Below are positions 1-64,000 of a stretch of 64,000 bases of DNA, piece by piece. Within the stretch, counting starts at the first letter, position 1. Each line of letters starts with the position of its first letter. The position numbers and the translations under genes were made by a program. The notes below the pieces were generated by a model. The model searched no databases, was not told the origin of the DNA, and worked only from the letters and a program-made list of their open reading frames with translations. This stretch comes from an uncultured Caulobacterales bacterium (GTDB lineage: Bacteria; Pseudomonadota; Alphaproteobacteria; Caulobacterales; Caulobacteraceae). Location of the stretch: assembly GCA_903884425.1 (NCBI GenBank), contig CAISEP010000020.1, positions 1 to 64,000 on the forward strand. The letters are read 5' to 3'.

Positions 1-21
1 ACGAGATACTTGTTTTAAAGT

Positions 22-270
22 CGTCATTCCCGGCCTTGAGCCGGGAACCTCCGTCCGGATCACACGGACCGCGTCCTTCGAGACGGGCCTTCGGCCCTCC
101 TCAGGATGACGAAGGGGGTTGAAGCCCCACTCCCTGCGTCATGGTGAGGAGGCCCGGAACGGGCCATCTCGAACCACGCACACCCGGCGCGAGGTTCCCG
201 GCTCAAGGCCGGGAATGACGGGGTGAAAGAGGATAAGTCGTCATTCCCGGGCGAAGACCCGGGAACCTCC
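22..270. repeat. Intergenic repeat cluster 1 (family A 22-52; B dimer 71-111/137-180; A dimer 191-220/239-270)
   Basis: cgtcattcccggccttgagccgggaacctcc and gcgtccttcgagacgggccttcggccctcctcaggatgacg recur across the window. Confidence 0.95.
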
Positions 271-282
271 GTCCGGCAAACC

Positions 283-2016
283 CTACTTCTTCCCGAACGG
301 CCAGAAGCCGCCCTTGGGCTTTTCCGGCGGGGGCGGGGTCACGATCCGCTCCTCCGGCTCGCCGACGGTTTCCTCCTTCGGCGTGTAGGGGTGGACGGTG
401 GGCAGCACATAGTCGGCGAAGCGCTGGCGCAGCAGCTTCTTGTCGATCTTGCCAGTGGCACCCAGGGGGATGTCGTCCACGAACACCACGTCGTCCGGCG
501 TCCACCACTTGGCGATCTTGCCGGCCAGGAAGTCCAGGAACTCCTCCTTGGTGGCCGTCACCCCGTCCTTCAGCTTGACCAGCAGCAGGGGGCGCTCGTC
601 CCACTTGGGATGATAGACGCCGATCACGGCGGCGAGCGCGGCCTTGGGGTGGCCTGCGGCGATGTTCTCGATGTCGATGGAGCTGATCCACTCCCCGCCG
701 GACTTGATCACGTCCTTGGCCCGGTCGGTGATCTGCATGAAGCCGTGGGTGTCGATGGTGGCCACGTCGCCGGTGTCGAAATAGCCGTCCCCGTCCGCCG
801 CCGCCGCCGCGCCGCGGAAATAGGACTGGACCACGGTCGGGCCCTTGACCAGCAGGCGGCCGAAGGTGGTGCCGTCCCGGGGCAGGGCCACGTCCTCGTC
901 ATTCACCAGCTTGATGTCGATGCCCAGCGGCGGGCGGCCCTGCTTCAGCAGGATCGGCAGCCGGGTCTCGAAGTCCATGCCGTCCATGGAGGCGGTGGGG
1001 GTGCCCAGCGTGCCCAGGGGCGAGGTCTCCGTCATGCCCCAGGCATGGACGACATCGACCCCGAACCGGTCGTGGAAGGCGCGGACAATGGCCTCCGGCA
1101 CGGCAGAGCCACCGATCACCACCCGCCGCAGATGGGTCAGGGTGTCGCCGGTGGCGTCCATGTGCTGCAGCAGCATCTGCCAGACGGTGGGCACCGCCGC
1201 CGACATGGTGACCTTTTCCTTTTCCAGCAGCTCGTGGATGGCGGCACCGTCCATCCGCGCGCCGGGGAGCACGAAGCTCGCCCCCACCGCAGGCGCGGAG
1301 AAGGTCAGGCCCCAGGCATTGGCGTGGAACATGGGCACCACCGCCAGCACCGTGTCCCGCTGCGACAGGCCCATCACGTCCGTCTGCAGGGTCATGAAGG
1401 TGTGCAGGAAGTTGGACCGGTGGGAGTACAGCACCCCCTTCGGGTCCCCGGTGGTGCCGGAGGTGTAGCAGAGGCCGCAGGCGGTGTTCTCGTCGAACCC
1501 GCCCCAGGCCGCGTCCGTCGGACGGCCCGCGATCAGGTCCTCGTACATGAACATCTCCGCCCCCGCGCCGTCGGGGCGATGGGCCTCGTCCGACAGGATC
1601 ACCACCCGCTCGATGCAGGGGGCCTTGTGCAGATGCTCCAGCAGCATGGGCACGAAGGTCAGGTCGGTGAACAGCACCCGGTCGCCGGCATGGCTGGCGA
1701 TCCACATGATCTGGTCGGGATGCAGGCGGGGGTTCAGGGTGTGGCAGACCGCCCCCATGCCCATGACGCCGTACCAGGTCTCGATGTGCCGGGCGGTGTT
1801 CCAGCCAAGCGTCGCCACCCGGTCGCCGGGCTGGATGCCCAGTTCCTTGAGGGCGTGGGTGACCTGCTTGGCGCGGCCGTGGATCCGGCTCCAGGTGGTG
1901 CGCACGATCGGCCCTTCCACCGAGCGGGAGATCACCTCCCGGTCCCCGTGCCAGCGGTCCGCATGGTCCAGGATGCGATCCACCGTCATCGGCCAGTCCT
2001 GCATCAAGCCGCGCAT
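283..2016 (-). CDS. AMP-dependent fatty-acyl-CoA synthetase / ligase
   Basis: 577 aa; [21 protein letters not shown]-binding motif, [34 protein letters not shown]-terminal motif. Confidence 0.93.
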
Positions 2017-2104
2017 CGTCTACCCCCGAATGGTCCTGTTCTTGTCATGCCCATCTTGCAGGCCCTGCGCCGCCTGCCAAGGCCTGACACACGCGGCGGG
2101 GGCC

Positions 2105-3589
2105 TCAGCCCGCCCGAACCGCCGCGCACTGGGCCGTAAGCGTGGCCGCGGCGTCCACATGCCGCCAGTCCGTGACCACGGGCCGCTCCGCCAGTTGCCG
2201 GTCCAGCACCCGCAGGTCCGCATCGGAGGCGTCGTTGCGCCGGGCCGCCACCCGCGCCCGCAGCACCTCGTCCGGGGCGTCCAGCCACACACCGGTGGCA
2301 CCCGGGTAGAGGGCCAGCGCCGCCGCCCGCCGGGCCGGGTCGCGGAAGGTGGCGTCGAGGATCACGCTCCCCCCGGCGGCCAGCACCTGCCGTGCCCCGT
2401 CGAACAGCGCCGCATGGATGCGCGCGTCCGCCTGCGCCGTATAGGCCTCCGGCGGCAGGGGCTCGGTGGGGGCGCGGCCGAACAGGCGCTTGCGCACCTC
2501 GTCGGAGCGCAGCACCACCGCCCCGGGGGGCGCGCCCAGCTCCGGCGCCAGCGCCCGGGCCAGGGTCGACTTGCCGCTGCCCGACAGACCGCCGATGGCG
2601 ATCAGCCGGGGCGGCTCGGTGCGCAGATGCCGCTCCGCCGCCGCCAGATAGGCCCGGGCCGCCTCCGGCTGGCCGTTGTGCCCGCACACATGGCAGCGCA
2701 CCGCCGCCCGCACGGACAGGAACAGGGGCAGGGCTGCCAGGCCGTCATACAGGACCTCCGGCGCAAATAGGCGGGAGGCGGCATCCAGCCAGCCGTTCAG
2801 CGCCCGGTTGGCGGGGCCCGGCCGCCCGCGGAACACCAGGTCCATCAGGGTGAAGGCGAGGTCATAGAGCACGTCGATCTCGATCAGCCGGACATTGAAC
2901 TCGATCCGGTCGAACAGCACCGCCCGGCCGTCCTCCAGCAGGATGTTGCCCAGGTGCAGGTCCCCGTGACACTCCCGCACCAGCCCGGCGGCGAGGCGCC
3001 GGTCCAGCCGGGCCCGCTGGGTGGCGAACACCTCCGCCGTGCGGGCGATCACCCGCTCCGCCGCCTCGGCTCCGAGGATCGGTGCCAGTTGCCGCAGGTG
3101 GGCGGCGTTGGAGGTCAGCACATAGTCGAGGCCGTCCGCCCCGCCCCCGGCCGTGCCCAGGGCCGCGGCCCCGTGGACCCGGGCGATCTCCCGGCCGATG
3201 GCCTCGGCCAGGTCCCCGTCCACCCGGTCGGGGCACTCGCTCAGCACCGCGGTCTCGTCGAAGCGGCGCATTTCCAGCACATAGTCCACGGCCTCGGGGG
3301 CGTCGGCCGGGGCGAGGCGGAAGCCGTGGGGCCCGGGCACCACCGCATGCAGGGTCCGATAGACGTCCGGCGCGGTGATCCGGTTCAGGCGCAGCTCCTG
3401 CTGCCCCGCCCACAGGCGCTTTTCCAGGGTGGTGAAGTCCAGGAAGCCGAAATCCACCGGCTTCTTCCGCTTCAGGGCCCGGTCGGGATAGAGATAGACC
3501 TTGGAGATCGGCGTCTCGATCCGCCGGTCGCAGGGGCAGGCCTCCCCTGCCCCGGCCGCCAGCCACTGGTCGAGATCGTCGCCCTGCAT
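2105..3589 (-). CDS. Bifunctional APH-like phosphotransferase / AAA (P-loop) kinase fusion
   Basis: N-terminal half has CHGDLHLGNILL..LFDRIEFN (APH/choline-kinase type); C-terminal half has GGLSGSGKSTLAR P-loop. Start placed at MQGDDLDQW. Confidence 0.85.
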   Translation of the reverse strand: MQGDDLDQWLAAGAGEACPCDRRIETPISKVYLYPDRALKRKKPVDFGFLDFTTLEKRLWAGQQELRLNRITAPDVYRTLHAVVPGPHGFRLAPADAPEAVDYVLEMRRFDETAVLSECPDRVDGDLAEAIGREIARVHGAAALGTAGGGADGLDYVLTSNAAHLRQLAPILGAEAAERVIARTAEVFATQRARLDRRLAAGLVRECHGDLHLGNILLEDGRAVLFDRIEFNVRLIEIDVLYDLAFTLMDLVFRGRPGPANRALNGWLDAASRLFAPEVLYDGLAALPLFLSVRAAVRCHVCGHNGQPEAARAYLAAAERHLRTEPPRLIAIGGLSGSGKSTLARALAPELGAPPGAVVLRSDEVRKRLFGRAPTEPLPPEAYTAQADARIHAALFDGARQVLAAGGSVILDATFRDPARRAAALALYPGATGVWLDAPDEVLRARVAARRNDASDADLRVLDRQLAERPVVTDWRHVDAAATLTAQCAAVRAG

Positions 3590-3796
3590 CCACCTGCTCC
3601 GCGGCCCACCGTCGTTGCTCCCTGTCCTAGCGAATGTCGCGGACAAGGACAGGGGATGCGTGGGACCCCGAGCCACTTTTTCCGTTGCCTGCAGATGATA
3701 TGTCACCCATCATCTCATGATCCGGTGGATCCGACGGTGCGAGCGCATGACGGACAGGACCCACGAACCGGACCTCAGACCCTGGAGTGAACCCTG

Positions 3797-4414
3797 GTGA
3801 GCACGACCCCTGCAAGCAAGACTGTCGACTTCATCTTCGACTTCGCCAGCCCCAACGCCTATCTGGCGGAAGGACCGCTGAGGGACATCGCCGCCCGCAC
3901 GGGGGCGACGGTGAACCGCATTCCCTGCCTGCTGGGGGGCATCTTCAAGCTCACCGGCAACCAGGCCCCGTTCGTGGCCTTCGGCGGGGTGAAGGGCAAG
4001 CTTGCCTATGAGCAGCTGGAGATGCAGCGCTTCATCCGGCGCCATGGCCTGACCAAGTTCCGAATGAACCCGCACTTTCCCATCAATACCATCCACATCA
4101 TGCGCGGCCTGGTGGCGGCGCAGCGGCTGGGGGTGGCGGACGCCTATGTGGCGGTAGTGCTGAAGGCCATGTGGGAGGACGGGGAGAACATGGGCGATCC
4201 CGTCGTGATCGCCCGGGTGCTGGCGCAGGGCGGCCTCGACTCCACCGCGATCCTGGAAGCGTCCCAGAGCCAGCCGGTGAAGGACGAACTCACCGCCAGC
4301 ACTGCGGCGGCGGTGGAACGGGGGGCCTTCGGCATCCCCACCTTCTATGTCGGGGACGAGATGTTCTTCGGCAAGGAACGCCTGGGCCAGGTGGAAGACG
4401 CGCTGGCGGGGTGA
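3797..4414 (+). CDS. 2-hydroxychromene-2-carboxylate isomerase / DsbA-family protein
   Basis: VDFIFDFASPNAYLAEGPL N-terminus and GAFGIPTFYVGDEMFFGKERL C-terminus typical of HCCA isomerases; GTG start. Confidence 0.9.
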   Translation: MSTTPASKTVDFIFDFASPNAYLAEGPLRDIAARTGATVNRIPCLLGGIFKLTGNQAPFVAFGGVKGKLAYEQLEMQRFIRRHGLTKFRMNPHFPINTIHIMRGLVAAQRLGVADAYVAVVLKAMWEDGENMGDPVVIARVLAQGGLDSTAILEASQSQPVKDELTASTAAAVERGAFGIPTFYVGDEMFFGKERLGQVEDALAG

Positions 4415-4422
4415 GGTGTATG

Positions 4423-4736
4423 TGCGTCCTTCGAGACGGGCCTTCGGCCCTCCTCAGGATGACGCGCGTTGGGGATGAACGTCGGCCGGTGTGGGATCGA
4501 CCCCCACCCCTCGTCTTGGTGAGGAGGCCCGGCACCGGCCGTCTCGAACCACGGGCTCCGCCCTCCTCAGGATTCCGGCCGTTTTTGAAACCCCAAAACC
4601 TGCGTCATGGTGAGGAGGGCCGGCACGGCCCGTCTCGAACCACGCACAACCGGCACGGTGTTTCCCGGGTCTTCGCCCGGGAATGACGAAGTGAATCTGT
4701 CCAGTCGTCATTCCCGGCCTTGAGCCGGGAACCTCC
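4423..4736. repeat. Intergenic repeat cluster 2 (B dimer, chimeric B fragment, B monomer, A dimer 4658-4688/4706-4736)
   Basis: same two families; between convergent genes. Confidence 0.95.
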
Positions 4737-4737
4737 A

Positions 4738-5178
4738 TCAGGCAAAGGCCGGTCGGCCTTCCGGGTCCGGGGGCGGACGGCGACGGGGACGCGTCGGTCG
4801 TCGCACGGCGCCAGCCGACCGCGGCCGCGCAAGGCGTCGGCGGACAGCCGCGACCGCCTGACCCATGCGGTGGCGCAACGCCGCGAGAAGTCGCCGGGTT
4901 CCCGCCCCCGCCAGAAGGGCCGTGACCGCCACCGTGATCTCCATATAGGCCCCGAGGTCGCCGGCCATGGCCATGGCCATGCCCACCGGCACGACCTGGG
5001 CGAGCAGCGCCACGACCACGGTCATCAGCAGGAGGCCGATGACCAGCTTCGGCGTGAGGAAGGTCAGTTTCCGCGCGGGAACCTCCACCATCCAGTGGCG
5101 CAGTCCACGCCCGACCGCCGTGTCCGGAAACGCCTGCATCACCGCGACCAGGACGAGGAACAGGACAGAGATCAGCAT
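4738..5178 (-). CDS. Small membrane protein of unknown function
   Basis: 146 aa ORF with about 3 hydrophobic segments and an Arg/Pro-rich C-terminal tail; stop codon abuts a repeat copy. Confidence 0.5.
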   Translation of the reverse strand: MLISVLFLVLVAVMQAFPDTAVGRGLRHWMVEVPARKLTFLTPKLVIGLLLMTVVVALLAQVVPVGMAMAMAGDLGAYMEITVAVTALLAGAGTRRLLAALRHRMGQAVAAVRRRLARPRSAGAVRRPTRPRRRPPPDPEGRPAFA

Positions 5179-5191
5179 GCCCTCGCCCCCC

Positions 5192-5836
5192 TCACGGATT
5201 CAGCCGCCGCTTGGTCCAGCCGGCCCCGTCCCGGCGGTACTGCATGCGGTCGTGCAGGCGAAACGCCCCGTCCCGCCAGAACTCGATCTGCACCGGGCTC
5301 ACCCGGAAGCCCCGCCAGTGGGGCGGCCGGGGCACCGGGCCGACGCCGAACTTCAGGGCGTATTCGGCGACCTTCTTCTCCAGGGCAAAGCGGCCTTCCA
5401 CCTCCTGGCTCTGGTCCGAGGCCCAGGCCCCGATCTGCGACTGGCGGGGACGGGAGGCGAAATAGGCGTCGGACTCCGCGTCACTGACCGGCGCCACCGG
5501 ACCGCGGATGCGCACCTGGCGGCGCAGGGACTTCCAGTGGAACAACAGCGCCGCCTTGCCCGCGCCCAGCAGCTGCCGCCCCTTGGCGCTGTTCGTGTTG
5601 GTGTAGAAGACGAAGCCGTCGGCGTCGAAGCCCTTCAGCAGCACCATGCGCACGTCCGGCAGGCCGTCTTCGTCCACAGTGGCCAGCGCCACCCCGTTGG
5701 GGTCGTTGATCTCCTTGGCCTCCGCCTCCTTCAGCCAGTGGGCGAACAGGTCGAAGGGGTCGTCCAGGGGAAACAGCTCCCGGTCCGTGGCGCGGCTGGC
5801 CTCCAGCTCGGCGGTGTCGGTCTCGGCGGGGGACAT
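5192..5836 (-). CDS. pdxH: Pyridoxamine 5'-phosphate oxidase
   Basis: [58 protein letters not shown]; ends KRRLNP. Confidence 0.95.
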
Positions 5837-5939
5837 GGGCAGCTCCGGCGGCGCAAATCTTCAGCCCCACATCTGGGGACTGTCGGGCCCCACGTCCAGC
5901 CGTTTGCGCTCCCCCCGCCTCGTCCGCTACATACCGGCC

Positions 5940-7043
5940 ATGTCGCACAACAGCTTCGGCCACCTTTTCCGAGTCACCACCTGGGGCGAGAGCCACGGCC
6001 CGGCCCTGGGCTGCGTGGTGGACGGCTGCCCTCCGGGCCTCGTCCTGACCGAGGCCGACCTCCAGCACTGGCTCGACCGGCGCAAGCCCGGCGGCAGCCG
6101 CTTCGTCACCCAGAGGCAGGAGCCGGACGCCGTGCGCATCCTGTCCGGCGTGTTCGAGGATGACGACATCCGCGCCCGGTTCGGCGGCCCGGTGACCACC
6201 GGCACGCCCATTTCCCTGATGATCGAGAACGTGGACCAGCGGTCCAAGGACTACGGCGCCATCGCCCAGGCCTTCCGCCCCGGCCATGCGGACGTGGCCT
6301 ATCAGGCCAAGTACGGGGTGCGGGACTATCGCGGCGGCGGACGCAGCTCCGCCCGGGAGACCGCGGCCCGGGTGGCGGCGGGGGCCGTGGCCCGCAAGGT
6401 GCTGGGCGACGACATCGTCCTGCGCGGCTATCTGGTGCAGATCGGGGCCCGGGCCATCGACCGCAGCCGCTTCGACCTTACCGCCATCGAGAAGAACCCC
6501 TTCTGGTGCCCGGACCGGGAGACCGCCGCCCTGTGGGAGGCCGACCTCGACCGGGTGCGCAAGGCCGGCTCCTCCGTCGGGGCGATTGTCGAGGTGACGG
6601 CCGAGGGCGTGCCCGCCGGTTGGGGTGCGCCGATCTACGGCAAGCTGGACGCGGAGATCTGCGCCGGGCTGATGAGCATCAATGCCGTGAAGGGCGTGGA
6701 GATCGGCGAGGGCTTTGCCGCGGCGATGCTCAGCGGCAAGGACAATGCCGACGAGATGCGCATCGCCGGCAACGGCCGGATCGACTTCCAGTCCAACCAT
6801 GCGGGGGGGATCCTCGGCGGCATCTCCACCGGCCAGACCATCGTGGCGCGGATGGCGCTGAAGCCCACCAGCTCGATCCTCACCCCCCGCCGCTCGGTGA
6901 ACACGGCGGGCGAGGAGGTGGATGTGCGCACCACCGGCCGCCACGATCCCTGCGTCGGCATCCGCGCCGTGCCGGTGGCGGAGGCCATGCTGGCCTGCGC
7001 GCTGGCCGACGCGAAACTGCGCCACCGCGGCCAGGTGGGCTGA
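5940..7043 (+). CDS. aroC: Chorismate synthase
   Basis: [63 protein letters not shown]. Confidence 0.97.
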
Positions 7044-7046
7044 GCC

Positions 7047-7502
7047 ATGTCCGGGGGCCTGCGCATCCGCCCGGCCCGGCTGGACGAGAAGCTGGCCCTT
7101 GAAGCCCTGCAGATGACCGCCTCCCTCATGTGGGAGAGTGACCGGGCGGCGCTGCTGGCCCATCCGGAGGCCGGGGACCTGCCGCCGGAGCAGTTCACCG
7201 GCGGCTTCGTCTATGTGGCGGAGCGGGAGGGCCTCACCCTGGGCTTCGGCGTGCTGCTGCCGCGGGCCGATGGCGAGGCGGAGCTGGACGGACTGTTCGT
7301 GCATCCGGACCACTGGGGCCAGGGGGTCGGCCGCGGGCTGGTGGCGGAGGCGGAGCGTCGCGCGAGGCTCCTGGGGTCCCCCTGGCTCAACGTGCTGGGC
7401 AACCGCAATGCGGAGGGGTTCTACGTCGCCTGCGACTTCGTGGCGTTCGGGGTGGAAAGGACCCAGTTCGGCGAAGGGTTGCGGATGCGCAAGGCGGTGT
7501 GA
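7047..7502 (+). CDS. GNAT family N-acetyltransferase
   Basis: LDGLFVHPDHWGQGVGRGLVAEAE acetyl-CoA binding motif; follows aroC closely. Confidence 0.9.
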   Translation: MSGGLRIRPARLDEKLALEALQMTASLMWESDRAALLAHPEAGDLPPEQFTGGFVYVAEREGLTLGFGVLLPRADGEAELDGLFVHPDHWGQGVGRGLVAEAERRARLLGSPWLNVLGNRNAEGFYVACDFVAFGVERTQFGEGLRMRKAV

Positions 7503-7512
7503 GTTGGGGGGG

Positions 7513-7732
7513 TGCGTGGTTCGAGACGCGCGTGTCACGCGCTCCTCACCATGACGAAGGGTGTCGCGCACAAACGGTCGTCATCCTGAGTAGGGCGAAG
7601 CCCGTCTCGAAGGACGCTGTGCCGGATGTGCGTGGTTCGAGACGCGCGTTCCGCGCTCCTCACCATGACTAATCTTCTAAATCACAAACCTTCGTCATCC
7701 TGAGGAGGGCGAAGCCCGTCTCGAAGGACGCA
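7513..7732. repeat. Intergenic repeat cluster 3 (two B dimers, reverse orientation)
   Basis: 7513-7556/7579-7617 and 7629-7670/7693-7732. Confidence 0.95.
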
Positions 7733-7740
7733 CATCTCCC

Positions 7741-8469
7741 CTACCGCCGCCCCAGGGCCACCAGATAGAGCTCCGAGCTCTCCGCCCGGCTGGACTTGGG
7801 CTTGAAGTGCTTCACGTCGGTGAAGTTGGCCTTGAGCAGCTTCAGCAGGTCCGCCGTCTCGCCCCCCTGGAAGGCCTTGGTGACGAAGGTGCCGCCCACC
7901 GGCAGGATGTCCACGGCAAAGGCCGCCGCCAGCTCCACCAGGCCCACGATGCGCAGGTGGTCGGTCTGGGGATGGCCGATGGTGTTGGGGGCCATGTCCG
8001 ACAGCAACAGGTCCGGCGGACCGCCGAGCGCCGCCAGCAGCTGGGCCGGGGCCTCGTCCGCCGTGAAGTCCCCCTCGATCAGGATCGCCGGCGGCAGCGG
8101 GTCCACGGGCAGCAGGTCGATGCCGACCACGGTCCCCGCCCCCCGCTCCAGCGCCACCTGGACCCAGCCGCCGGGGGCGCAGCCCAGGTCGATGATCCGG
8201 CAGCCCTTGCGGATGACGTGGAAGCGGTCGTCGATCTCCGCCAGCTTGAAGGCGGCGCGGGAGCGATAGCCCTTGGCCCTCGCCGCCTTGACGAAGGGAT
8301 CGTTGATCTGCCGGTTCAGCCACAGCTGGCTGGACATGCTCTTGGTGTCGGCGGTCTTCAGTCGCGCGCCGATGTTGCGACCGGCCGCATCCCCCCGGGT
8401 GGGGGCCTTGACCATGCGCTTGCGGGGCGGCTCGGGCGGGGCCGGAGGCTTGGGAGGCTTGGTGGACAT
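7741..8469 (-). CDS. rlmE: 23S rRNA (uridine-2'-O-)-methyltransferase (RrmJ/FtsJ type)
   Basis: RAKGYRSRAAFKLAEID, IDLGCAPGGWVQVAL, LLSDMAPNTIG, KAFQGGE. Confidence 0.94.
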   Translation of the reverse strand: MSTKPPKPPAPPEPPRKRMVKAPTRGDAAGRNIGARLKTADTKSMSSQLWLNRQINDPFVKAARAKGYRSRAAFKLAEIDDRFHVIRKGCRIIDLGCAPGGWVQVALERGAGTVVGIDLLPVDPLPPAILIEGDFTADEAPAQLLAALGGPPDLLLSDMAPNTIGHPQTDHLRIVGLVELAAAFAVDILPVGGTFVTKAFQGGETADLLKLLKANFTDVKHFKPKSSRAESSELYLVALGRR

Positions 8470-8475
8470 CTGGGC

Positions 8476-9603
8476 TCAGGCGCGGGGGGTGACGGCGGCG
8501 GGGGCGGCACCCCGGGCTCGGCGGCGGCGACGGCGGCCGGGACGTTCCTGCATCAGGGCCAGCAGCAGGCCTTCCCGCAAGCCCCGGTCAGCGACCCGCA
8601 CCCGCTCGCAGGGCCACAGCTCCTGCACCGCCTGCAGAATGGCGGCCCCGGCCAGCACCAGATCCGCCCGGTCCGGACCGATGCAGGGCTGGGCGGCGCG
8701 CGCGGCGGCATCCTGTACCAGCAGGCGCTCCGCCGCGGCCTCGCAATCCTGGCGGGTCAGCCACAGGCCGTCCACCCGGTTGCGGTCATAGCGCTCGAGA
8801 TTGAGATGCAGGCCGGCCAGGGAGGTGATGGCCCCGGACGTGCCGATCAGATGCGCCGCACCGGCGTCGAAGGCCGGACGCAGGGGGGCGGTCCCCTCCA
8901 CCTCGCCGATGGCGGTCTTGATGTGCTCGACCATGGTCCGGTACCAGTCCCGGTCCCCCGCCGCCCCCTCCGGAAACCGTTCCGCCAGGGAGACGACGCC
9001 CACGGGGATGGAGATCCACGCCCGGATCGGCAGGCGGGAGGGCTGCAGCCGGTGGGCCTGCTCCATCCGCGGGTCCGTCAGGTCGACCCAGGACAGCTCC
9101 GTCGAGCCGCCGCCCACATCCACCACCAGGGCCGCCGTCTGGGTGCGGTCCAGCAGGGTCAGGCACCCGGCCACGGACAGCTGGGCCTCCTCCTTCGGCG
9201 AGATGATGGCCAGCCGCAGGCCGGTCTCCGCCGCCACCCGCTCCACGAAGTCCGCCCCGTTGCTGGCGGAGCGGCAGGCCTGGGTCGCCACCGCCCGGAT
9301 GCGCAGGGGCCTGCGGCGGCGCACCTTGTCGGCACAGATGCGCAGCGCCGCCACGGCCCGGTCCATGGCCTCGTCGTCCAGCCGCCCGGTGCGGCTGAGG
9401 CCGTCCCCCAGGCGGACAATGCGGGAAAAGCTTTCCACCACCCGGAAACTGCGACCCGCCGGCGCGGCGATCAGCAGGCGGCAATTGTTCGTACCCAGAT
9501 CAATGGCGGCGAACAGCGAAGGCTCGCGCGCACCGGCTGGTTGGGCCGCGGATGGGGCCACGGCCTCGGGACCCGCCCGGCCGGTCTGTTGCGCCTGCGT
9601 CAT
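8476..9603 (-). CDS. Ppx/GppA phosphatase family protein
   Basis: LFAAIDLGTNNCRLLIA, VVDVGGGSTELSW, GTSGAITSLAG. Confidence 0.92.
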   Translation of the reverse strand: MTQAQQTGRAGPEAVAPSAAQPAGAREPSLFAAIDLGTNNCRLLIAAPAGRSFRVVESFSRIVRLGDGLSRTGRLDDEAMDRAVAALRICADKVRRRRPLRIRAVATQACRSASNGADFVERVAAETGLRLAIISPKEEAQLSVAGCLTLLDRTQTAALVVDVGGGSTELSWVDLTDPRMEQAHRLQPSRLPIRAWISIPVGVVSLAERFPEGAAGDRDWYRTMVEHIKTAIGEVEGTAPLRPAFDAGAAHLIGTSGAITSLAGLHLNLERYDRNRVDGLWLTRQDCEAAAERLLVQDAAARAAQPCIGPDRADLVLAGAAILQAVQELWPCERVRVADRGLREGLLLALMQERPGRRRRRRARGAAPAAVTPRA

Positions 9604-9892
9604 GGGCGGCATTCCTCCAGGAACATCGAGCCTTCGCACCGGATGCGGAGGATCTGACCTGCTTCACCAGACAGGATAGAGCATTTTCGAAATTGGGGGA
9701 ACCGGTAATCCGGGGAAAAATCCCCTAGTTACAAACGGTTCTGAGATTTCGGCATCAGCGGCCGGACGGGCCTGCCTCGTCCGGCCACGGACCGGATGCC
9801 TCCAGCACGCGCCCCGGGTCAGCCACCCGCTGAACCGATCCTGCGCGGCCTGTTCATTGAACGGTCATACGACCGCGCCTAGCTTAGGGGGC

Positions 9893-10222
9893 ATGAACAC
9901 GATTTACGCCAAATTCCAGATCGGTCAGGTCGTGCGGCATCGACACTTCTCGTTCCGCGGCGTGATCTTCGACGTGGACCCCCAGTTCGCCAATACGGAG
10001 GAGTGGTGGCTGTCGATCCCGGAGGAGATCCGTCCCCGGAAGGACCAGCCCTTCTACCACCTGCTGGCCGAGAACGAGCAGGGCAGCTATGTCGCCTATG
10101 TGTCCGAGCAGAACCTGCTGATCGACACCACGGGCGAGCCGGTCTCCCACCCCCAGGCCGCGGTGATGTTCGCCGGCTTCGAGGGCGGGCACTACCGCCT
10201 GCGGCCCCACGTCACCCACTGA
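9893..10222 (+). CDS. hspQ: Heat shock protein HspQ
   Basis: AKFQIGQVVRHRHFSFRGVIFDVDPQFANTEEWW..RPRKDQPFYHLLAENE. Confidence 0.95.
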   Translation: MNTIYAKFQIGQVVRHRHFSFRGVIFDVDPQFANTEEWWLSIPEEIRPRKDQPFYHLLAENEQGSYVAYVSEQNLLIDTTGEPVSHPQAAVMFAGFEGGHYRLRPHVTH

Positions 10223-10223
10223 T

Positions 10224-10247
10224 CCGGGGCCGACCGTCGCGCCCCGG
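10224..10247. terminator. GC-rich hairpin between convergent hspQ and tamB
   Basis: CCGGGGC..GCCCCGG inverted repeat in the 29-bp gap between two stop codons; no clear U-tract. Confidence 0.4.
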
Positions 10248-10251
10248 TCCG

Positions 10252-13200
10252 TCAGTAGTTCTGGCGGAAGCGCACGGACAGGCGCGCATCCCCCTGCGAT
10301 CCCACCTGGGAGATGACGGACAGGTTGCGCTGGATCCGCACCTCCACCTGGGCCGAGGGGCCGGTCCGCCCGCCTCCGGTCAGTTCCAGATAGACGTTGT
10401 CGGTCAGGTACTTGCCGCCGGAGATGGTGGTGGCCTGCTTCACGCCCGGCACGTTCACCGTGGTCTGGTCGACGCCGACGGACAGCCGGTCCAGGCGGGC
10501 GAACTGGCGAAGTCCGCCGATCACGTCGAACCCGCCCCCCGTGGCCAGGGAGGTCAGGGCCGAGGCCAGCTGGGCGGCCTCGAAGCCCGACAGCTGTGAC
10601 GCCGCCACCCCGAACAGCACCCGGGACAGGATCTCGTCCTGGGGCAGGACCGGGGTGGAGGTGAGGGTGATCTCCGGCTTGGCCGCGGTGCCGCGCACCT
10701 GGATCTGGGCGGTCAGGCTGGGATCCTGCCGCTGGGCGGTCAGGGCCAGCCGGATGGTCTCCGGCGTCGGCCCCAGCCGCACGGTGCCCAGTTCGTCGAA
10801 GTCGAACCGCTTGCCGGAAAAGTCGTAGCTGCCGCGGATCACCCGGGCGACCCCGGTGATGTCCGGCTTCAGGCTGTCCCCGGTCACGTGGCTGTCCAGG
10901 GACAGCTCCACATCCAGGCCCTTGCCCTTCACGAAGATGCCCCGGGGTGCCTTGATGGTCACGTCGAAGGCCACCTGCAGGGGGCTGGCGCGGGGTTGCT
11001 GGACGTCCTCCCCCTCCCGCGGGGCCACATGGATTTCGCGGACGGCCAGCGGCACCACGCCGGTGGGGGTCGGCGGATTGGCGGCAATGTCGGCCCGGTC
11101 CACCGACAGGGCCCCGGCAAGCTTGGCATGCCCGCCGGAATCCCGGGTCACGGTGACCACGCCAGACGCCTGGGCCCGGCCAAGCTCGTTGTCGATCAGG
11201 CGGAACTTGGACAGGGTCAGCTTCAGGGTCGAGGCCCCGTCCGCCGACAGGCTGACCCGGCCGTCGCCGGACAGGCTGCCGCCCCGGCCGTCGGAGCCGC
11301 TGAACTGGCGGACCACCACCTCGTCGGAGTTGAAGTTGGCCCCGACCGTCAGGTCCTTCAGCGTCAGGCCGGTGGCGGCATCGCGGAACTGCCCGGCGGT
11401 GAGGGCCGCATCGCCCGTGGCGCGCAGGTGCTCCAGCGGGCCGGACAGGGCCCCGTGGGCGGCGATGGTGCCCGCCAGGGACCGGTCGCCCCCCGCCAGC
11501 AGGTCCCACAGGGGCCGCAGTTCCCCGTCGGCGTTGAAGGTGCCGGCCACGGGCTTGGTGCGGTCGATGGCAATGCGGAACGGATAGGCCGCGGCCTCCG
11601 ACGGCAGGTCGAGGCTGGCATCGGCCTTCAGCCCGTTGTTGTTGGTGGCGTTGGCGCTCACATGCATGCGGGTGTCCGCCAGGCTGACCACCAGGGAGGC
11701 CGCCAGGGCCTGGTCGGCGGGGGCGTCCCGGCTGCGGGCGTTCTCGAGCTGGGCCTCCAGATGCCCGGTCAGGTGCGGTCCGGTGCCGCTGGCCGTGGCG
11801 GTGCCGCTGACCAGGCCCACATAGTCGTCCGTCAGCCCCTGCAGGTTGACGTGGCTGAGGCGGGCGCGGCCCTCCAGCCGGTCGCCCACGGCGGCACCGT
11901 CGATCTCCACCTCCCCGCCGGACAGGGCCGCATGGGCCTTGATGGCATGGTCGGTCTCGCCCCAGCGGAGGGTGGCGGGCTCCAGCAGCCGGAAGTCCGC
12001 CCGCCGCACCCGGCCCGACCCGCTGAGGGTGATGTCCGGGCGGCTGGGATGGGTGAACAGGCCGCTGCCCTGGAACTTCCAGGACACCGGATCATTGGAC
12101 TCCGCCAGCACGTCGAAGGGAAGCCGGTCCAGCGGCCCCCGGGCGTTCAGCTTCACCTTGCGCACGATCCCGGCCATTCCGGGCAGCTGGACATTGGTCC
12201 CGTCCAGGGCGACGACGGCTGTGGCCTGCTCGCCCTGGCCCGCCAGCCGGATCGCACCGGTCACCCGGCCATTGGTCAGGAAGGCGCCAGTGGTGGCCGC
12301 CACCTGCAGGTCCGCCGACGTCGCCAGCCCGTCCCGCAGGGTCAGGGCGCCGGAGACCTTCAGCCCCCCCGCATCGGCGGCGATGTCGTGCATCTCGAAG
12401 CCGGTGTCGGTGAAACGGAACGCCGCCTTGGCACTGGCGGGGCCGTAGTTGCTGGGCCCCTCCACCGCCACGGCGCCGTCCACCTCGTGATCCGCCTTGA
12501 TGAAGGTCAGCAGCAGCCTGGCCGGCTTCACCAGCAGCCGCCCGGCATCGATGGAGGTGAGGTCCGCGGTCAGGTCCGCCCGCGGGGTGATGACATTTCC
12601 GGACACCTTGCCCGCCCCGTGGGCCGCCCCGGCGATCTCCACTCCGCCCACGCCGAAGGGCCCGGCCGCGGCCCAGTCCACGTCCATGGCCAGGACCCCG
12701 TCCCGATCCAGAAGGCCGCGCAGGTCGGCATTGATCGCCTGGCCGTTCACCGTGGCATGGGCCACCTCCAGCCCCCGGGCGGTCCACAGTGCGGTGGAGG
12801 TCACCACCGGGGCCTGGCCGACCAGGCGGTCGAATTCGGCGGCACCGGTCACCAGTTCATGTCCGCGGGCCTCGGCCTTCAGGGCCCAGTCGTCGCTGCC
12901 CCGCGCCTCGGTGGCGTCCCAGGTCCCGGTCAGGGTGCCCTTGCCCGCACGGCCAAGGCCGATGCCCTCGATCACGGCCTGGCCCTTGAATTCCAGCCCG
13001 CCGAACAGGGTCCAGCCCCCCGCTCCGTCCAGATGGGCGTGAGAGCCGGCGATCTTCATGCCGTGGAACAGGTAGCGGCCGTCCCGGATACGCCCCCCGT
13101 CCAGATGCACCACCGGCGAGGCCCCCAGCAGGGTCCAGAGCAGCCCGTCCCCGCCGCCACCGGACCCCTTCAGGTCCGTCACCATCCGGAACTCGCCCTT

Positions 13201-14469
13201 GTCGTGGCTGAAGGTCAGCGGACCGGCCATGCGCGCCAGGGTATAGCCGCTCTGCTCGACCTGTTCCGCGACGCCGTCGCCCTTGAAGACGAAGCTGTCG
13301 ATGTCTCCCGTCAGCACGCCCCGCGCCCGGGTCGGCCCCACATGGGGCACCGGCACCCACCACTGGGTCAGTTCGTTCACGGCCAGGGCCAGGTCCATGC
13401 CCTCGGCCCGGCGGGTCTTCATGTTCACCGGACCATGGGCCTCGAGGCTGGCGAAGTCCCCCACCAGCCGGACATCGGTCTTGTAGCGGTCCCCGGTGAT
13501 CCGTCGGGCCGAGATGAGCAGGTGCGCGGCAGGGCCGATGCGCTTGGCGAACATCTCCGTCCGGGTGGACTCCGCCAGCCGGGCCCGGGCGTCGATGGTG
13601 GCCCCGTCCTTGCCCCAGCTGGCTTCCACCACCAGCGGGGTTTCCGCCCCCGACCGGGTCAGCACCCGCAGCTTGGCCGCCGAGGTGGCGCCGCTGAGGT
13701 CCGCCCGGACACTGAACGGCTGGGTGACCGGCAGGCCGACGGCCCCGGCCAGGGCCCCTCCGGCCGATTCCACCGCCTCGGCCTTCAGCTCCAGCCGATC
13801 CGGGTCGCCGATGCGGAAGCTGGCGGCCAGGCCGTCGCCCCGGTGCAGGCGGCTGGTGGCCCGGACCAGCCCGTCAAAGCCCGCCGACCGGCGGATGTGC
13901 ACATGCCCGGCAATGTCCCACAGACCGGGGACCACCGTCGCCTCGGGCCGGGTTTCCAGCTGGACCCGCACCCGGTCGATGATGATGGAGACCGGCAGGG
14001 TCGTCGCACCGCCCCCCTGGCTGGAGCCCAGCATCGGCTGGCGCAGCACCGCCAGATGACCGGCGGCCAGGTCGTGGATCCGCAGCCGCCGGGCCAGCAG
14101 TTCCTCCGGGGCCCAGGTCAGGGACAGGTCGCGGCCGTCCAGCCACACGCCCCGCCGGTCAATGACCTGCAGGCGCGCCAGCGAGAACCGGCCGAAGACG
14201 TCGCCCTTCAGGCCGTCCACATGCAGGCGACCCGCGGGGCCCAGCGGCAGCCCCTCCACCAGGCCGATGACGAAGCTGCGGCCCGGATCGGTCAGTACGG
14301 CGATCCGCGCCCCGGCGACGAGCAGCACGAGGCCGAAGAGGACCAGCCCCAGTCCCCGGAACACCAGGGTGATCCAGCGGTCGTCTCCGGGCAGGACGAA
14401 CTCGCCGCCGGGCTCGGCGTCGGGCACCTGCGGGTTCAGATCGGGATCGGGAGGAGGCTCGGGCTGCAA
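10252..14469 (-). CDS. tamB: Translocation and assembly module inner-membrane component TamB
   Basis: 1405 aa, one N-terminal TM, repetitive beta-rich body, C-terminal DUF490/TamB domain ending SVRFRQNY; directly downstream of tamA. Confidence 0.93.
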   Translation of the reverse strand: MQPEPPPDPDLNPQVPDAEPGGEFVLPGDDRWITLVFRGLGLVLFGLVLLVAGARIAVLTDPGRSFVIGLVEGLPLGPAGRLHVDGLKGDVFGRFSLARLQVIDRRGVWLDGRDLSLTWAPEELLARRLRIHDLAAGHLAVLRQPMLGSSQGGGATTLPVSIIIDRVRVQLETRPEATVVPGLWDIAGHVHIRRSAGFDGLVRATSRLHRGDGLAASFRIGDPDRLELKAEAVESAGGALAGAVGLPVTQPFSVRADLSGATSAAKLRVLTRSGAETPLVVEASWGKDGATIDARARLAESTRTEMFAKRIGPAAHLLISARRITGDRYKTDVRLVGDFASLEAHGPVNMKTRRAEGMDLALAVNELTQWWVPVPHVGPTRARGVLTGDIDSFVFKGDGVAEQVEQSGYTLARMAGPLTFSHDKGEFRMVTDLKGSGGGGDGLLWTLLGASPVVHLDGGRIRDGRYLFHGMKIAGSHAHLDGAGGWTLFGGLEFKGQAVIEGIGLGRAGKGTLTGTWDATEARGSDDWALKAEARGHELVTGAAEFDRLVGQAPVVTSTALWTARGLEVAHATVNGQAINADLRGLLDRDGVLAMDVDWAAAGPFGVGGVEIAGAAHGAGKVSGNVITPRADLTADLTSIDAGRLLVKPARLLLTFIKADHEVDGAVAVEGPSNYGPASAKAAFRFTDTGFEMHDIAADAGGLKVSGALTLRDGLATSADLQVAATTGAFLTNGRVTGAIRLAGQGEQATAVVALDGTNVQLPGMAGIVRKVKLNARGPLDRLPFDVLAESNDPVSWKFQGSGLFTHPSRPDITLSGSGRVRRADFRLLEPATLRWGETDHAIKAHAALSGGEVEIDGAAVGDRLEGRARLSHVNLQGLTDDYVGLVSGTATASGTGPHLTGHLEAQLENARSRDAPADQALAASLVVSLADTRMHVSANATNNNGLKADASLDLPSEAAAYPFRIAIDRTKPVAGTFNADGELRPLWDLLAGGDRSLAGTIAAHGALSGPLEHLRATGDAALTAGQFRDAATGLTLKDLTVGANFNSDEVVVRQFSGSDGRGGSLSGDGRVSLSADGASTLKLTLSKFRLIDNELGRAQASGVVTVTRDSGGHAKLAGALSVDRADIAANPPTPTGVVPLAVREIHVAPREGEDVQQPRASPLQVAFDVTIKAPRGIFVKGKGLDVELSLDSHVTGDSLKPDITGVARVIRGSYDFSGKRFDFDELGTVRLGPTPETIRLALTAQRQDPSLTAQIQVRGTAAKPEITLTSTPVLPQDEILSRVLFGVAASQLSGFEAAQLASALTSLATGGGFDVIGGLRQFARLDRLSVGVDQTTVNVPGVKQATTISGGKYLTDNVYLELTGGGRTGPSAQVEVRIQRNLSVISQVGSQGDARLSVRFRQNY

Positions 14470-14481
14470 GGGCTCTGTCCG

Positions 14482-16335
14482 TCAGAAGCTCTGGCCGATG
14501 CTCAGATAGATCTGGAACGGCTGCTGACCACTGTTGGACGCCTTCTGCAGGGGGAATGCCAGGTCGGCCCGGATGGGCGCGAAGTTGAGATGATAGCGGA
14601 AACCCACGCCGACGGCTGTATCCACGTGATGGAAATCGGGATTGACGGTCTCGGCCACCGATCCGGCATCGAAGAACAGCACCGCTCCCCAGGGGCTGGT
14701 GCCGAAGCGCCGCCGCAGCTCCACCGAGGTTTCGGTCAGGGACAGGCCGCCGATGGGGGTGTTGTCCGCATAGTGCGGGCCGATGTCCTGGTAGGAATAG
14801 CCGCGGACCGACCCGCCGCCGCCGGCGAAGAACCGGTCGGGCGCCGGGACGCCGGGAATGGTGCCGCCGATGATCGATCCCACGTGCAGCCGGCCCGCCA
14901 CCACCCAGTCCCGCTGGCGATCGATGGGAAGATAGCCGGTCACCTGCAGCTGGCTCTTCAGATAGACCTGCTGCTCGTCCCCCTGGATGTCGGTGGGGGT
15001 CACATGGGCTTCCAGCTTCCAGCCCTGCCGCGGGTCCAGCGGGTTGTCGGAATGGTCGAGCGCCAGCGCCCCCACCAGCCGCACGGTGACGATCCGTATC
15101 TTGCCGGTCTCCTTGTCGATCACCTGGGAGCTGGTCACCGACGCCCCTTCGGTGAAGAAGCTGGTGGTCCGGAACCGGCGGGTCAGGTCGGAGCTGACCA
15201 CCGCCCCCTGCTCGGTATAGGCGGGGGCCACGGTGCGGAACCAGTCGCCGGTGAGCTTCAGCGTCTCTCCCGGTGCCAGGAAGTGCGGGGCGGACCACTC
15301 CACCCCCGCCCGGCTGTCGATGGTGGCCAGCCGGGCCTCATAGGTCAGGGTGTCGGCCCGGCGGAAGCGGTTGAAGTCCGACCAGCGGACGTCGAAATCG
15401 GTGCCTTCGCTGGTGGAATAGCCGGCGGTGAAGTCCAGGGCGTGCTTGGAGCGTTCCGACAGGTTCACCAGCACCGGCCTCAGCGCATCGGCCGACGGCG
15501 GCGTCCCTCCCGTCGCAGCCTGGGTCGCATCGGGGGCGGGGTCCGTCCGCGGGGCCAGGGCCACGGTGACGCTGTCATAGACGCCGGTGTCCAGCAGGCG
15601 ATGCTCCAGCTCCGCAATGGCGCTGGGGTGATAGACCTCCCCCGGCTTCCAGGGGGCCAGCTTGCGGATGAAGGCGGGATCGGTGCGCTGCTTGGGATTG
15701 CTGAAGCTCAGCCCGCCCACATGCACCAGCTGGTCGGCCTCCACCATGAAGGTGGGGCTCATGCTGGTATCGGCGTGGTCCACCACCACGTCCGGGGCCT
15801 CGGCCCGGGCATCGGCATAGCCGCGGGCCTGGAGGGTGGAGACGATCCGGGCCTGGGCCTCCACCACGTCCTCCGCCCGGGCCGAGGCACCGGTGCGGAT
15901 GTCGATGGATTCGAAGGCCGCCTTGATCGTGTCCTCGTCCGGGGGCGATTTCTGCCACTGGATGTTGATGGGGCCGAAGTGGGTCCGGGGGCCCAGGGTG
16001 ATCCGTACGATGCCCTGGGGGTGGTCGCCTTCGGTGATGTCGGTCTCTATGGCGTAGTCGTAGAAGCCCTCGGAGCGCAGCAGCAGCTCGGCGCTGTCCT
16101 GGGCGTCCCGGGCCCGGCGGCGGGCCTCGATGCGGGACTGGGCCGGCTCCTGGCTTTCTCCGATGGCGCGCTCGAGCTCCTCGCGCAGGGCGCGGTTCTC
16201 GATGCCCTGGACCAGGGCCTTCTTTTCCGGACGATCCGCGGCCCGGGACGGCGTGACCGCCGGGACGACAGCGAGCAGCATGACGGCGAATGCCATCCCC
16301 CCACCGGTTCGTCCTCGCCCTGTCCGCCGCTCCAT
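14482..16335 (-). CDS. tamA: Outer-membrane BamA-family protein TamA
   Basis: POTRA-like N-terminus, C-terminal bacterial surface antigen domain (GGGGSVRGY, ends YLSIGQSF). Confidence 0.93.
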   Translation of the reverse strand: MERRTGRGRTGGGMAFAVMLLAVVPAVTPSRAADRPEKKALVQGIENRALREELERAIGESQEPAQSRIEARRRARDAQDSAELLLRSEGFYDYAIETDITEGDHPQGIVRITLGPRTHFGPINIQWQKSPPDEDTIKAAFESIDIRTGASARAEDVVEAQARIVSTLQARGYADARAEAPDVVVDHADTSMSPTFMVEADQLVHVGGLSFSNPKQRTDPAFIRKLAPWKPGEVYHPSAIAELEHRLLDTGVYDSVTVALAPRTDPAPDATQAATGGTPPSADALRPVLVNLSERSKHALDFTAGYSTSEGTDFDVRWSDFNRFRRADTLTYEARLATIDSRAGVEWSAPHFLAPGETLKLTGDWFRTVAPAYTEQGAVVSSDLTRRFRTTSFFTEGASVTSSQVIDKETGKIRIVTVRLVGALALDHSDNPLDPRQGWKLEAHVTPTDIQGDEQQVYLKSQLQVTGYLPIDRQRDWVVAGRLHVGSIIGGTIPGVPAPDRFFAGGGGSVRGYSYQDIGPHYADNTPIGGLSLTETSVELRRRFGTSPWGAVLFFDAGSVAETVNPDFHHVDTAVGVGFRYHLNFAPIRADLAFPLQKASNSGQQPFQIYLSIGQSF

Positions 16336-16425
16336 TCCCTCGCCGATATCATGCCTCGTCCATGGTGCATGACGGTTTAGCGAGCATGCGCCCGGCTGTC
16401 ATCCGAACTCGCCCGGAATAGAGCC

Positions 16426-17568
16426 TCAGCCGACGGCGAAAACGTGGCCGACGGCGAAGGTCAGCCACAGGGCGTTCCCCGGCGGCGGCAGGGCCTCGGC
16501 GGCGGCATGGTCGAGGACGAACTCCACGTCCCGCCCGTCCGCCAGACGGGCCTCGCAGCGGGTCACCGGACCATTGGCCACCTGCCGGGACAGGGTGGCC
16601 GCCACGGCGTCCGGCTGGCCGGGTCCGGCGGCCAGACGCACCGTGTGCGGTCGCACGAAGGCCACGGCCGGACCCTCCACCCCCGGGGCCGGCAGCCGCA
16701 CCGCACCGGACCGGAACAGGCCGTCCGCGACCGTGCCCTCGAAGCGGTTGGCCTCGCCCACGAAGCCCGCGACAAAGGCCGAGGCGGGGGCGGCATAGAC
16801 CTCCGACGGGGTGCCCACCTGCTCGATCCGGCCCCTGTTGAGCACGGCCACCCGGTCCGCCAGCTCCAGGGCCTCGTCCTGGTCGTGGGTGACGAACAGG
16901 GTGGTAACGCCAGTGGCCGCATGGATGCGCCGAAGCTCCCGGCGAAGGGACTTGCGCACCGTGGCGTCCAGGGCCCCGAAGGGCTCGTCGAGCAGCAGCA
17001 CCCGCGGCTCCACCGCCAGGGCCCGGGCCAGCGCCACCCGCTGCCGCTGGCCGCCGGACAGCTGGGCCGGGCGGCGATGGCCAAGCCCCTCCAGCTCCAC
17101 CAGCTTCAGCAGGGCCTCCACCCGGGCCTTGCGGTCGGCTGCCGAGGGCCGGGAGCCGCGTTTGCGCACGTCGAGGCCGAAGGAGATGTTCTGGGCCACG
17201 GTCATGTGCCGGAACAGGGCGTATTGCTGGAACACGAAGCCCACGCCCCGCTGGGCCGCGGCGGCAAAGGTCACGTCGGCCCCGTCGAACAGGATGTCCC
17301 CGGCCTCCGGGAAGTCGAGGCCCGCGATCAGCCGCAACAGGGTGGTCTTGCCCGAGCCGGACGGCCCCAGCAGGGCCAGCAGCTCCCCCGGCCGGACGTC
17401 GAGGCTGACATCGTCCAGCGCCGGATAGCGGCCGAAGGACTTGCGCACGCCCTCCACCCGGATGGCCAGGGGCGCGCGCGGCACCGACGGCAGGGAGGGC
17501 CGGCCAGGGCTCAAATTGCGACCCTCCGACAGACCCGCGGGGGTCGGCTCCCCGGGTTCATACGCCAT
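16426..17568 (-). CDS. cysA: Sulfate/thiosulfate ABC transporter ATP-binding protein
   Basis: [35 protein letters not shown], long C-terminal extension; next to cysW/cysT. Confidence 0.93.
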
Positions 17569-18436
17569 GGCTGTCCAGCTCCGGCCGGGCGATCTCCAGC
17601 AGGGTCTTCAGGGCCAGCGTCACCAGTGCCATCAGGCACAGCAGACCGGCCACCGCGAAGGCTCCGACGAAGTCGTACTCGTTGTACAGGATTTCCACAT
17701 GCAGCGGCAGGGTGTCGGTCCGGCCGCGGATATGGCCGGACACCACCGACACGGCCCCGAACTCCCCCATGGCCCGGGCGTTGCAGAGCAGGATGCCGTA
17801 GGCGAGGCCCCAGCGGATATTGGGGGCCGTCACCCGCAGGAAGGTCATCAGGCCCGACGCCCCCATGGACACCGCCGCCTCCTCCTCGTCCGTGCCTTGC
17901 GCCTCCATCAGGGGGATCAGCTCCCGCGCCACGAAGGGAAAGGTGACGAAGACGGTGGCCAGCACGATGCCGGGCACCGCGAAGATGATGCTGATCCCGT
18001 GCGCCTGCAGCCAGGGGCCGAACCAGCCCTGCAGGCCGAACACCAGCACATAGATCAGCCCCGCCACCACCGGCGAGACGGAGAAGGGCAGGTCGATCAG
18101 GCTGACCAGCAGGCTCTTGCCCGGAAAGTCGTGCTTGGCCACGGCCCAGCTGGCGGAGATGCCGAACAGGGCGTTGAAGGGCACGGCAATGGCGGCGATC
18201 ACCAGGGTCAGCTGCAGGGCGGCCAGGGCATCATGCTCGCGGATCGCCTCCCAGGCCGGTTGCAGGCCCCGGGACAGGGCCTCGACGAACACCGTGGCCA
18301 GGGGCAGCAGGATCATCCCTCCCAGGAAGCCGATGACGGCCGTCAGGGCCAGGACGCGGATCCACAGGGGGTCCGTACCGGCGCTGGCACGGGGGCGGGA
18401 GCGGGGGTGGGACCGGGATGGGGCGACGGCGGTCAT
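17558..18436 (-). CDS. cysW: Sulfate ABC transporter permease CysW
   Basis: permease with [35 protein letters not shown]. Confidence 0.93.
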
Positions 18437-19320
18437 GCCTGCGTGCTCCGCTTCATCCAGGCCTGTCCGGCATTGACCACCAGCAAGAGGCCAAGGCTCA
18501 GGCCCAGCATCACCAGGGCGATGGCGGAGGCGGCGGCATAGTCGAACTGTTCCAGCTCGATGGTGATCAGCAGCGGCGCGATCTCCGAGCGGTAGGGCAT
18601 GTTGCCGGCGATGAAGATCACCGAGCCGTATTCCCCCACACCCCGGGCGAAGGCGAGGGCGAAGCCGGTGATCCAGGCCGGGGCCAGGGCGGGGGCCACC
18701 ACCCGCACCAGGGTCTGCAGCCGGGTGGCCCCCAGGCTGGCGGAGGCCTCCTCCACATCGGCGGCCAGGTCGCGCAGCACCGGTTCCACCGTCCGCACCA
18801 CGAAGGGCAGGCCGATGAAGGTCAGGGCGATGACGATGCCGCCGGTCGTGTTGGCCAGGGTGATCCCGGCCCGGGCCAGCGGCGCGCCGAGCCAGCCATT
18901 GGGGCCGTACAGGGTGGCCAGCGAGATGCCCGCCACCGCGGTGGGCAGGGCAAAGGGCAGGTCCACCAGGGCATCCAGCAGTCGCCGACCCGGAAACCGG
19001 TAGCGCACCAGCACCCAGGCGGTCAGCACCCCCATGACCGCATTGATCCCCGCGGCGATCAGCGCCGTTCCGAGGGACAGGGCATAGGCATGGACGGCCC
19101 GGGGGGAGAAGGCGACCCGGCCGAAGGTCTCCGGCGACAGGCTGAGCGCCCGGGCCGCCACCGCCGCCAGGGGGATCAGCACCACCAGCGACAGGATGGA
19201 GACGGTCACGCCCAGGGTCAGGCCGAGCCCCGGCACCGCGGACCGGCGCCGCCAGGGACGCCCCCGGTCTGCAGTTGCTGTGGCCATCCGCGCACGCCTC
19301 TTCCAGTTCCGCTCCGCCAT
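18433..19320 (-). CDS. cysT: Sulfate ABC transporter permease CysT
   Basis: permease with [29 protein letters not shown]; 4-bp overlap with cysW; start among several alternatives. Confidence 0.92.
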
Positions 19321-19425
19321 GCGGAGGGTTCCAGCCTCTAGAGCCCTTTTCAAGGCAGGGGGAGCAATGCAGAAAATCTGGGGACGCGCCGGGATTTTCC
19401 TGTGCCGGGCGCGGCGTTCATCCGA

Positions 19426-19863
19426 TCAGGCGATGGCGGCGGCGATCTGGGCGGCCAGGGCGGCCAGGGTCTGCGGGTCGGCCATGGGCGCGGTGCCGTG
19501 GCCCTTCAGTTCCTCTCCCTCCCAGCGGGGGATGATGTGGAAGTGGAGGTGGAACACCGTCTGCCCCGCGGGGGCCCCGTTGAACTGCAGGATGACCACG
19601 CCGTCCGGGTTCAGGGCCGCCGTCACCGCCTTGGCGACCTTCTGCACGGTGAGCATCAGCGGCGCGACGGCGGCAGGGTCCAGGTCCAGGAAGTTGCGGG
19701 CCTGCACATTCTTGGGAATGACCAGCACATGGCCGCGGGACTGGGGGAACAGGTCCATGAAGCCGAGGGTCTCGGCGTCCTCGTAGACCTTGGTGGCGGG
19801 GATCTCGCCCCGCAGCATCCGGGCGAAGACATTGGCGGGATCATAGACGCCGGTCAGGCTCAT
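19426..19863 (-). CDS. HIT family hydrolase
   Basis: NVFARMLRGEIPATKVYED, QTVFHLHFHIIPRW (HxHxH motif). Confidence 0.94.
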   Translation of the reverse strand: MSLTGVYDPANVFARMLRGEIPATKVYEDAETLGFMDLFPQSRGHVLVIPKNVQARNFLDLDPAAVAPLMLTVQKVAKAVTAALNPDGVVILQFNGAPAGQTVFHLHFHIIPRWEGEELKGHGTAPMADPQTLAALAAQIAAAIA

Positions 19864-19950
19864 GGCAGGGGCTCCGGGGTGGGACGGGTGTTGATACGCC
19901 GGGTGGGATGGCGTGGGAAGCGCGTTCAGGGCAAGGCGCTTCATCCTGAC

Positions 19951-20030
19951 CGAGGTTCCCGCCTCAAGGGCGGGAATGACAGGGTGTAAAACGATAAGTC
20001 GTCATTCCCGGGCTTGACCCGGGAACCTCC
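19951..20030. repeat. Intergenic repeat cluster 4 (A dimer)
   Basis: gaggttcccgcctcaagggcgggaatgaca / cgtcattcccgggcttgacccgggaacctcc. Confidence 0.95.
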
Positions 20031-20044
20031 CTCCCAAGCCCCCC

Positions 20045-21214
20045 TCACCCCCCCTTGGGCGGGGTCGGGCCCTCCTGGCGGAAGGGGGAGTATTCCTCGG
20101 TCAGGTAGTCCATCTCCCGCTCCACCGCGTCCCGTTCCCGGTCCAGATACCGGGCCACGGGCTCGCGCAGGGCCGGGTCGGCGATGTAGTGGGCGGAGAA
20201 GACCGACGCGGGCAGATAGCCGCGGGCGATCTTGTGCTCTCCCTGCGCCCCCGCCTCCACCCGGGCCAGGCCCAGGCGGATCGCCTCCTCGATGGCCCGG
20301 TAGTAGCAGACCTCGAAATGCAGGAACGGCACCTCCTCCAGGCAGCCCCAGTTGCGGCCATAGAGGCAGTCGTCGCCCAGGAGGTTCAGGGCCCCCGCGA
20401 TCCAGCGCCCCTCCCGCCGGGCCAGGATCAGCATCACCCGGTCGGCCATCCGCTCTCCCAGCAGGGAGAAGAACAGCCGGTTCAGATAGGGCCGCCCCCA
20501 CTTGCGTCCGCCGGTGTCCATGTAGAAGGCGAAGAAGGCGTCCCAGTGCGCTTCCGTCAGGTCCTTGCCGGTGATGGCGACGATCTCCAGCCCCGCCTGG
20601 GCGTCCCGCCGCTCCCGCCGGATGTTCTTGCGCCGGTTGGAGGACAGCTGGGCCAGGAAGCCCTCGAAGTCCGCATAGCCGCGATTGTGCCAGTGATACT
20701 GCTGGTCCCGCCGCTGCAGCAGGCCCGCCGCGCCTGCCCGGGTCCACTCCCCCTCCGTCAGGAAGGTGATGTGCAGGCTCGACGCCCCCAGCTGGTCGGT
20801 CAGGGCCACGGCCCCGTGCAGAAGGGCGTCCTCGACCCCATCGCGCCCCTCCCCCGCCGCCGTGATCAGCCGGGGGCCGGTGGCGGGCGTGAACGGGGCC
20901 GCGCACTGGAGCTTGGGGTAGTAGCGCCCGCCCGCCCGCATGTAGGCATCGGCCCAGCTGTGGTCGAAGACGTATTCCCCCTGGCTGTGGCTCTTCAGAT
21001 AGAGGGGCATGACCCCCACCACCTGCCCGTCGGCATCGCTGACGCTCAGGTGCTGCGGCTTCCATCCCGTGCGGGCGCTGACGCAGCCGCTTTCCTCCAG
21101 GGCCTGGAGGAAGTCATAGCGGATGAAGGGGTTGCCCTGGTGGTCCGGCGCGTCGGCGCAATGGTCCCAGGCGGCCCGGCCGATGTCCGAGATCGCCCCG
21201 TGGGAGCGGATCAC
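20045..21214 (-). CDS. GNAT/FemAB-like N-acetyltransferase (COG3146 type)
   Basis: NPFIRYDFLQALEESGC, PLYLKSHSQGEYVFDHSWADAY, SSNRRKNIRRER, GAQGEHKIARGYLP. Confidence 0.88.
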   Translation of the reverse strand: MIRSHGAISDIGRAAWDHCADAPDHQGNPFIRYDFLQALEESGCVSARTGWKPQHLSVSDADGQVVGVMPLYLKSHSQGEYVFDHSWADAYMRAGGRYYPKLQCAAPFTPATGPRLITAAGEGRDGVEDALLHGAVALTDQLGASSLHITFLTEGEWTRAGAAGLLQRRDQQYHWHNRGYADFEGFLAQLSSNRRKNIRRERRDAQAGLEIVAITGKDLTEAHWDAFFAFYMDTGGRKWGRPYLNRLFFSLLGERMADRVMLILARREGRWIAGALNLLGDDCLYGRNWGCLEEVPFLHFEVCYYRAIEEAIRLGLARVEAGAQGEHKIARGYLPASVFSAHYIADPALREPVARYLDRERDAVEREMDYLTEEYSPFRQEGPTPPKGG

Positions 21215-21234
21215 GAGCCTGCCGCCAGGCGCGC

Positions 21235-22005
21235 TCAGGGGGTGAAGCCTTCGAAGATCAGGTTGTCGCAGTGGGCCTGGACCTTGTGCCAGGTTTCGGG
21301 CGACCGCACCGTCCAGGCCACCACCGGCATGCCGCCGTCCCGCAGGGTGTCCGCCTCGGCACTGGGCAGCATGTCGAGGCCCAGGGCCAGGAAGTGCGGC
21401 CGTGCGATCTTCACATGCTCCAGCGCCCGCAAGGCGCGGATGGCGTCGGCGGACATGCGCCCTTCCCCGTCCGCATAGGCATGGCTGTTCAGGCCGCGCA
21501 GGATCTTGGGATGGTGGTCCGCGAACCAGGCGTGGCTGTAGGCGTTGAAGCCGATCAGCGCCACGGGCCCCTTGTGGTCCAGCAGCACGTCATGCACTCG
21601 CTTCTCCAGGGGCCCGACCTCGCCGGAGGGGGTCTTCAGTTCCACCAGCACCAGGGCCCGGTGGCCGATCACCGCCAGGGCCTCGGCCAGGGTGGGGATG
21701 GTCTCGTCGGACCTGCCCAGCCTCAGCTTCTGCAGGTCCCGGGCGGCAAAGTCGCGGACCCGGCCGGTGGTGCCGGTCATCCGGTCCAGGGTGGCGTCAT
21801 GGAACACCACCGCCTCGCCATCGGCGGTGATCTGCACGTCCAGCTCGACGCCATAGCCCTGTTCCGCCGCATGCTGGAAGGCGGCCAGGCTGTTCTCCGG
21901 CGCGCCGTCGGCGGTCCACAGGCCCCGATGGGCGATGGGCGGGCCGCTCAGCCGGGGCCAGGCCTCGCCGAAATCGGCAATGTGCGGCTGGACCTTGCGG
22001 CTCAT
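21235..22005 (-). CDS. Glycerophosphodiester phosphodiesterase
   Basis: IAHRGLWTADGAPENSLAAFQHA, GVELDVQITADGEAVVFHDATLDR. Confidence 0.93.
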   Translation of the reverse strand: MSRKVQPHIADFGEAWPRLSGPPIAHRGLWTADGAPENSLAAFQHAAEQGYGVELDVQITADGEAVVFHDATLDRMTGTTGRVRDFAARDLQKLRLGRSDETIPTLAEALAVIGHRALVLVELKTPSGEVGPLEKRVHDVLLDHKGPVALIGFNAYSHAWFADHHPKILRGLNSHAYADGEGRMSADAIRALRALEHVKIARPHFLALGLDMLPSAEADTLRDGGMPVVAWTVRSPETWHKVQAHCDNLIFEGFTP

Positions 22006-22460
22006 GCCACCTCCACCACGGCGTCGACCTCCACGGAGAAGTTCAGGGGCAGGCGATAGACGCCGACGGCGGAGCGGGCGTGGCGACCGGCGTCCCCGAA
22101 CACCTCCACCATCAGGTCGCTGCAGCCGTTGATCACGGCGGGAATGGCGAAGAACTCAGGACCCGCCTGGACGAAGCCCCCCAGCTTCACCACCCGGCGG
22201 ACGCGGGACAGGTCCCCCAGCGCCGCCTTCATCTGGGCGATCAGGTTGATGCCGCACAGGCGGGCCGCCGCCTTGGCCGTGGCCTCGTCCACCTCGGTGC
22301 CGACGGTGCCCTTGATGCCGCCCGACGCGTCCACCGACACCTGGCCGGAGATGAACAGCTGCGATCCGCTCTGGACGAAGGGCACGTAGTTGGCCACCGG
22401 TGCCACCGGTTCCGGCAGCACGATGCCGAGGGATTTCAGGCGGTCTTCGATAGCGGACAT
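22002..22460 (-). CDS. RidA family protein
   Basis: YVPFVQSGSQLFISGQV, GINLIAQMKAALGDL; 4-bp overlap with the GDPD gene. Confidence 0.9.
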   Translation of the reverse strand: MSAIEDRLKSLGIVLPEPVAPVANYVPFVQSGSQLFISGQVSVDASGGIKGTVGTEVDEATAKAAARLCGINLIAQMKAALGDLSRVRRVVKLGGFVQAGPEFFAIPAVINGCSDLMVEVFGDAGRHARSAVGVYRLPLNFSVEVDAVVEVA

Positions 22461-22533
22461 GGGCGGCTTTCCGGTGATGGGATCGTGCCGCCATCCATAG
22501 ACGACAAACCCCGGACTGCGGAAGCCTTGTTGC

Positions 22534-22845
22534 TCAGCGCGCCGCGCCGCAGGTGCCGGTCTGGATGCGCACGGGCAGCAGGACCGGCGTGTTGTCCGCC
22601 CGAGGCGTCAGGTGGAACTGGGCGCTCATGGACAGGGCCGCGGCCCCGGCCCCGAGGCTGTTGGGATCCTCCGACACCACCTGGCAGTCCCGGGCGGCAC
22701 CGTCCTCGGCCACATGGCATTGCAGGACCACGGTCAGGGTGCAGCTGTCCGCCCGGGCCAGCGTCATGTCGTGCCCTGCCGCGGAGGGGCCAGTGGCCGA
22801 CAAGGCAGAGGCGACGGTGATGGCGGCGAACAGGGGCAGGACCAC
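22534..22845 (-). CDS. Small secreted TonB-C-like protein
   Basis: signal-like VVLPLFAAITVASALSATGPSAAG then CTLTVVLQCHVAEDGAARDCQVVSEDP..GAGAAALSMSAQFHLTP (TonB C-terminal-like fold); GTG start inferred. Confidence 0.55.
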   Translation of the reverse strand: MVLPLFAAITVASALSATGPSAAGHDMTLARADSCTLTVVLQCHVAEDGAARDCQVVSEDPNSLGAGAAALSMSAQFHLTPRADNTPVLLPVRIQTGTCGAAR

Positions 22846-23097
22846 GGCGGTTTCCTCGTATCGGGGTCGCCCGTCTCCGGACGGGACGCTTTGGCAGGAC
22901 CGGAGCAAGGGCTGCGCCAATCGGCGCACGACCCGAGGGTTAACAGAGGTTAACGGCACCTCCAAGCCGACCTGACCGAAAGGTGAATGAAAGATAATGG
23001 CGCGCCCCACCGTGCGTTCAGGTGCGGGGTCCTAGGGTGGCCTCATCGGACAAACGGCGCGGCGGTCGCGCCCCGGCCCGAAGATGGGAGACTGAAC

Positions 23098-23334
23098 ATG
23101 AACCTCTTCAAGAGCTTGATGCTGGTGGCCGCCACGGCGGCCGTCACGGTTCCGGCGATCGCGTCTGCCGACGACTGGGGCCACCGGGATGGCGGCCGCG
23201 ACGGCTATCGCGAGGTGGTCTATCGCCACGCGGACTGGGACTACTTCCACCGGCCCTACTGGGCCCGCGGCTGGGACCGGGACCGGTGGGAGCACCACCG
23301 CCATTACCGGGACCGCCACGAGCGCCGCTGGTAG
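23098..23334 (+). CDS. Small secreted His/Arg/Asp/Trp/Tyr-rich protein
   Basis: MNLFKSLMLVAATAAVTVPAIASA signal peptide then highly charged, aromatic mature part; hairpin terminator downstream. Confidence 0.65.
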   Translation: MNLFKSLMLVAATAAVTVPAIASADDWGHRDGGRDGYREVVYRHADWDYFHRPYWARGWDRDRWEHHRHYRDRHERRW

Positions 23335-23387
23335 CCCCTGACCCCCTTCCCGCGCCGGACGGTCCCCGGTGTCCGACGCAGGAACAG

Positions 23388-23419
23388 AAGCCCCCTTCCG
23401 CCGTGCGGGAGGGGGCTTC
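23388..23419 (+). terminator. Probable rho-independent-type hairpin
   Basis: aagcccccttcc-gccgtgc-gggagggggctt stem-loop about 50 bp after the stop codon at 23334. Confidence 0.6.
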
Positions 23420-23435
23420 GACCGTTTGGGGGGGA

Positions 23436-23572
23436 TGCGTCCTTCGAGACGGGCCTTCGGCCCTCCTCAGGATGACGCGCGTTATGGAACCCTCGTCTAC
23501 CGGTCTGGGCTCGACACCCAATACCCTTCGTCATGGTGAGGAGGCCCGGAACGGGCCGTCTCGAACCACGCA
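23436..23572. repeat. Intergenic repeat cluster 5 (B dimer)
   Basis: 23436-23477 / 23529-23572. Confidence 0.95.
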
Positions 23573-23577
23573 GAAAC

Positions 23578-25914
23578 CTACTCCGTCAGCGCCGGTTCCC
23601 CGGACTCCGCGTCGTCGGACGAGCCTTCGCCGTGCGGGCCGGAGGCAGCGGCGTCGATCTGGAAGTCGATCTTGCCGTCCTTCAGCCCGACGATCACATG
23701 CCCGCCGCGGACCAGCCGGCCGAACAGGATCTCGTCGGCCAGGGGCTTCTTGATGTGCTCCTGGATGACCCGGGCCAGCGGGCGGGCGCCGAACAGCTCG
23801 TCATAGCCGTTCTTGGCCAGCCAGTCGGCGGCGTCCTCCGTCAGTTCGATGGTCACGTGCCGGTCGGCCAGCTGGGCCTCGAGCTGCATGACGAACTTCT
23901 GCACCACGTTGCGGATCACTTCCGGCGGCAGGGGCTTGAAGGTGATCACCGCGTCCAGGCGGTTGCGGAACTCCGGCGTGAACAGGCGGTTGATCGCCTG
24001 CTCGTCCGCGTCCGTCACCCGCCCGCGACCGAAGCCGATGCCCGCCTTGTTGTTGTCCGAGGCCCCGGCATTGGTGGTCATGATCAGCACCACGTTGCGG
24101 AAGTCCACCTTCTTGCCGTTGGAGTCCGTCAGGGTCCCGTGGTCCATGACCTGCAAGAGGATGTTGTAGACGTCCTGGTGGGCCTTCTCGATCTCGTCGA
24201 GCAGGACCACCGCGTGCTTGTGCTGGTCCACGGCGTCGGTCAGCTGGCCGCCCTGGTCGTGGCCCACATAGCCCGGAGGGGCGCCGATCAGGCGACTGAC
24301 CGTGTGCCGCTCCATGTACTCGCTCATGTCGAAGCGCAGCAGCTCGATCCCGAGGGTGAGGGCCAGCTGGCGCGCCACCTCGGTCTTGCCGACGCCCGTG
24401 GGGCCGGAGAACAGGTAGGAGCCGATGGGCTTCTGCGTGTCCCGCAGCCCCGCCCGGCTCATCTTCATGGCGGCGGACAGCTGGATGATGGCGTCGTCCT
24501 GGCCATAGACCGCGCGCTTCAGGTCGCTTTCCAGGCTGCGCAGCGCCTCCACGTCGGACTTGGAGACGGACTTGGTGGGGATGCGGGCCATCTTGGCCAC
24601 CACCGTCTCGATGTCCTTCACGCCGATGGTCTTCTTGCGCCGCCCCTCGGGGATCAGCATCTGGGAGGCCCCCGCCTCGTCCAGGATGTCGATGGCCTTG
24701 TCCGGCAGCTTGCGGTCGGTGATGTACTTCACCGACAGCTCCACCGCCGCCTTCACCGCATCATTGGTGTAGCGCAGCTTGTGGAACTCCTCGTAATATA
24801 CCTTCAGGCCCTTGAGGATCTTGATGGCGTCATCGACGGACGGCTCGGTCACGTCGATCTTCTGGAAGCGGCGGACCAGCGCCCGGTCCTTCTCGAAGTG
24901 CTGGCGGAACTCCTTGTAGGTGGTGGAGCCCATGCACTTCAGCGTGCCGGACGCCAGCGCCGGCTTCAGCAGGTTGGAGGCGTCCATGGCCCCGCCGGAG
25001 GTGGCGCCCGCGCCGATCACCGTGTGGATCTCGTCGATGAACAGCACCGCGTTCGGGTGGTTCTCGAGTTCCTTCACCACCTGCTTGACCCGCTCCTCGA
25101 AGTCGCCGCGATAGCGGGTGCCCGCCAGCAGCGCGCCCATGTCGAGGGAGAAGATGGTGGCCCCGGCCAGCACTTCCGGCACCTCTCCATTGACGATCTT
25201 GCGGGCCAGGCCCTCGGCAATGGCGGTCTTGCCCACGCCCGGGTCGCCCACCAGCAGGGGGTTGTTCTTGGTCCGGCGGCACAGGATCTGGATGCAGCGC
25301 TCCACCTCCGCGTGACGGCCGATCAGGGGGTCGACCTTGCCCTGCCGCGCCTTCTCGTTGAGGTTCACGCAGTAGGTGTCCAGGGCCTCGCCGGACTTGG
25401 CGGCGGGCTTGTCCTCGGTCTCGTTCTCCGAGGCCTGGGAGGAGCCGCGCACCGTGCGGGGCTCGCTGGCCCCGGCCTTCTTGGCGATGCCGTGGGCGAT
25501 GAAGTTCACCGCGTCATAGCGGGTCATGTCCTGTTCCTGCAGGAAGAAGGCCGCGTGGCTCTCCCGCTCGGAGAAGACGGCGACCAGCACATTGGCCCCG
25601 GTCACGTCGTCGCGGCCCGAGGACTGCACGTGGATCACGGCGCGCTGGATCACCCGCTGGAAGCCCGCCGTCGGCTTGGCATCCTCCCCGGTGTCCATGA
25701 CCAGGGACTTCAGCTCGGTATCCAGATAGCTGATCAGGTTCTTCTTCAGCACCTCGAGGTCCACATTGCAGGCCCGCATCACCGCCGCGCCCTCGGCGTC
25801 GTCGGTCAGGGAGAGCAGCAGGTGCTCGAGGGTCGCATATTCATGCTTGCGCTGGTTGGCGTAAGCGACGGCCCGGTGGAGGGTCTCTTCCAGGTTACGC
25901 GAGAAGGACGGCAC
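23578..25914 (-). CDS. clpA: ATP-dependent Clp protease ATP-binding subunit ClpA
   Basis: [36 protein letters not shown]; two P-loops [15 protein letters not shown] and [15 protein letters not shown]; next to clpS. Confidence 0.97.
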
Positions 25915-25924
25915 GTCGGACCTC

Positions 25925-26257
25925 TCAATCTTTTTCCATGGTGCACTGGAGGGGATGCTGATGCCTGCGGGCTGCATCGACCACCTGCGCCACCTTTGTT
26001 TCGGCGACTTCGTAAGTATAGATACCACACACCCCAACACCGTGTTGGTGAACGTGCAGCATGATCCGCGTCGCCTCGTCCCGGGTCTTGTTGAAGAAAC
26101 GCTCCAGCACGTAGACGACGAACTCCATAGGCGTGTAGTCGTCGTTCAGAATCAGGACTCGATACAAGGAGGGCTTCTGAAGCTTGGGCTTGACCTGCGT
26201 GACGACCGCAGACCCGACCCCATTTCCTTGATCACCTTGCTTGCGCTCGGTCATCAA
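25925..26257 (-). CDS. clpS: ATP-dependent Clp protease adaptor ClpS
   Basis: [47 protein letters not shown]. Confidence 0.97.
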
Positions 26258-26441
26258 ACCCTTCTCCGTATCACTGCGAACGACGCCGACCTGTTGATTA
26301 GATAAGCCGGGACGGTGTTTTGGGAAGCCCTTGTTTTTCTGTCGGGACGATTAGAGGCCCCGAAGGTTGCGATCGCTGTGGACAGGCGAAGCGACCGCCC
26401 CGTCCGTCCCCCTCGAACGCTGTCACGGAACCCGGGATTCG

Positions 26442-27518
26442 TCAGGTCCCCGGTGCCCAATCCACCGAGGCGCCGTGGGAATGGACACGGGCGAGGCGCC
26501 GCTGCCCGCCGTTTGGCCACAGGCGCAGCGTCACCTCCATCAGCACCTCGCCGGGGATCATCTCCATGGCCAGCCAGGCGAGCGGCGCGTCCGGCGTGGC
26601 AAGCCCGGCCATGCGCGCCATGTGCGCGGTGATCCGCTCCTGGGTCGCGGCCGGCATGTACTGCCACATGACCGAGTGATAGAGCACCGTGGCGACCCCG
26701 GGCGTCGGCCGCACATGGGCCTCCACCCAGTCGGCGGCGTCGGCCTGGACCAGGTCGAGCCCCGTCTGCCGGGCCAGCGCGATGGCGCCGTCGACCCTCG
26801 CCACCCGGTCCCGCTGGTCGGCCCACACATAGGCGCGCAGTCGCCGGGCCTGCAGGGGATCGCGGATGTCCACCGGCGCGATGTCACAGCCCCGGGTCTC
26901 GGTCACCGTGATCGGCCCCAGCGGCGGCGGCGGGCCGCGCCAGTCCCCGTCGATCCCCACCGGGCTCTGCGGATCGCCCCAGGCCCCCGCCTCGCCGAAG
27001 CGGTAGCGGAACTTCGGCCAGTTCAGGTTCAGCCCGGCGCTGGCCCCGATCTCGAGACAGCGGAGCGGCAGGCCGGTCTCGGCGGCCACCGTGGCGAAGC
27101 CGCCGAACAGGCAAAGGGTCCGCCGCACCTCGTTGGTCTGGGGGGGCGAGGCGATGAAGGCCGAAAGCTCCGCCTGCCGGGCGCGGGCCAGCGGGATCAG
27201 CACCGCGGCCAGGGCGTCGGGATCGGCCTCCGTCACGTTCGGCGGATAGAGGGCCGACAGGGCCGACGCCTCGCCCCCCAGCGCCATGAAATGCGCCCAG
27301 CCCAGCGGCCGGATGGGCGTGGCGGCGTCGATCTGCCCGTTCAGGTCGAGCCCGGCGAAGGGTTCCAGCACCTCGGCGAACACCCCGCCCGCCTGCAGGT
27401 CGGCCAGCATCACCTCCAGCACGGCGGCGGAGAAGGGCGAGCCCATGGTCCGGCTGACCCGGGCCTGGCCGAAGAAGATCTGCTCGAGGGGGGTGCGGGG
27501 GGTCTGGGGCTCGGTCAT
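26442..27518 (-). CDS. DUF2332 family protein
   Basis: SSPFSAAVLEVMLADL-type start, LEIGASAGLNLNWPKFRYRFG, VLYHSVMWQYMP. Confidence 0.85.
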   Translation of the reverse strand: MTEPQTPRTPLEQIFFGQARVSRTMGSPFSAAVLEVMLADLQAGGVFAEVLEPFAGLDLNGQIDAATPIRPLGWAHFMALGGEASALSALYPPNVTEADPDALAAVLIPLARARQAELSAFIASPPQTNEVRRTLCLFGGFATVAAETGLPLRCLEIGASAGLNLNWPKFRYRFGEAGAWGDPQSPVGIDGDWRGPPPPLGPITVTETRGCDIAPVDIRDPLQARRLRAYVWADQRDRVARVDGAIALARQTGLDLVQADAADWVEAHVRPTPGVATVLYHSVMWQYMPAATQERITAHMARMAGLATPDAPLAWLAMEMIPGEVLMEVTLRLWPNGGQRRLARVHSHGASVDWAPGT

Positions 27519-27674
27519 GGGCGGAGCATGCGCCACCGCCGCGGGCGTTCAAGATTGATTGTGCGGGTCAATGATTGGGGGGGGCGATGCGCTCCCGAAA
27601 GCCGACGTCCCGAACGGCCGGGATGGGGGGATAGCGGCCAGGACCCGTCAGGGGTGTTGGCAGAAAGTAGGTAC

Positions 27675-28694
27675 CTAGTGAGTGCTTGCGAGCACGTTAA
27701 ATACGGCATCGATCACCGCATCCGGCTTGCTGAAGTGGATCATGTGCGGAGCTCCGTCGACGACTCTGTGCACGCCGTTCGACGAGAGTTGCGCGAGCTT
27801 CTCGTGGCCGTGGAGCCAAACCTGTTGGAGCGCCGCGCGGTCTTGCGCGGAAAGTCCCTCTTCGCCCGTCCTGGCGCCTGCAGTCAGCACGATAAGCGGC
27901 ATCGTCCCATAGCTTGTTCGCGTCGCGAGAACTTGTCTGTACGACGCCATCTGGCTGTCGTCCTCCGAGATAACGGCCCGGGCCATCGCCTGATTGTTTA
28001 ACGGACTATTCGGGGGCGGAGAACCGCATTGGGCGTACGCGGGATCTCCAGGCTTCATCCGACCGTCAGCGGCCGCTCCGATGCAAGTCCGGCTCTCCGC
28101 CTCCGCTTCGTCCTCCATCTTCGCCCACGAGGCCGAAGCCCTTCGGAATGGAAGCGAGGCCTCGTCGACCTCGGGATCAACCAGGACCATGCCCGCCACG
28201 TCTTTGCGATAGCGGTTTGCAAACAGCTGTGCGTCGTAGCCTCCCAGCGAATGGGCAACCAAGACGTATGGGCTCAGCAAGCCGATCGCCGCCAAACCCG
28301 CGCGCAGGTCGGCCGCGATATGAGTCGCGTCGCGGGGCAATGGCGCCGCATCGCTATGGCCATAGCCCGCCCTGTCATAGGCGCACGCGGTGGTCCTCTG
28401 GGCAACCGCCGGCTGGACCTTCCGCCAGACAGATGCTGACATGCCAAGTCCCGCCTCGAATACAACCACTGATGATCCATGGCCAGCACAATAAAACGCA
28501 AGCCGCCGCCCGTCCGACAGAGTGGCGTAGCTCGGATGGTCGTAGTTGATTGTGACTAGATCGCTCGCATTTGGTGGTGCCGTCGGTGGGGCGGAGCCGC
28601 GGTCGGTGGGCGCGCCGGCCGTAGCTATTGAAGTGGCCGCTAAACCAACAACAATCCCGCACAAATGGGTCGTTGAAGACAACGCTAGCCGCAT
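27675..28694 (-). CDS. Secreted alpha/beta hydrolase
   Basis: signal-like start MRLALSSTTHLCGIVVGLAATSIATAGA; VFEAGLGMSASVW, AYDRAGYGHSD, LVAHSLGGYDAQLFA nucleophile elbow, GAPHMIHFSKPDAV. Confidence 0.88.
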   Translation of the reverse strand: MRLALSSTTHLCGIVVGLAATSIATAGAPTDRGSAPPTAPPNASDLVTINYDHPSYATLSDGRRLAFYCAGHGSSVVVFEAGLGMSASVWRKVQPAVAQRTTACAYDRAGYGHSDAAPLPRDATHIAADLRAGLAAIGLLSPYVLVAHSLGGYDAQLFANRYRKDVAGMVLVDPEVDEASLPFRRASASWAKMEDEAEAESRTCIGAAADGRMKPGDPAYAQCGSPPPNSPLNNQAMARAVISEDDSQMASYRQVLATRTSYGTMPLIVLTAGARTGEEGLSAQDRAALQQVWLHGHEKLAQLSSNGVHRVVDGAPHMIHFSKPDAVIDAVFNVLASTH

Positions 28695-28886
28695 TCTGCC
28701 CCCCAGTCCTTTGACACCAGGAGCAGTGCATGCCAACTTGGTTGGGTCAATGCCCATGCTCGCGACGTTGCCCGACTGAGTCCGCTCCGGGTCGATACCT
28801 GCCGCCGCCCCCCCTTGCCTGAAACTCACCGTCCACCGGACCACGCACACCCTCGCCTTGGCCTGCGCGGACTGACGCCGGAACAC

Positions 28887-28918
28887 GAAAAAGGCCCCGG
28901 ACGCGAACGCCCGGGGCC
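28887..28918 (-). terminator. Rho-independent terminator of the phasin gene
   Basis: minus strand GGCCCCGG-N10-CCGGGGCC followed by TTTTT. Confidence 0.8.
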
Positions 28919-28949
28919 CGAAATCACCGACCGTGAGGCCGGAAACGCC

Positions 28950-29387
28950 TTACTTCTTCGACTGCACCGATTCCATCAGGGTGGTGGCGCGCTCGTTCAG
29001 CGGCTTGATGGAGTCCTTCACCGCCGCCGAGACGATCTCGGAGGCGTGGTTCAGCTGGGCGATGTAGCTTTCCATGAAGGACTTGGCGAAGCTGGTCTGC
29101 AGCTCCACCACTTCCTGCACGCTGCGGGCCGAGGTCAGGGCCTTGGCGGCGGCGGTGTTGTCTTCCACGGACTTCTTGGTGAAGGCCATGGCCTGGGCGC
29201 CCAGGGCTTCCGCGCCCTTGGTGGCGGCGGTGACGCTGGCGATCATCGCCTCGAGGTTCTTCTTGGAATGGGTGTTCAGCTCGTTCAGCGCCGACAGGGA
29301 CTTGTCGGCGGCGTCCTTGAACGCCTGATTGCCGGCCGCGGTGACCTGTTCGACCGATGCCTTGATGTGTTCTGCGCCGTCAGCCAT
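28950..29387 (-). CDS. Phasin family protein
   Basis: 145 aa helical; SFAKSFMESYIAQLNHASEIVSAAVKDSIKPLNERATTLMESVQ. Confidence 0.9.
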   Translation of the reverse strand: MADGAEHIKASVEQVTAAGNQAFKDAADKSLSALNELNTHSKKNLEAMIASVTAATKGAEALGAQAMAFTKKSVEDNTAAAKALTSARSVQEVVELQTSFAKSFMESYIAQLNHASEIVSAAVKDSIKPLNERATTLMESVQSKK

Positions 29388-29522
29388 GGAACATCTCCGA
29401 ATAAGGGGGCCAGGGGCTGGCCGTGGGGAGGGGCAGGTACCGCCCGGGGACTTCGTGCCGGCAGGGTGCGCCGGACTGCGAGGGTGAAAATGCCCCGGAA
29501 GTGCCGTTTCGTCAAGAAAAAT

Positions 29523-29558
29523 GGTGCAGTGCACAATGAATTTTTTGTGCAGCGCACC
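29523..29558. promoter_or_regulatory. Paired TGC..GCA palindromes in the phasin/DD-carboxypeptidase divergent region (candidate PhaR operator)
   Basis: GTGCAGTGCAC (29524-29534) and GTGCAGCGCAC (29547-29557); outer 14-mers are themselves an imperfect inverted repeat (12/14). Confidence 0.6.
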
Positions 29559-29720
29559 GTCGCCTGTCAGGCGCATTTGTCTGCCATTTGCCGCAGAAAG
29601 GTGCATAATGCCCTTCGAGGCCCGGTCGTTGTTTACCTTAGCGAAAGGTCCGTTGAAGGATGGTAACTTTGATCCGACGGCGGGGTGCCGCGGTCGCCGG
29701 CAATGTGACGGATAGAGTGC

Positions 29721-31235
29721 ATGTTTGACCTTTCCCGCCTGAGGGCTGGTTTCACCCTGGCCCTGACGGCCGCCATGGCCTTCGCAGGTGCGGTGTGCGG
29801 CCCCTCCGTCGCCGCTGCCCAGGCCGGGACATCCCTGTTCCAGCATGAGAAATACGCTGCCGTGGTGGTGGATGCGAACACCGGGGAAGTGCTCTATGCC
29901 CGCCGGGCGGACGAGCCGCGCTACCCGGCCTCGATCACCAAGATCATGACCCTCTACCTCACCTTCGAGGCCCTCGCGACGGGCCGCCTGTCGGTGAATG
30001 ACCGGATCCCGGTGTCGGCCCATGCCGCCCACCAGAACCCGTCCAAGCTCGGCATCCGGCCCGGTGGGTCCCTCACCGTCGACCAGGCAATCAAGGCCAT
30101 TGCCGTGCTGTCGGCCAACGACATCGCCGTGGCCATGGCCGAAAAGATCGGCGGATCGGAGCCGAAGTTCGCCGAATTGATGACCCTGCGGGCCAAGGAA
30201 CTGGGCATGGACCGCACCCATTTCGCAAATGCGAACGGCCTGCCGGACCCGCGCCAGATCAGCACGGCCCGGGACATCGCCATCCTGTCGCGGGCGATCA
30301 TGCGCGACTATCCCCAGTACTACAGCTATTTCGGGGTGAAGGCGTTCGAGTTCGAGGGCCGCGAGATCACCAACCACAACCACCTGCTGGGCAAGGTCGA
30401 CGGGGTGGACGGGCTGAAGACCGGCTATACCTCCGCCGCGGGCTTCAACCTCGCCGCCTCGGCCAAGCGCAACGGCAAGCGGCTGATCGCCGTGGTGCTG
30501 GGCGGATCGTCCACCGCCGCCCGGGACGAGAATGTGGAAGACCTGATCAATGGCGGCTTCGAGGTGTTCTCCAGGCGCGCCCAGGGCCAGAACATCACCC
30601 TGGCCTCCACCCTGCATGAACCGGCGGATTCCGCCGCCGGTCCGGTGCAGCGTCCGCCGTCGGAAATGGGGTCGGCGGACCAGTCCGGGCTGAAGATCGT
30701 GCTGGGCGACCATACGGGTCCGACGCCCCTCACCCTGGCCACCCTGCCCCCCTCCCTGTCCCGTCCCGATGCCACGGCACCGGCCGATGCGCCCCCCGGC
30801 GCCGGAACCGCGGCGGCCCGGGGCGTGGCCCAGGCCGTGTGCCTGCGGGGTCGCGGGCATCACCGGCACAAGGTCGCCTGCGCGGCCACGGCCACGGCCA
30901 AGGCGACACCCCCCTGCGCCCATGCCCGCCGCGGTCATCACGCCAAGGCCTGCCCGGCCGCCACCACCGAAACCGCCAAGACCGAGTCCCAGGGCACGGG
31001 CGGTGCCTACCAGATCCAGGTCGGGGTGTTTGCCTCGCCCACCGAGGCCAAGGCCCACATGGCGAGCCTGCGCGGCCGGTTCCACAAGGTGCTGACGGCC
31101 GCGCCGCAGGTGGAGAAGGCCGGGCGCGGCAAGTACCGGGCCCGCTTCGCCGGCTTTGACCACGACGATGCCCGCCAGGCCTGCCAGACCCTGCTGTCCA
31201 AGGGTGTTCACTGCATGGTGGTCGCCGGGTCCTGA
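29721..31235 (+). CDS. D-alanyl-D-alanine carboxypeptidase with C-terminal SPOR domain
   Basis: YPASITKIMTLYLTFEAL (SxxK), LSANDIAVAMAE (SxN), DGLKTGYTSAAGFNL (KTG); C-terminal YQIQVGVFASPTEAKAHMASL SPOR domain. Confidence 0.94.
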   Translation: MFDLSRLRAGFTLALTAAMAFAGAVCGPSVAAAQAGTSLFQHEKYAAVVVDANTGEVLYARRADEPRYPASITKIMTLYLTFEALATGRLSVNDRIPVSAHAAHQNPSKLGIRPGGSLTVDQAIKAIAVLSANDIAVAMAEKIGGSEPKFAELMTLRAKELGMDRTHFANANGLPDPRQISTARDIAILSRAIMRDYPQYYSYFGVKAFEFEGREITNHNHLLGKVDGVDGLKTGYTSAAGFNLAASAKRNGKRLIAVVLGGSSTAARDENVEDLINGGFEVFSRRAQGQNITLASTLHEPADSAAGPVQRPPSEMGSADQSGLKIVLGDHTGPTPLTLATLPPSLSRPDATAPADAPPGAGTAAARGVAQAVCLRGRGHHRHKVACAATATAKATPPCAHARRGHHAKACPAATTETAKTESQGTGGAYQIQVGVFASPTEAKAHMASLRGRFHKVLTAAPQVEKAGRGKYRARFAGFDHDDARQACQTLLSKGVHCMVVAGS

Positions 31236-31260
31236 TCCCCGGGACGGGGTCCTGACCGGC

Positions 31261-31284
31261 CAGACGACCGGTCAGACGACCGGT
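31261..31284. repeat. Perfect 12-bp tandem duplication
   Basis: CAGACGACCGGT x2 in the gap between convergent stop codons. Confidence 0.9.
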
Positions 31285-31298
31285 TGGTCGAGGCGGCC

Positions 31299-31898
31299 TC
31301 AGCTTTCGCCGGTCTCGCCGCCTTCGTGCTCGCCGCCCTCGTGGTCATCCAGGGACCAGTGGCGCACCGGCCCCACATCCACATGGACGAAGTCGGAGGT
31401 CGGATAATAGCCGACCCCGCCCCGGCGCAGGTCAAGCGCGACCTGGTGCAGCTCCGAAAGCTCCACCCCCGGCGCGCGGATATCGATGGCCATGCCCTTC
31501 ATGTGCAGGCTGTGATGCGCCACCCCGCGGCTGTGCCGGGAGAGGCGGGCATTGGTCTTGGGCGACCGGTAGCCGGAGATCACCTGGAAGGGCTGCCCGG
31601 TCTCGAGCCTGGCCGACAGCTGGTGCAGCAGGTCGAGGAGGTCGGGGCTGATGCTGTGCACCTGACCGGTGCGGAAGTCCCGCAGGAACCGGTTCACCGA
31701 GTGCAGCGCCGTATGCAGATAGCGCCCGTTCTCGAAATAGGTGAGGGACAGATGCTCCCCCGTATGCAGGTTGTGCAGGTTGACGTGCCGCTCCGGCGGC
31801 CCGACGAAGGCCTTGGCCCAGCCCGTACCCGGCGATGCGAGAAGTGGCGTGGCCAGCGCGCCTGCGCCGAGGGTCAGCAGCTTCCGACGATCGATCAT
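31299..31898 (-). CDS. DUF882 (YcbK/MepK-like, M15-type) murein endopeptidase
   Basis: Tat-like MIDRRKLLTLGAGALATPLLA; ISGYRSPKTNARLSRHSRGVAHHSLHMKGMAIDIR..GVGYYPTSDFVHVDVGPVRHW. Confidence 0.9.
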   Translation of the reverse strand: MIDRRKLLTLGAGALATPLLASPGTGWAKAFVGPPERHVNLHNLHTGEHLSLTYFENGRYLHTALHSVNRFLRDFRTGQVHSISPDLLDLLHQLSARLETGQPFQVISGYRSPKTNARLSRHSRGVAHHSLHMKGMAIDIRAPGVELSELHQVALDLRRGGVGYYPTSDFVHVDVGPVRHWSLDDHEGGEHEGGETGES

Positions 31899-31972
31899 TC
31901 GTTCCCGACGACGCAAGCGCCGACGCCCTAGATTCGTCCAAGGGGCGTAAAAGCCGTGACTCACACCGCCTG

Positions 31973-33700
31973 TCAAGCGGCAGGACTCTCCGGCAGATGG
32001 TCGGGAAGCCTGGCGGGCGGCGGGTCGAGGAGCTGCAGCAGGTCCCGATCCCAGCCGTAGATGTCCTGGCGGAAGCTGACCTGTCCCTTGCCCACATAGG
32101 CCGTCCAGTAGAGAATCACCACGTCGATGGGGGTGGTCAGGTGGATGCGCTTGGTCTCTCCGGACTCGATCGCCGCCTGCAGGGCTTCGGGAGTCCACTC
32201 CGGCATGTTGGCCGTCAGCAGCTCGGCCAGCGCCGAGGGATTCTGCAGGCGGATGCACCCGTGGCTCTGCGCCCGGCTGTCCGTGGCGAAGGTCGAGTGG
32301 GTCGGCGTGTCGTGCAGATAGACGCCGTAGGGGTTCGGGAAATCGAACTTCAACTTTCCGAGAGCGGACGGTCCGGCCATCTGCTGCAGCCGCACGCCGC
32401 CGTTGGTGCCGTCGGGAATGGCCCGGAAGCCGTGGGCCTCCAGATAGCCCGGATGCTTCTTCTCCTTCGGCCAGTATTCCTTCCTGGCGATGGCGTAGGG
32501 CACGTTCCAGGGCGGGTTGACGACGATGGAATCGATCCTGGACTGCAGCATCGGCGACTGGTCCGCCGGTCGACCGGCCACTGCCCGCATGGACAGGCCC
32601 GGATAGTTGTTGTTGTAGACGGTCATGCCGGCGGCGGCGATGTTCACCTCGATCCGGGTGGGGGGCATGTCACGGTCGATCCAGCGCCACCGCTCCAGAT
32701 TGGCGATGATCTGCAGGATGCGCTGGCCCACGGGCTGATTGAGGTGGGTCAGGGTCAGGCTGTCCACCACGCCGGTGGGGTTGAGGCCGGAGCGCAGCTG
32801 GTAGCGCTTGATCACCTCCACCAGGTCGGCGTCGAACACCTCCGGCGCCGCGGCCGCGGGCAGGGTCGGGTCCTCCGCCGCCAGCCGCGCCCGCAGGGCC
32901 AGGACCCGCGGGCCGGTGGAATTCAGGCCAAGGGGCGTCTTGCCGACGGGGATCGTCTCCCAGCCACCCCGGGCGGCGATGTCGCGATAGGTCTTCAGCG
33001 CGGCCCGCAGCGCCACATAGCCCTGGTAGCGGGGGGGCAGGTCGTCGATCCAGGCGGCCAGGCGATCCTCGGCCACGGCGGCGGCAAAGCCCTTGTCCGG
33101 ATTGTACGGATCGGGATGCACGCCCCAGTTCTTCTTGAAGCTTTCCGCGGCGATGCGCTGGCCGTGCTGGGCCCGGGCATAGCGGATCAGGCCCACCTTC
33201 AGGGCCCGGACGGCCGCTGCATGGACATCGGGATCGGCTGAGGCCAACTGCTCCGCCAGCCCCACCTCACCGAACTCGTTGCGGCGGAAGCCGTGGCTGG
33301 GCCCATCCTCGAGGGTCTTCAGGATCAGCGCCTCGTCGGACGGGCGCAGCACGAGGGTGGACAGGTCGATGGTCGGACGCGCCCGCACCTCGAAGGGCGG
33401 GGGCGGCGGCGGGGGCGGCTTGGGCGGCGTGGCCGCGGCCGCGGCCGGGTCCGTCGGCGTGACCTGGGCCATCATCATCATGGCCTGGGCGATGGGCACC
33501 GCCTTCTGGCGCTGGTCCGCGGGCCTGGGCAGGGGCTTGGCCGCCGGAACCGCGCCGATGGGCGGAGGGGTCGCCGTCCCCACGGGCGCGCCGGTCCCCA
33601 GGGACGGGGCCAGGGTCAGGCCGCACAGCACGGCCGAAGCGACCGCCGCCGTTCCGGTGCGTCGGGTCTTTTGCGCCCACCCAGAAGTCACTCGCTGCAC
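31973..33700 (-). CDS. L,D-transpeptidase family protein (YcbB/LdtD-like)
   Basis: PG-binding-like ALRARL..EVIKRYQLRSGLNPTGVVDSLTLTHLN; catalytic HDTPTHSTFATDSRAQSHGCIRLQNPSALAELL. Confidence 0.92.
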   Translation of the reverse strand: MQRVTSGWAQKTRRTGTAAVASAVLCGLTLAPSLGTGAPVGTATPPPIGAVPAAKPLPRPADQRQKAVPIAQAMMMMAQVTPTDPAAAAATPPKPPPPPPPPFEVRARPTIDLSTLVLRPSDEALILKTLEDGPSHGFRRNEFGEVGLAEQLASADPDVHAAAVRALKVGLIRYARAQHGQRIAAESFKKNWGVHPDPYNPDKGFAAAVAEDRLAAWIDDLPPRYQGYVALRAALKTYRDIAARGGWETIPVGKTPLGLNSTGPRVLALRARLAAEDPTLPAAAAPEVFDADLVEVIKRYQLRSGLNPTGVVDSLTLTHLNQPVGQRILQIIANLERWRWIDRDMPPTRIEVNIAAAGMTVYNNNYPGLSMRAVAGRPADQSPMLQSRIDSIVVNPPWNVPYAIARKEYWPKEKKHPGYLEAHGFRAIPDGTNGGVRLQQMAGPSALGKLKFDFPNPYGVYLHDTPTHSTFATDSRAQSHGCIRLQNPSALAELLTANMPEWTPEALQAAIESGETKRIHLTTPIDVVILYWTAYVGKGQVSFRQDIYGWDRDLLQLLDPPPARLPDHLPESPAA

Positions 33701-33882
33701 CCTCGTCCAGCCCTTTGCCGCAATCTCGTACCCGCTGTATGCGGCACCCGCATGTCACACGCAATCGCCTCGGCCGAGCCTAGCTGCCCGAAGCGCGCTG
33801 GCCACAGGGAAACCGGCCTCCGCGGCGAATATGAGGCGGCTGTCGCCGAGAGGACACGTCCCGGCGGCGGAGGGGCGCGGGG

Positions 33883-35130
33883 TCAGGCCGCCGTCAGCTG
33901 GAGCTGGATCACGTCGGTGCGGCCGGTGCGGAATCCGGCCTCGCAATAGCTGAGATAGAACCGCCACAGTCGGCGGAACCGCTGGTCGAACTGGGGATTG
34001 CGCAGATCGTCCCAGGCCGCGTCGAACCGCTCGCCCCACTGTTTCAGGGTGTCGGCATAGTGCGGACCGAAGCGCAGTATGTCCCCCTGGACCAGACCGG
34101 CGGCGCGGACCTCCTCCCGCAGGCGGGCCTCCGACGGCAGCATGCCCCCCGGGAAGACGTAGCGCTTGATGAAGTCCGAGCGCTTGCGGTAGTCGGCGAA
34201 CAGCTCGTCGCGGATGGTGATGATCTGCAGGCCCGCCCGGCCGCCGGGGGCCAGCGCCCGCCGGATGCGGTCGAAATAGGCCCCCCAGTAGGCCTCGCCC
34301 ACCGCCTCGAACATCTCGATGGAGGCCACCCGGTCAAAGGTGCCCTGGAGGTCGCGATAGTCCACCAGCTCGATCTTCACCCGTTCCGCCAGGCCCTTCT
34401 CGAACATCCGCCGGCGGGCGTAGTCCGCCTGCGCGGGGGAGATGGTGATGCCGGTGACGTTGGCCCCCACCGTGCCCGCCGCGAACTCGGCAAAGCCGCC
34501 CCATCCGCAGCCGATCTCCAGCACGCTCTGCCCCGACTGCAGGTCCATGGACCGGGCCAGGGTGGCGTACTTGTGGGTCTGGGCGTCCTGCAGGGGCTGG
34601 TCCGGGGTGGCGAACAGGGCCGAGGAATAGGTCATGCTGGGGTCGAGCCAGGCGGAATAGAAGTCATTGCCCAGGTCGTAATGCGCATAGATGTTGCGGC
34701 GCGAACCCTTGCGGCTGTTGCGGTTCAGGCTGTGGGCCAGGACATTGAGGGCGCGGACCACGGGATTGCCGTCCAGCAGCCGGGCCAGCCGGTCGAAATT
34801 GGCGGAGCAGGCCTCCAGCAGGGCCGACAGGTCCGGCGTGTCCCACTCCCCCGCCAGATAGCCCTCGGCAAAGCCGATGTCCGAGGCGGCCAGCACCCGG
34901 CCGACGAAGCGGAAGTCCCGGACCACCAGCCGGGCGTCGGGGCCGTCATGCCCGCCGCGGATGTGCAGCTCCTGGCCGGAGGGCAGCACCACAGTCAGGC
35001 TGCCGCTCATCCAGTTCTCGGCGGCGATCTTCAGGGCGGTGCGGAAGGCGGCCGGGGCGCGGCGGACCTCCGGAAGGGTCCAGACCGGCGCGCGGGCCTC
35101 GTCCTGCAACGGGTTTGCAGTATCGGTCAT
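33883..35130 (-). CDS. Cyclopropane-fatty-acyl-phospholipid synthase family SAM-dependent methyltransferase
   Basis: YAHYDLGNDFYSAWLDPSMTYSSALF, VLEIGCGWGGFAEFAA, YVFPGGMLPS. Confidence 0.93.
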   Translation of the reverse strand: MTDTANPLQDEARAPVWTLPEVRRAPAAFRTALKIAAENWMSGSLTVVLPSGQELHIRGGHDGPDARLVVRDFRFVGRVLAASDIGFAEGYLAGEWDTPDLSALLEACSANFDRLARLLDGNPVVRALNVLAHSLNRNSRKGSRRNIYAHYDLGNDFYSAWLDPSMTYSSALFATPDQPLQDAQTHKYATLARSMDLQSGQSVLEIGCGWGGFAEFAAGTVGANVTGITISPAQADYARRRMFEKGLAERVKIELVDYRDLQGTFDRVASIEMFEAVGEAYWGAYFDRIRRALAPGGRAGLQIITIRDELFADYRKRSDFIKRYVFPGGMLPSEARLREEVRAAGLVQGDILRFGPHYADTLKQWGERFDAAWDDLRNPQFDQRFRRLWRFYLSYCEAGFRTGRTDVIQLQLTAA

Positions 35131-35143
35131 GCTTACTCGAGCC

Positions 35144-35551
35144 TCACGCCTTGAATATCTTCGACGTCGCGAATGTGGATACAGCAGAAGCCGTGGCTGT
35201 TGCGAAGGTCCCCCACGCCATATCCACAAGGGAAATCGTCAGTGTCCAGTTCTTCAGGGTCGCAAGATTGGTCAGATCGTAGGTTCCATACGCCACCAGG
35301 CCGAAAAACGCACCATTGACGATGGCAGCCCTCACTCCGCCCGCCTTCAGGGCCGGGGCGACCGCAAACCGGATCACGCCCAGCAGATAGAGCAGATAGA
35401 AGCACAGGGACGCGACCGGGGCCGGGGCGGCCAGGGTCAGCTGGCCGATCTCGGGATAGTAGATCCGGCCGTAGGACTGGGTCAGCCAGACCGCGTCACA
35501 GGTCCCGAAGGCCAGGGCGGCGATCAGGTAGGCGACGACGAGACGCAACAT
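35144..35551 (-). CDS. DUF2177 family membrane protein
   Basis: FGTCDAVWLTQSYGRIYYPEIGQL, FGLVAYGTYDLTNLATLKNW. Confidence 0.88.
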   Translation of the reverse strand: MLRLVVAYLIAALAFGTCDAVWLTQSYGRIYYPEIGQLTLAAPAPVASLCFYLLYLLGVIRFAVAPALKAGGVRAAIVNGAFFGLVAYGTYDLTNLATLKNWTLTISLVDMAWGTFATATASAVSTFATSKIFKA

Positions 35552-36379
35552 TCAAAGGGCTCCATCGGAAAGGTGCGACCGCCTCGGCGGCCACGGGAAG
35601 AAGGCGCTGACCCGCGCCTGGTAGGCCAGATAGGCGTCCCCGCGGGAGCGCAGCATCGCCGCCTCCAGCAGTGGCACGCCGCTCACGTGACGCAACAGAT
35701 AATAGATGAAGGCGGGTCCCGTGAGGGCCAGCCAGCCGATCCCATAGGTGCTGCCGGGATCGAGGGCGATCACCGCGTAGGCCGTCCAGCCCAGCCACTC
35801 GAAGAAGTAGTTGGGATGCCGCGACAGGGCCCACAGGCCGACGTCACAGACCTTGCCGCGGTTGTCGGGATCGCGGCGGAACACGGCCAGCTGCTGGTCG
35901 GCGATCCCCGCCCCCGAAACGGAGAGGACGAACAGCACCGCCGCCGCCAGATCGGTCGGGCGAAGCGCCGGGGACGGATTGTGCGCGGCAAGGGCCACCG
36001 TCACCACCAGGAAGGCCCCCGCCGCTGCCTGGGTCTGCAGGAAGCTGAACATGCGGCGCTGGAAGTCCGGCCCCCATTCGGTCCGCAGGGCGGCATAGCG
36101 GGCGTCCTCCGGCCCCTCCCCCGCCCGGGCGGCGATGTGGCGGCCAAGGCGCAGGGACCACAGCCCCACCAGCGCCGCCACCAGCCCCTGACGCAGGCTC
36201 GGCCCGGCCAGGGTGCCCACGGGGGCAAGGGCCGCGGCGACGCCGACCCCGCCGACGGAAAAGCTCCAGAAGGCATCGGTCCAGCCGCCGTTGTTCCAGG
36301 CCCGCTGGCACGCCCAGCCCACGGCCATGGCCACGGACATGGCGGCGAAGATGGCGATCAGCAGGACGACGGCAGGCAT
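35552..36379 (-). CDS. DUF1295 family membrane protein (steroid-reductase-like)
   Basis: WTDAFWSFSVGG, WALSRHPNYFFEWLGWTAYAV, RVSAFFPWPPR. Confidence 0.9.
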   Translation of the reverse strand: MPAVVLLIAIFAAMSVAMAVGWACQRAWNNGGWTDAFWSFSVGGVGVAAALAPVGTLAGPSLRQGLVAALVGLWSLRLGRHIAARAGEGPEDARYAALRTEWGPDFQRRMFSFLQTQAAAGAFLVVTVALAAHNPSPALRPTDLAAAVLFVLSVSGAGIADQQLAVFRRDPDNRGKVCDVGLWALSRHPNYFFEWLGWTAYAVIALDPGSTYGIGWLALTGPAFIYYLLRHVSGVPLLEAAMLRSRGDAYLAYQARVSAFFPWPPRRSHLSDGAL

Positions 36380-36558
36380 GGGCGGCAAGGTCTCGATCTG
36401 TCACGCTCGGGGGAGATTCCGCGGCTCGAGGCAGCTACGGGAGAGGCCGGACAATATATGCACGCCGAAGGGTGTTTTACGATGCGGCGCATCTGTGCGA
36501 CACGGCCCAGCGTAGCTTGCGCCGAACCCGTCGCCGTCCTGCCGATCCGGAACTGTCC

Positions 36559-37893
36559 ATGTCTGAAAGTCCTTCGCACCTTCCCTCCATCGCCGTCGTG
36601 GGATCCGGCGTGTCCGGCCTGTCCGCCGCCTGGCTGATGGCCCGCAACGCCCGGGTCACCCTCTACGAGAAGGACGACCGCCTGGGGGGCCATGCCCACA
36701 CCGTGTCCCTGCCCGGCCTGCCGCCGGTGGACACGGGCTTCATCGTCTACAACGCCCTGAACTATCCGAACCTGGTGGCCCTGTTCGAGCATCTGAAGGT
36801 GCCCACCCAGGAGACGGACATGTCCTTTGCCGTGTCCCTCGACGGGGGCCGGACGGAATATGGCGGGGTGGGGGCCGCGCCCCTGATCGGGCGGCTGTCG
36901 AACCTGCTGCGCCCCCGCTTCTGGCGGATGATGGCCGACCTGACCCGCTTCTACCGCGATGCGCCCGGCCATGCGGACGCCTGCGAGGAGCCCCTCGTGA
37001 CGCTGGGCGAGTATCTGGAGCGCAACAACTATTCCGACGCGTTCCTGGAGGACCACCTGCTGCCCCAGGCGGCGGCCATCTGGTCGGCCCCCACGGCGGA
37101 GATCCGCGCCTTTCCGGCGGCAGCCTTCATCCGCTTCTTCGAGAACCACGGCCTCCTGAAGCTGGCCGGGCGCCCCCTGTGGCGGACGGTGATCGGCGGG
37201 TCCCAGGCCTATGTGTCCCGCCTGCTGGCCGATTTTCCGGGTGAGGTCCGCGCCAACTGTGCCGTCACCCAGATCCGCCGCCAGGCCAACGGGGTGGAGA
37301 TCACCGACATCCACGGGGACACCCGCCACTATGACCGGGTGGTGATCGCCACCCACGGGGACCAGGCGCTGAAGCTGCTGGCCGATCCCTCGCCGGAGGA
37401 GGAACGCCTCCTGTCCGCCTTCCGCTACAGCCGCAACCTGGCCGTGCTGCACTCGGACCGCGCGCTGATGCCCAAGCGCAAGGTCACCTGGTCCTCCTGG
37501 AACTTCGTCGGCCGACGCGGCCGGGGGCCGGACCAGGACCTTTGCGTCACCTACTGGATGAACCTGCTGCAGGCCCTGCCCGGCCCGCGGGAGCTGTTCC
37601 TGACCCTGAACCCCATCAGCCCCCCGGCCCAGGACCAGGTGCTGCACACCCAGGTCTATGAGCATCCCATCTTCGACGCCCAGGCCATCCGGGCGCAGCG
37701 GGAGGTGTGGAAGCTGCAGGGCACGCGGCACACCTTCTTCTGCGGCGCGCATTTCGGCTCCGGCTTCCACGAGGACGGCCTGCAGGCGGGCCTTGCCGCG
37801 GCGGAGCTGGCCGCCGATGTCCGCCGCCCCTGGTCGGTGGAGGGGGAGAGCCACCGCATCGTGCTGGCCCCGCGGATCGAGGATGCCGCATGA
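36559..37893 (+). CDS. FAD-dependent oxidoreductase / NAD(P)-binding amine-oxidase-like protein
   Basis: IAVVGSGVSGLSAAWLMARNARVTLYEKDDRLGGHAHTV; cyclopropane-cluster COG2907 type. Confidence 0.92.
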   Translation: MSESPSHLPSIAVVGSGVSGLSAAWLMARNARVTLYEKDDRLGGHAHTVSLPGLPPVDTGFIVYNALNYPNLVALFEHLKVPTQETDMSFAVSLDGGRTEYGGVGAAPLIGRLSNLLRPRFWRMMADLTRFYRDAPGHADACEEPLVTLGEYLERNNYSDAFLEDHLLPQAAAIWSAPTAEIRAFPAAAFIRFFENHGLLKLAGRPLWRTVIGGSQAYVSRLLADFPGEVRANCAVTQIRRQANGVEITDIHGDTRHYDRVVIATHGDQALKLLADPSPEEERLLSAFRYSRNLAVLHSDRALMPKRKVTWSSWNFVGRRGRGPDQDLCVTYWMNLLQALPGPRELFLTLNPISPPAQDQVLHTQVYEHPIFDAQAIRAQREVWKLQGTRHTFFCGAHFGSGFHEDGLQAGLAAAELAADVRRPWSVEGESHRIVLAPRIEDAA

Positions 37894-38687
37894 CACCGGC
37901 GGACCCCGGCCTCTATGACGGGGTGGTCACCCATGTGCGCCACGCGCCGCGCCGGCACCGCCTGCGCTATCGCATGTTCATGCTGCTCCTGGACATCGAC
38001 CGGCTGGACGAGACCTTTGCCGGGCTGAAGCGCATGTCCCACAACCGCTTCAACTGGTTCGGCTTCCACGACCGCGACCACCTGCCGAAGGACGCGGCCC
38101 CGGACGCGGACCTGCGGGGCTTCATCGACGGGCACCTGCGCGCCGCGGGTCTCGCCCCCGACGGCGGGCCGGTGCAGCTGCTCTGCATGCCGCGGATTCT
38201 GGGTTATGTGTTCAATCCGCTGAGCGTCTGGTTCTGCTGGCGCCGCACGGGGGAGCTGGCGGCGGTGCTGTACGAGGTGCGCAACACCTTCGGCGAGGCC
38301 CACAGCTATCTGATCCCCGCGCCGGCCCCGGGCAACCGGCCGGTGGTGGAGCAGGACTGCGACAAGGGGTTCTTCGTCTCCCCCTTCATGGACATGGACC
38401 TGCACTACCACTTCCGGGTCCATCCGCCGGATGCCACCACCGTGCTGGACATCGCCGTGTCGCGGCAGGCGGACCGGCTGAAGCTGCTGGATGCCCGCTT
38501 TGCCGCGGAGCGTCGGCCGCTGACGGACGCGAGCCTCATGGCCGCCTTCGCCGCCCATCCGCTGATGACCCTGAAGGTCATGGGCGGCATTCACTGGGAG
38601 GCGGTGAAGATCGTGCTGAAGGGGATCGGCCTGCGCCCCCGCGCGCCCCTGCCCCCCACCCCGGTCACCTATGTGGCGGCGGGATAG
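37890..38687 (+). CDS. DUF1365 family protein
   Basis: LYDGVVTHVRHAPRRHRLRYRMFMLLLDIDRL, VFNPLSVWFCW, KGFFVSPFMDMDLHYHFRV; 4-bp overlap with upstream CDS. Confidence 0.92.
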   Translation: MTPADPGLYDGVVTHVRHAPRRHRLRYRMFMLLLDIDRLDETFAGLKRMSHNRFNWFGFHDRDHLPKDAAPDADLRGFIDGHLRAAGLAPDGGPVQLLCMPRILGYVFNPLSVWFCWRRTGELAAVLYEVRNTFGEAHSYLIPAPAPGNRPVVEQDCDKGFFVSPFMDMDLHYHFRVHPPDATTVLDIAVSRQADRLKLLDARFAAERRPLTDASLMAAFAAHPLMTLKVMGGIHWEAVKIVLKGIGLRPRAPLPPTPVTYVAAG

Positions 38688-39655
38688 AGCCCCTTCATCC
38701 GCGCCGACAACCGGGCCAGCCCATAGACCGCCGACAGGTTGGGCGTCGGCAGGCCGAGCTTGACCCCCAACTCCACCAGGGCCCCGACGATGGGGTCCAG
38801 TTCCAGCGGCCGTCCCTGCTCCATGTCCTGCAGCATGGAGGTGCGGAAGTTCCCCAGCTTGCGGGCAATGTCCATCCGCGCTTCCGGCGTGAGGGGAAAC
38901 GGCAGGCCCAGCGCCTCACCCAGGGTCGCCATTTCCCGCATCATCTGCAGGCACAGCGCCCGCACCTGGTCATCGGCCAGCATGTCCGCCGTCCCCGCCC
39001 CGGTCAGGGCCGAGATCGGATTGGCGTACATGTTGCCCCACAGCTTCACCCAGATGGGGGTGCGGATGTCGGTGGGCGTGTCGGCGCGCACGTCCGCCTT
39101 GCGGAACGCCGCCGCCAGGGTCTCCACCCGCGCCGACTCGCTGCCGTCCGGCTCCCCGAAGATCAGCCGGTCGATCCCCGCCACCTGCGACACGCCCGGC
39201 TCGGGGGAGAAGTTGGAATTGTGCAGCACGCAGCCGATCACCCGCTCCGGCGGCAGGGCGGCGGCGATCCGCCCGCCCGCATCGACGGTCTCCAGGCTCG
39301 TGCCCTCCAGCGCCCCGCCGAAGCGGTGGAAGAACCACCAGGGGATGCCGTTCATGGCGCTGACCACCGCCGTCCCGTCCTGCATCAGGGGGCCAAGCGT
39401 CGGCGCCACCTGCGGCAGGGCCTGGGCCTTCAGCGACACGATCACATAGTCCTGCGGGCCCAGCGCCGCCGGATCGTTCGAGGCGATCACCGGGGCGGTG
39501 CGGGTCACCCCCTGCTCGATCACCCGCAGGCCATGGGTCTGCAACGCCGCCAGCGTCGCCCCGCGGGCCAGGGCCGACACGGTCCAGCCCGCCGCGGCCA
39601 GCCGCTCCCCCATCCAGACGCCCACGGCCCCGGGCCCGACGATCACTGCGCGCAT
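38669..39655 (-). CDS. 2-dehydropantoate 2-reductase family protein
   Basis: MRAVIVGPGAVGVWMGERLAAAG, VWVKLWGNMYANPISALTG-like motif; convergent 19-bp overlap with DUF1365 CDS. Confidence 0.9.
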   Translation of the reverse strand: MRAVIVGPGAVGVWMGERLAAAGWTVSALARGATLAALQTHGLRVIEQGVTRTAPVIASNDPAALGPQDYVIVSLKAQALPQVAPTLGPLMQDGTAVVSAMNGIPWWFFHRFGGALEGTSLETVDAGGRIAAALPPERVIGCVLHNSNFSPEPGVSQVAGIDRLIFGEPDGSESARVETLAAAFRKADVRADTPTDIRTPIWVKLWGNMYANPISALTGAGTADMLADDQVRALCLQMMREMATLGEALGLPFPLTPEARMDIARKLGNFRTSMLQDMEQGRPLELDPIVGALVELGVKLGLPTPNLSAVYGLARLSARMKGLYPAAT

Positions 39656-39685
39656 GCAAGCTCCCCCTTGTCGGAGGCGGTTCTA

Positions 39686-40561
39686 TCAGCGCGCGGACGG
39701 GGAGGCGAGGCGTGCGTGGGACTGATCCCCCCGCTGCAGGACGAGATCGCCGGGCAGGATCGCGTCGATGGCCAGCGCCTCCTGATCCGCCAGCCGGGCA
39801 TAGACCGGGGCAAAGTCCTGCAGGGTCACCCGCAGCAGCTCCGAAAGCGAGGGGATGACGAAATAGACCTGCTGGAAGTCATCGATCCGGTAGCGGGTGC
39901 GCATGACCCGCTCCAGCTCGAAGCCGATCCGGTTGGGGGACGGGCTTTCCAGGGCGAACACGCTCTCCGTCGCCGAGGAGACGATCCCCGCCCCGCAGAT
40001 GCGCAGGCCCTGAGGCGTCTGCAGCAGCCCGAACTCCACCGTGTACCAGTAGAGCCGGGCCAATTGCTCCAGTTGCCCCAGCCCCGCTGCCCGCTGGCCG
40101 CCCCGGCCGTACTCCACCATGTAGTCGGCGAACACCGGGTCGCAGAGCATGGGCACATGGCCGAACACGTCGTGGAAGATGTCCGGCTCCTGCAGATAGT
40201 CCAGCTGGTCCGGCCGCCGGATGAAGCGGCCCGCGGGGAACCGCCGCTCCGCCAGATGATCGAAGAACACGCTTTCCGGCACCAGCCCCGGCACCGCCAC
40301 CACCTGCCAGCCGGTGAGGGCCGACAGCCGGGCGTTCAGCTTGTCGAAGTCCGGGATGCCCCCACCGTGCAGGTCCAGCGCCGCGAGCCCGGCCAGATAT
40401 TCCGGACAGGCCCGCCCCTCGAGCACTTTCATCTGCCGCTCGTACAGGGTCACCCAGGTGGCATGTTCCGCCGCCGTGTAGTCGCCCCAGGCCTGCGGCA
40501 CGGTCCAGTCCTCGGCGCAACCGGCCGGTGGGCTTGCGAACACATGGCTGTCGGTCGTCAC
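39686..40561 (-). CDS. phhA: Phenylalanine 4-monooxygenase
   Basis: HATWVTLYERQMKVLEGRACPEYLAGL, PDIFHDVFGHVPMLCDPVFADYM, LYWYTVEFGLLQTPQGLRICGAGIVSS. Confidence 0.95.
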   Translation of the reverse strand: MTTDSHVFASPPAGCAEDWTVPQAWGDYTAAEHATWVTLYERQMKVLEGRACPEYLAGLAALDLHGGGIPDFDKLNARLSALTGWQVVAVPGLVPESVFFDHLAERRFPAGRFIRRPDQLDYLQEPDIFHDVFGHVPMLCDPVFADYMVEYGRGGQRAAGLGQLEQLARLYWYTVEFGLLQTPQGLRICGAGIVSSATESVFALESPSPNRIGFELERVMRTRYRIDDFQQVYFVIPSLSELLRVTLQDFAPVYARLADQEALAIDAILPGDLVLQRGDQSHARLASPSAR

Positions 40562-40595
40562 GCCGCCTCCGGAGGTCTGCACAGGGCACAGACTA

Positions 40596-40634
40596 CCCCC
40601 GATCAACCAGTTTCAAAAGAAACTTTCTCGGGGG
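40596..40634 (-). promoter_or_regulatory. Nested inverted repeat in the phhA upstream/leader region
   Basis: CCCCCGA-[..AGTTTC-AAAA-GAAACT..]-TCGGGGG; two perfect stems (7 bp and 6 bp) separated by an asymmetric internal loop, 35 bp upstream of the phhA GTG. Confidence 0.6.
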
Positions 40635-40730
40635 TGAGACCGAGGCTGGAGGCGGCGGCGGTGAGGAAGATGCGGGCCGGTCCGATATCGATGGGCTGGC
40701 CATTTGCATCTCCGTCCGCCGGAAAATGGC

Positions 40731-42426
<1,696 letters not shown>

Positions 42427-42557
42427 GGTCGTCTTCCTCTCGTCCCGGCGTCGTCGCGCCGTGTTGCGTTGAACCTTTGCGCATTGCGCCTGGAACCCTC
42501 ATATCGGGACCGACGCGCGCCGTCGATGCGCCATCCACCCACCGGACCCAAAGCCAG

Positions 42558-43019
42558 ATGACCACGGACACCTCCTCCCTCACCCAGCTGGGCCGGATCA
42601 CCGACGCCCCCACCCACCCGGACGCGGCCGAGCTGGAGCGGGTGCCCAATCCCCATGCGGGGACCCTGTACCTCGCCCGCTTCGTGGCGCCGGAGTTCAC
42701 CTCCCTGTGCCCGGTCACCGGCCAGCCGGACTTCGCCCATCTGGTGATCGACTATGCCCCCGGCGACTGGCTGGTGGAGTCCAAGTCCCTGAAGCTCTAT
42801 CTCGGGGCCTTCCGCAATCACGGGGCCTTCCACGAGGACTGCACCGTGGCCATCGGCAAGAAGATCGCCGCCCTGACGGAACCGAAATGGCTGCGGATCG
42901 GCGGCTACTGGTACCCAAGGGGCGGCATTCCCATCGACGTCTTCTTCCAGACCGGCCCGGTGCCCGAGGGCCTGTGGGTCCCCGACCAGGGGGTGCCGCC
43001 CTACCGGGGTCGCGGTTAA
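42558..43019 (+). CDS. queF: NADPH-dependent 7-cyano-7-deazaguanine reductase
   Basis: [44 protein letters not shown]. Confidence 0.95.
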
Positions 43020-43047
43020 GCCCCGATCAGGAAAACTCACTGGTCAT

Positions 43048-43066
43048 TGTCACAGGTCGTGTGACA
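43048..43066. promoter_or_regulatory. 19-bp perfect palindrome upstream of the OYE gene (candidate operator)
   Basis: TGTCACA-GGTCG-TGTGACA between queF stop and OYE start; no U-tract. Confidence 0.5.
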
Positions 43067-43135
43067 GTATGATCTGAACGGCGATCAGTTCCGATCCCCC
43101 TCCCCTTTCCCTGTTCTCGAACACAAGGTCTCTCC

Positions 43136-44254
43136 ATGTCCGCCACGAACACCCGTTCGCTCGACAAGCTGTTCAGCCCCTTCACGGTCAAGAACCTGAC
43201 CCTGCCCAACCGGATCGTCATGGCCCCCATGACCCGCTCCCAGTCCCCCGGCGGCGTGGCGACCCAGGAGGTGGCCAGCTACTATGCCCGGCGCGCGGCG
43301 GCGGATGTGGGCCTGATCGTCACCGAGGGGACCGGCGTCGACCGGCCGGTGTCGGTGAACGACGCCAATGTGCCGCGGTTCCACGGGGACCAGTCCCTGG
43401 CCGCCTGGAAGCAGGTGGTGGACGCGGTGCACGCCGTGGGGGGCAAGATCGCGCCGCAGCTGTGGCACGTGGGCTCCGTCCGCAATCCGTCCCCCGACTG
43501 GACCCCGCCGGGCCAGGTGGACAGCCCGTCGGGCCTGTCCCGCCCCGGCAAGACCTTCGGCGAGCCCCTGACCGATTCCGAAGTGGGCGACGTGATCGCC
43601 GCCTTCGCCCGGGCCGCGGCGGAGACCAAGGCCCTGGGCTTCGACGCCCTGGAGCTGCACGGGGCCCACGGCTACCTGATCGACCAGTTCTTCTGGGAGG
43701 GGACCAACACCCGCACCGACCGCTGGGGCGGCGCCACCCTGCCGGAGCGGTCGCGCTTTGCCGTGGAGGTGGTCAAGGCCGTCCGTGCGGCGGTGGGCGA
43801 GGACTTCGTGGTGATCCTGCGCCTGTCCCAGTGGAAGCAGCAGGACTATGCCGTGCAGATGGCGAAGACCCCGGACGAGATGGCCGCCTGGCTGAACCCC
43901 CTGGCGGAGGCGGGGGTGGACGTGTTCCACTGCTCCCAGCGCCGGTTCTGGGAGGCGGAATACGAGGGCTCCGACCTGAACTTCGCCGGCTGGGCGCGCA
44001 AGCTGACCGGCAAGCCGTCCATCACCGTCGGCTCCGTCGGGCTGAATGCGGAGTTCACCGCCTCCTTCCGAGGCGCGGGCGCGGGCGCGGCCTCGCTGGA
44101 CGACCTGCTGGCCCGGCTGGACAAGGACGAGTTCGATCTGGTGGGCGTGGGCCGCGCCATCCTGGCCGATCCCCTCTGGGCGAAGAAGGTCAAGGAAGGC
44201 CGCACCGACGAGCTGAGCGACTTCGACGCCAAGACCCTCGCCGTCCTGACCTGA
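43136..44254 (+). CDS. Old Yellow Enzyme family NADH:flavin oxidoreductase
   Basis: LPNRIVMAPMTRSQS, LHGAHGYLIDQFFWEGTNTRTDRWGG, GRAILADPLW. Confidence 0.93.
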   Translation: MSATNTRSLDKLFSPFTVKNLTLPNRIVMAPMTRSQSPGGVATQEVASYYARRAAADVGLIVTEGTGVDRPVSVNDANVPRFHGDQSLAAWKQVVDAVHAVGGKIAPQLWHVGSVRNPSPDWTPPGQVDSPSGLSRPGKTFGEPLTDSEVGDVIAAFARAAAETKALGFDALELHGAHGYLIDQFFWEGTNTRTDRWGGATLPERSRFAVEVVKAVRAAVGEDFVVILRLSQWKQQDYAVQMAKTPDEMAAWLNPLAEAGVDVFHCSQRRFWEAEYEGSDLNFAGWARKLTGKPSITVGSVGLNAEFTASFRGAGAGAASLDDLLARLDKDEFDLVGVGRAILADPLWAKKVKEGRTDELSDFDAKTLAVLT

Positions 44255-44275
44255 CGACCCCTTGCCGCGGCGGCT

Positions 44276-45349
44276 CTACTCGGGGACCAGCTCCTTGAGC
44301 AGGGCCGTTCGGTCCCGGGTCAGCTTGGTCTTCACCGCCTCAGCCGACACGGCGGGCCAGCGGGCGGCGGCGAAGCGGACAAAGGCATCGCGATAGGCGA
44401 TCCAGGCCCGCTCCGCCCCGCGGATGCCCTCGTGCCGGATGCCGCTCATCTCCGGATAGGTCTGGGCCATGGCACCCTTGTAGGCAGCGTTCAGGGCCGC
44501 ATCGGCCGTGGCCAGGTCCGCCGCCGTGCCCGCCGGGGCCTTGCCCGAGGCGAGGGCCGCGAGGTCCGTCTCGAAGGCCGTGCGGACCGCGTCCTCCGCC
44601 TCGATGACAAAGGCCGCGCGCAGGGTGCCGGACAGGTCCGTCTCGCTCCCCCCATGGGCGGAGGCATAGGCCTCCATCGCCTTGGAAAGGGCCGCATAGG
44701 CCGGGCGCTGGTCCGCCGTGAGGCCGGACTGGAACCGGGCCATCCGCCCCTTGCGCTCCACCGCTGCCAGCCGGGAATCCCGGTCGCTGCAGACCCCGCC
44801 CATGGCCCCGCTGGTGATGTCGTCGCAGAAGTCGAAGGCGCAGACGCCGCCCTTGCCCTCCGCGGCCGTGCCGCCGGGTCCGGCGCAGGCGGGATTGGCC
44901 TTCAGGGCCAGCAGGTGGGTGACCCGCGCCTGAAGCTCTGCCTCGGCCCAGGAGCCGCTGCAGCTAAGGCGGATGGCCTGGTCATAGTTCCGCCGGACGC
45001 CCCGGCCGTTGGCATAGATCATGGCCAGGACCGCGTCCCCACCCAGCGACGGCCCACCCTCCCCCTGCCGGCTCTCCGAGAGGGCGCACTGGCGGGCGGC
45101 CACGGGGTCGGCGGGTCGGCCGATGCCGTAATAGAGGGCGACGGAATCACAGTCCTTCAGCGCCGCCGCCGGGACCTTCGGCCCCTCAGCAGTCGGGTCC
45201 GGCAAGGTGGCCGTCCGGTCGCAGACGGCCCGGACCGGCGGGCTGATGAAGTTGCCGTGCCAGGGCACGTCGTCCGCCCGGGCCGACGGCCCCGCTGCCA
45301 CGGCCAGGCCGAGGAGGGCCAGCCCCAGGACGCGGTGCCCGCCGATCAC
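44276..45349 (-). CDS. Secreted protein with Sel1-like and LprI-like (DUF1311) regions
   Basis: signal peptide; LAMIYANGRGVRRNYDQAIRLSC (Sel1-like); MSGIRHEGIRGAERAWIAYRDAFVRF (LprI/DUF1311). Confidence 0.75.
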   Translation of the reverse strand: MIGGHRVLGLALLGLAVAAGPSARADDVPWHGNFISPPVRAVCDRTATLPDPTAEGPKVPAAALKDCDSVALYYGIGRPADPVAARQCALSESRQGEGGPSLGGDAVLAMIYANGRGVRRNYDQAIRLSCSGSWAEAELQARVTHLLALKANPACAGPGGTAAEGKGGVCAFDFCDDITSGAMGGVCSDRDSRLAAVERKGRMARFQSGLTADQRPAYAALSKAMEAYASAHGGSETDLSGTLRAAFVIEAEDAVRTAFETDLAALASGKAPAGTAADLATADAALNAAYKGAMAQTYPEMSGIRHEGIRGAERAWIAYRDAFVRFAAARWPAVSAEAVKTKLTRDRTALLKELVPE

Positions 45350-48300
45350 GGCAGGTCCTCGCCGCCACCCTCCAGGGGCAGCGCCACCGTGGTGCCGTCG
45401 GGAACGTGCACGGGCTTGAGCCGGGCCTTGGCCAGGGCCGCATTCAGCCGGGGCAGGTCGTCGCGCAGATGGGCGGTCCAGGTGCGGACGGCGGCCTCGA
45501 CAGTGGCCGCATGCCGCGCCACGGCCTCCGACTGGGGCGCGGTGGGGCCCCGGTCGGCCCCCTCCAGGTCCGTCTCGACCCCGGCCAGCATGCCGGCCGC
45601 CCCGTGCAGGGCGTCAAGCGCGCCGACCCATCCCTTTGCCGCCTGGAGGTTCGCCGTCAGCGCAGGGTCCTGGGACTTCAGGGCTGCCAGCTGGGTTGCC
45701 ACGGCCTGGCCCTCCCCCAGCACCCGGCGGACGGTGGCCAGCTCCGCGCCGATGGCCTTCGACAGGGCAAGGGACGCGGCCAGGGCCGCCGGGTCGGACT
45801 TCAGGCGGGGATCGGCTTTCAGCCGCAGCGGCCGGGTGGCCACCGTGCGGCCGTCCACCTTCAGGGTGACCGCATAGGTCCCCGGCAGGGCATAGGCCCC
45901 CGCCGGCGTCATGGGCGTGTCCCGGTCCACCGAGGCGGCGATGGAGAAGTCGTAGGACAGGGCGGCAGGCCGTGGCCAGCGCAGGTCCCACTGCACCCGG
46001 TGCAGACCGGCGTCCCGCGACAGGGGCGGGGCCGGATGGATGTAGAGGTCGGAGAAATACTGTTCCGCAGGCAGCTTCGGCCCGGGCACATCGCTCAGCA
46101 CCCGGACCAGTTCACCGGCCTCGGTGCGGATCTCCAGGCTGACCGACTTCGCCGCCCGGGGCAGCCAGTAGTCGAGGCTGGCCCCGTCCGGCGGGTTTTC
46201 CCCCACCGGTTCCTCCGGTGCCAGGGGCGTGTCGCGGTTGTTGCTGGGACGCAGCCGCCAGGCCTCGGCCGGAGTGAACAGCTGCGGCGTCGCCGCAACC
46301 GCAGGCGTCAGCTGGCGCAGCAGGGTGACATTGTCGAGGATCCAGATCGCCCGACCTTGCGTCGCCGCCACCAGATCATCTCCGTGCACGGACAGATCGC
46401 GGACCCAGGCGGTGGGCAGGTCCTTCTGCAGGGACGACCAGTGGGCCCCGTCGTCGAAGGACACCGACACCCCCGTCTCGGTTCCGGCATAGAGCAGGCC
46501 CGGTTTCACCGTGTCCGCCCGGACCACGGCGGCAAAGCCCCCCTTGGGCAGGCCGCTGCCGATGTCCCGCCAGGTCTTGCCATAGTCGTGGGTGACGAAG
46601 GCGCGGGGGCTGAAATCGTCCTGCCGCTGATTGTCGGCGGTGACGTAGGCGGTCCCGTCCTCCAGGTCGGAAATGTCCACCGAGGCGATCTTGGCCCAGG
46701 CGGGAAGGCCCGGGGGCGTCACGTCGGTCCAGTGCTCGCCGTCGTCCCGGGTCATCTGCACCAGGCCGGAATCGGTGCCCACCCAGACCTCTCCCGCATG
46801 CCGGGCCGAGGTGGCCATGGACCAGATGCCGCCATAGCCGCACGGCCGGGCCGCGGCCGCGGACACATCCCCGTCGCAGGCCTTGGCCGCGGGGGCCTTG
46901 TCCCCGGTCACCCGGCCGCCGAGGTCGGGGCTGATCACCTGCCAGGTCTGGCCCCGGTCCTTCGAGCGGAACACGCTCTCCCCCCCGAGATAGAGGGTCA
47001 CCGGCCCGGTGCGCGACACCGCCAGCGGCGTCACCCAGACGAAATGGTGGGCCACGGTGGTCTGGCGGCGGCCATAGTTGGGCTCGAGATAGGGGGAGAT
47101 GTCGGCCACCTCTCCCGTCCGCGCGTCGAACCGCTGCAGCTTGCCGCCGAGGCCGGTGCCGTAGACGATGTTCGGATCATCCGGGTCCGGAATGTCATAG
47201 TCCCGTTCCTCCGCCCCCACCGGACGCCAGTCCCGCAGATTGGGCGGGCCGTAGTCGCTGCGGCTGGCGAGGCCCACCGTGCCGCTGTCCTGCTGGCCGG
47301 AATAGACCTTGTACGGAAACTGGTTGTCCGTCGCCAGATGATAGAATTGGCCCGTCGGCTGGTTGTACCAGCTGGAGAAGGTCTTCCCCCCGTCCACGGT
47401 GATGGCCGCCCCCTGGTCCGAGGCCGTGGCCCAGTGGCTGGGGTCCTTCGGATTGATCCAGACGAAGTGGTAGTCGTCCCCGCCGGGGGAGCCGCGGATG
47501 ATCTCGCAGTGCGTCCCGCCCTGGTCGCAGCGGCGGACCGACTGGCCCACCAGATAGACCGTGTCCGGATCATTGGGGGCCACGGCGATGTGGCTGGCAT
47601 AATAGCCGGTGAAGGCGTCCTCCGCATTCACCCGGGTCCAGTGACCGCCCCCGTCGTCGGAGCGGTAGAGGCCGCTGGCCTCCCCCGGCGTGACCATGGC
47701 GTAGAGGCGCAGGGCACCTGTGGCGGTGCGGGTGGCGGCCACGCTGAGACGCCCCAGCGGCCCCTTCGGCCAGCCCTCGCCCCCCAGCTTGTGGAAGGTC
47801 TCGCCCCCGTCATCGGAGCGCCAGATGGCCGAGCCCGGCCCGGAAATGGGGGTGAAATAGCTCTGCCAGGGATATTGCCGCGCCTGCCAGCTGGTGGCGA
47901 AGACGGTCATCGGGTTGGCCGGGTCGGCGGTGAGGTCGACTGCCCCGGTGTCGGCGTCGATCTTCAGGGTGTGATGCCAGCTCTTCCCCCCGTCGGTGGT
48001 GCGGAACACGCCCCGCTCGGGATTGGGTCCGAAGAAGTGGCCGACGGCGGCCACCAGCACCCGGTCCGGGTCCTTGGGGTCCACCAGGATGCGGCCGATG
48101 GCATAGGTCTCGTGCAGGCCGAGGTCGGACCAGGTCTTGCCCCCGTCCGTGGTGCGGAACACCCCCGCCCCCCGGGCCACGTCATAGCGGGGGGTCGGCT
48201 GGCCGGTCCCGGCATAGATCACGTCGGGATTGGACGGCGCGATGGCCACCGCCCCCATGGCCGCGGTCGGTCCCTTGTCGAACAGGGAGGTCCAGGTGCG

Positions 48301-48579
48301 CCCGGCATTCTCCGTCTTCCACACCCCGCCCCCGGCCGCGCCCATGACGAACAGGTCCGGCCGCAGGGCGGAGCCGTCGATCATCTCCGCCCAGCCGCCC
48401 CGCTGGGGTCCCAGCAGCCGCCAGTGCAGGGGCCAGCCCTGGGGCTGCAGGGGATCGGCCGCGGCGGGGGCCGGGGTCGGTGCCGCAAGGGTCGGGGCAC
48501 TGCCTGCGGCCAGGATGGCCAGGGCGGCGGCGGAGGTGAGGGCTTGGCGGAGCGAAGGCATGCGGGTACGGGAATCCAT
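45346..48579 (-). CDS. Secreted VPS10/sortilin-like beta-propeller (BNR) glycosyl-hydrolase-type protein
   Basis: about 1077 aa with multiple Asp-box/BNR motifs (SDDGGETFHKLG, TTDGGKTWSDLG, TTDGGKSWHHTL); signal peptide; 4-bp overlap with downstream CDS. Confidence 0.87.
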   Translation of the reverse strand: MDSRTRMPSLRQALTSAAALAILAAGSAPTLAAPTPAPAAADPLQPQGWPLHWRLLGPQRGGWAEMIDGSALRPDLFVMGAAGGGVWKTENAGRTWTSLFDKGPTAAMGAVAIAPSNPDVIYAGTGQPTPRYDVARGAGVFRTTDGGKTWSDLGLHETYAIGRILVDPKDPDRVLVAAVGHFFGPNPERGVFRTTDGGKSWHHTLKIDADTGAVDLTADPANPMTVFATSWQARQYPWQSYFTPISGPGSAIWRSDDGGETFHKLGGEGWPKGPLGRLSVAATRTATGALRLYAMVTPGEASGLYRSDDGGGHWTRVNAEDAFTGYYASHIAVAPNDPDTVYLVGQSVRRCDQGGTHCEIIRGSPGGDDYHFVWINPKDPSHWATASDQGAAITVDGGKTFSSWYNQPTGQFYHLATDNQFPYKVYSGQQDSGTVGLASRSDYGPPNLRDWRPVGAEERDYDIPDPDDPNIVYGTGLGGKLQRFDARTGEVADISPYLEPNYGRRQTTVAHHFVWVTPLAVSRTGPVTLYLGGESVFRSKDRGQTWQVISPDLGGRVTGDKAPAAKACDGDVSAAAARPCGYGGIWSMATSARHAGEVWVGTDSGLVQMTRDDGEHWTDVTPPGLPAWAKIASVDISDLEDGTAYVTADNQRQDDFSPRAFVTHDYGKTWRDIGSGLPKGGFAAVVRADTVKPGLLYAGTETGVSVSFDDGAHWSSLQKDLPTAWVRDLSVHGDDLVAATQGRAIWILDNVTLLRQLTPAVAATPQLFTPAEAWRLRPSNNRDTPLAPEEPVGENPPDGASLDYWLPRAAKSVSLEIRTEAGELVRVLSDVPGPKLPAEQYFSDLYIHPAPPLSRDAGLHRVQWDLRWPRPAALSYDFSIAASVDRDTPMTPAGAYALPGTYAVTLKVDGRTVATRPLRLKADPRLKSDPAALAASLALSKAIGAELATVRRVLGEGQAVATQLAALKSQDPALTANLQAAKGWVGALDALHGAAGMLAGVETDLEGADRGPTAPQSEAVARHAATVEAAVRTWTAHLRDDLPRLNAALAKARLKPVHVPDGTTVALPLEGGGEDLP

Positions 48580-48587
48580 CTGCAGTC

Positions 48588-48606
48588 TGTGGCCCCCATA
48601 GCCACA
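48588..48606. promoter_or_regulatory. Inverted repeat in a divergent promoter
   Basis: TGTGGC-N7-GCCACA between the BNR and deacetylase start codons. Confidence 0.35.
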
Positions 48607-48671
48607 CTTTCCGCCGCCCATGGCAAGTCGCAACCGTTGCCTTGCCGTCGTCTCCCGGCCATGAAGGCAGC

Positions 48672-49520
48672 ATGTCCGTCCCGCCGCTGGCGCGTGATTC
48701 GAGGGGGTTTCGGAGAGTGGCGTTGGATCGGCGCGCAGTGCTGGGCGGTTTGGTGGCGGTCGTTCCGGGAGGGTCGGCCTTCGCGGCGGCAAGGGCCCAG
48801 GCCTGGCCCGGCGGGGCCCGGGGTGCCGTCAGCCTGTCCTATGACGACGGCCTCTCCAGCCAGTACGAGCATGCCGCACCCGCACTTCGCGTCCGGGGCC
48901 TGAAGGCCAGCTTCTTCCTGACCCTGGACAACATGCAGGACCGCGTCGCCGAATGGCGGGCCGTGGCGGCACAGGGGCACGAGCTGGGCAACCACACGGT
49001 GCATCACTATTGCGGCCTGCCCCAGACGCATCCGGAGCGGTTCGTGCAGCGCGAGGTGCTCGACGCCCAGACCCGGCTGGAGGCGATGTTCGGGCCGCAG
49101 CCGAAGATCCTGGCCTATCCCTGCGGGGTGACGGACCTGGGGCCCGGCCCGCCCAACGACCAGCTGCACCGCTATGTGGGGCTGCTGCGGGAGGCGGGCT
49201 TCATCGCCGCCCGGACCTCCGACGGGCCGCCCATGAGCCCGCACTATGCAAGGGAGCACCGGTTCGACCTGAACGCCACGGCCCCCACCTACGAGACCGG
49301 CAGCCTGTCGGAGGCCCTGGACTATCTGGACATGGCCGTCGCCCGGGGCCGGTGGGCCAATCTGGTGTTCCACGGCCTGGGGCCCACCCGGCTCGAGAGC
49401 GGCGACACGGCCAATGCGGTGCACGAGGCGATCCTCGACGCGATCCTCAAGCGCCCCCTGTGGTGTGCCCCCATCGGCCAGGTGCTGGCGCATCTGGGGG
49501 TGGGGAGTGCTTCGTCCTGA
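48672..49520 (+). CDS. Secreted polysaccharide deacetylase family protein
   Basis: Tat-like RRAVLGGLVAV; VSLSYDDGLSSQYEHA (motif 1), HELGNHTVHHY (motif 2). Confidence 0.88.
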   Translation: MSVPPLARDSRGFRRVALDRRAVLGGLVAVVPGGSAFAAARAQAWPGGARGAVSLSYDDGLSSQYEHAAPALRVRGLKASFFLTLDNMQDRVAEWRAVAAQGHELGNHTVHHYCGLPQTHPERFVQREVLDAQTRLEAMFGPQPKILAYPCGVTDLGPGPPNDQLHRYVGLLREAGFIAARTSDGPPMSPHYAREHRFDLNATAPTYETGSLSEALDYLDMAVARGRWANLVFHGLGPTRLESGDTANAVHEAILDAILKRPLWCAPIGQVLAHLGVGSASS

Positions 49521-49522
49521 CA

Positions 49523-49608
49523 GAGGTTCCCGGCTCGAGGCCGGGAATGACGACAAATCATTGTTTTTATAGAATTTTGTCATTCCCGGCCTTGAGCCGG
49601 GAACCTCC
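49523..49608. repeat. Intergenic repeat cluster 6 (A dimer)
   Basis: gaggttcccggctcgaggccgggaatgacg / gtcattcccggccttgagccgggaacctcc with AT-rich linker. Confidence 0.95.
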
Positions 49609-49625
49609 ATCCGGTCGCCCTCCCC

Positions 49626-50642
49626 TCAGGGCTCCGGCGACACCCGCACCATCAGCTTGCCGTCATGGGCCCCGGTGAACAGCAGGTTCACCGCCTCGGC
49701 GGCGTTCTCCAGCCCGTCCACCACGTGCGCCTTCCACTTCAGCTGGCCGGACAGCAGCATCGGCCCGAGATCGGCGAAGGCCTCCCCCGCCCGGGGCAGG
49801 TAGTCGATGATGATGAAGCCCTTGATGGTCAGGCGGCGCATGAGGATGCGGGCGAAGTCGTCCAGCCCCGGCGCAGGCGTGTCGAGATTGTAGGTGGAGA
49901 TCATGCCGCAGAGCGCCACCCGGCCGAAATTGTTCATCCGGCTGACCACGGCGTTCATGATCTTGCCGCCGACATTCTCGAAATTGCAGTCGATGCCGTC
50001 CGGGCAGAGGCGGTCCAGCTCCGCCCCCACGTCCTGGGACTTGTAGTCGATGGCCCCGTCGAAGCCGAGTTCGTCCACCAGCCAGCGGCACTTGTCCGCC
50101 CCCCCGGCAATGCCGATCACCCGGGCCCCCCGGGACTTGGCCAGCTGGCCGGCGATGGAGCCCACCGCCCCGGCGGCGGCGGAGACCACCACCGTCTCCC
50201 CCGGCTGCGGCTTGCAGATGTCGATCATGCCGAACCAGGCGGTGAGACCGGTGGCCCCCAGCACCGACATGTAGGCGGTCAGGGGCACGCCGGGGATCAG
50301 CGGCACGGGGGTGAGGGCCGTCTCATGGGCGACCAGATGGCTCTGCCAGCCGCCGAGGCCGGTATTGACCACGGCACCCACGGGGAAGCTGGCCGACCGG
50401 CTCTCCTCCACCACGCCGATGCCGCCGCCGCGCATGACGTCGCCGACTTCCACCGGCGGCAGGTACTGGTCCTGGTCGCTCATCCAGATGCGGTTGGTGG
50501 GGTCCAGGGAGAGGTAGACGGTGCGCACCAGCACCTCGCCGTCCTTCAGGGGCGCGGTCTCGCGGGTGACGTATTCCAGGTCGCCGGGGCCGATCTCCCC
50601 CACCGGACGGCGGCGCAGGATCCATTGGTGATTGGTGGCCAT
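49626..50642 (-). CDS. NADP-dependent oxidoreductase (MDR, leukotriene B4 12-hydroxydehydrogenase-like)
   Basis: MATNHQWILRRRPVGEI, VVVSAAAGAVGSIAGQLAK, FENVGGKIMNAVVSRMNNFGRVALCGMIS. Confidence 0.93.
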   Translation of the reverse strand: MATNHQWILRRRPVGEIGPGDLEYVTRETAPLKDGEVLVRTVYLSLDPTNRIWMSDQDQYLPPVEVGDVMRGGGIGVVEESRSASFPVGAVVNTGLGGWQSHLVAHETALTPVPLIPGVPLTAYMSVLGATGLTAWFGMIDICKPQPGETVVVSAAAGAVGSIAGQLAKSRGARVIGIAGGADKCRWLVDELGFDGAIDYKSQDVGAELDRLCPDGIDCNFENVGGKIMNAVVSRMNNFGRVALCGMISTYNLDTPAPGLDDFARILMRRLTIKGFIIIDYLPRAGEAFADLGPMLLSGQLKWKAHVVDGLENAAEAVNLLFTGAHDGKLMVRVSPEP

Positions 50643-50722
50643 GTGGTGATCTCCCCCGTGTTTTGCCGATTGTCGCGCGGGGGGCGGTGGGTGTCGAGGG
50701 CGCCGTGGGGGAAGGGATGGGT

Positions 50723-50853
50723 TGCGTGGTTCGAGACGGCCCTGACGGGCCTCCTCACCATGACGAAGGGTGTTGGTCGAGCCGACCTGGGTGGGTGGTG
50801 GTCGCACAAACGCGCGTCATCCTGAGGAGGGCGAAGCCCGTCTCGAAGGACGC
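50723..50853. repeat. Intergenic repeat cluster 7 (B dimer, reverse orientation)
   Basis: 50723-50765 / 50815-50853. Confidence 0.95.
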
Positions 50854-50861
50854 AAGCCGCC

Positions 50862-51176
50862 CTACCGCACCGCCCGCCGCGCCCAGTCCACCGCCTCGTC
50901 CGGATCGTCCAGCGCAGACTCCGGCATCCGCCAGTAGTTGATGGACCCGGTACGGCCGTCCTTCATGGCATAGGTGAACATCTCAGACCCCGCCGCCTCG
51001 AAGTCCGCCACCGTGTCGGGAAAGCCCTTCAGATACAGGGTATCCCGCACCACCAGGCCGAACATGCGGTCGTGCAGATAGACCCCGTGGCCGCCGAACA
51101 TGGCGCGGAACCTAAGCTCCCCCAGCGCGCCCAGCAGCTCCTGCAGGAACTCCCGAAAGCCGGGGGACGCGCTCAT
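50862..51176 (-). CDS. TfoX N-terminal domain protein
   Basis: LGELRFRAMFGGHGVYLHDRMFGLVVRDTLYLK, SINYWRMPE. Confidence 0.9.
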   Translation of the reverse strand: MSASPGFREFLQELLGALGELRFRAMFGGHGVYLHDRMFGLVVRDTLYLKGFPDTVADFEAAGSEMFTYAMKDGRTGSINYWRMPESALDDPDEAVDWARRAVR

Positions 51177-51181
51177 CCGCC

Positions 51182-51571
51182 TCAGTCCTCGAGGGACGCG
51201 GGCACGATCGTCACGCTCTCCCCGCAGCCGCAGGCGTCGGTCTCGTTGGGGTTGCGGAACACGAACTTGGAGGAGAGCTTGGTCACCTCGTAGTCGATCT
51301 CCGTGCCGATCAGGAACAGGACGGCCTTGGGCTCCACCAGGATGCGGACGCCCTTGTCCTCCACCACCTCGTCCAGGGGACCGGCGGCCTCGGCATATTC
51401 CATGACATATTCCTGGCCCGCGCAGCCGCCGTTCTTCACCCCCACCCGCAGGCCCGCATAGGACCGGTCGGCCCGGTCCATGATCTCCTTCACCCGGGCG
51501 GCGGCGGCGTCGGACAGGGTCACGACCTTGGGGCGCGGACGGCGGGGACGGGGGGTGAGCGCGGCTTCCAT
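51182..51571 (-). CDS. sufA: Iron-sulfur cluster assembly A-type carrier
   Basis: HesB/IscA family: LRVGVKNGGCAGQEYVMEYA, NETDACGCGESV; end of suf operon. Confidence 0.9.
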   Translation of the reverse strand: MEAALTPRPRRPRPKVVTLSDAAAARVKEIMDRADRSYAGLRVGVKNGGCAGQEYVMEYAEAAGPLDEVVEDKGVRILVEPKAVLFLIGTEIDYEVTKLSSKFVFRNPNETDACGCGESVTIVPASLED

Positions 51572-51585
51572 GGGATGGCCTCCGG

Positions 51586-51999
51586 TCAGAACATGTTCAG
51601 TTGCAGGCGGGCCTCGTCGGACATCCGGCTCTGGTCCCAGGCCGGTTCGAAGACGAGGTTCACGTGGCAGGAGCGGACGCCGGGGATGGACTCCACGGCA
51701 TTCTGGACCCAGCCCGGCATCTCCCCCGCCACCGGGCAGCCCGGCGCGGTCAGGGTCATGTCCACCACCACGTCCCGGTCGTCGGACACGTCCACCTTGT
51801 AGATGAGGCCGAGCTCGTAGATGTCCACCGGGATTTCCGGGTCGAACACGGTCTTGAAGGCCGCCACCAGTTCGTCGGTGAGGCGGTCCAGCTCCTCCTG
51901 CGGCAGGGCGGAGGCACCCTCCTGCACCAGCGCGTCGGAGGCGGGTTCGGCCGGGGTCTGCGGGGTCGGGTCCACGCTGTTGTCTGGGGTCATGTCCAT
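51586..51999 (-). CDS. sufT: SUF system assembly protein SufT (MIP18/DUF59)
   Basis: TVFDPEIPVDIYELGLIYKVDV, MTLTAPGCPVAGEMP. Confidence 0.9.
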   Translation of the reverse strand: MDMTPDNSVDPTPQTPAEPASDALVQEGASALPQEELDRLTDELVAAFKTVFDPEIPVDIYELGLIYKVDVSDDRDVVVDMTLTAPGCPVAGEMPGWVQNAVESIPGVRSCHVNLVFEPAWDQSRMSDEARLQLNMF

Positions 52000-52003
52000 C
52001 GGG

Positions 52004-53221
52004 TCACGCAAAGAAGCTGGAGGCGCGGTGCAGGGCGTCGACGAAGGCGTCGGCCTCCTCCGGCGTGTTGTAGAGGGCGAAGGAGGCGCGGGCGGAGGAG
52101 CCGACACCGAAGCGGCGCATCAGCGGCTCCGCGCAATGGGTCCCGGCGCGGACGGCGACGCCGTAGCGGTCGAGAATCTGGGCCACGTCATGGGCGTGGG
52201 CACCCTCCAGGGTGAAGGTCAGGATCGCGCCCTTGTCCGGGGTGGTGCCGAGAATCCGCAGGCCGTTCAGGTCCCGCAGGCCTTCGACCGCGCGGGCATA
52301 GAGGGCGTGTTCGTGCGCGGCGGCGGCGGGGCGGTCGACGCCCTCCAGCCAGCGGACGGCGGCACCGAAGCCGATGGCCTCCAGGATCGGCGGGGTGCCC
52401 GCCTCGAACCGGTGGGGCGGGTCGGCATAGGTGATGCGGTCCATCGAGACGATGCCGATCATCTCCCCGCCCCCCTGATAGGGTGCCATCTCCGCCAGCC
52501 GGTCGGCCTTGCCGTAGAGGATGCCGAAGCCGGTGGGGCCATAGAGCTTGTGGCTGGAGAAGACGAAGAAGTCGCAGTCCAGGGCAGCCACGTCGATGCT
52601 CTGGTGGACCACCGACTGGCAGCCATCCAGCAGCACCATCGCCCCCACGCGCCGGGCGCCGGCGACGATCCGCGGCACGTCGGAGACCGCGCCCGTGACA
52701 TTGGACATGTGGGTGAGCGCCACGACCCTGGTCCGCGGCCCCAGCAGGGCCTCGTAGGCGTCGAGGTCGAGGGCACCCTCGTCCGTCACCGGCACGAAGC
52801 GCAGCACCACGCCCTTGCGCTCCCGCAGGAAATGCCAGGGCACCAGATTGGCGTGATGCTCCAGCTCCGAGACGATGATCTCGTCCCCGGCCGTGAGCGT
52901 CAGGCCGACACTGGACGCCACCAGGTTGATGGCTTCGGTGGCGCCCTTGGTGAAGACGATCTCGTTGACCGACGGGGCGTTGATCAGCCGCCGGGCCGCC
53001 TCCCGCGCCGCCTCGTAGGCGTCGGTGGTCTCGTTGGCCAGGGTGTGCAGGCCGCGGTGGACATTGGCGTAGCTGTGCTCCATGGCGTGGACCATGGCGT
53101 CGATCACCGCCCGGGGCTTCTGGGCGGAGGCGGCGCTGTCCAGATAGACCAGGGGCTTGCCGTTCACCTGCCGGGACAGGATCGGGAACTGGGCGCGGAT
53201 GTCGTTGTAATTGAAGCTCAT
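52004..53221 (-). CDS. sufS: Cysteine desulfurase SufS
   Basis: LVYLDSAASAQKPRAVIDAM, SHKLYGPTGFGILYGK, VRAGTHCAEPLM. Confidence 0.95.
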   Translation of the reverse strand: MSFNYNDIRAQFPILSRQVNGKPLVYLDSAASAQKPRAVIDAMVHAMEHSYANVHRGLHTLANETTDAYEAAREAARRLINAPSVNEIVFTKGATEAINLVASSVGLTLTAGDEIIVSELEHHANLVPWHFLRERKGVVLRFVPVTDEGALDLDAYEALLGPRTRVVALTHMSNVTGAVSDVPRIVAGARRVGAMVLLDGCQSVVHQSIDVAALDCDFFVFSSHKLYGPTGFGILYGKADRLAEMAPYQGGGEMIGIVSMDRITYADPPHRFEAGTPPILEAIGFGAAVRWLEGVDRPAAAAHEHALYARAVEGLRDLNGLRILGTTPDKGAILTFTLEGAHAHDVAQILDRYGVAVRAGTHCAEPLMRRFGVGSSARASFALYNTPEEADAFVDALHRASSFFA

Positions 53222-54176
53222 CGGCGAAGGGCCTCCAGCCCGTCGGCGAGGAAGGCGCGGGCCGCGTCCTGCAGGGCGGGGGCACCGATCCGCTCGACGA
53301 TCTCGCCGATGAAGGCCTCCACCAGCATCAGCCGGGCCTCCGCCTCCGGAATGCCGCGGCTCATGGCGTAGAACAGGGCGTCTGCGTCCAGCGCGCCCAC
53401 CGTGTTGCCATGGGCGCAGGCCACGTCGTCGGCATAGATCTCCAGCTCCGGCTTGGCGTCGATCTCGGCGCGGTCGGAGAGGAGCAGGGCGTTGTGCTTC
53501 AGCCTTGCATCGGTGCCGTCCGCCCCCTCGGCCACGGTGATGCGGCCCTGGAACACGCCCCGGGACTGATCCGCCGCCACGCCGCGGATCAGCTGCGCGC
53601 TGGTGCCGCCGGGACCCTGGTGGTCGAGGATCGTCGTCTGGTCGGAATGCCGCGCGCCCGCCAGCAGATAGGCCCCGTCTAGCTGCGCGTGGGCGCCCGC
53701 GCCGGGATGGGCGACGGTGGTGGCGATGCGCTGGCGCTTGGCCCCGGTGGCCAGCACGGTCTGCTGCAGGGTCGAGCCGGGGGCCAGGGTCACGTGGGTC
53801 AGGCTGACCGACACCGCGTCCGCGCTGTCCGCCGCCAGCACCAGCCGGTGCAGGGTCGCGCCCTCGCCCAGGGTGATGTGGAGGGTCAGGTCCCGGGCAT
53901 AGGCGCCCTGCCCTGCCTCGATGACGTCAAGGAGGACCAGCGTCTCCCCCGCCGGAACGGACAGGGACAGCGCTAAGACGCCCGCGGATTCGGGAGCTGC
54001 GAACCGGCGGGTCCGGACACCGTCCAGGTCCGTACGGTCGGCCAGCGGCTGCACGGCGTCGGAGACAACCGGCAGCGGACGCAGGGTCCCGCGCAGGTCG
54101 GTCCAGCGCCAGTCCTCGTCCCGCCGTCCGGGCAGCCGGGTCTCGTCCCGGGCGAGAAGGGCGTCGCGCAGGCCGG

Positions 54177-54180
<4 letters not shown>
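53218..54180 (-). CDS. sufD: Fe-S cluster assembly protein SufD
   Basis: DQTTILDHQGPGGTSAQLIRGVAADQSRGVFQGRITV, LEIYADDVACAHGNTVGALD; overlaps sufS and sufC by 4 bp. Confidence 0.94.
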
Positions 54181-54923
<743 letters not shown>

Positions 54924-54953
54924 GGTCACTTTTTCTGGATTTGTGGGCGTGGG

Positions 54954-55085
54954 TGCGTCCTTCGAGACGGGCTACGCCCTCCTCAGGATGACGCGCGTTC
55001 TGGAACAATCGTCTCCGGGTGTGGGCTCGAAGGAAAACAAACGGTCGTCATGGTGAGGAGGGCGAAGCCCGTCTCGAACCACGCA
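54954..55085. repeat. Intergenic repeat cluster 8 (B dimer inside the suf operon)
   Basis: 54954-54993 / 55046-55085. Confidence 0.95.
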
Positions 55086-55101
55086 GAGGCGGAAACGACA
55101 C

Positions 55102-56574
55102 TCATCCCACGCTCCCTTCCAGGCTCACGGCCACCAGCTTCTGGGCTTCCACGGCGAACTCCATGGGCAGCTCCTGCAGCACCTCGCGGACGAAGCCGTT
55201 GACCAGAAGCTGCACCGCCTCCTCCTGGGACAGCCCCCGCTGCATGACGTAGAACAGCTGCTCCTCGCTGAGGCGCGTGGTGGTGGCCTCGTGCTCCAGC
55301 TGGGCGTTGGCGTTGCGCGCCTCCACATAGGGCACGGTGTGCGCGGCGCAGGTCTTGCCGATCAGCAGGCTGTCGCACTGGGTGAAGTTCCGCGCGCCGG
55401 TGGCCTTGGGGTGCACCGACACCAGCCCCCGGTAGGTGGAGCTGGAATGCCCCGCCGAAATGCCCTTGGCGATGATGCGTGAGCGGGTATTGGCCCCCAG
55501 GTGGATCATCTTGGTGCCCGTGTCCGCCTGCTGGCGGCCATTGGTGATGGCGATGGAGTAGAACTCCCCCGACGAGCCGTCACCCCGCAGCACGCAGGAC
55601 GGATACTTCCAGGTGATGGCCGAGCCGGTCTCCACCTGGGTCCAGCTGACCTTGGAGCGGGCGCCCCGGCAGTCGGCGCGCTTGGTGACGAAGTTGTAGA
55701 TGCCGCCCTTGCCCTCGGCATCGCCGGGATACCAGTTCTGGACGGTGGAATACTTGATCTCCGCATCGTCCAGGGCGACCAGCTCCACCACCGCGGCGTG
55801 CAGCTGGTTCTCGTCGCGCATGGGGGCGGTGCAGCCCTCCAGATACGACACGTACGATCCGGCGTCGGCGATGATCAGCGTCCGCTCGAACTGCCCGGTG
55901 TTGAGGGCGTTGATGCGGAAATAGGTGGACAGCTCCATGGGGCAGCGCACCCCCGGCGGCACGTAGACGAACGAGCCTTCGGAGAACACCGCCGAGTTCA
56001 GGCAGGCGAAGTAGTTGTCGCTGACCGGCACGACGGAGCCCAGATACTTGCGCACCAGCTCCGGATGCTCCCGCACCGCCTCGGACAGGGGGCAGAAGAT
56101 CACGCCGGCCTTGGCCAGCTCCGCCTTGAAGGTGGTCACCACCGACACGCTGTCGAACACGGCGTCGACGGCGTAGCGGGGGGAGCCCTGCACGCCCGCC
56201 AGGAATTCCTGCTCCTTCAGCGGGATGCCCAGCTTGGCGTAGGTGGCCAGAAGTTCCGGGTCCACATCGTCCAGCGACTTGGGCCCGTCCTTCTGTTTCG
56301 GCGCGGCGTAGTAATAGAGGTCCTGGTAGTCGATCTTCGGATAGTTCACCCGCGCCCAGTCGGGCTCGTCCAGGGCCAGCCAGCGCTCATAGGCCTCCAG
56401 CCGCCAGTCGAGCAGCCACTGGGGCTCGTCCTTCTTGGCGGAGATGAAGCGGATGACGTCGGTGTTCAGCCCGCGTTCGGCGAACTCCTGCTCGATGTCG
56501 GTGACGAAGCCGTGGGCGTACTTCTCCCCCGCCAGCGCCGCAACGGTCTCGACCGTGTCCTGATCCGCGGCCAT
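55102..56574 (-). CDS. sufB: Fe-S cluster assembly protein SufB
   Basis: [51 protein letters not shown]. Confidence 0.96.
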
Positions 56575-57713
56575 CAGGCCACCTCCGTCCGTTGGCGGGC
56601 CGAGACCCGTGCATATCCGTCCAGCCACAGATCGGCAAAGGCCGACCAGTGGGACGCGTCCGTGGCGTAGCCGCCGGACGCCCTGAGCGCAAAGGGCGCC
56701 AGCGCACCCTCGCCCATGGCTTCCAGCACCGGGGAGGGGCGCACCTTGCCCGACGAGCAGGCCGCCCCCGCCGACACCTGCACCCCGCCGAGGTCCAGCC
56801 ACATGACCTGCCGGTCCGACGGCCAGCCGGGGACGGCCAGGCACAGGGTATTGGGCAGGCGCGGCGCCGCCTCGCCCAGGATGCTGGCCCCGACAGCCTT
56901 CAGCCGCGCCGCCGCCGCATCCCGGGCCGCCGCCTGGTCCGCCATATCCGGCAGGGCCGCAAGCGCCGCCTTCGCCGCCGCGCCGAACCCGACGATGGCG
57001 GCCACGTTCTCGGTCCCGGGACGCAGGCCCTGCTCCTGCCCGCCGCCGCGCCAGAGCGGCGTCGGCCGCACATCGGTGGCGAAGGCCAGCGCGCCGGCCC
57101 CCTGCGGCCCGCCCAGCTTGTGGGCGGAGATCGCCAGGGTGTCGGCCCCCAGCGCAGCCAGGTCCACAGGGATCTTCCCCGCCGCCTGCACCGCATCCAC
57201 GTGCAGCCGTGCGCCCGCGGCGTGCAGCAGGGCGGCGGCCTGGGCCACCGGCTGGATCACGCCGGTCTCGTTATTGGCCAGCATCAGGGCCGCTGCCACC
57301 CGATCGCCCCGGCGCAAGCGCGCCTCCAGCCAGGCGAGGTCGGCCACGCCCTCGGCCGTCACCGGCCACACCTCCACCGGCGTGGCACCCGCCCGGGCGG
57401 TCTGCATCACTGCGTCATGCTCGATGGCGCTGACCAGCAGGGCGTCGACCCCGTCGCTCAGCGCCCGCAGGGCGAGCGCATTGGCCTCGGTCCCGCCGCC
57501 GGTGAAGACCAGCCGTTCCGTCGCCGCGCCGATCAGGGCCGCGACCTCGCCCCTCGCCCGCTCCACGACATCCCGGGCCTTGCGCCCGGCGGCGTGAACG
57601 GAGGACGGATTGCCCGGCGCGTCCAGCACGGCCAGCAGGGCGGCGCGGGCCTCCGGCCGCAGCGGGGCGGTGGCGTTCCAGTCCAGATAAAGGATGGGGC
57701 GGGGGGCGGTCAC
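56574..57713 (-). CDS. IscS/NifS-type cysteine desulfurase
   Basis: [60 protein letters not shown]; start codon 57713 (GTG) or 57740 (ATG). Confidence 0.93.
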
Positions 57714-57717
57714 CGGA

Positions 57718-58185
57718 TCAGGCCGCTGCCGTGCGGTCAAGGCCCGGGGTCTGCAGCGGCACCGCCGGGGCCAGCCGCCCGTTCAGCACGTCGGCCAGGG
57801 TGATGTGGCTGAGATAGTCCTCGATCTGGGCGCTCAGGGCGTCCCACAGGTCGTGGGTCAGGCACCGCTCCCCCTTGGCCATGCAGCCGCGGCCGCCATT
57901 GTGCTGGGCGCAGCGGGTGGCGCGCAGGGGCTCGTCCACCGCCTGGACGATGGCGGAAATGACCGTGGCGGTGGCGGGCGCGGCCAGCCGGTAGCCGCCG
58001 CCGGGGCCGCGGACGCTGCGCACCAGCCCGCCCTTGCGCAGGCGGGCAAACAGCTGCTCGAGATAGGACAGCGAGATTTCCTGCCGGGTGGCGATCTCGG
58101 CCAGGGACACGGCCCGGCTCTCCCCATGGCGGGCGAGGTCCGTCATGGCCATCACGGCATAGCGTCCCTTGGTGCTCAAACGCAT
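57718..58185 (-). CDS. iscR: Rrf2-family IscR-like Fe-S regulator
   Basis: MRLSTKGRYAVMAMTDLA; cluster-ligand-like RCAQHNGGRGCMAKGERCLTHDLW; first gene of the suf operon. Confidence 0.9.
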   Translation of the reverse strand: MRLSTKGRYAVMAMTDLARHGESRAVSLAEIATRQEISLSYLEQLFARLRKGGLVRSVRGPGGGYRLAAPATATVISAIVQAVDEPLRATRCAQHNGGRGCMAKGERCLTHDLWDALSAQIEDYLSHITLADVLNGRLAPAVPLQTPGLDRTAAA

Positions 58186-58235
58186 GGCGAAGAGTCCGTT
58201 CCCGGCGGTGGGGCGGCCGGAAAAGGGCGGCCACC

Positions 58236-58259
58236 CGTCAAAAATTCCGCGACTTGACG
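58236..58259. promoter_or_regulatory. Inverted repeat upstream of iscR (candidate operator)
   Basis: CGTCAA-N12-TTGACG in the divergent iscR/hydrolase region. Confidence 0.35.
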
Positions 58260-58389
58260 CGACCTGTGCTAAAAGCCGCGACCTCACGCCTCCGGGACTT
58301 AGGAAGTCCTACCGTGGCGGTCAAGTATTTCGCGACGGCTCAGGCTTCGATGCCCGCGCCGCGCCCAGAGCGAAAGGCCCACGACCTCG

Positions 58390-59040
58390 ATGCCCGAAGT
58401 GATTCTGACCGGTGCCAGCGGACGTCTCGAAGGCAGCTTTTCCCCCGGCAAGACCCCGAATGCGCCGATCGCCCTGATCCTGCACCCGCATCCCAAGGCG
58501 GGCGGGCAGATGAACAATGCCGTGACCATCCAGCTCTACCGGGTGTTCATGAAGCGGGGCTTCGCCACCCTGCGGTTCAACTTCCGCGGCGTGGGCAAGA
58601 GCCAGGGGGAGTTCGATTCCGGCATTGGCGAGCTGGCGGATGCGGCCACGGCGCTGGACTGGCTGCAGGCCAACAACCCCACCGCCTCCCAGTGCTGGGT
58701 GGCGGGCTACCAGTTCGGCGCCTGGATCGGTATGCAGCTCCTGATGCGGCGGCCGGAGACGGACGGCTTCATCTCCGTCTCGCCGCCGACCAATGTGTAT
58801 GATTTCAGCTTCCTTGCCCCCTGCCCGGCGTCCGGCCTGATCCTGCACGGCAGCAACGACGCCGTCGCCTCCCCCACCGAGGTGGAGCGGGTGGTGGCCA
58901 AGCTGCGCACTCAGAAGGGCATCACCATCGCCTATGACCTGGTGGAAGGCGCCAACCACTACTGGAGCGACCACCTGGACGAGGTGGAGATCCGCACCGG
59001 GGCCTATCTCGACCGCCGCATGGCGGGGGGGAAGAGCTAG
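58390..59040 (+). CDS. Alpha/beta hydrolase (COG2945-like)
   Basis: ALILHPHPKAGGQMNNAVTIQLYRVFMKRGFATLRFNFRGVGKSQGEF; GANHYWSDHLDE. Confidence 0.9.
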   Translation: MPEVILTGASGRLEGSFSPGKTPNAPIALILHPHPKAGGQMNNAVTIQLYRVFMKRGFATLRFNFRGVGKSQGEFDSGIGELADAATALDWLQANNPTASQCWVAGYQFGAWIGMQLLMRRPETDGFISVSPPTNVYDFSFLAPCPASGLILHGSNDAVASPTEVERVVAKLRTQKGITIAYDLVEGANHYWSDHLDEVEIRTGAYLDRRMAGGKS

Positions 59041-59044
59041 GCCC

Positions 59045-59287
59045 TGCGTCCTTCGAGACGGGCCTTCGGCCCTCCTCAGGATGACGCGCGTTCAGGATGA
59101 ACGTCGGCCGTTCTAGGCTCGATCCACACCCTGCGTCATGGTGAGGAGCGCGGAACGCGCGTCTCGAACCACGCACATCCGGACCTGCGTCCTTCGAGAC
59201 GGGCCTTCGGACCTCCTCAGGATGACGACCGTTATACAAACTTCGTCATGGTGAGGAGGCCCGGTACGGGCCGTCTCGAACCACGCA
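59045..59287. repeat. Intergenic repeat cluster 9 (two B dimers)
   Basis: 59045-59086/59134-59175 and 59186-59227/59244-59287. Confidence 0.95.
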
Positions 59288-59291
59288 CAAC

Positions 59292-60395
59292 TCACCCCGC
59301 CTCCACCACCCGGCCGCCGCCCATCGGCATCCCCACTCCCGTGGTCCCCGGGAACGAGATCGGCAGGCCCTTCAGCGTCCGCGCGGCCAGATAGGCAAAG
59401 GCCTCCGCCTCGATGGCGTCGCCGCGCCAGCCGGCCCGCTCCGCCGTGATCACCGGCTTGCCGCCGCGCAGGGACAACTGCTGCAGCAGGGCCGGATTGC
59501 GCCGCCCGCCGCCGCAGACGATCACCCCCGCCGCCGCGCAGGGGCGCAGCGCCCGGGCCACCGCCTCCGCCGTGAAGGCCGTGAGCGTCGCGGCCCCGTC
59601 CTGGGGCGACAGGCCCTGCACTCCGTCGAGATTGAAGTCGTAGCGGTCCAGGGACTTCGGCCCCTGAGCGCCGAAATGGGCATGGGCCATCATCTCGATC
59701 AGCCGGTCCTCGTGCACCTGCCCCGCCGCCGCCAGCCGACCGTCGGCGTCGAACCGGCCCAGCCCGCAGGCCTCCACCCAGCTGTCGATCAGGCCGTTGC
59801 CGGGGCCGGTGTCATAGGCGGTGATCTCGCCCGCGCGGTTGATCAGGGTGATGTTGGCCACCCCGCCGATGTTGAGGATGGCGAGCGGCGGCTTGAGGCC
59901 GGACGCCTCCGCCCGGGCCACGTGGTAGATGGGTGCCAGCGGGGCCCCGTGGCCGCCGGAGGTGACGTCGGCGGTGCGGAAGTCGAAGGCCACCGGGCGA
60001 CCGGTCAGTCGGGCCAGCAGCGCCCCGTCCCCCAGCTGGCGCGTGCGGCCGGGGGTGCCGCGGACAGGGGCCTCATGCACCACGGTCTGGCCGTGGAAGC
60101 CGATCAGGTCGATGTCGGCGAAGCTCAGGCCGTGGGACGCCAGAAAGGCGTCCGCCGCCGCATGGTGGGCCCGGGCCACGGCCTCCCCCACGGCGGGAAA
60201 CAGGTTCGGCTCCGGCGCGCCCCGCTCCCAGCGGCGGCCGGCGGCGATGGCGTCGCGGATCTGGTCGCGCAGGGCATCCTCCAGCGGTGCCTCCCCCGCT
60301 GCGCCGAAGGCGTGGATGCGGGTGCCGTCCGTCTCGAGAATGGCCATGTCGATGCCGTCGAGGGAGGTGCCGCTCATGAATCCAAGGACGCGCAT
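59292..60395 (-). CDS. anmK: Anhydro-N-acetylmuramic acid kinase
   Basis: [41 protein letters not shown]-like [20 protein letters not shown]. Confidence 0.96.
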
Positions 60396-60481
60396 GGGAT
60401 GGGCTCGCTTGCCGACGGGTGGTTTCGCGGATGGAAGCCTCCGTGCTACACGCGCCCTCGCCGAGACGAAAGCCCCCGCCC

Positions 60482-61726
60482 ATGACCGAGCCGATGACCC
60501 TGCCGAAATCCGACTTCCTCCGCGTCCTGACCGAGCGCGGCTTCATCCACCAGACCACGGACCTGGAGGCGCTGGACGCCGCCTGTCTGGCAGGGCCGGT
60601 CACGGCCTATATCGGCTTCGACGCCACCGCCTCCAGCCTGCATGTGGGGTCCCTGGTCCAGATCATGATGCTGCGGTGGCTGCAGAAGACCGGCCACCGG
60701 CCCATCGTGCTGATGGGCGGCGGCACCACCAAGGTGGGGGACCCCTCCGGCAAGGACACCCAGCGCTCCATGCTCAGCGAGGCGCAGATCGCCGACAACA
60801 TCGCCGGCATCAAGCGGGCCTTCGAGCCGTTCCTGACCTTCGGCGACGACGGGGCCCTGATGGTGAACAATGCCGACTGGCTGGACCGGCTCGGCTATGT
60901 GGACTTCCTGCGGGAGTACGGGGTCCACTTTACCATCAACCGCATGCTGACCTTCGACTCGGTGAAGCTGCGGCTGGACCGGGAGCAGCCCCTGACCTTC
61001 CTCGAGTTCAACTACATGCTGATGCAGGCGGTGGACTTCCTGGAGCTGAACCGCCGGTACGGCTGCGCCCTGCAGATGGGCGGCTCGGACCAGTGGGGCA
61101 ACATCATCAATGGGGTGGAGCTGTGCCGCCGGGTGGACGCCAAGGCGGCCTTCGGCCTGACCACGCCCCTAATCACCACCGCGTCCGGGGCCAAGATGGG
61201 CAAGAGCGCGGAGGGAGCCGTGTGGCTCAATGCCGACCGGCTGAGCCCCTACGACTACTGGCAGTTCTGGCGCAATACCGAGGATGGGGACGTGGGCCGC
61301 TTCCTGAAGCTGTTCACCGAGCTGCCCCTGGACGAGATCGCCCGGCTGGAGGCCCTGCCCGGTGCCGAGATCAACGAGGCCAAGAAGGTGCTGGCCACGG
61401 AGGCCACCGCCCTGCTGCACGGTCGCGCGGCGGCGGAGCACGCGGCGGGGGCGGCGAAGGCCGCCTTCGAGGAGGGGCGCACCTCCCAGGACCTGCCCAC
61501 CATAGAGGCCGCGGCGGCGGAAGGCCTGCACGAGGCCCTGATCCGGGCGGGCTTTGCCGCATCCAAGGGCGAGGCCCGGCGCCTGGCCAAGGGCGGCGGC
61601 GTGCGGGTCAATGACGTCCAGACCGACGATGTGGACCAGCCCCTGTCCGGCTTCGCGGTCTCGGCGGAGGGGGTGGTGAAGCTGGCCGCAGGCAAGAAGA
61701 AGATCGTGCTGGTCCGTCCCGTGTGA
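60482..61726 (+). CDS. tyrS: Tyrosyl-tRNA synthetase
   Basis: [47 protein letters not shown] (KMSKS-like), C-terminal S4 domain. Confidence 0.97.
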
Positions 61727-61795
61727 CCCGGTGCCATTGTCCCGGCGGCAAGGACGCCTAAATCCCGGGGACCGTATCAAAAGGAGATTCCGTCC

Positions 61796-62272
61796 ATGAC
61801 CGCCATCGGCCCCGGCGACACCGCCCCTGACTTCGACCTGCCGGCGGCGGGGGGCGGCCGCGTCCGCCTCGCCGACCTGAAGGGCAAGGCGGTGGTGCTC
61901 TATTTCTACCCCAAGGACGATACGCCGGGCTGCACCAAGGAATCCCAGGGCTTTTCCGAAGCCGCCGCGGACTTCGCCGCCGCCGGTGCCGTGGTGGTGG
62001 GCGTCTCCAAGGACAGCGTCGCCAGCCATGACAAGTTCAAGGCCAAGTACCGCCTCGCCCTCGAGCTCGGCTCCGACCCGGAGGGCGCGGTGATCGCGGC
62101 CTATGGCGCCTGGGTGGAGAAGAGCATGTACGGCCGGACCTACATGGGCATCGACCGTTCCACCTTCCTCATCGACGGCCACGGCAAGCTGGTCCAGGCG
62201 TGGCGCAAGGTGAAGGTTCCGGGCCACGTGGACGCCGTGCTGAAGGCGGTCCGCGCCCTGGCCCAGGGCTGA
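61796..62272 (+). CDS. bcp: Thioredoxin-dependent peroxiredoxin (Bcp/PrxQ type)
   Basis: GDTAPDFDLPAAGGG, VLYFYPKDDTPGCTKESQGF. Confidence 0.95.
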   Translation: MTAIGPGDTAPDFDLPAAGGGRVRLADLKGKAVVLYFYPKDDTPGCTKESQGFSEAAADFAAAGAVVVGVSKDSVASHDKFKAKYRLALELGSDPEGAVIAAYGAWVEKSMYGRTYMGIDRSTFLIDGHGKLVQAWRKVKVPGHVDAVLKAVRALAQG

Positions 62273-62280
62273 TGTGACCC

Positions 62281-62307
62281 CGGCACCTGCCGTGGGGGCA
62301 GGTGCCG
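62281..62307 (+). terminator. Strong hairpin after bcp
   Basis: CGGCACCTGCC-GTGGG-GGCAGGTGCCG, 11-bp perfect stem; weak following T-tract. Confidence 0.6.
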
Positions 62308-62357
62308 ATTTCGGGCACCCATGGTTCCCAGCGCCCCTTGACGAGATTTCGGCAGAG

Positions 62358-62366
62358 TTATCCACA
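62358..62366 (+). promoter_or_regulatory. Perfect DnaA box TTATCCACA
   Basis: Exact match to the E. coli 9-mer consensus. Confidence 0.55.
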
Positions 62367-62506
62367 GGCTGCCCGGCCAATCGGCAAGCATTGCAGCAGG
62401 CGCAAGGTTGAACCCGCCCCCGGACCCCAGATTGGACCGCAACTAAAACGCCAAAATTCGACCCATATCGGAAAATTCTACACCTGAAATTTCAAGAATA
62501 TTTCAT

Positions 62507-62521
62507 TTAACGCACCGTTAA
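62507..62521. promoter_or_regulatory. CtrA-type box TTAA-N7-TTAA
   Basis: TTAACGCACCGTTAA in the AT-rich region upstream of the M23/bactofilin genes. Confidence 0.6.
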
Positions 62522-62712
62522 TCTAAATTGTAAATTATTAACGACAAACATATTTCACTCTATATTGCTTTATATTTTCACACGCCTGACATTTCACGGG
62601 ATTACTAGACTGTCGGTAACTGATCCGGACACACCCTCTGCGGCGATTTCCCTTGCATAAGTGTCAGATTTTTGCTGCATGTTGAGCATAAAAATGAGTA
62701 CCGGTGGGGCTT

Positions 62713-63870
62713 ATGGATTACAGTCGCTCAGACAGTGCGCGTCCCCGTGCGCCACATTGGTTTCCGGAGCGGCACATCCATCTCCGCTCGGGGGATGAGA
62801 CCCGCGACTTCGTCCTGACGACCCGCAGCCAGATCCTGCTCGCCATCCTCGCCACCCTGGTGGGGGGGTGGTGCCTGTTCGCCACCGGTTCGGTGGCCTG
62901 GTCGTCCCTGGCCCAGGCCAGCCAGGACGACACGGTGGCGCGGATGACCGCCTATTACGAACGGATGAATGCCGACCGGCAGGCGCGCCTGACCGCCGCG
63001 GTCAGCGCCCTGAACCGGGCCAGCGGCTCCATCGAGGGCATGGCCAAGGACATCGAGAAGCGTCACGAGGCGCTGGCATGGCTGTTGCAGGACTTCCGGG
63101 GAACCAAGTCCAGTGGAGCCGAATTGAAACCCGTCGATCCCGCCAGCCTGTCGAGCCGCTCGCCCGCCGAGCAGATGGCCGCGGTCCGTGAGGACCAGGA
63201 CCGTCTGCTGACCGCGGCGGAATCGACGGCGCGCAACCGGGCGGAGCGGCTGCGAGTGGCGATCCGGATGACCGGCGTCGATCCGCGGTCCCTCGGGACA
63301 CCGGGGATCGCCACGGCCGAAGCCCCGCTGGCCCGGGAGACCGATCCCCGGGCCCTGGCCGCGGAACTGAACGTGGACGAGGACTATGCGGTGCGGGTGC
63401 AGCACGCGGCCCGGGACGTCCTGGACTTCCGGGTGCTGAGCGCGGAGGCCGAGCATGTGCCCATGGCCCGTCCGGTGACCGAGGCCTATCGCAGCTCCAC
63501 CTACGGCATCCGCAAGGATCCGTTCACGGGGCACCCCGCCTTTCATGCGGGACAGGATTTCGCGGGAGGCTACGGCTCCCCCGTCTATTCCACTGCCCCT
63601 GGGGTGGTGGCCTTCACCGGTGTCCGCACCGGCTACGGGAATGTCGTGGAAATCGATCATGGATCGGGTTTCAAGACACGCTATGCGCACCTTGCGTCGA
63701 TCTCGGTCCGTCCGGGTCAACGCATCGGTGTCGGATTCAGGGTGGGGGCCATGGGTTCGACCGGTCGGTCCACGGGGCCCCATCTGCACTACGAAGTCTG
63801 GGAAAACGGTCGCGTTCGAGACCCGACGCGCTTCTTGAAAGCTGGTGATCATGTTCAGCAAGCCGACTAA
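62713..63870 (+). CDS. Membrane-anchored M23 family metallopeptidase
   Basis: single N-terminal TM; coiled-coil; YGIRKDPFTGHPAFHAGQDFAGGYGSPVYSTAPGVVAFTG..GNVVEIDHGSGFKTRYAHL..GSTGRSTGPHLHYEVWENG. Confidence 0.95.
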   Translation: MDYSRSDSARPRAPHWFPERHIHLRSGDETRDFVLTTRSQILLAILATLVGGWCLFATGSVAWSSLAQASQDDTVARMTAYYERMNADRQARLTAAVSALNRASGSIEGMAKDIEKRHEALAWLLQDFRGTKSSGAELKPVDPASLSSRSPAEQMAAVREDQDRLLTAAESTARNRAERLRVAIRMTGVDPRSLGTPGIATAEAPLARETDPRALAAELNVDEDYAVRVQHAARDVLDFRVLSAEAEHVPMARPVTEAYRSSTYGIRKDPFTGHPAFHAGQDFAGGYGSPVYSTAPGVVAFTGVRTGYGNVVEIDHGSGFKTRYAHLASISVRPGQRIGVGFRVGAMGSTGRSTGPHLHYEVWENGRVRDPTRFLKAGDHVQQAD

Positions 63871-64000
63871 CAACAACCGCGCGGCTCAATCCGCTCAACA
63901 GGCCGCTCGTCGCAACGACACCGGCGTGACCGCCACCACGGCACCGGCTCCGGCCAAGCCCGCGGCCCCGGTGATCCGCCCGGCCTCGCTGCTGGGTGCG
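63851..64000 (+). CDS. Bactofilin-like protein, 5' part only (truncated by window end)
   Basis: MFSKPTNNNRAAQSAQQAARRNDTGV..APAKPAAPVIRPASLLGA; overlaps the M23 gene by 20 bp; bactofilin-like start. Confidence 0.7.
   Translation, partial: MFSKPTNNNRAAQSAQQAARRNDTGVTATTAPAPAKPAAPVIRPASLLGA

Follow-up and report, generated by a model that had tools for sequence, protein, structure and literature searches.

The BIMEs of E. coli are built of two REP variants that lie in opposite orientation. A further class of REPs, tagged by CGTC and found mostly in alphaproteobacteria, was described by Di Nocera, De Gregorio and Rocco in 2013: these REPs form inverted homo- or heterodimers, lie <20 bp from the 3′ ends of convergent or co-directional genes, and have no dedicated transposase (PMC3733652). 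The preference of REPs for heterodimers, the CGTC class included, was stated to have “no obvious explanation”, and evasion of SbcCD, or an influence on the cleavage of RNA, was suggested as its cause (PMC3733652). A related concept is the REPIN of Bertels and Rainey (2011), a doublet of REPs which constitutes a replicative unit and for which a long-hairpin fold and a clover fold were proposed (PMC3116915). The CIR elements of Caulobacter crescentus are intergenic repeats, as described in a review (PMC10969869) that cites Chen and Shapiro (2003).

The repeat considered here occurs in a Caulobacterales genome of 3.58 Mb in 24 contigs; the in-depth analysis covers this one genome, as a 24-contig assembly. 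The window, i.e., the whole stretch of 64,000 nucleotides that was analysed, lies on contig 20. Each monomer is an imperfect hairpin of about 41–45 nt, with the layout GT(xx)TTCGAGAC, then an inner hairpin of 10–14 nt, then CTCCTCA(yy)ATGAC. In the monomers of the window, the 5′ arm is GT(CC or GG)TTCGAGAC and the 3′ arm is CTCCTCA(GG or CC)ATGAC. These two-letter positions are here called the code, and monomers are named CC or GG (C or G type) after the code of their 5′ arm. In the predicted fold, an inner stem of 4–6 bp is followed by a 2 × 2 loop, GAG/CTC, a bulge and the code pairs, with TGC at the outer end; the foot of the hairpin reads GTGG in GG monomers, GTCC in CC monomers and GTGC in GC monomers (compared with GTAG/GTRG). 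Nearly all full monomers finish with ATGAC(G), which is CGTCAT on the opposite strand, and in the predicted folds this CGTC is paired in the CC monomer and partly unpaired in the GG monomer.

Exact arms number 306 (5′) and 316 (3′) in the genome, compared with 8 and 0 for a reversed-pattern control, so the arm counts are far above chance. Monomers were called, with mismatches allowed, on all arm-bearing stretches (1.63 Mb in total), and the final monomer and dimer counts are those of a Hamming caller; an exact-pattern (regex) caller overlooks mutated monomers. Genome-wide there are 323 monomers: 170 are CC..GG, 149 are GG..CC, and four are single-letter deviants. Thus, 319 of 323 monomers have an exact, compensated code, and the broken combinations CC..CC and GG..GG within one monomer number 0/323 in this genome-wide call. 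A third compensated state, GC..GC, is found in sister genera. The original prediction had proposed a compensatory code inside the monomer, and these two observations bear it out. The inner stems also covary locally: G-C and C-G are swapped at two columns (GC 192/CG 130 and GC 200/CG 118) over hundreds of copies, and nearly all of the 72 distinct inner hairpins are paired. As the inner stem and the code letters covary inside the monomer, the monomer hairpin is the unit backed by covariation; the covariation of the CC/GG letters within each monomer means that each hairpin stays pairable.

A dimer comprises two such hairpins, inverted around a spacer of mostly 16–52 bp. Ten pairs had been predicted in the window; all were found again at the same coordinates, each consisting of a CC-type monomer and a GG-type monomer that are oppositely oriented, so that the BIME-like organisation of two opposed variants is confirmed. 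Every pair is CC-forward/GG-reverse or the reverse complement of this (10/10). The dimers are as follows (no strand is assigned to a dimer as a whole):

70..180, CC-forward/GG-reverse dimer with a spacer of 25 bp
4423..4555, CC-forward/GG-reverse dimer; reverse 3′ arm with one mismatch
4556..4646, truncated CC-forward monomer and GG-reverse monomer
7513..7618, first GG-forward/CC-reverse dimer of two; arms 7516–7527 (+), 7542–7555 (+) and 7604–7615 (−); reverse 3′ arm with one mismatch
7629..7732, second, tandem GG-forward/CC-reverse dimer; arms 7632–7643 (+), 7656–7669 (+), 7694–7707 (−) and 7718–7729 (−)
23436..23572, CC-forward/GG-reverse dimer with a spacer of 51 bp
50723..50854, GG-forward/CC-reverse dimer with a spacer of 49 bp
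54954..55085, CC-forward/GG-reverse dimer
59045..59175, CC-forward/GG-reverse dimer, about 5 bp beyond the stop codon at 59040
59186..59287, CC-forward/GG-reverse dimer, tandem neighbour of 59045..59175 in the same orientation

The dimer at 7513..7618 begins about 10 bp past the stop codon TGA (7500–7502) of the gene at 7047–7502 (+), and its neighbour at 7629..7732, which has the same orientation, ends 8 bp short of the end of a convergent gene (7741–8469, −). The dimer at 59186..59287 has a linker of about 12 bp and likewise lies about 5 bp from a convergent gene end (59292–60377, −). The dimer at 54954..55085 sits inside a suf-like operon, between the genes at 54177–54929 (−) and 55102–56574 (−), with gene identities read from the translations. 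The first member of the pair at 4561/4603 is truncated: its 5′ arm is absent, its type is read from the 3′ arm alone, and within 4556..4646 this shortened CC monomer is joined to the preceding GG end, ACCAC running directly into GGGC. The same boundary recurs at about eight loci (window 4541–4580; C2:133478, C9:38888, C17:264058, C18:86425, C18:90715, C20:92236 and C20:198592, given as contig and position), where a CC monomer lacks TGCGTCCTTCGAGAC and its inner stem GGGC follows immediately on the GG end ...TCGAACCAC. No Rfam match lies over the repeats in window 1–9000; a match to ASdes at 6399–6471 (24.5 bits, below the gathering threshold of 40), within a called coding region, is probably due to chance.

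Genome-wide, the convergent dimers comprise 139 heterotypic dimers (including two in which a single code letter is mutated), 12 CC/CC dimers and no GG/GG dimer. Thus, the claim that every dimer is heterotypic is true of the window and true of 92% of the dimers in the genome, the 12 CC/CC dimers being the exceptions. Under random pairing of types 50% would be heterotypic, giving a P of about 4e-29, which is overstated since the copies are related. All 12 exceptions are of one type (two-sided p 0.0005 if both types were equally likely). Those with a recognisable spacer retain the asymmetric spacer of heterotypic dimers, which suggests that a G monomer has probably been replaced by a C monomer. 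Lone monomers and apparent same-type tandems (G>G>) mostly have a partner with 1–3 mismatches or a truncated partner. There are four spacer-length classes, all of which obey the heterotypic rule. Divergent junctions are of the form C<G> or G<C> in 39/39 cases, with linkers of mostly 10–12 or 1–3 bp; as these junctions join dimers of the same orientation, the arrays have arisen by tandem duplication of entire dimers.

Several further features of the repeat landscape were recorded. In the dimer at C18:87161 the spacer itself is tandemly triplicated, in units of about 46 bp, to give a spacer of 142 bp. The density of monomers varies more than 70-fold among contigs, from 67 per 100 kb on C9 to 0.9 on C14 and none on C1, C7 and C21; the contrast is between C9, C18 and C24 on the one side, and C1, C7, C14 and C21 on the other. 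A candidate autonomous copy with a gene between its monomers, at C9:16360–17714, proved to consist of two distinct dimers that flank an ordinary gene. Another palindromic repeat, with the arm GTCATTCCCGG (84 arms in the 1.63 Mb), resembles a short CGTC-tagged REP and at times adjoins the dimers, e.g., in the flanks of C9:16300.

Gene context was derived from gene calls trained on codon position. The repeat occupies 52 convergent, 45 co-directional (tandem) and 6 divergent sites, compared with 253, 880 and 252 for all gene pairs, so that convergent sites are over-represented (Fisher 2e-12). Gene ends that face a repeat lie within 0–22 bp of it in 127 of 149 cases, typically with the repeat 4–10 bp past the stop. 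At co-directional sites the stop-proximal monomer is of G type in 14 cases and of C type in 12; this near-even division implies that the asymmetry of the dimer is not read by transcription. GGGG is present within 8 nt of the stop at 53% of repeat-adjoining stops versus 7% elsewhere, a G run that is seen genome-wide (e.g., window 7500–7513 and 59040–59046); the run may be a target for insertion or may have come about later. That the flanks are G-rich on the left and C-rich on the right is accounted for by the G runs that follow stop codons, and flank-to-flank inverted repeats, considered as a part of the element, were not significant (p 0.095). Among 61 isolated dimers there is no excess of flanking direct repeats of 3–8 bp, i.e., no target-site duplication, and on this ground a classical MITE moved by a DDE transposase was rejected.

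The CC monomer is present in 14 of 119 genomes of the family and in 29 of 299 genomes of the order. Among named relatives, the nearest are metagenome assemblies of Caulobacterales and Caulobacter sp. S45; because the DNA identity of genes is only about 77–80%, their intergenic regions are unalignable for a comparison of occupied with empty sites. The large CC/GG expansion is confined to the studied genome, five other species of the genus having 1–8 GG arms; likewise, exact GG monomers with a 12-nt loop number 77 in the studied genome versus 0–1 in these five species. Counting exact 5′ arms among the matches listed, five relatives have the following dimers:

G008, at least 9 CC/GG and at least 1 TC/GG
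G027, at least 7 CC/GC and at least 1 CC/GG
G013, at least 6 heterotypic and at least 1 GC/GC
G010, at least 26 CC/GC and at least 12 GC/GC
G019, at least 3 CC/GG and at least 14 GG/GG

CC/CC is also present at some loci of other families, among the matches listed. Relatives therefore have the architecture in common, differ in code, and are not all strictly heterotypic. The prediction that homotypic dimers do not occur is contradicted by the 12 CC/CC dimers here, by the GC/GC dimers of G010 (at least 12) and by the GG/GG dimers of G019 (at least 14). In relatives, these same-type dimers go part of the way towards refuting the rule by the criterion that the original prediction had set for itself. 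The many homotypic dimers in two sister genera imply that heterotypy is not required for persistence of the repeat.

Folds were predicted, with RNA and with DNA energies, for 109 heterotypic dimers; the long-range fold at issue is the pairing of TTCGAGAC with GTCTCGAA across the dimer. In this pairing the code letters oppose each other as C·C and G·G mismatches, thereby splitting the arm-to-arm duplex into helices of mostly 7–10 bp, whereas the longest uninterrupted helix is 15–19 bp in natural CC/CC dimers and mostly 14–17 bp in simulated homotypic dimers. The original prediction held that the mismatches favour two separate hairpins, and on this reading they exist in order that the dimer folds so. 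In keeping with this, the code letters and inner stems covary locally and not across the dimer, the mismatches cost the long-range fold about 12–21 kcal/mol, and the first hairpin formed during transcription could be trapped. However, the predicted minimum-energy fold of the naked molecule contains long-range pairs in 99% (RNA) or 100% (DNA) of the 109 dimers, and when the energies of monomer hairpins and of the full inverted repeat are compared the latter wins, barring long-range pairing at a cost of 15.4 (RNA) or 12.4 (DNA) kcal/mol; folding as two hairpins is accordingly an unlikely purpose of the code. When the code of one monomer is matched to that of its partner in simulation, the long-range advantage becomes 33.7–36.6 (RNA) or 25–26 (DNA) kcal/mol, so the natural mismatches trim this advantage without reversing the preference. 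In these models the long duplex is weakened and broken up by the code, yet two hairpins do not take its place at equilibrium. An interrupted duplex could also shield the inverted repeat from hairpin nucleases such as SbcCD, or protect its RNA against RNase III: relative to simulated homotypic dimers, the longest helix is halved by the code, and 7–10 bp is close to the minimum of 8–16 bp quoted for SbcCD (PMC3733652). This, too, is improbable, since the curated models for SbcD (TIGR00619) and SbcC (TIGR00618) have no match in the studied genome and at most weak partial, sub-cut-off matches in relatives (for SbcD, weak partial matches in two sampled Caulobacterales relatives and none in the Caulobacter vibrioides control), and since 12 CC/CC dimers survive here and G019 has mostly GG/GG dimers among the matches listed. 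The SbcCD idea of 2013 thus does not fit the studied lineage, for which it is weakened; evasion of other nucleases is possible. Very unlikely is the suggestion that a Y1 transposase (RAYT) moves the repeat as a mobile element whose two unlike ends are the monomers, with one end type for each subunit. The architecture is REPIN-like, target duplication is absent as expected for Y1 elements, and tandem arrays occur as in REPINs (PMC3116915), but Y1_Tnp (PF01797) has no match in the studied genome, which is rated 100% complete, with E. coli and C. vibrioides as positive controls; the family is also missing from most repeat-bearing relatives, homotypic dimers exist as well, and CGTC REPs are reported to lack an association with a transposase (PMC3733652). 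The Y1 transposase was therefore rejected as the mover.

How heterotypy arose and is kept can be approached via the inner hairpins. Within a dimer, the C and G inner hairpins are independent (mutual information, MI, 1.849 versus 1.861 ± 0.063 shuffled, p 0.57), in a test that may miss weak linkage because the C-inner hairpins correlate with spacer class; yet their repertoire is strongly type-specific (0.771 versus 0.207). Simple recent copies of one master would have linked the inner hairpins, which does not fit the observed independence; taken together, independence and a type-specific repertoire suggest that the two sites undergo exchange separately and each within its type, a process that may be due to an active factor or to ordinary homology-directed exchange. 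The best explanation, and a fairly probable one, is a REP-type dimer that is inherited and spread as a unit, with its sites renewed by type, and that forms a structure at the 3′ ends of transcripts. The dimer would be the unit of inheritance and spreading; each of its sites would be renewed independently, by monomers of the matching type present in the genome, so that the pair stays heterotypic; and, to judge from its position, the dimer, if active at all, would act as a symmetric structure at transcript 3′ ends, in boundary formation or stability. The heterotypic state probably stems from a heterotypic founder and is kept by type-specific exchange, and selection against long uninterrupted duplexes possibly helps to keep it. 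A stronger version, in which the two-letter code is an identity tag by which a host factor or recombination process distinguishes CC-type from GG-type hairpins (GC-type in other genera) and renews each site solely with its own type, heterotypy being actively maintained and the code coevolving with that factor between genera, is rather unlikely. More serious, although still doubtful, is a pure founder effect: a heterotypic copy happened to expand, with no role for the code and no process that keeps up the pairing. If whichever copy expands sets the pattern, homotypic expansions such as those of the sister genomes G019 (GG/GG) and G010 (GC/GC) are to be expected; massive CC/GG expansion is seen in the studied genome only, and conservation of the code letters is about the same as that of the other arm positions (4 deviants in 323 monomers; 43 mismatches in 7106). 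On the other hand, heterotypic dimers also dominate G008, G027 and G013, among the matches listed, with two compensated codes, and the state is thus probably older than the present expansion; moreover, inner hairpins swap between dimers yet remain type-locked, and the rule is common to all four spacer-length classes.

The repeat is thus real, well supported and ordinary in kind. A literature search for the arm sequence gave chance matches only. As heterodimer preference, including that of the CGTC class, was published in 2013 (PMC3733652), the finding is less new than was originally supposed, although the compensated code is a new detail. Since the genome has some 150 dimers and 12 natural exceptions that are homotypic, and sister genera have other codes or homotypic arrays, the question of why a REP takes an unlike partner becomes testable, and the value of the repeat lies in this clean natural experiment on REP heterodimer preference, not in a new system.

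With BIMEs the repeat shares a mosaic of two opposed REP variants, characteristic spacers, tandem repetition and an extragenic location; it differs in sequence, in belonging to a genome without a Y1 transposase, and in having types set by a compensated code of two base pairs. With REPINs it shares the doublet unit, the formation of hairpins and the tandem clusters, but REPINs have symmetrical arms and a RAYT, whereas here there are two arm types and a Y1 transposase was not found. The CIR elements are likewise intergenic repeats of the same bacterial order, as described in the review (PMC10969869). The CGTC REPs are similar in many respects: CGTC at one end (read as CGTCAT on the reverse of the present monomers), an alphaproteobacterial host, inverted dimers preferring heterodimers (139, and 12 homotypic, here), structured spacers, a position just behind convergent or co-directional genes, and no dedicated transposase (searched for here with PF01797). 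They differ in having a stem of 8–9 bp, a loop of 4–5 nt and a 3-nt tail that is mostly CCA, whereas the present monomers are 41–45 nt long with internal loops, have CGTC ends that face inward, commonly form tandem arrays, and carry a two-letter compensated code that changes between genera. As the dimensions of stem, loop and tail differ, the repeat is not filed in the families CGTC-1 to CGTC-4; it is a relative of the CGTC-REP class rather than a proven member of its four families. What it adds is a compensated code that depends on the genus, and monomers that are independent of each other and locked to their type.
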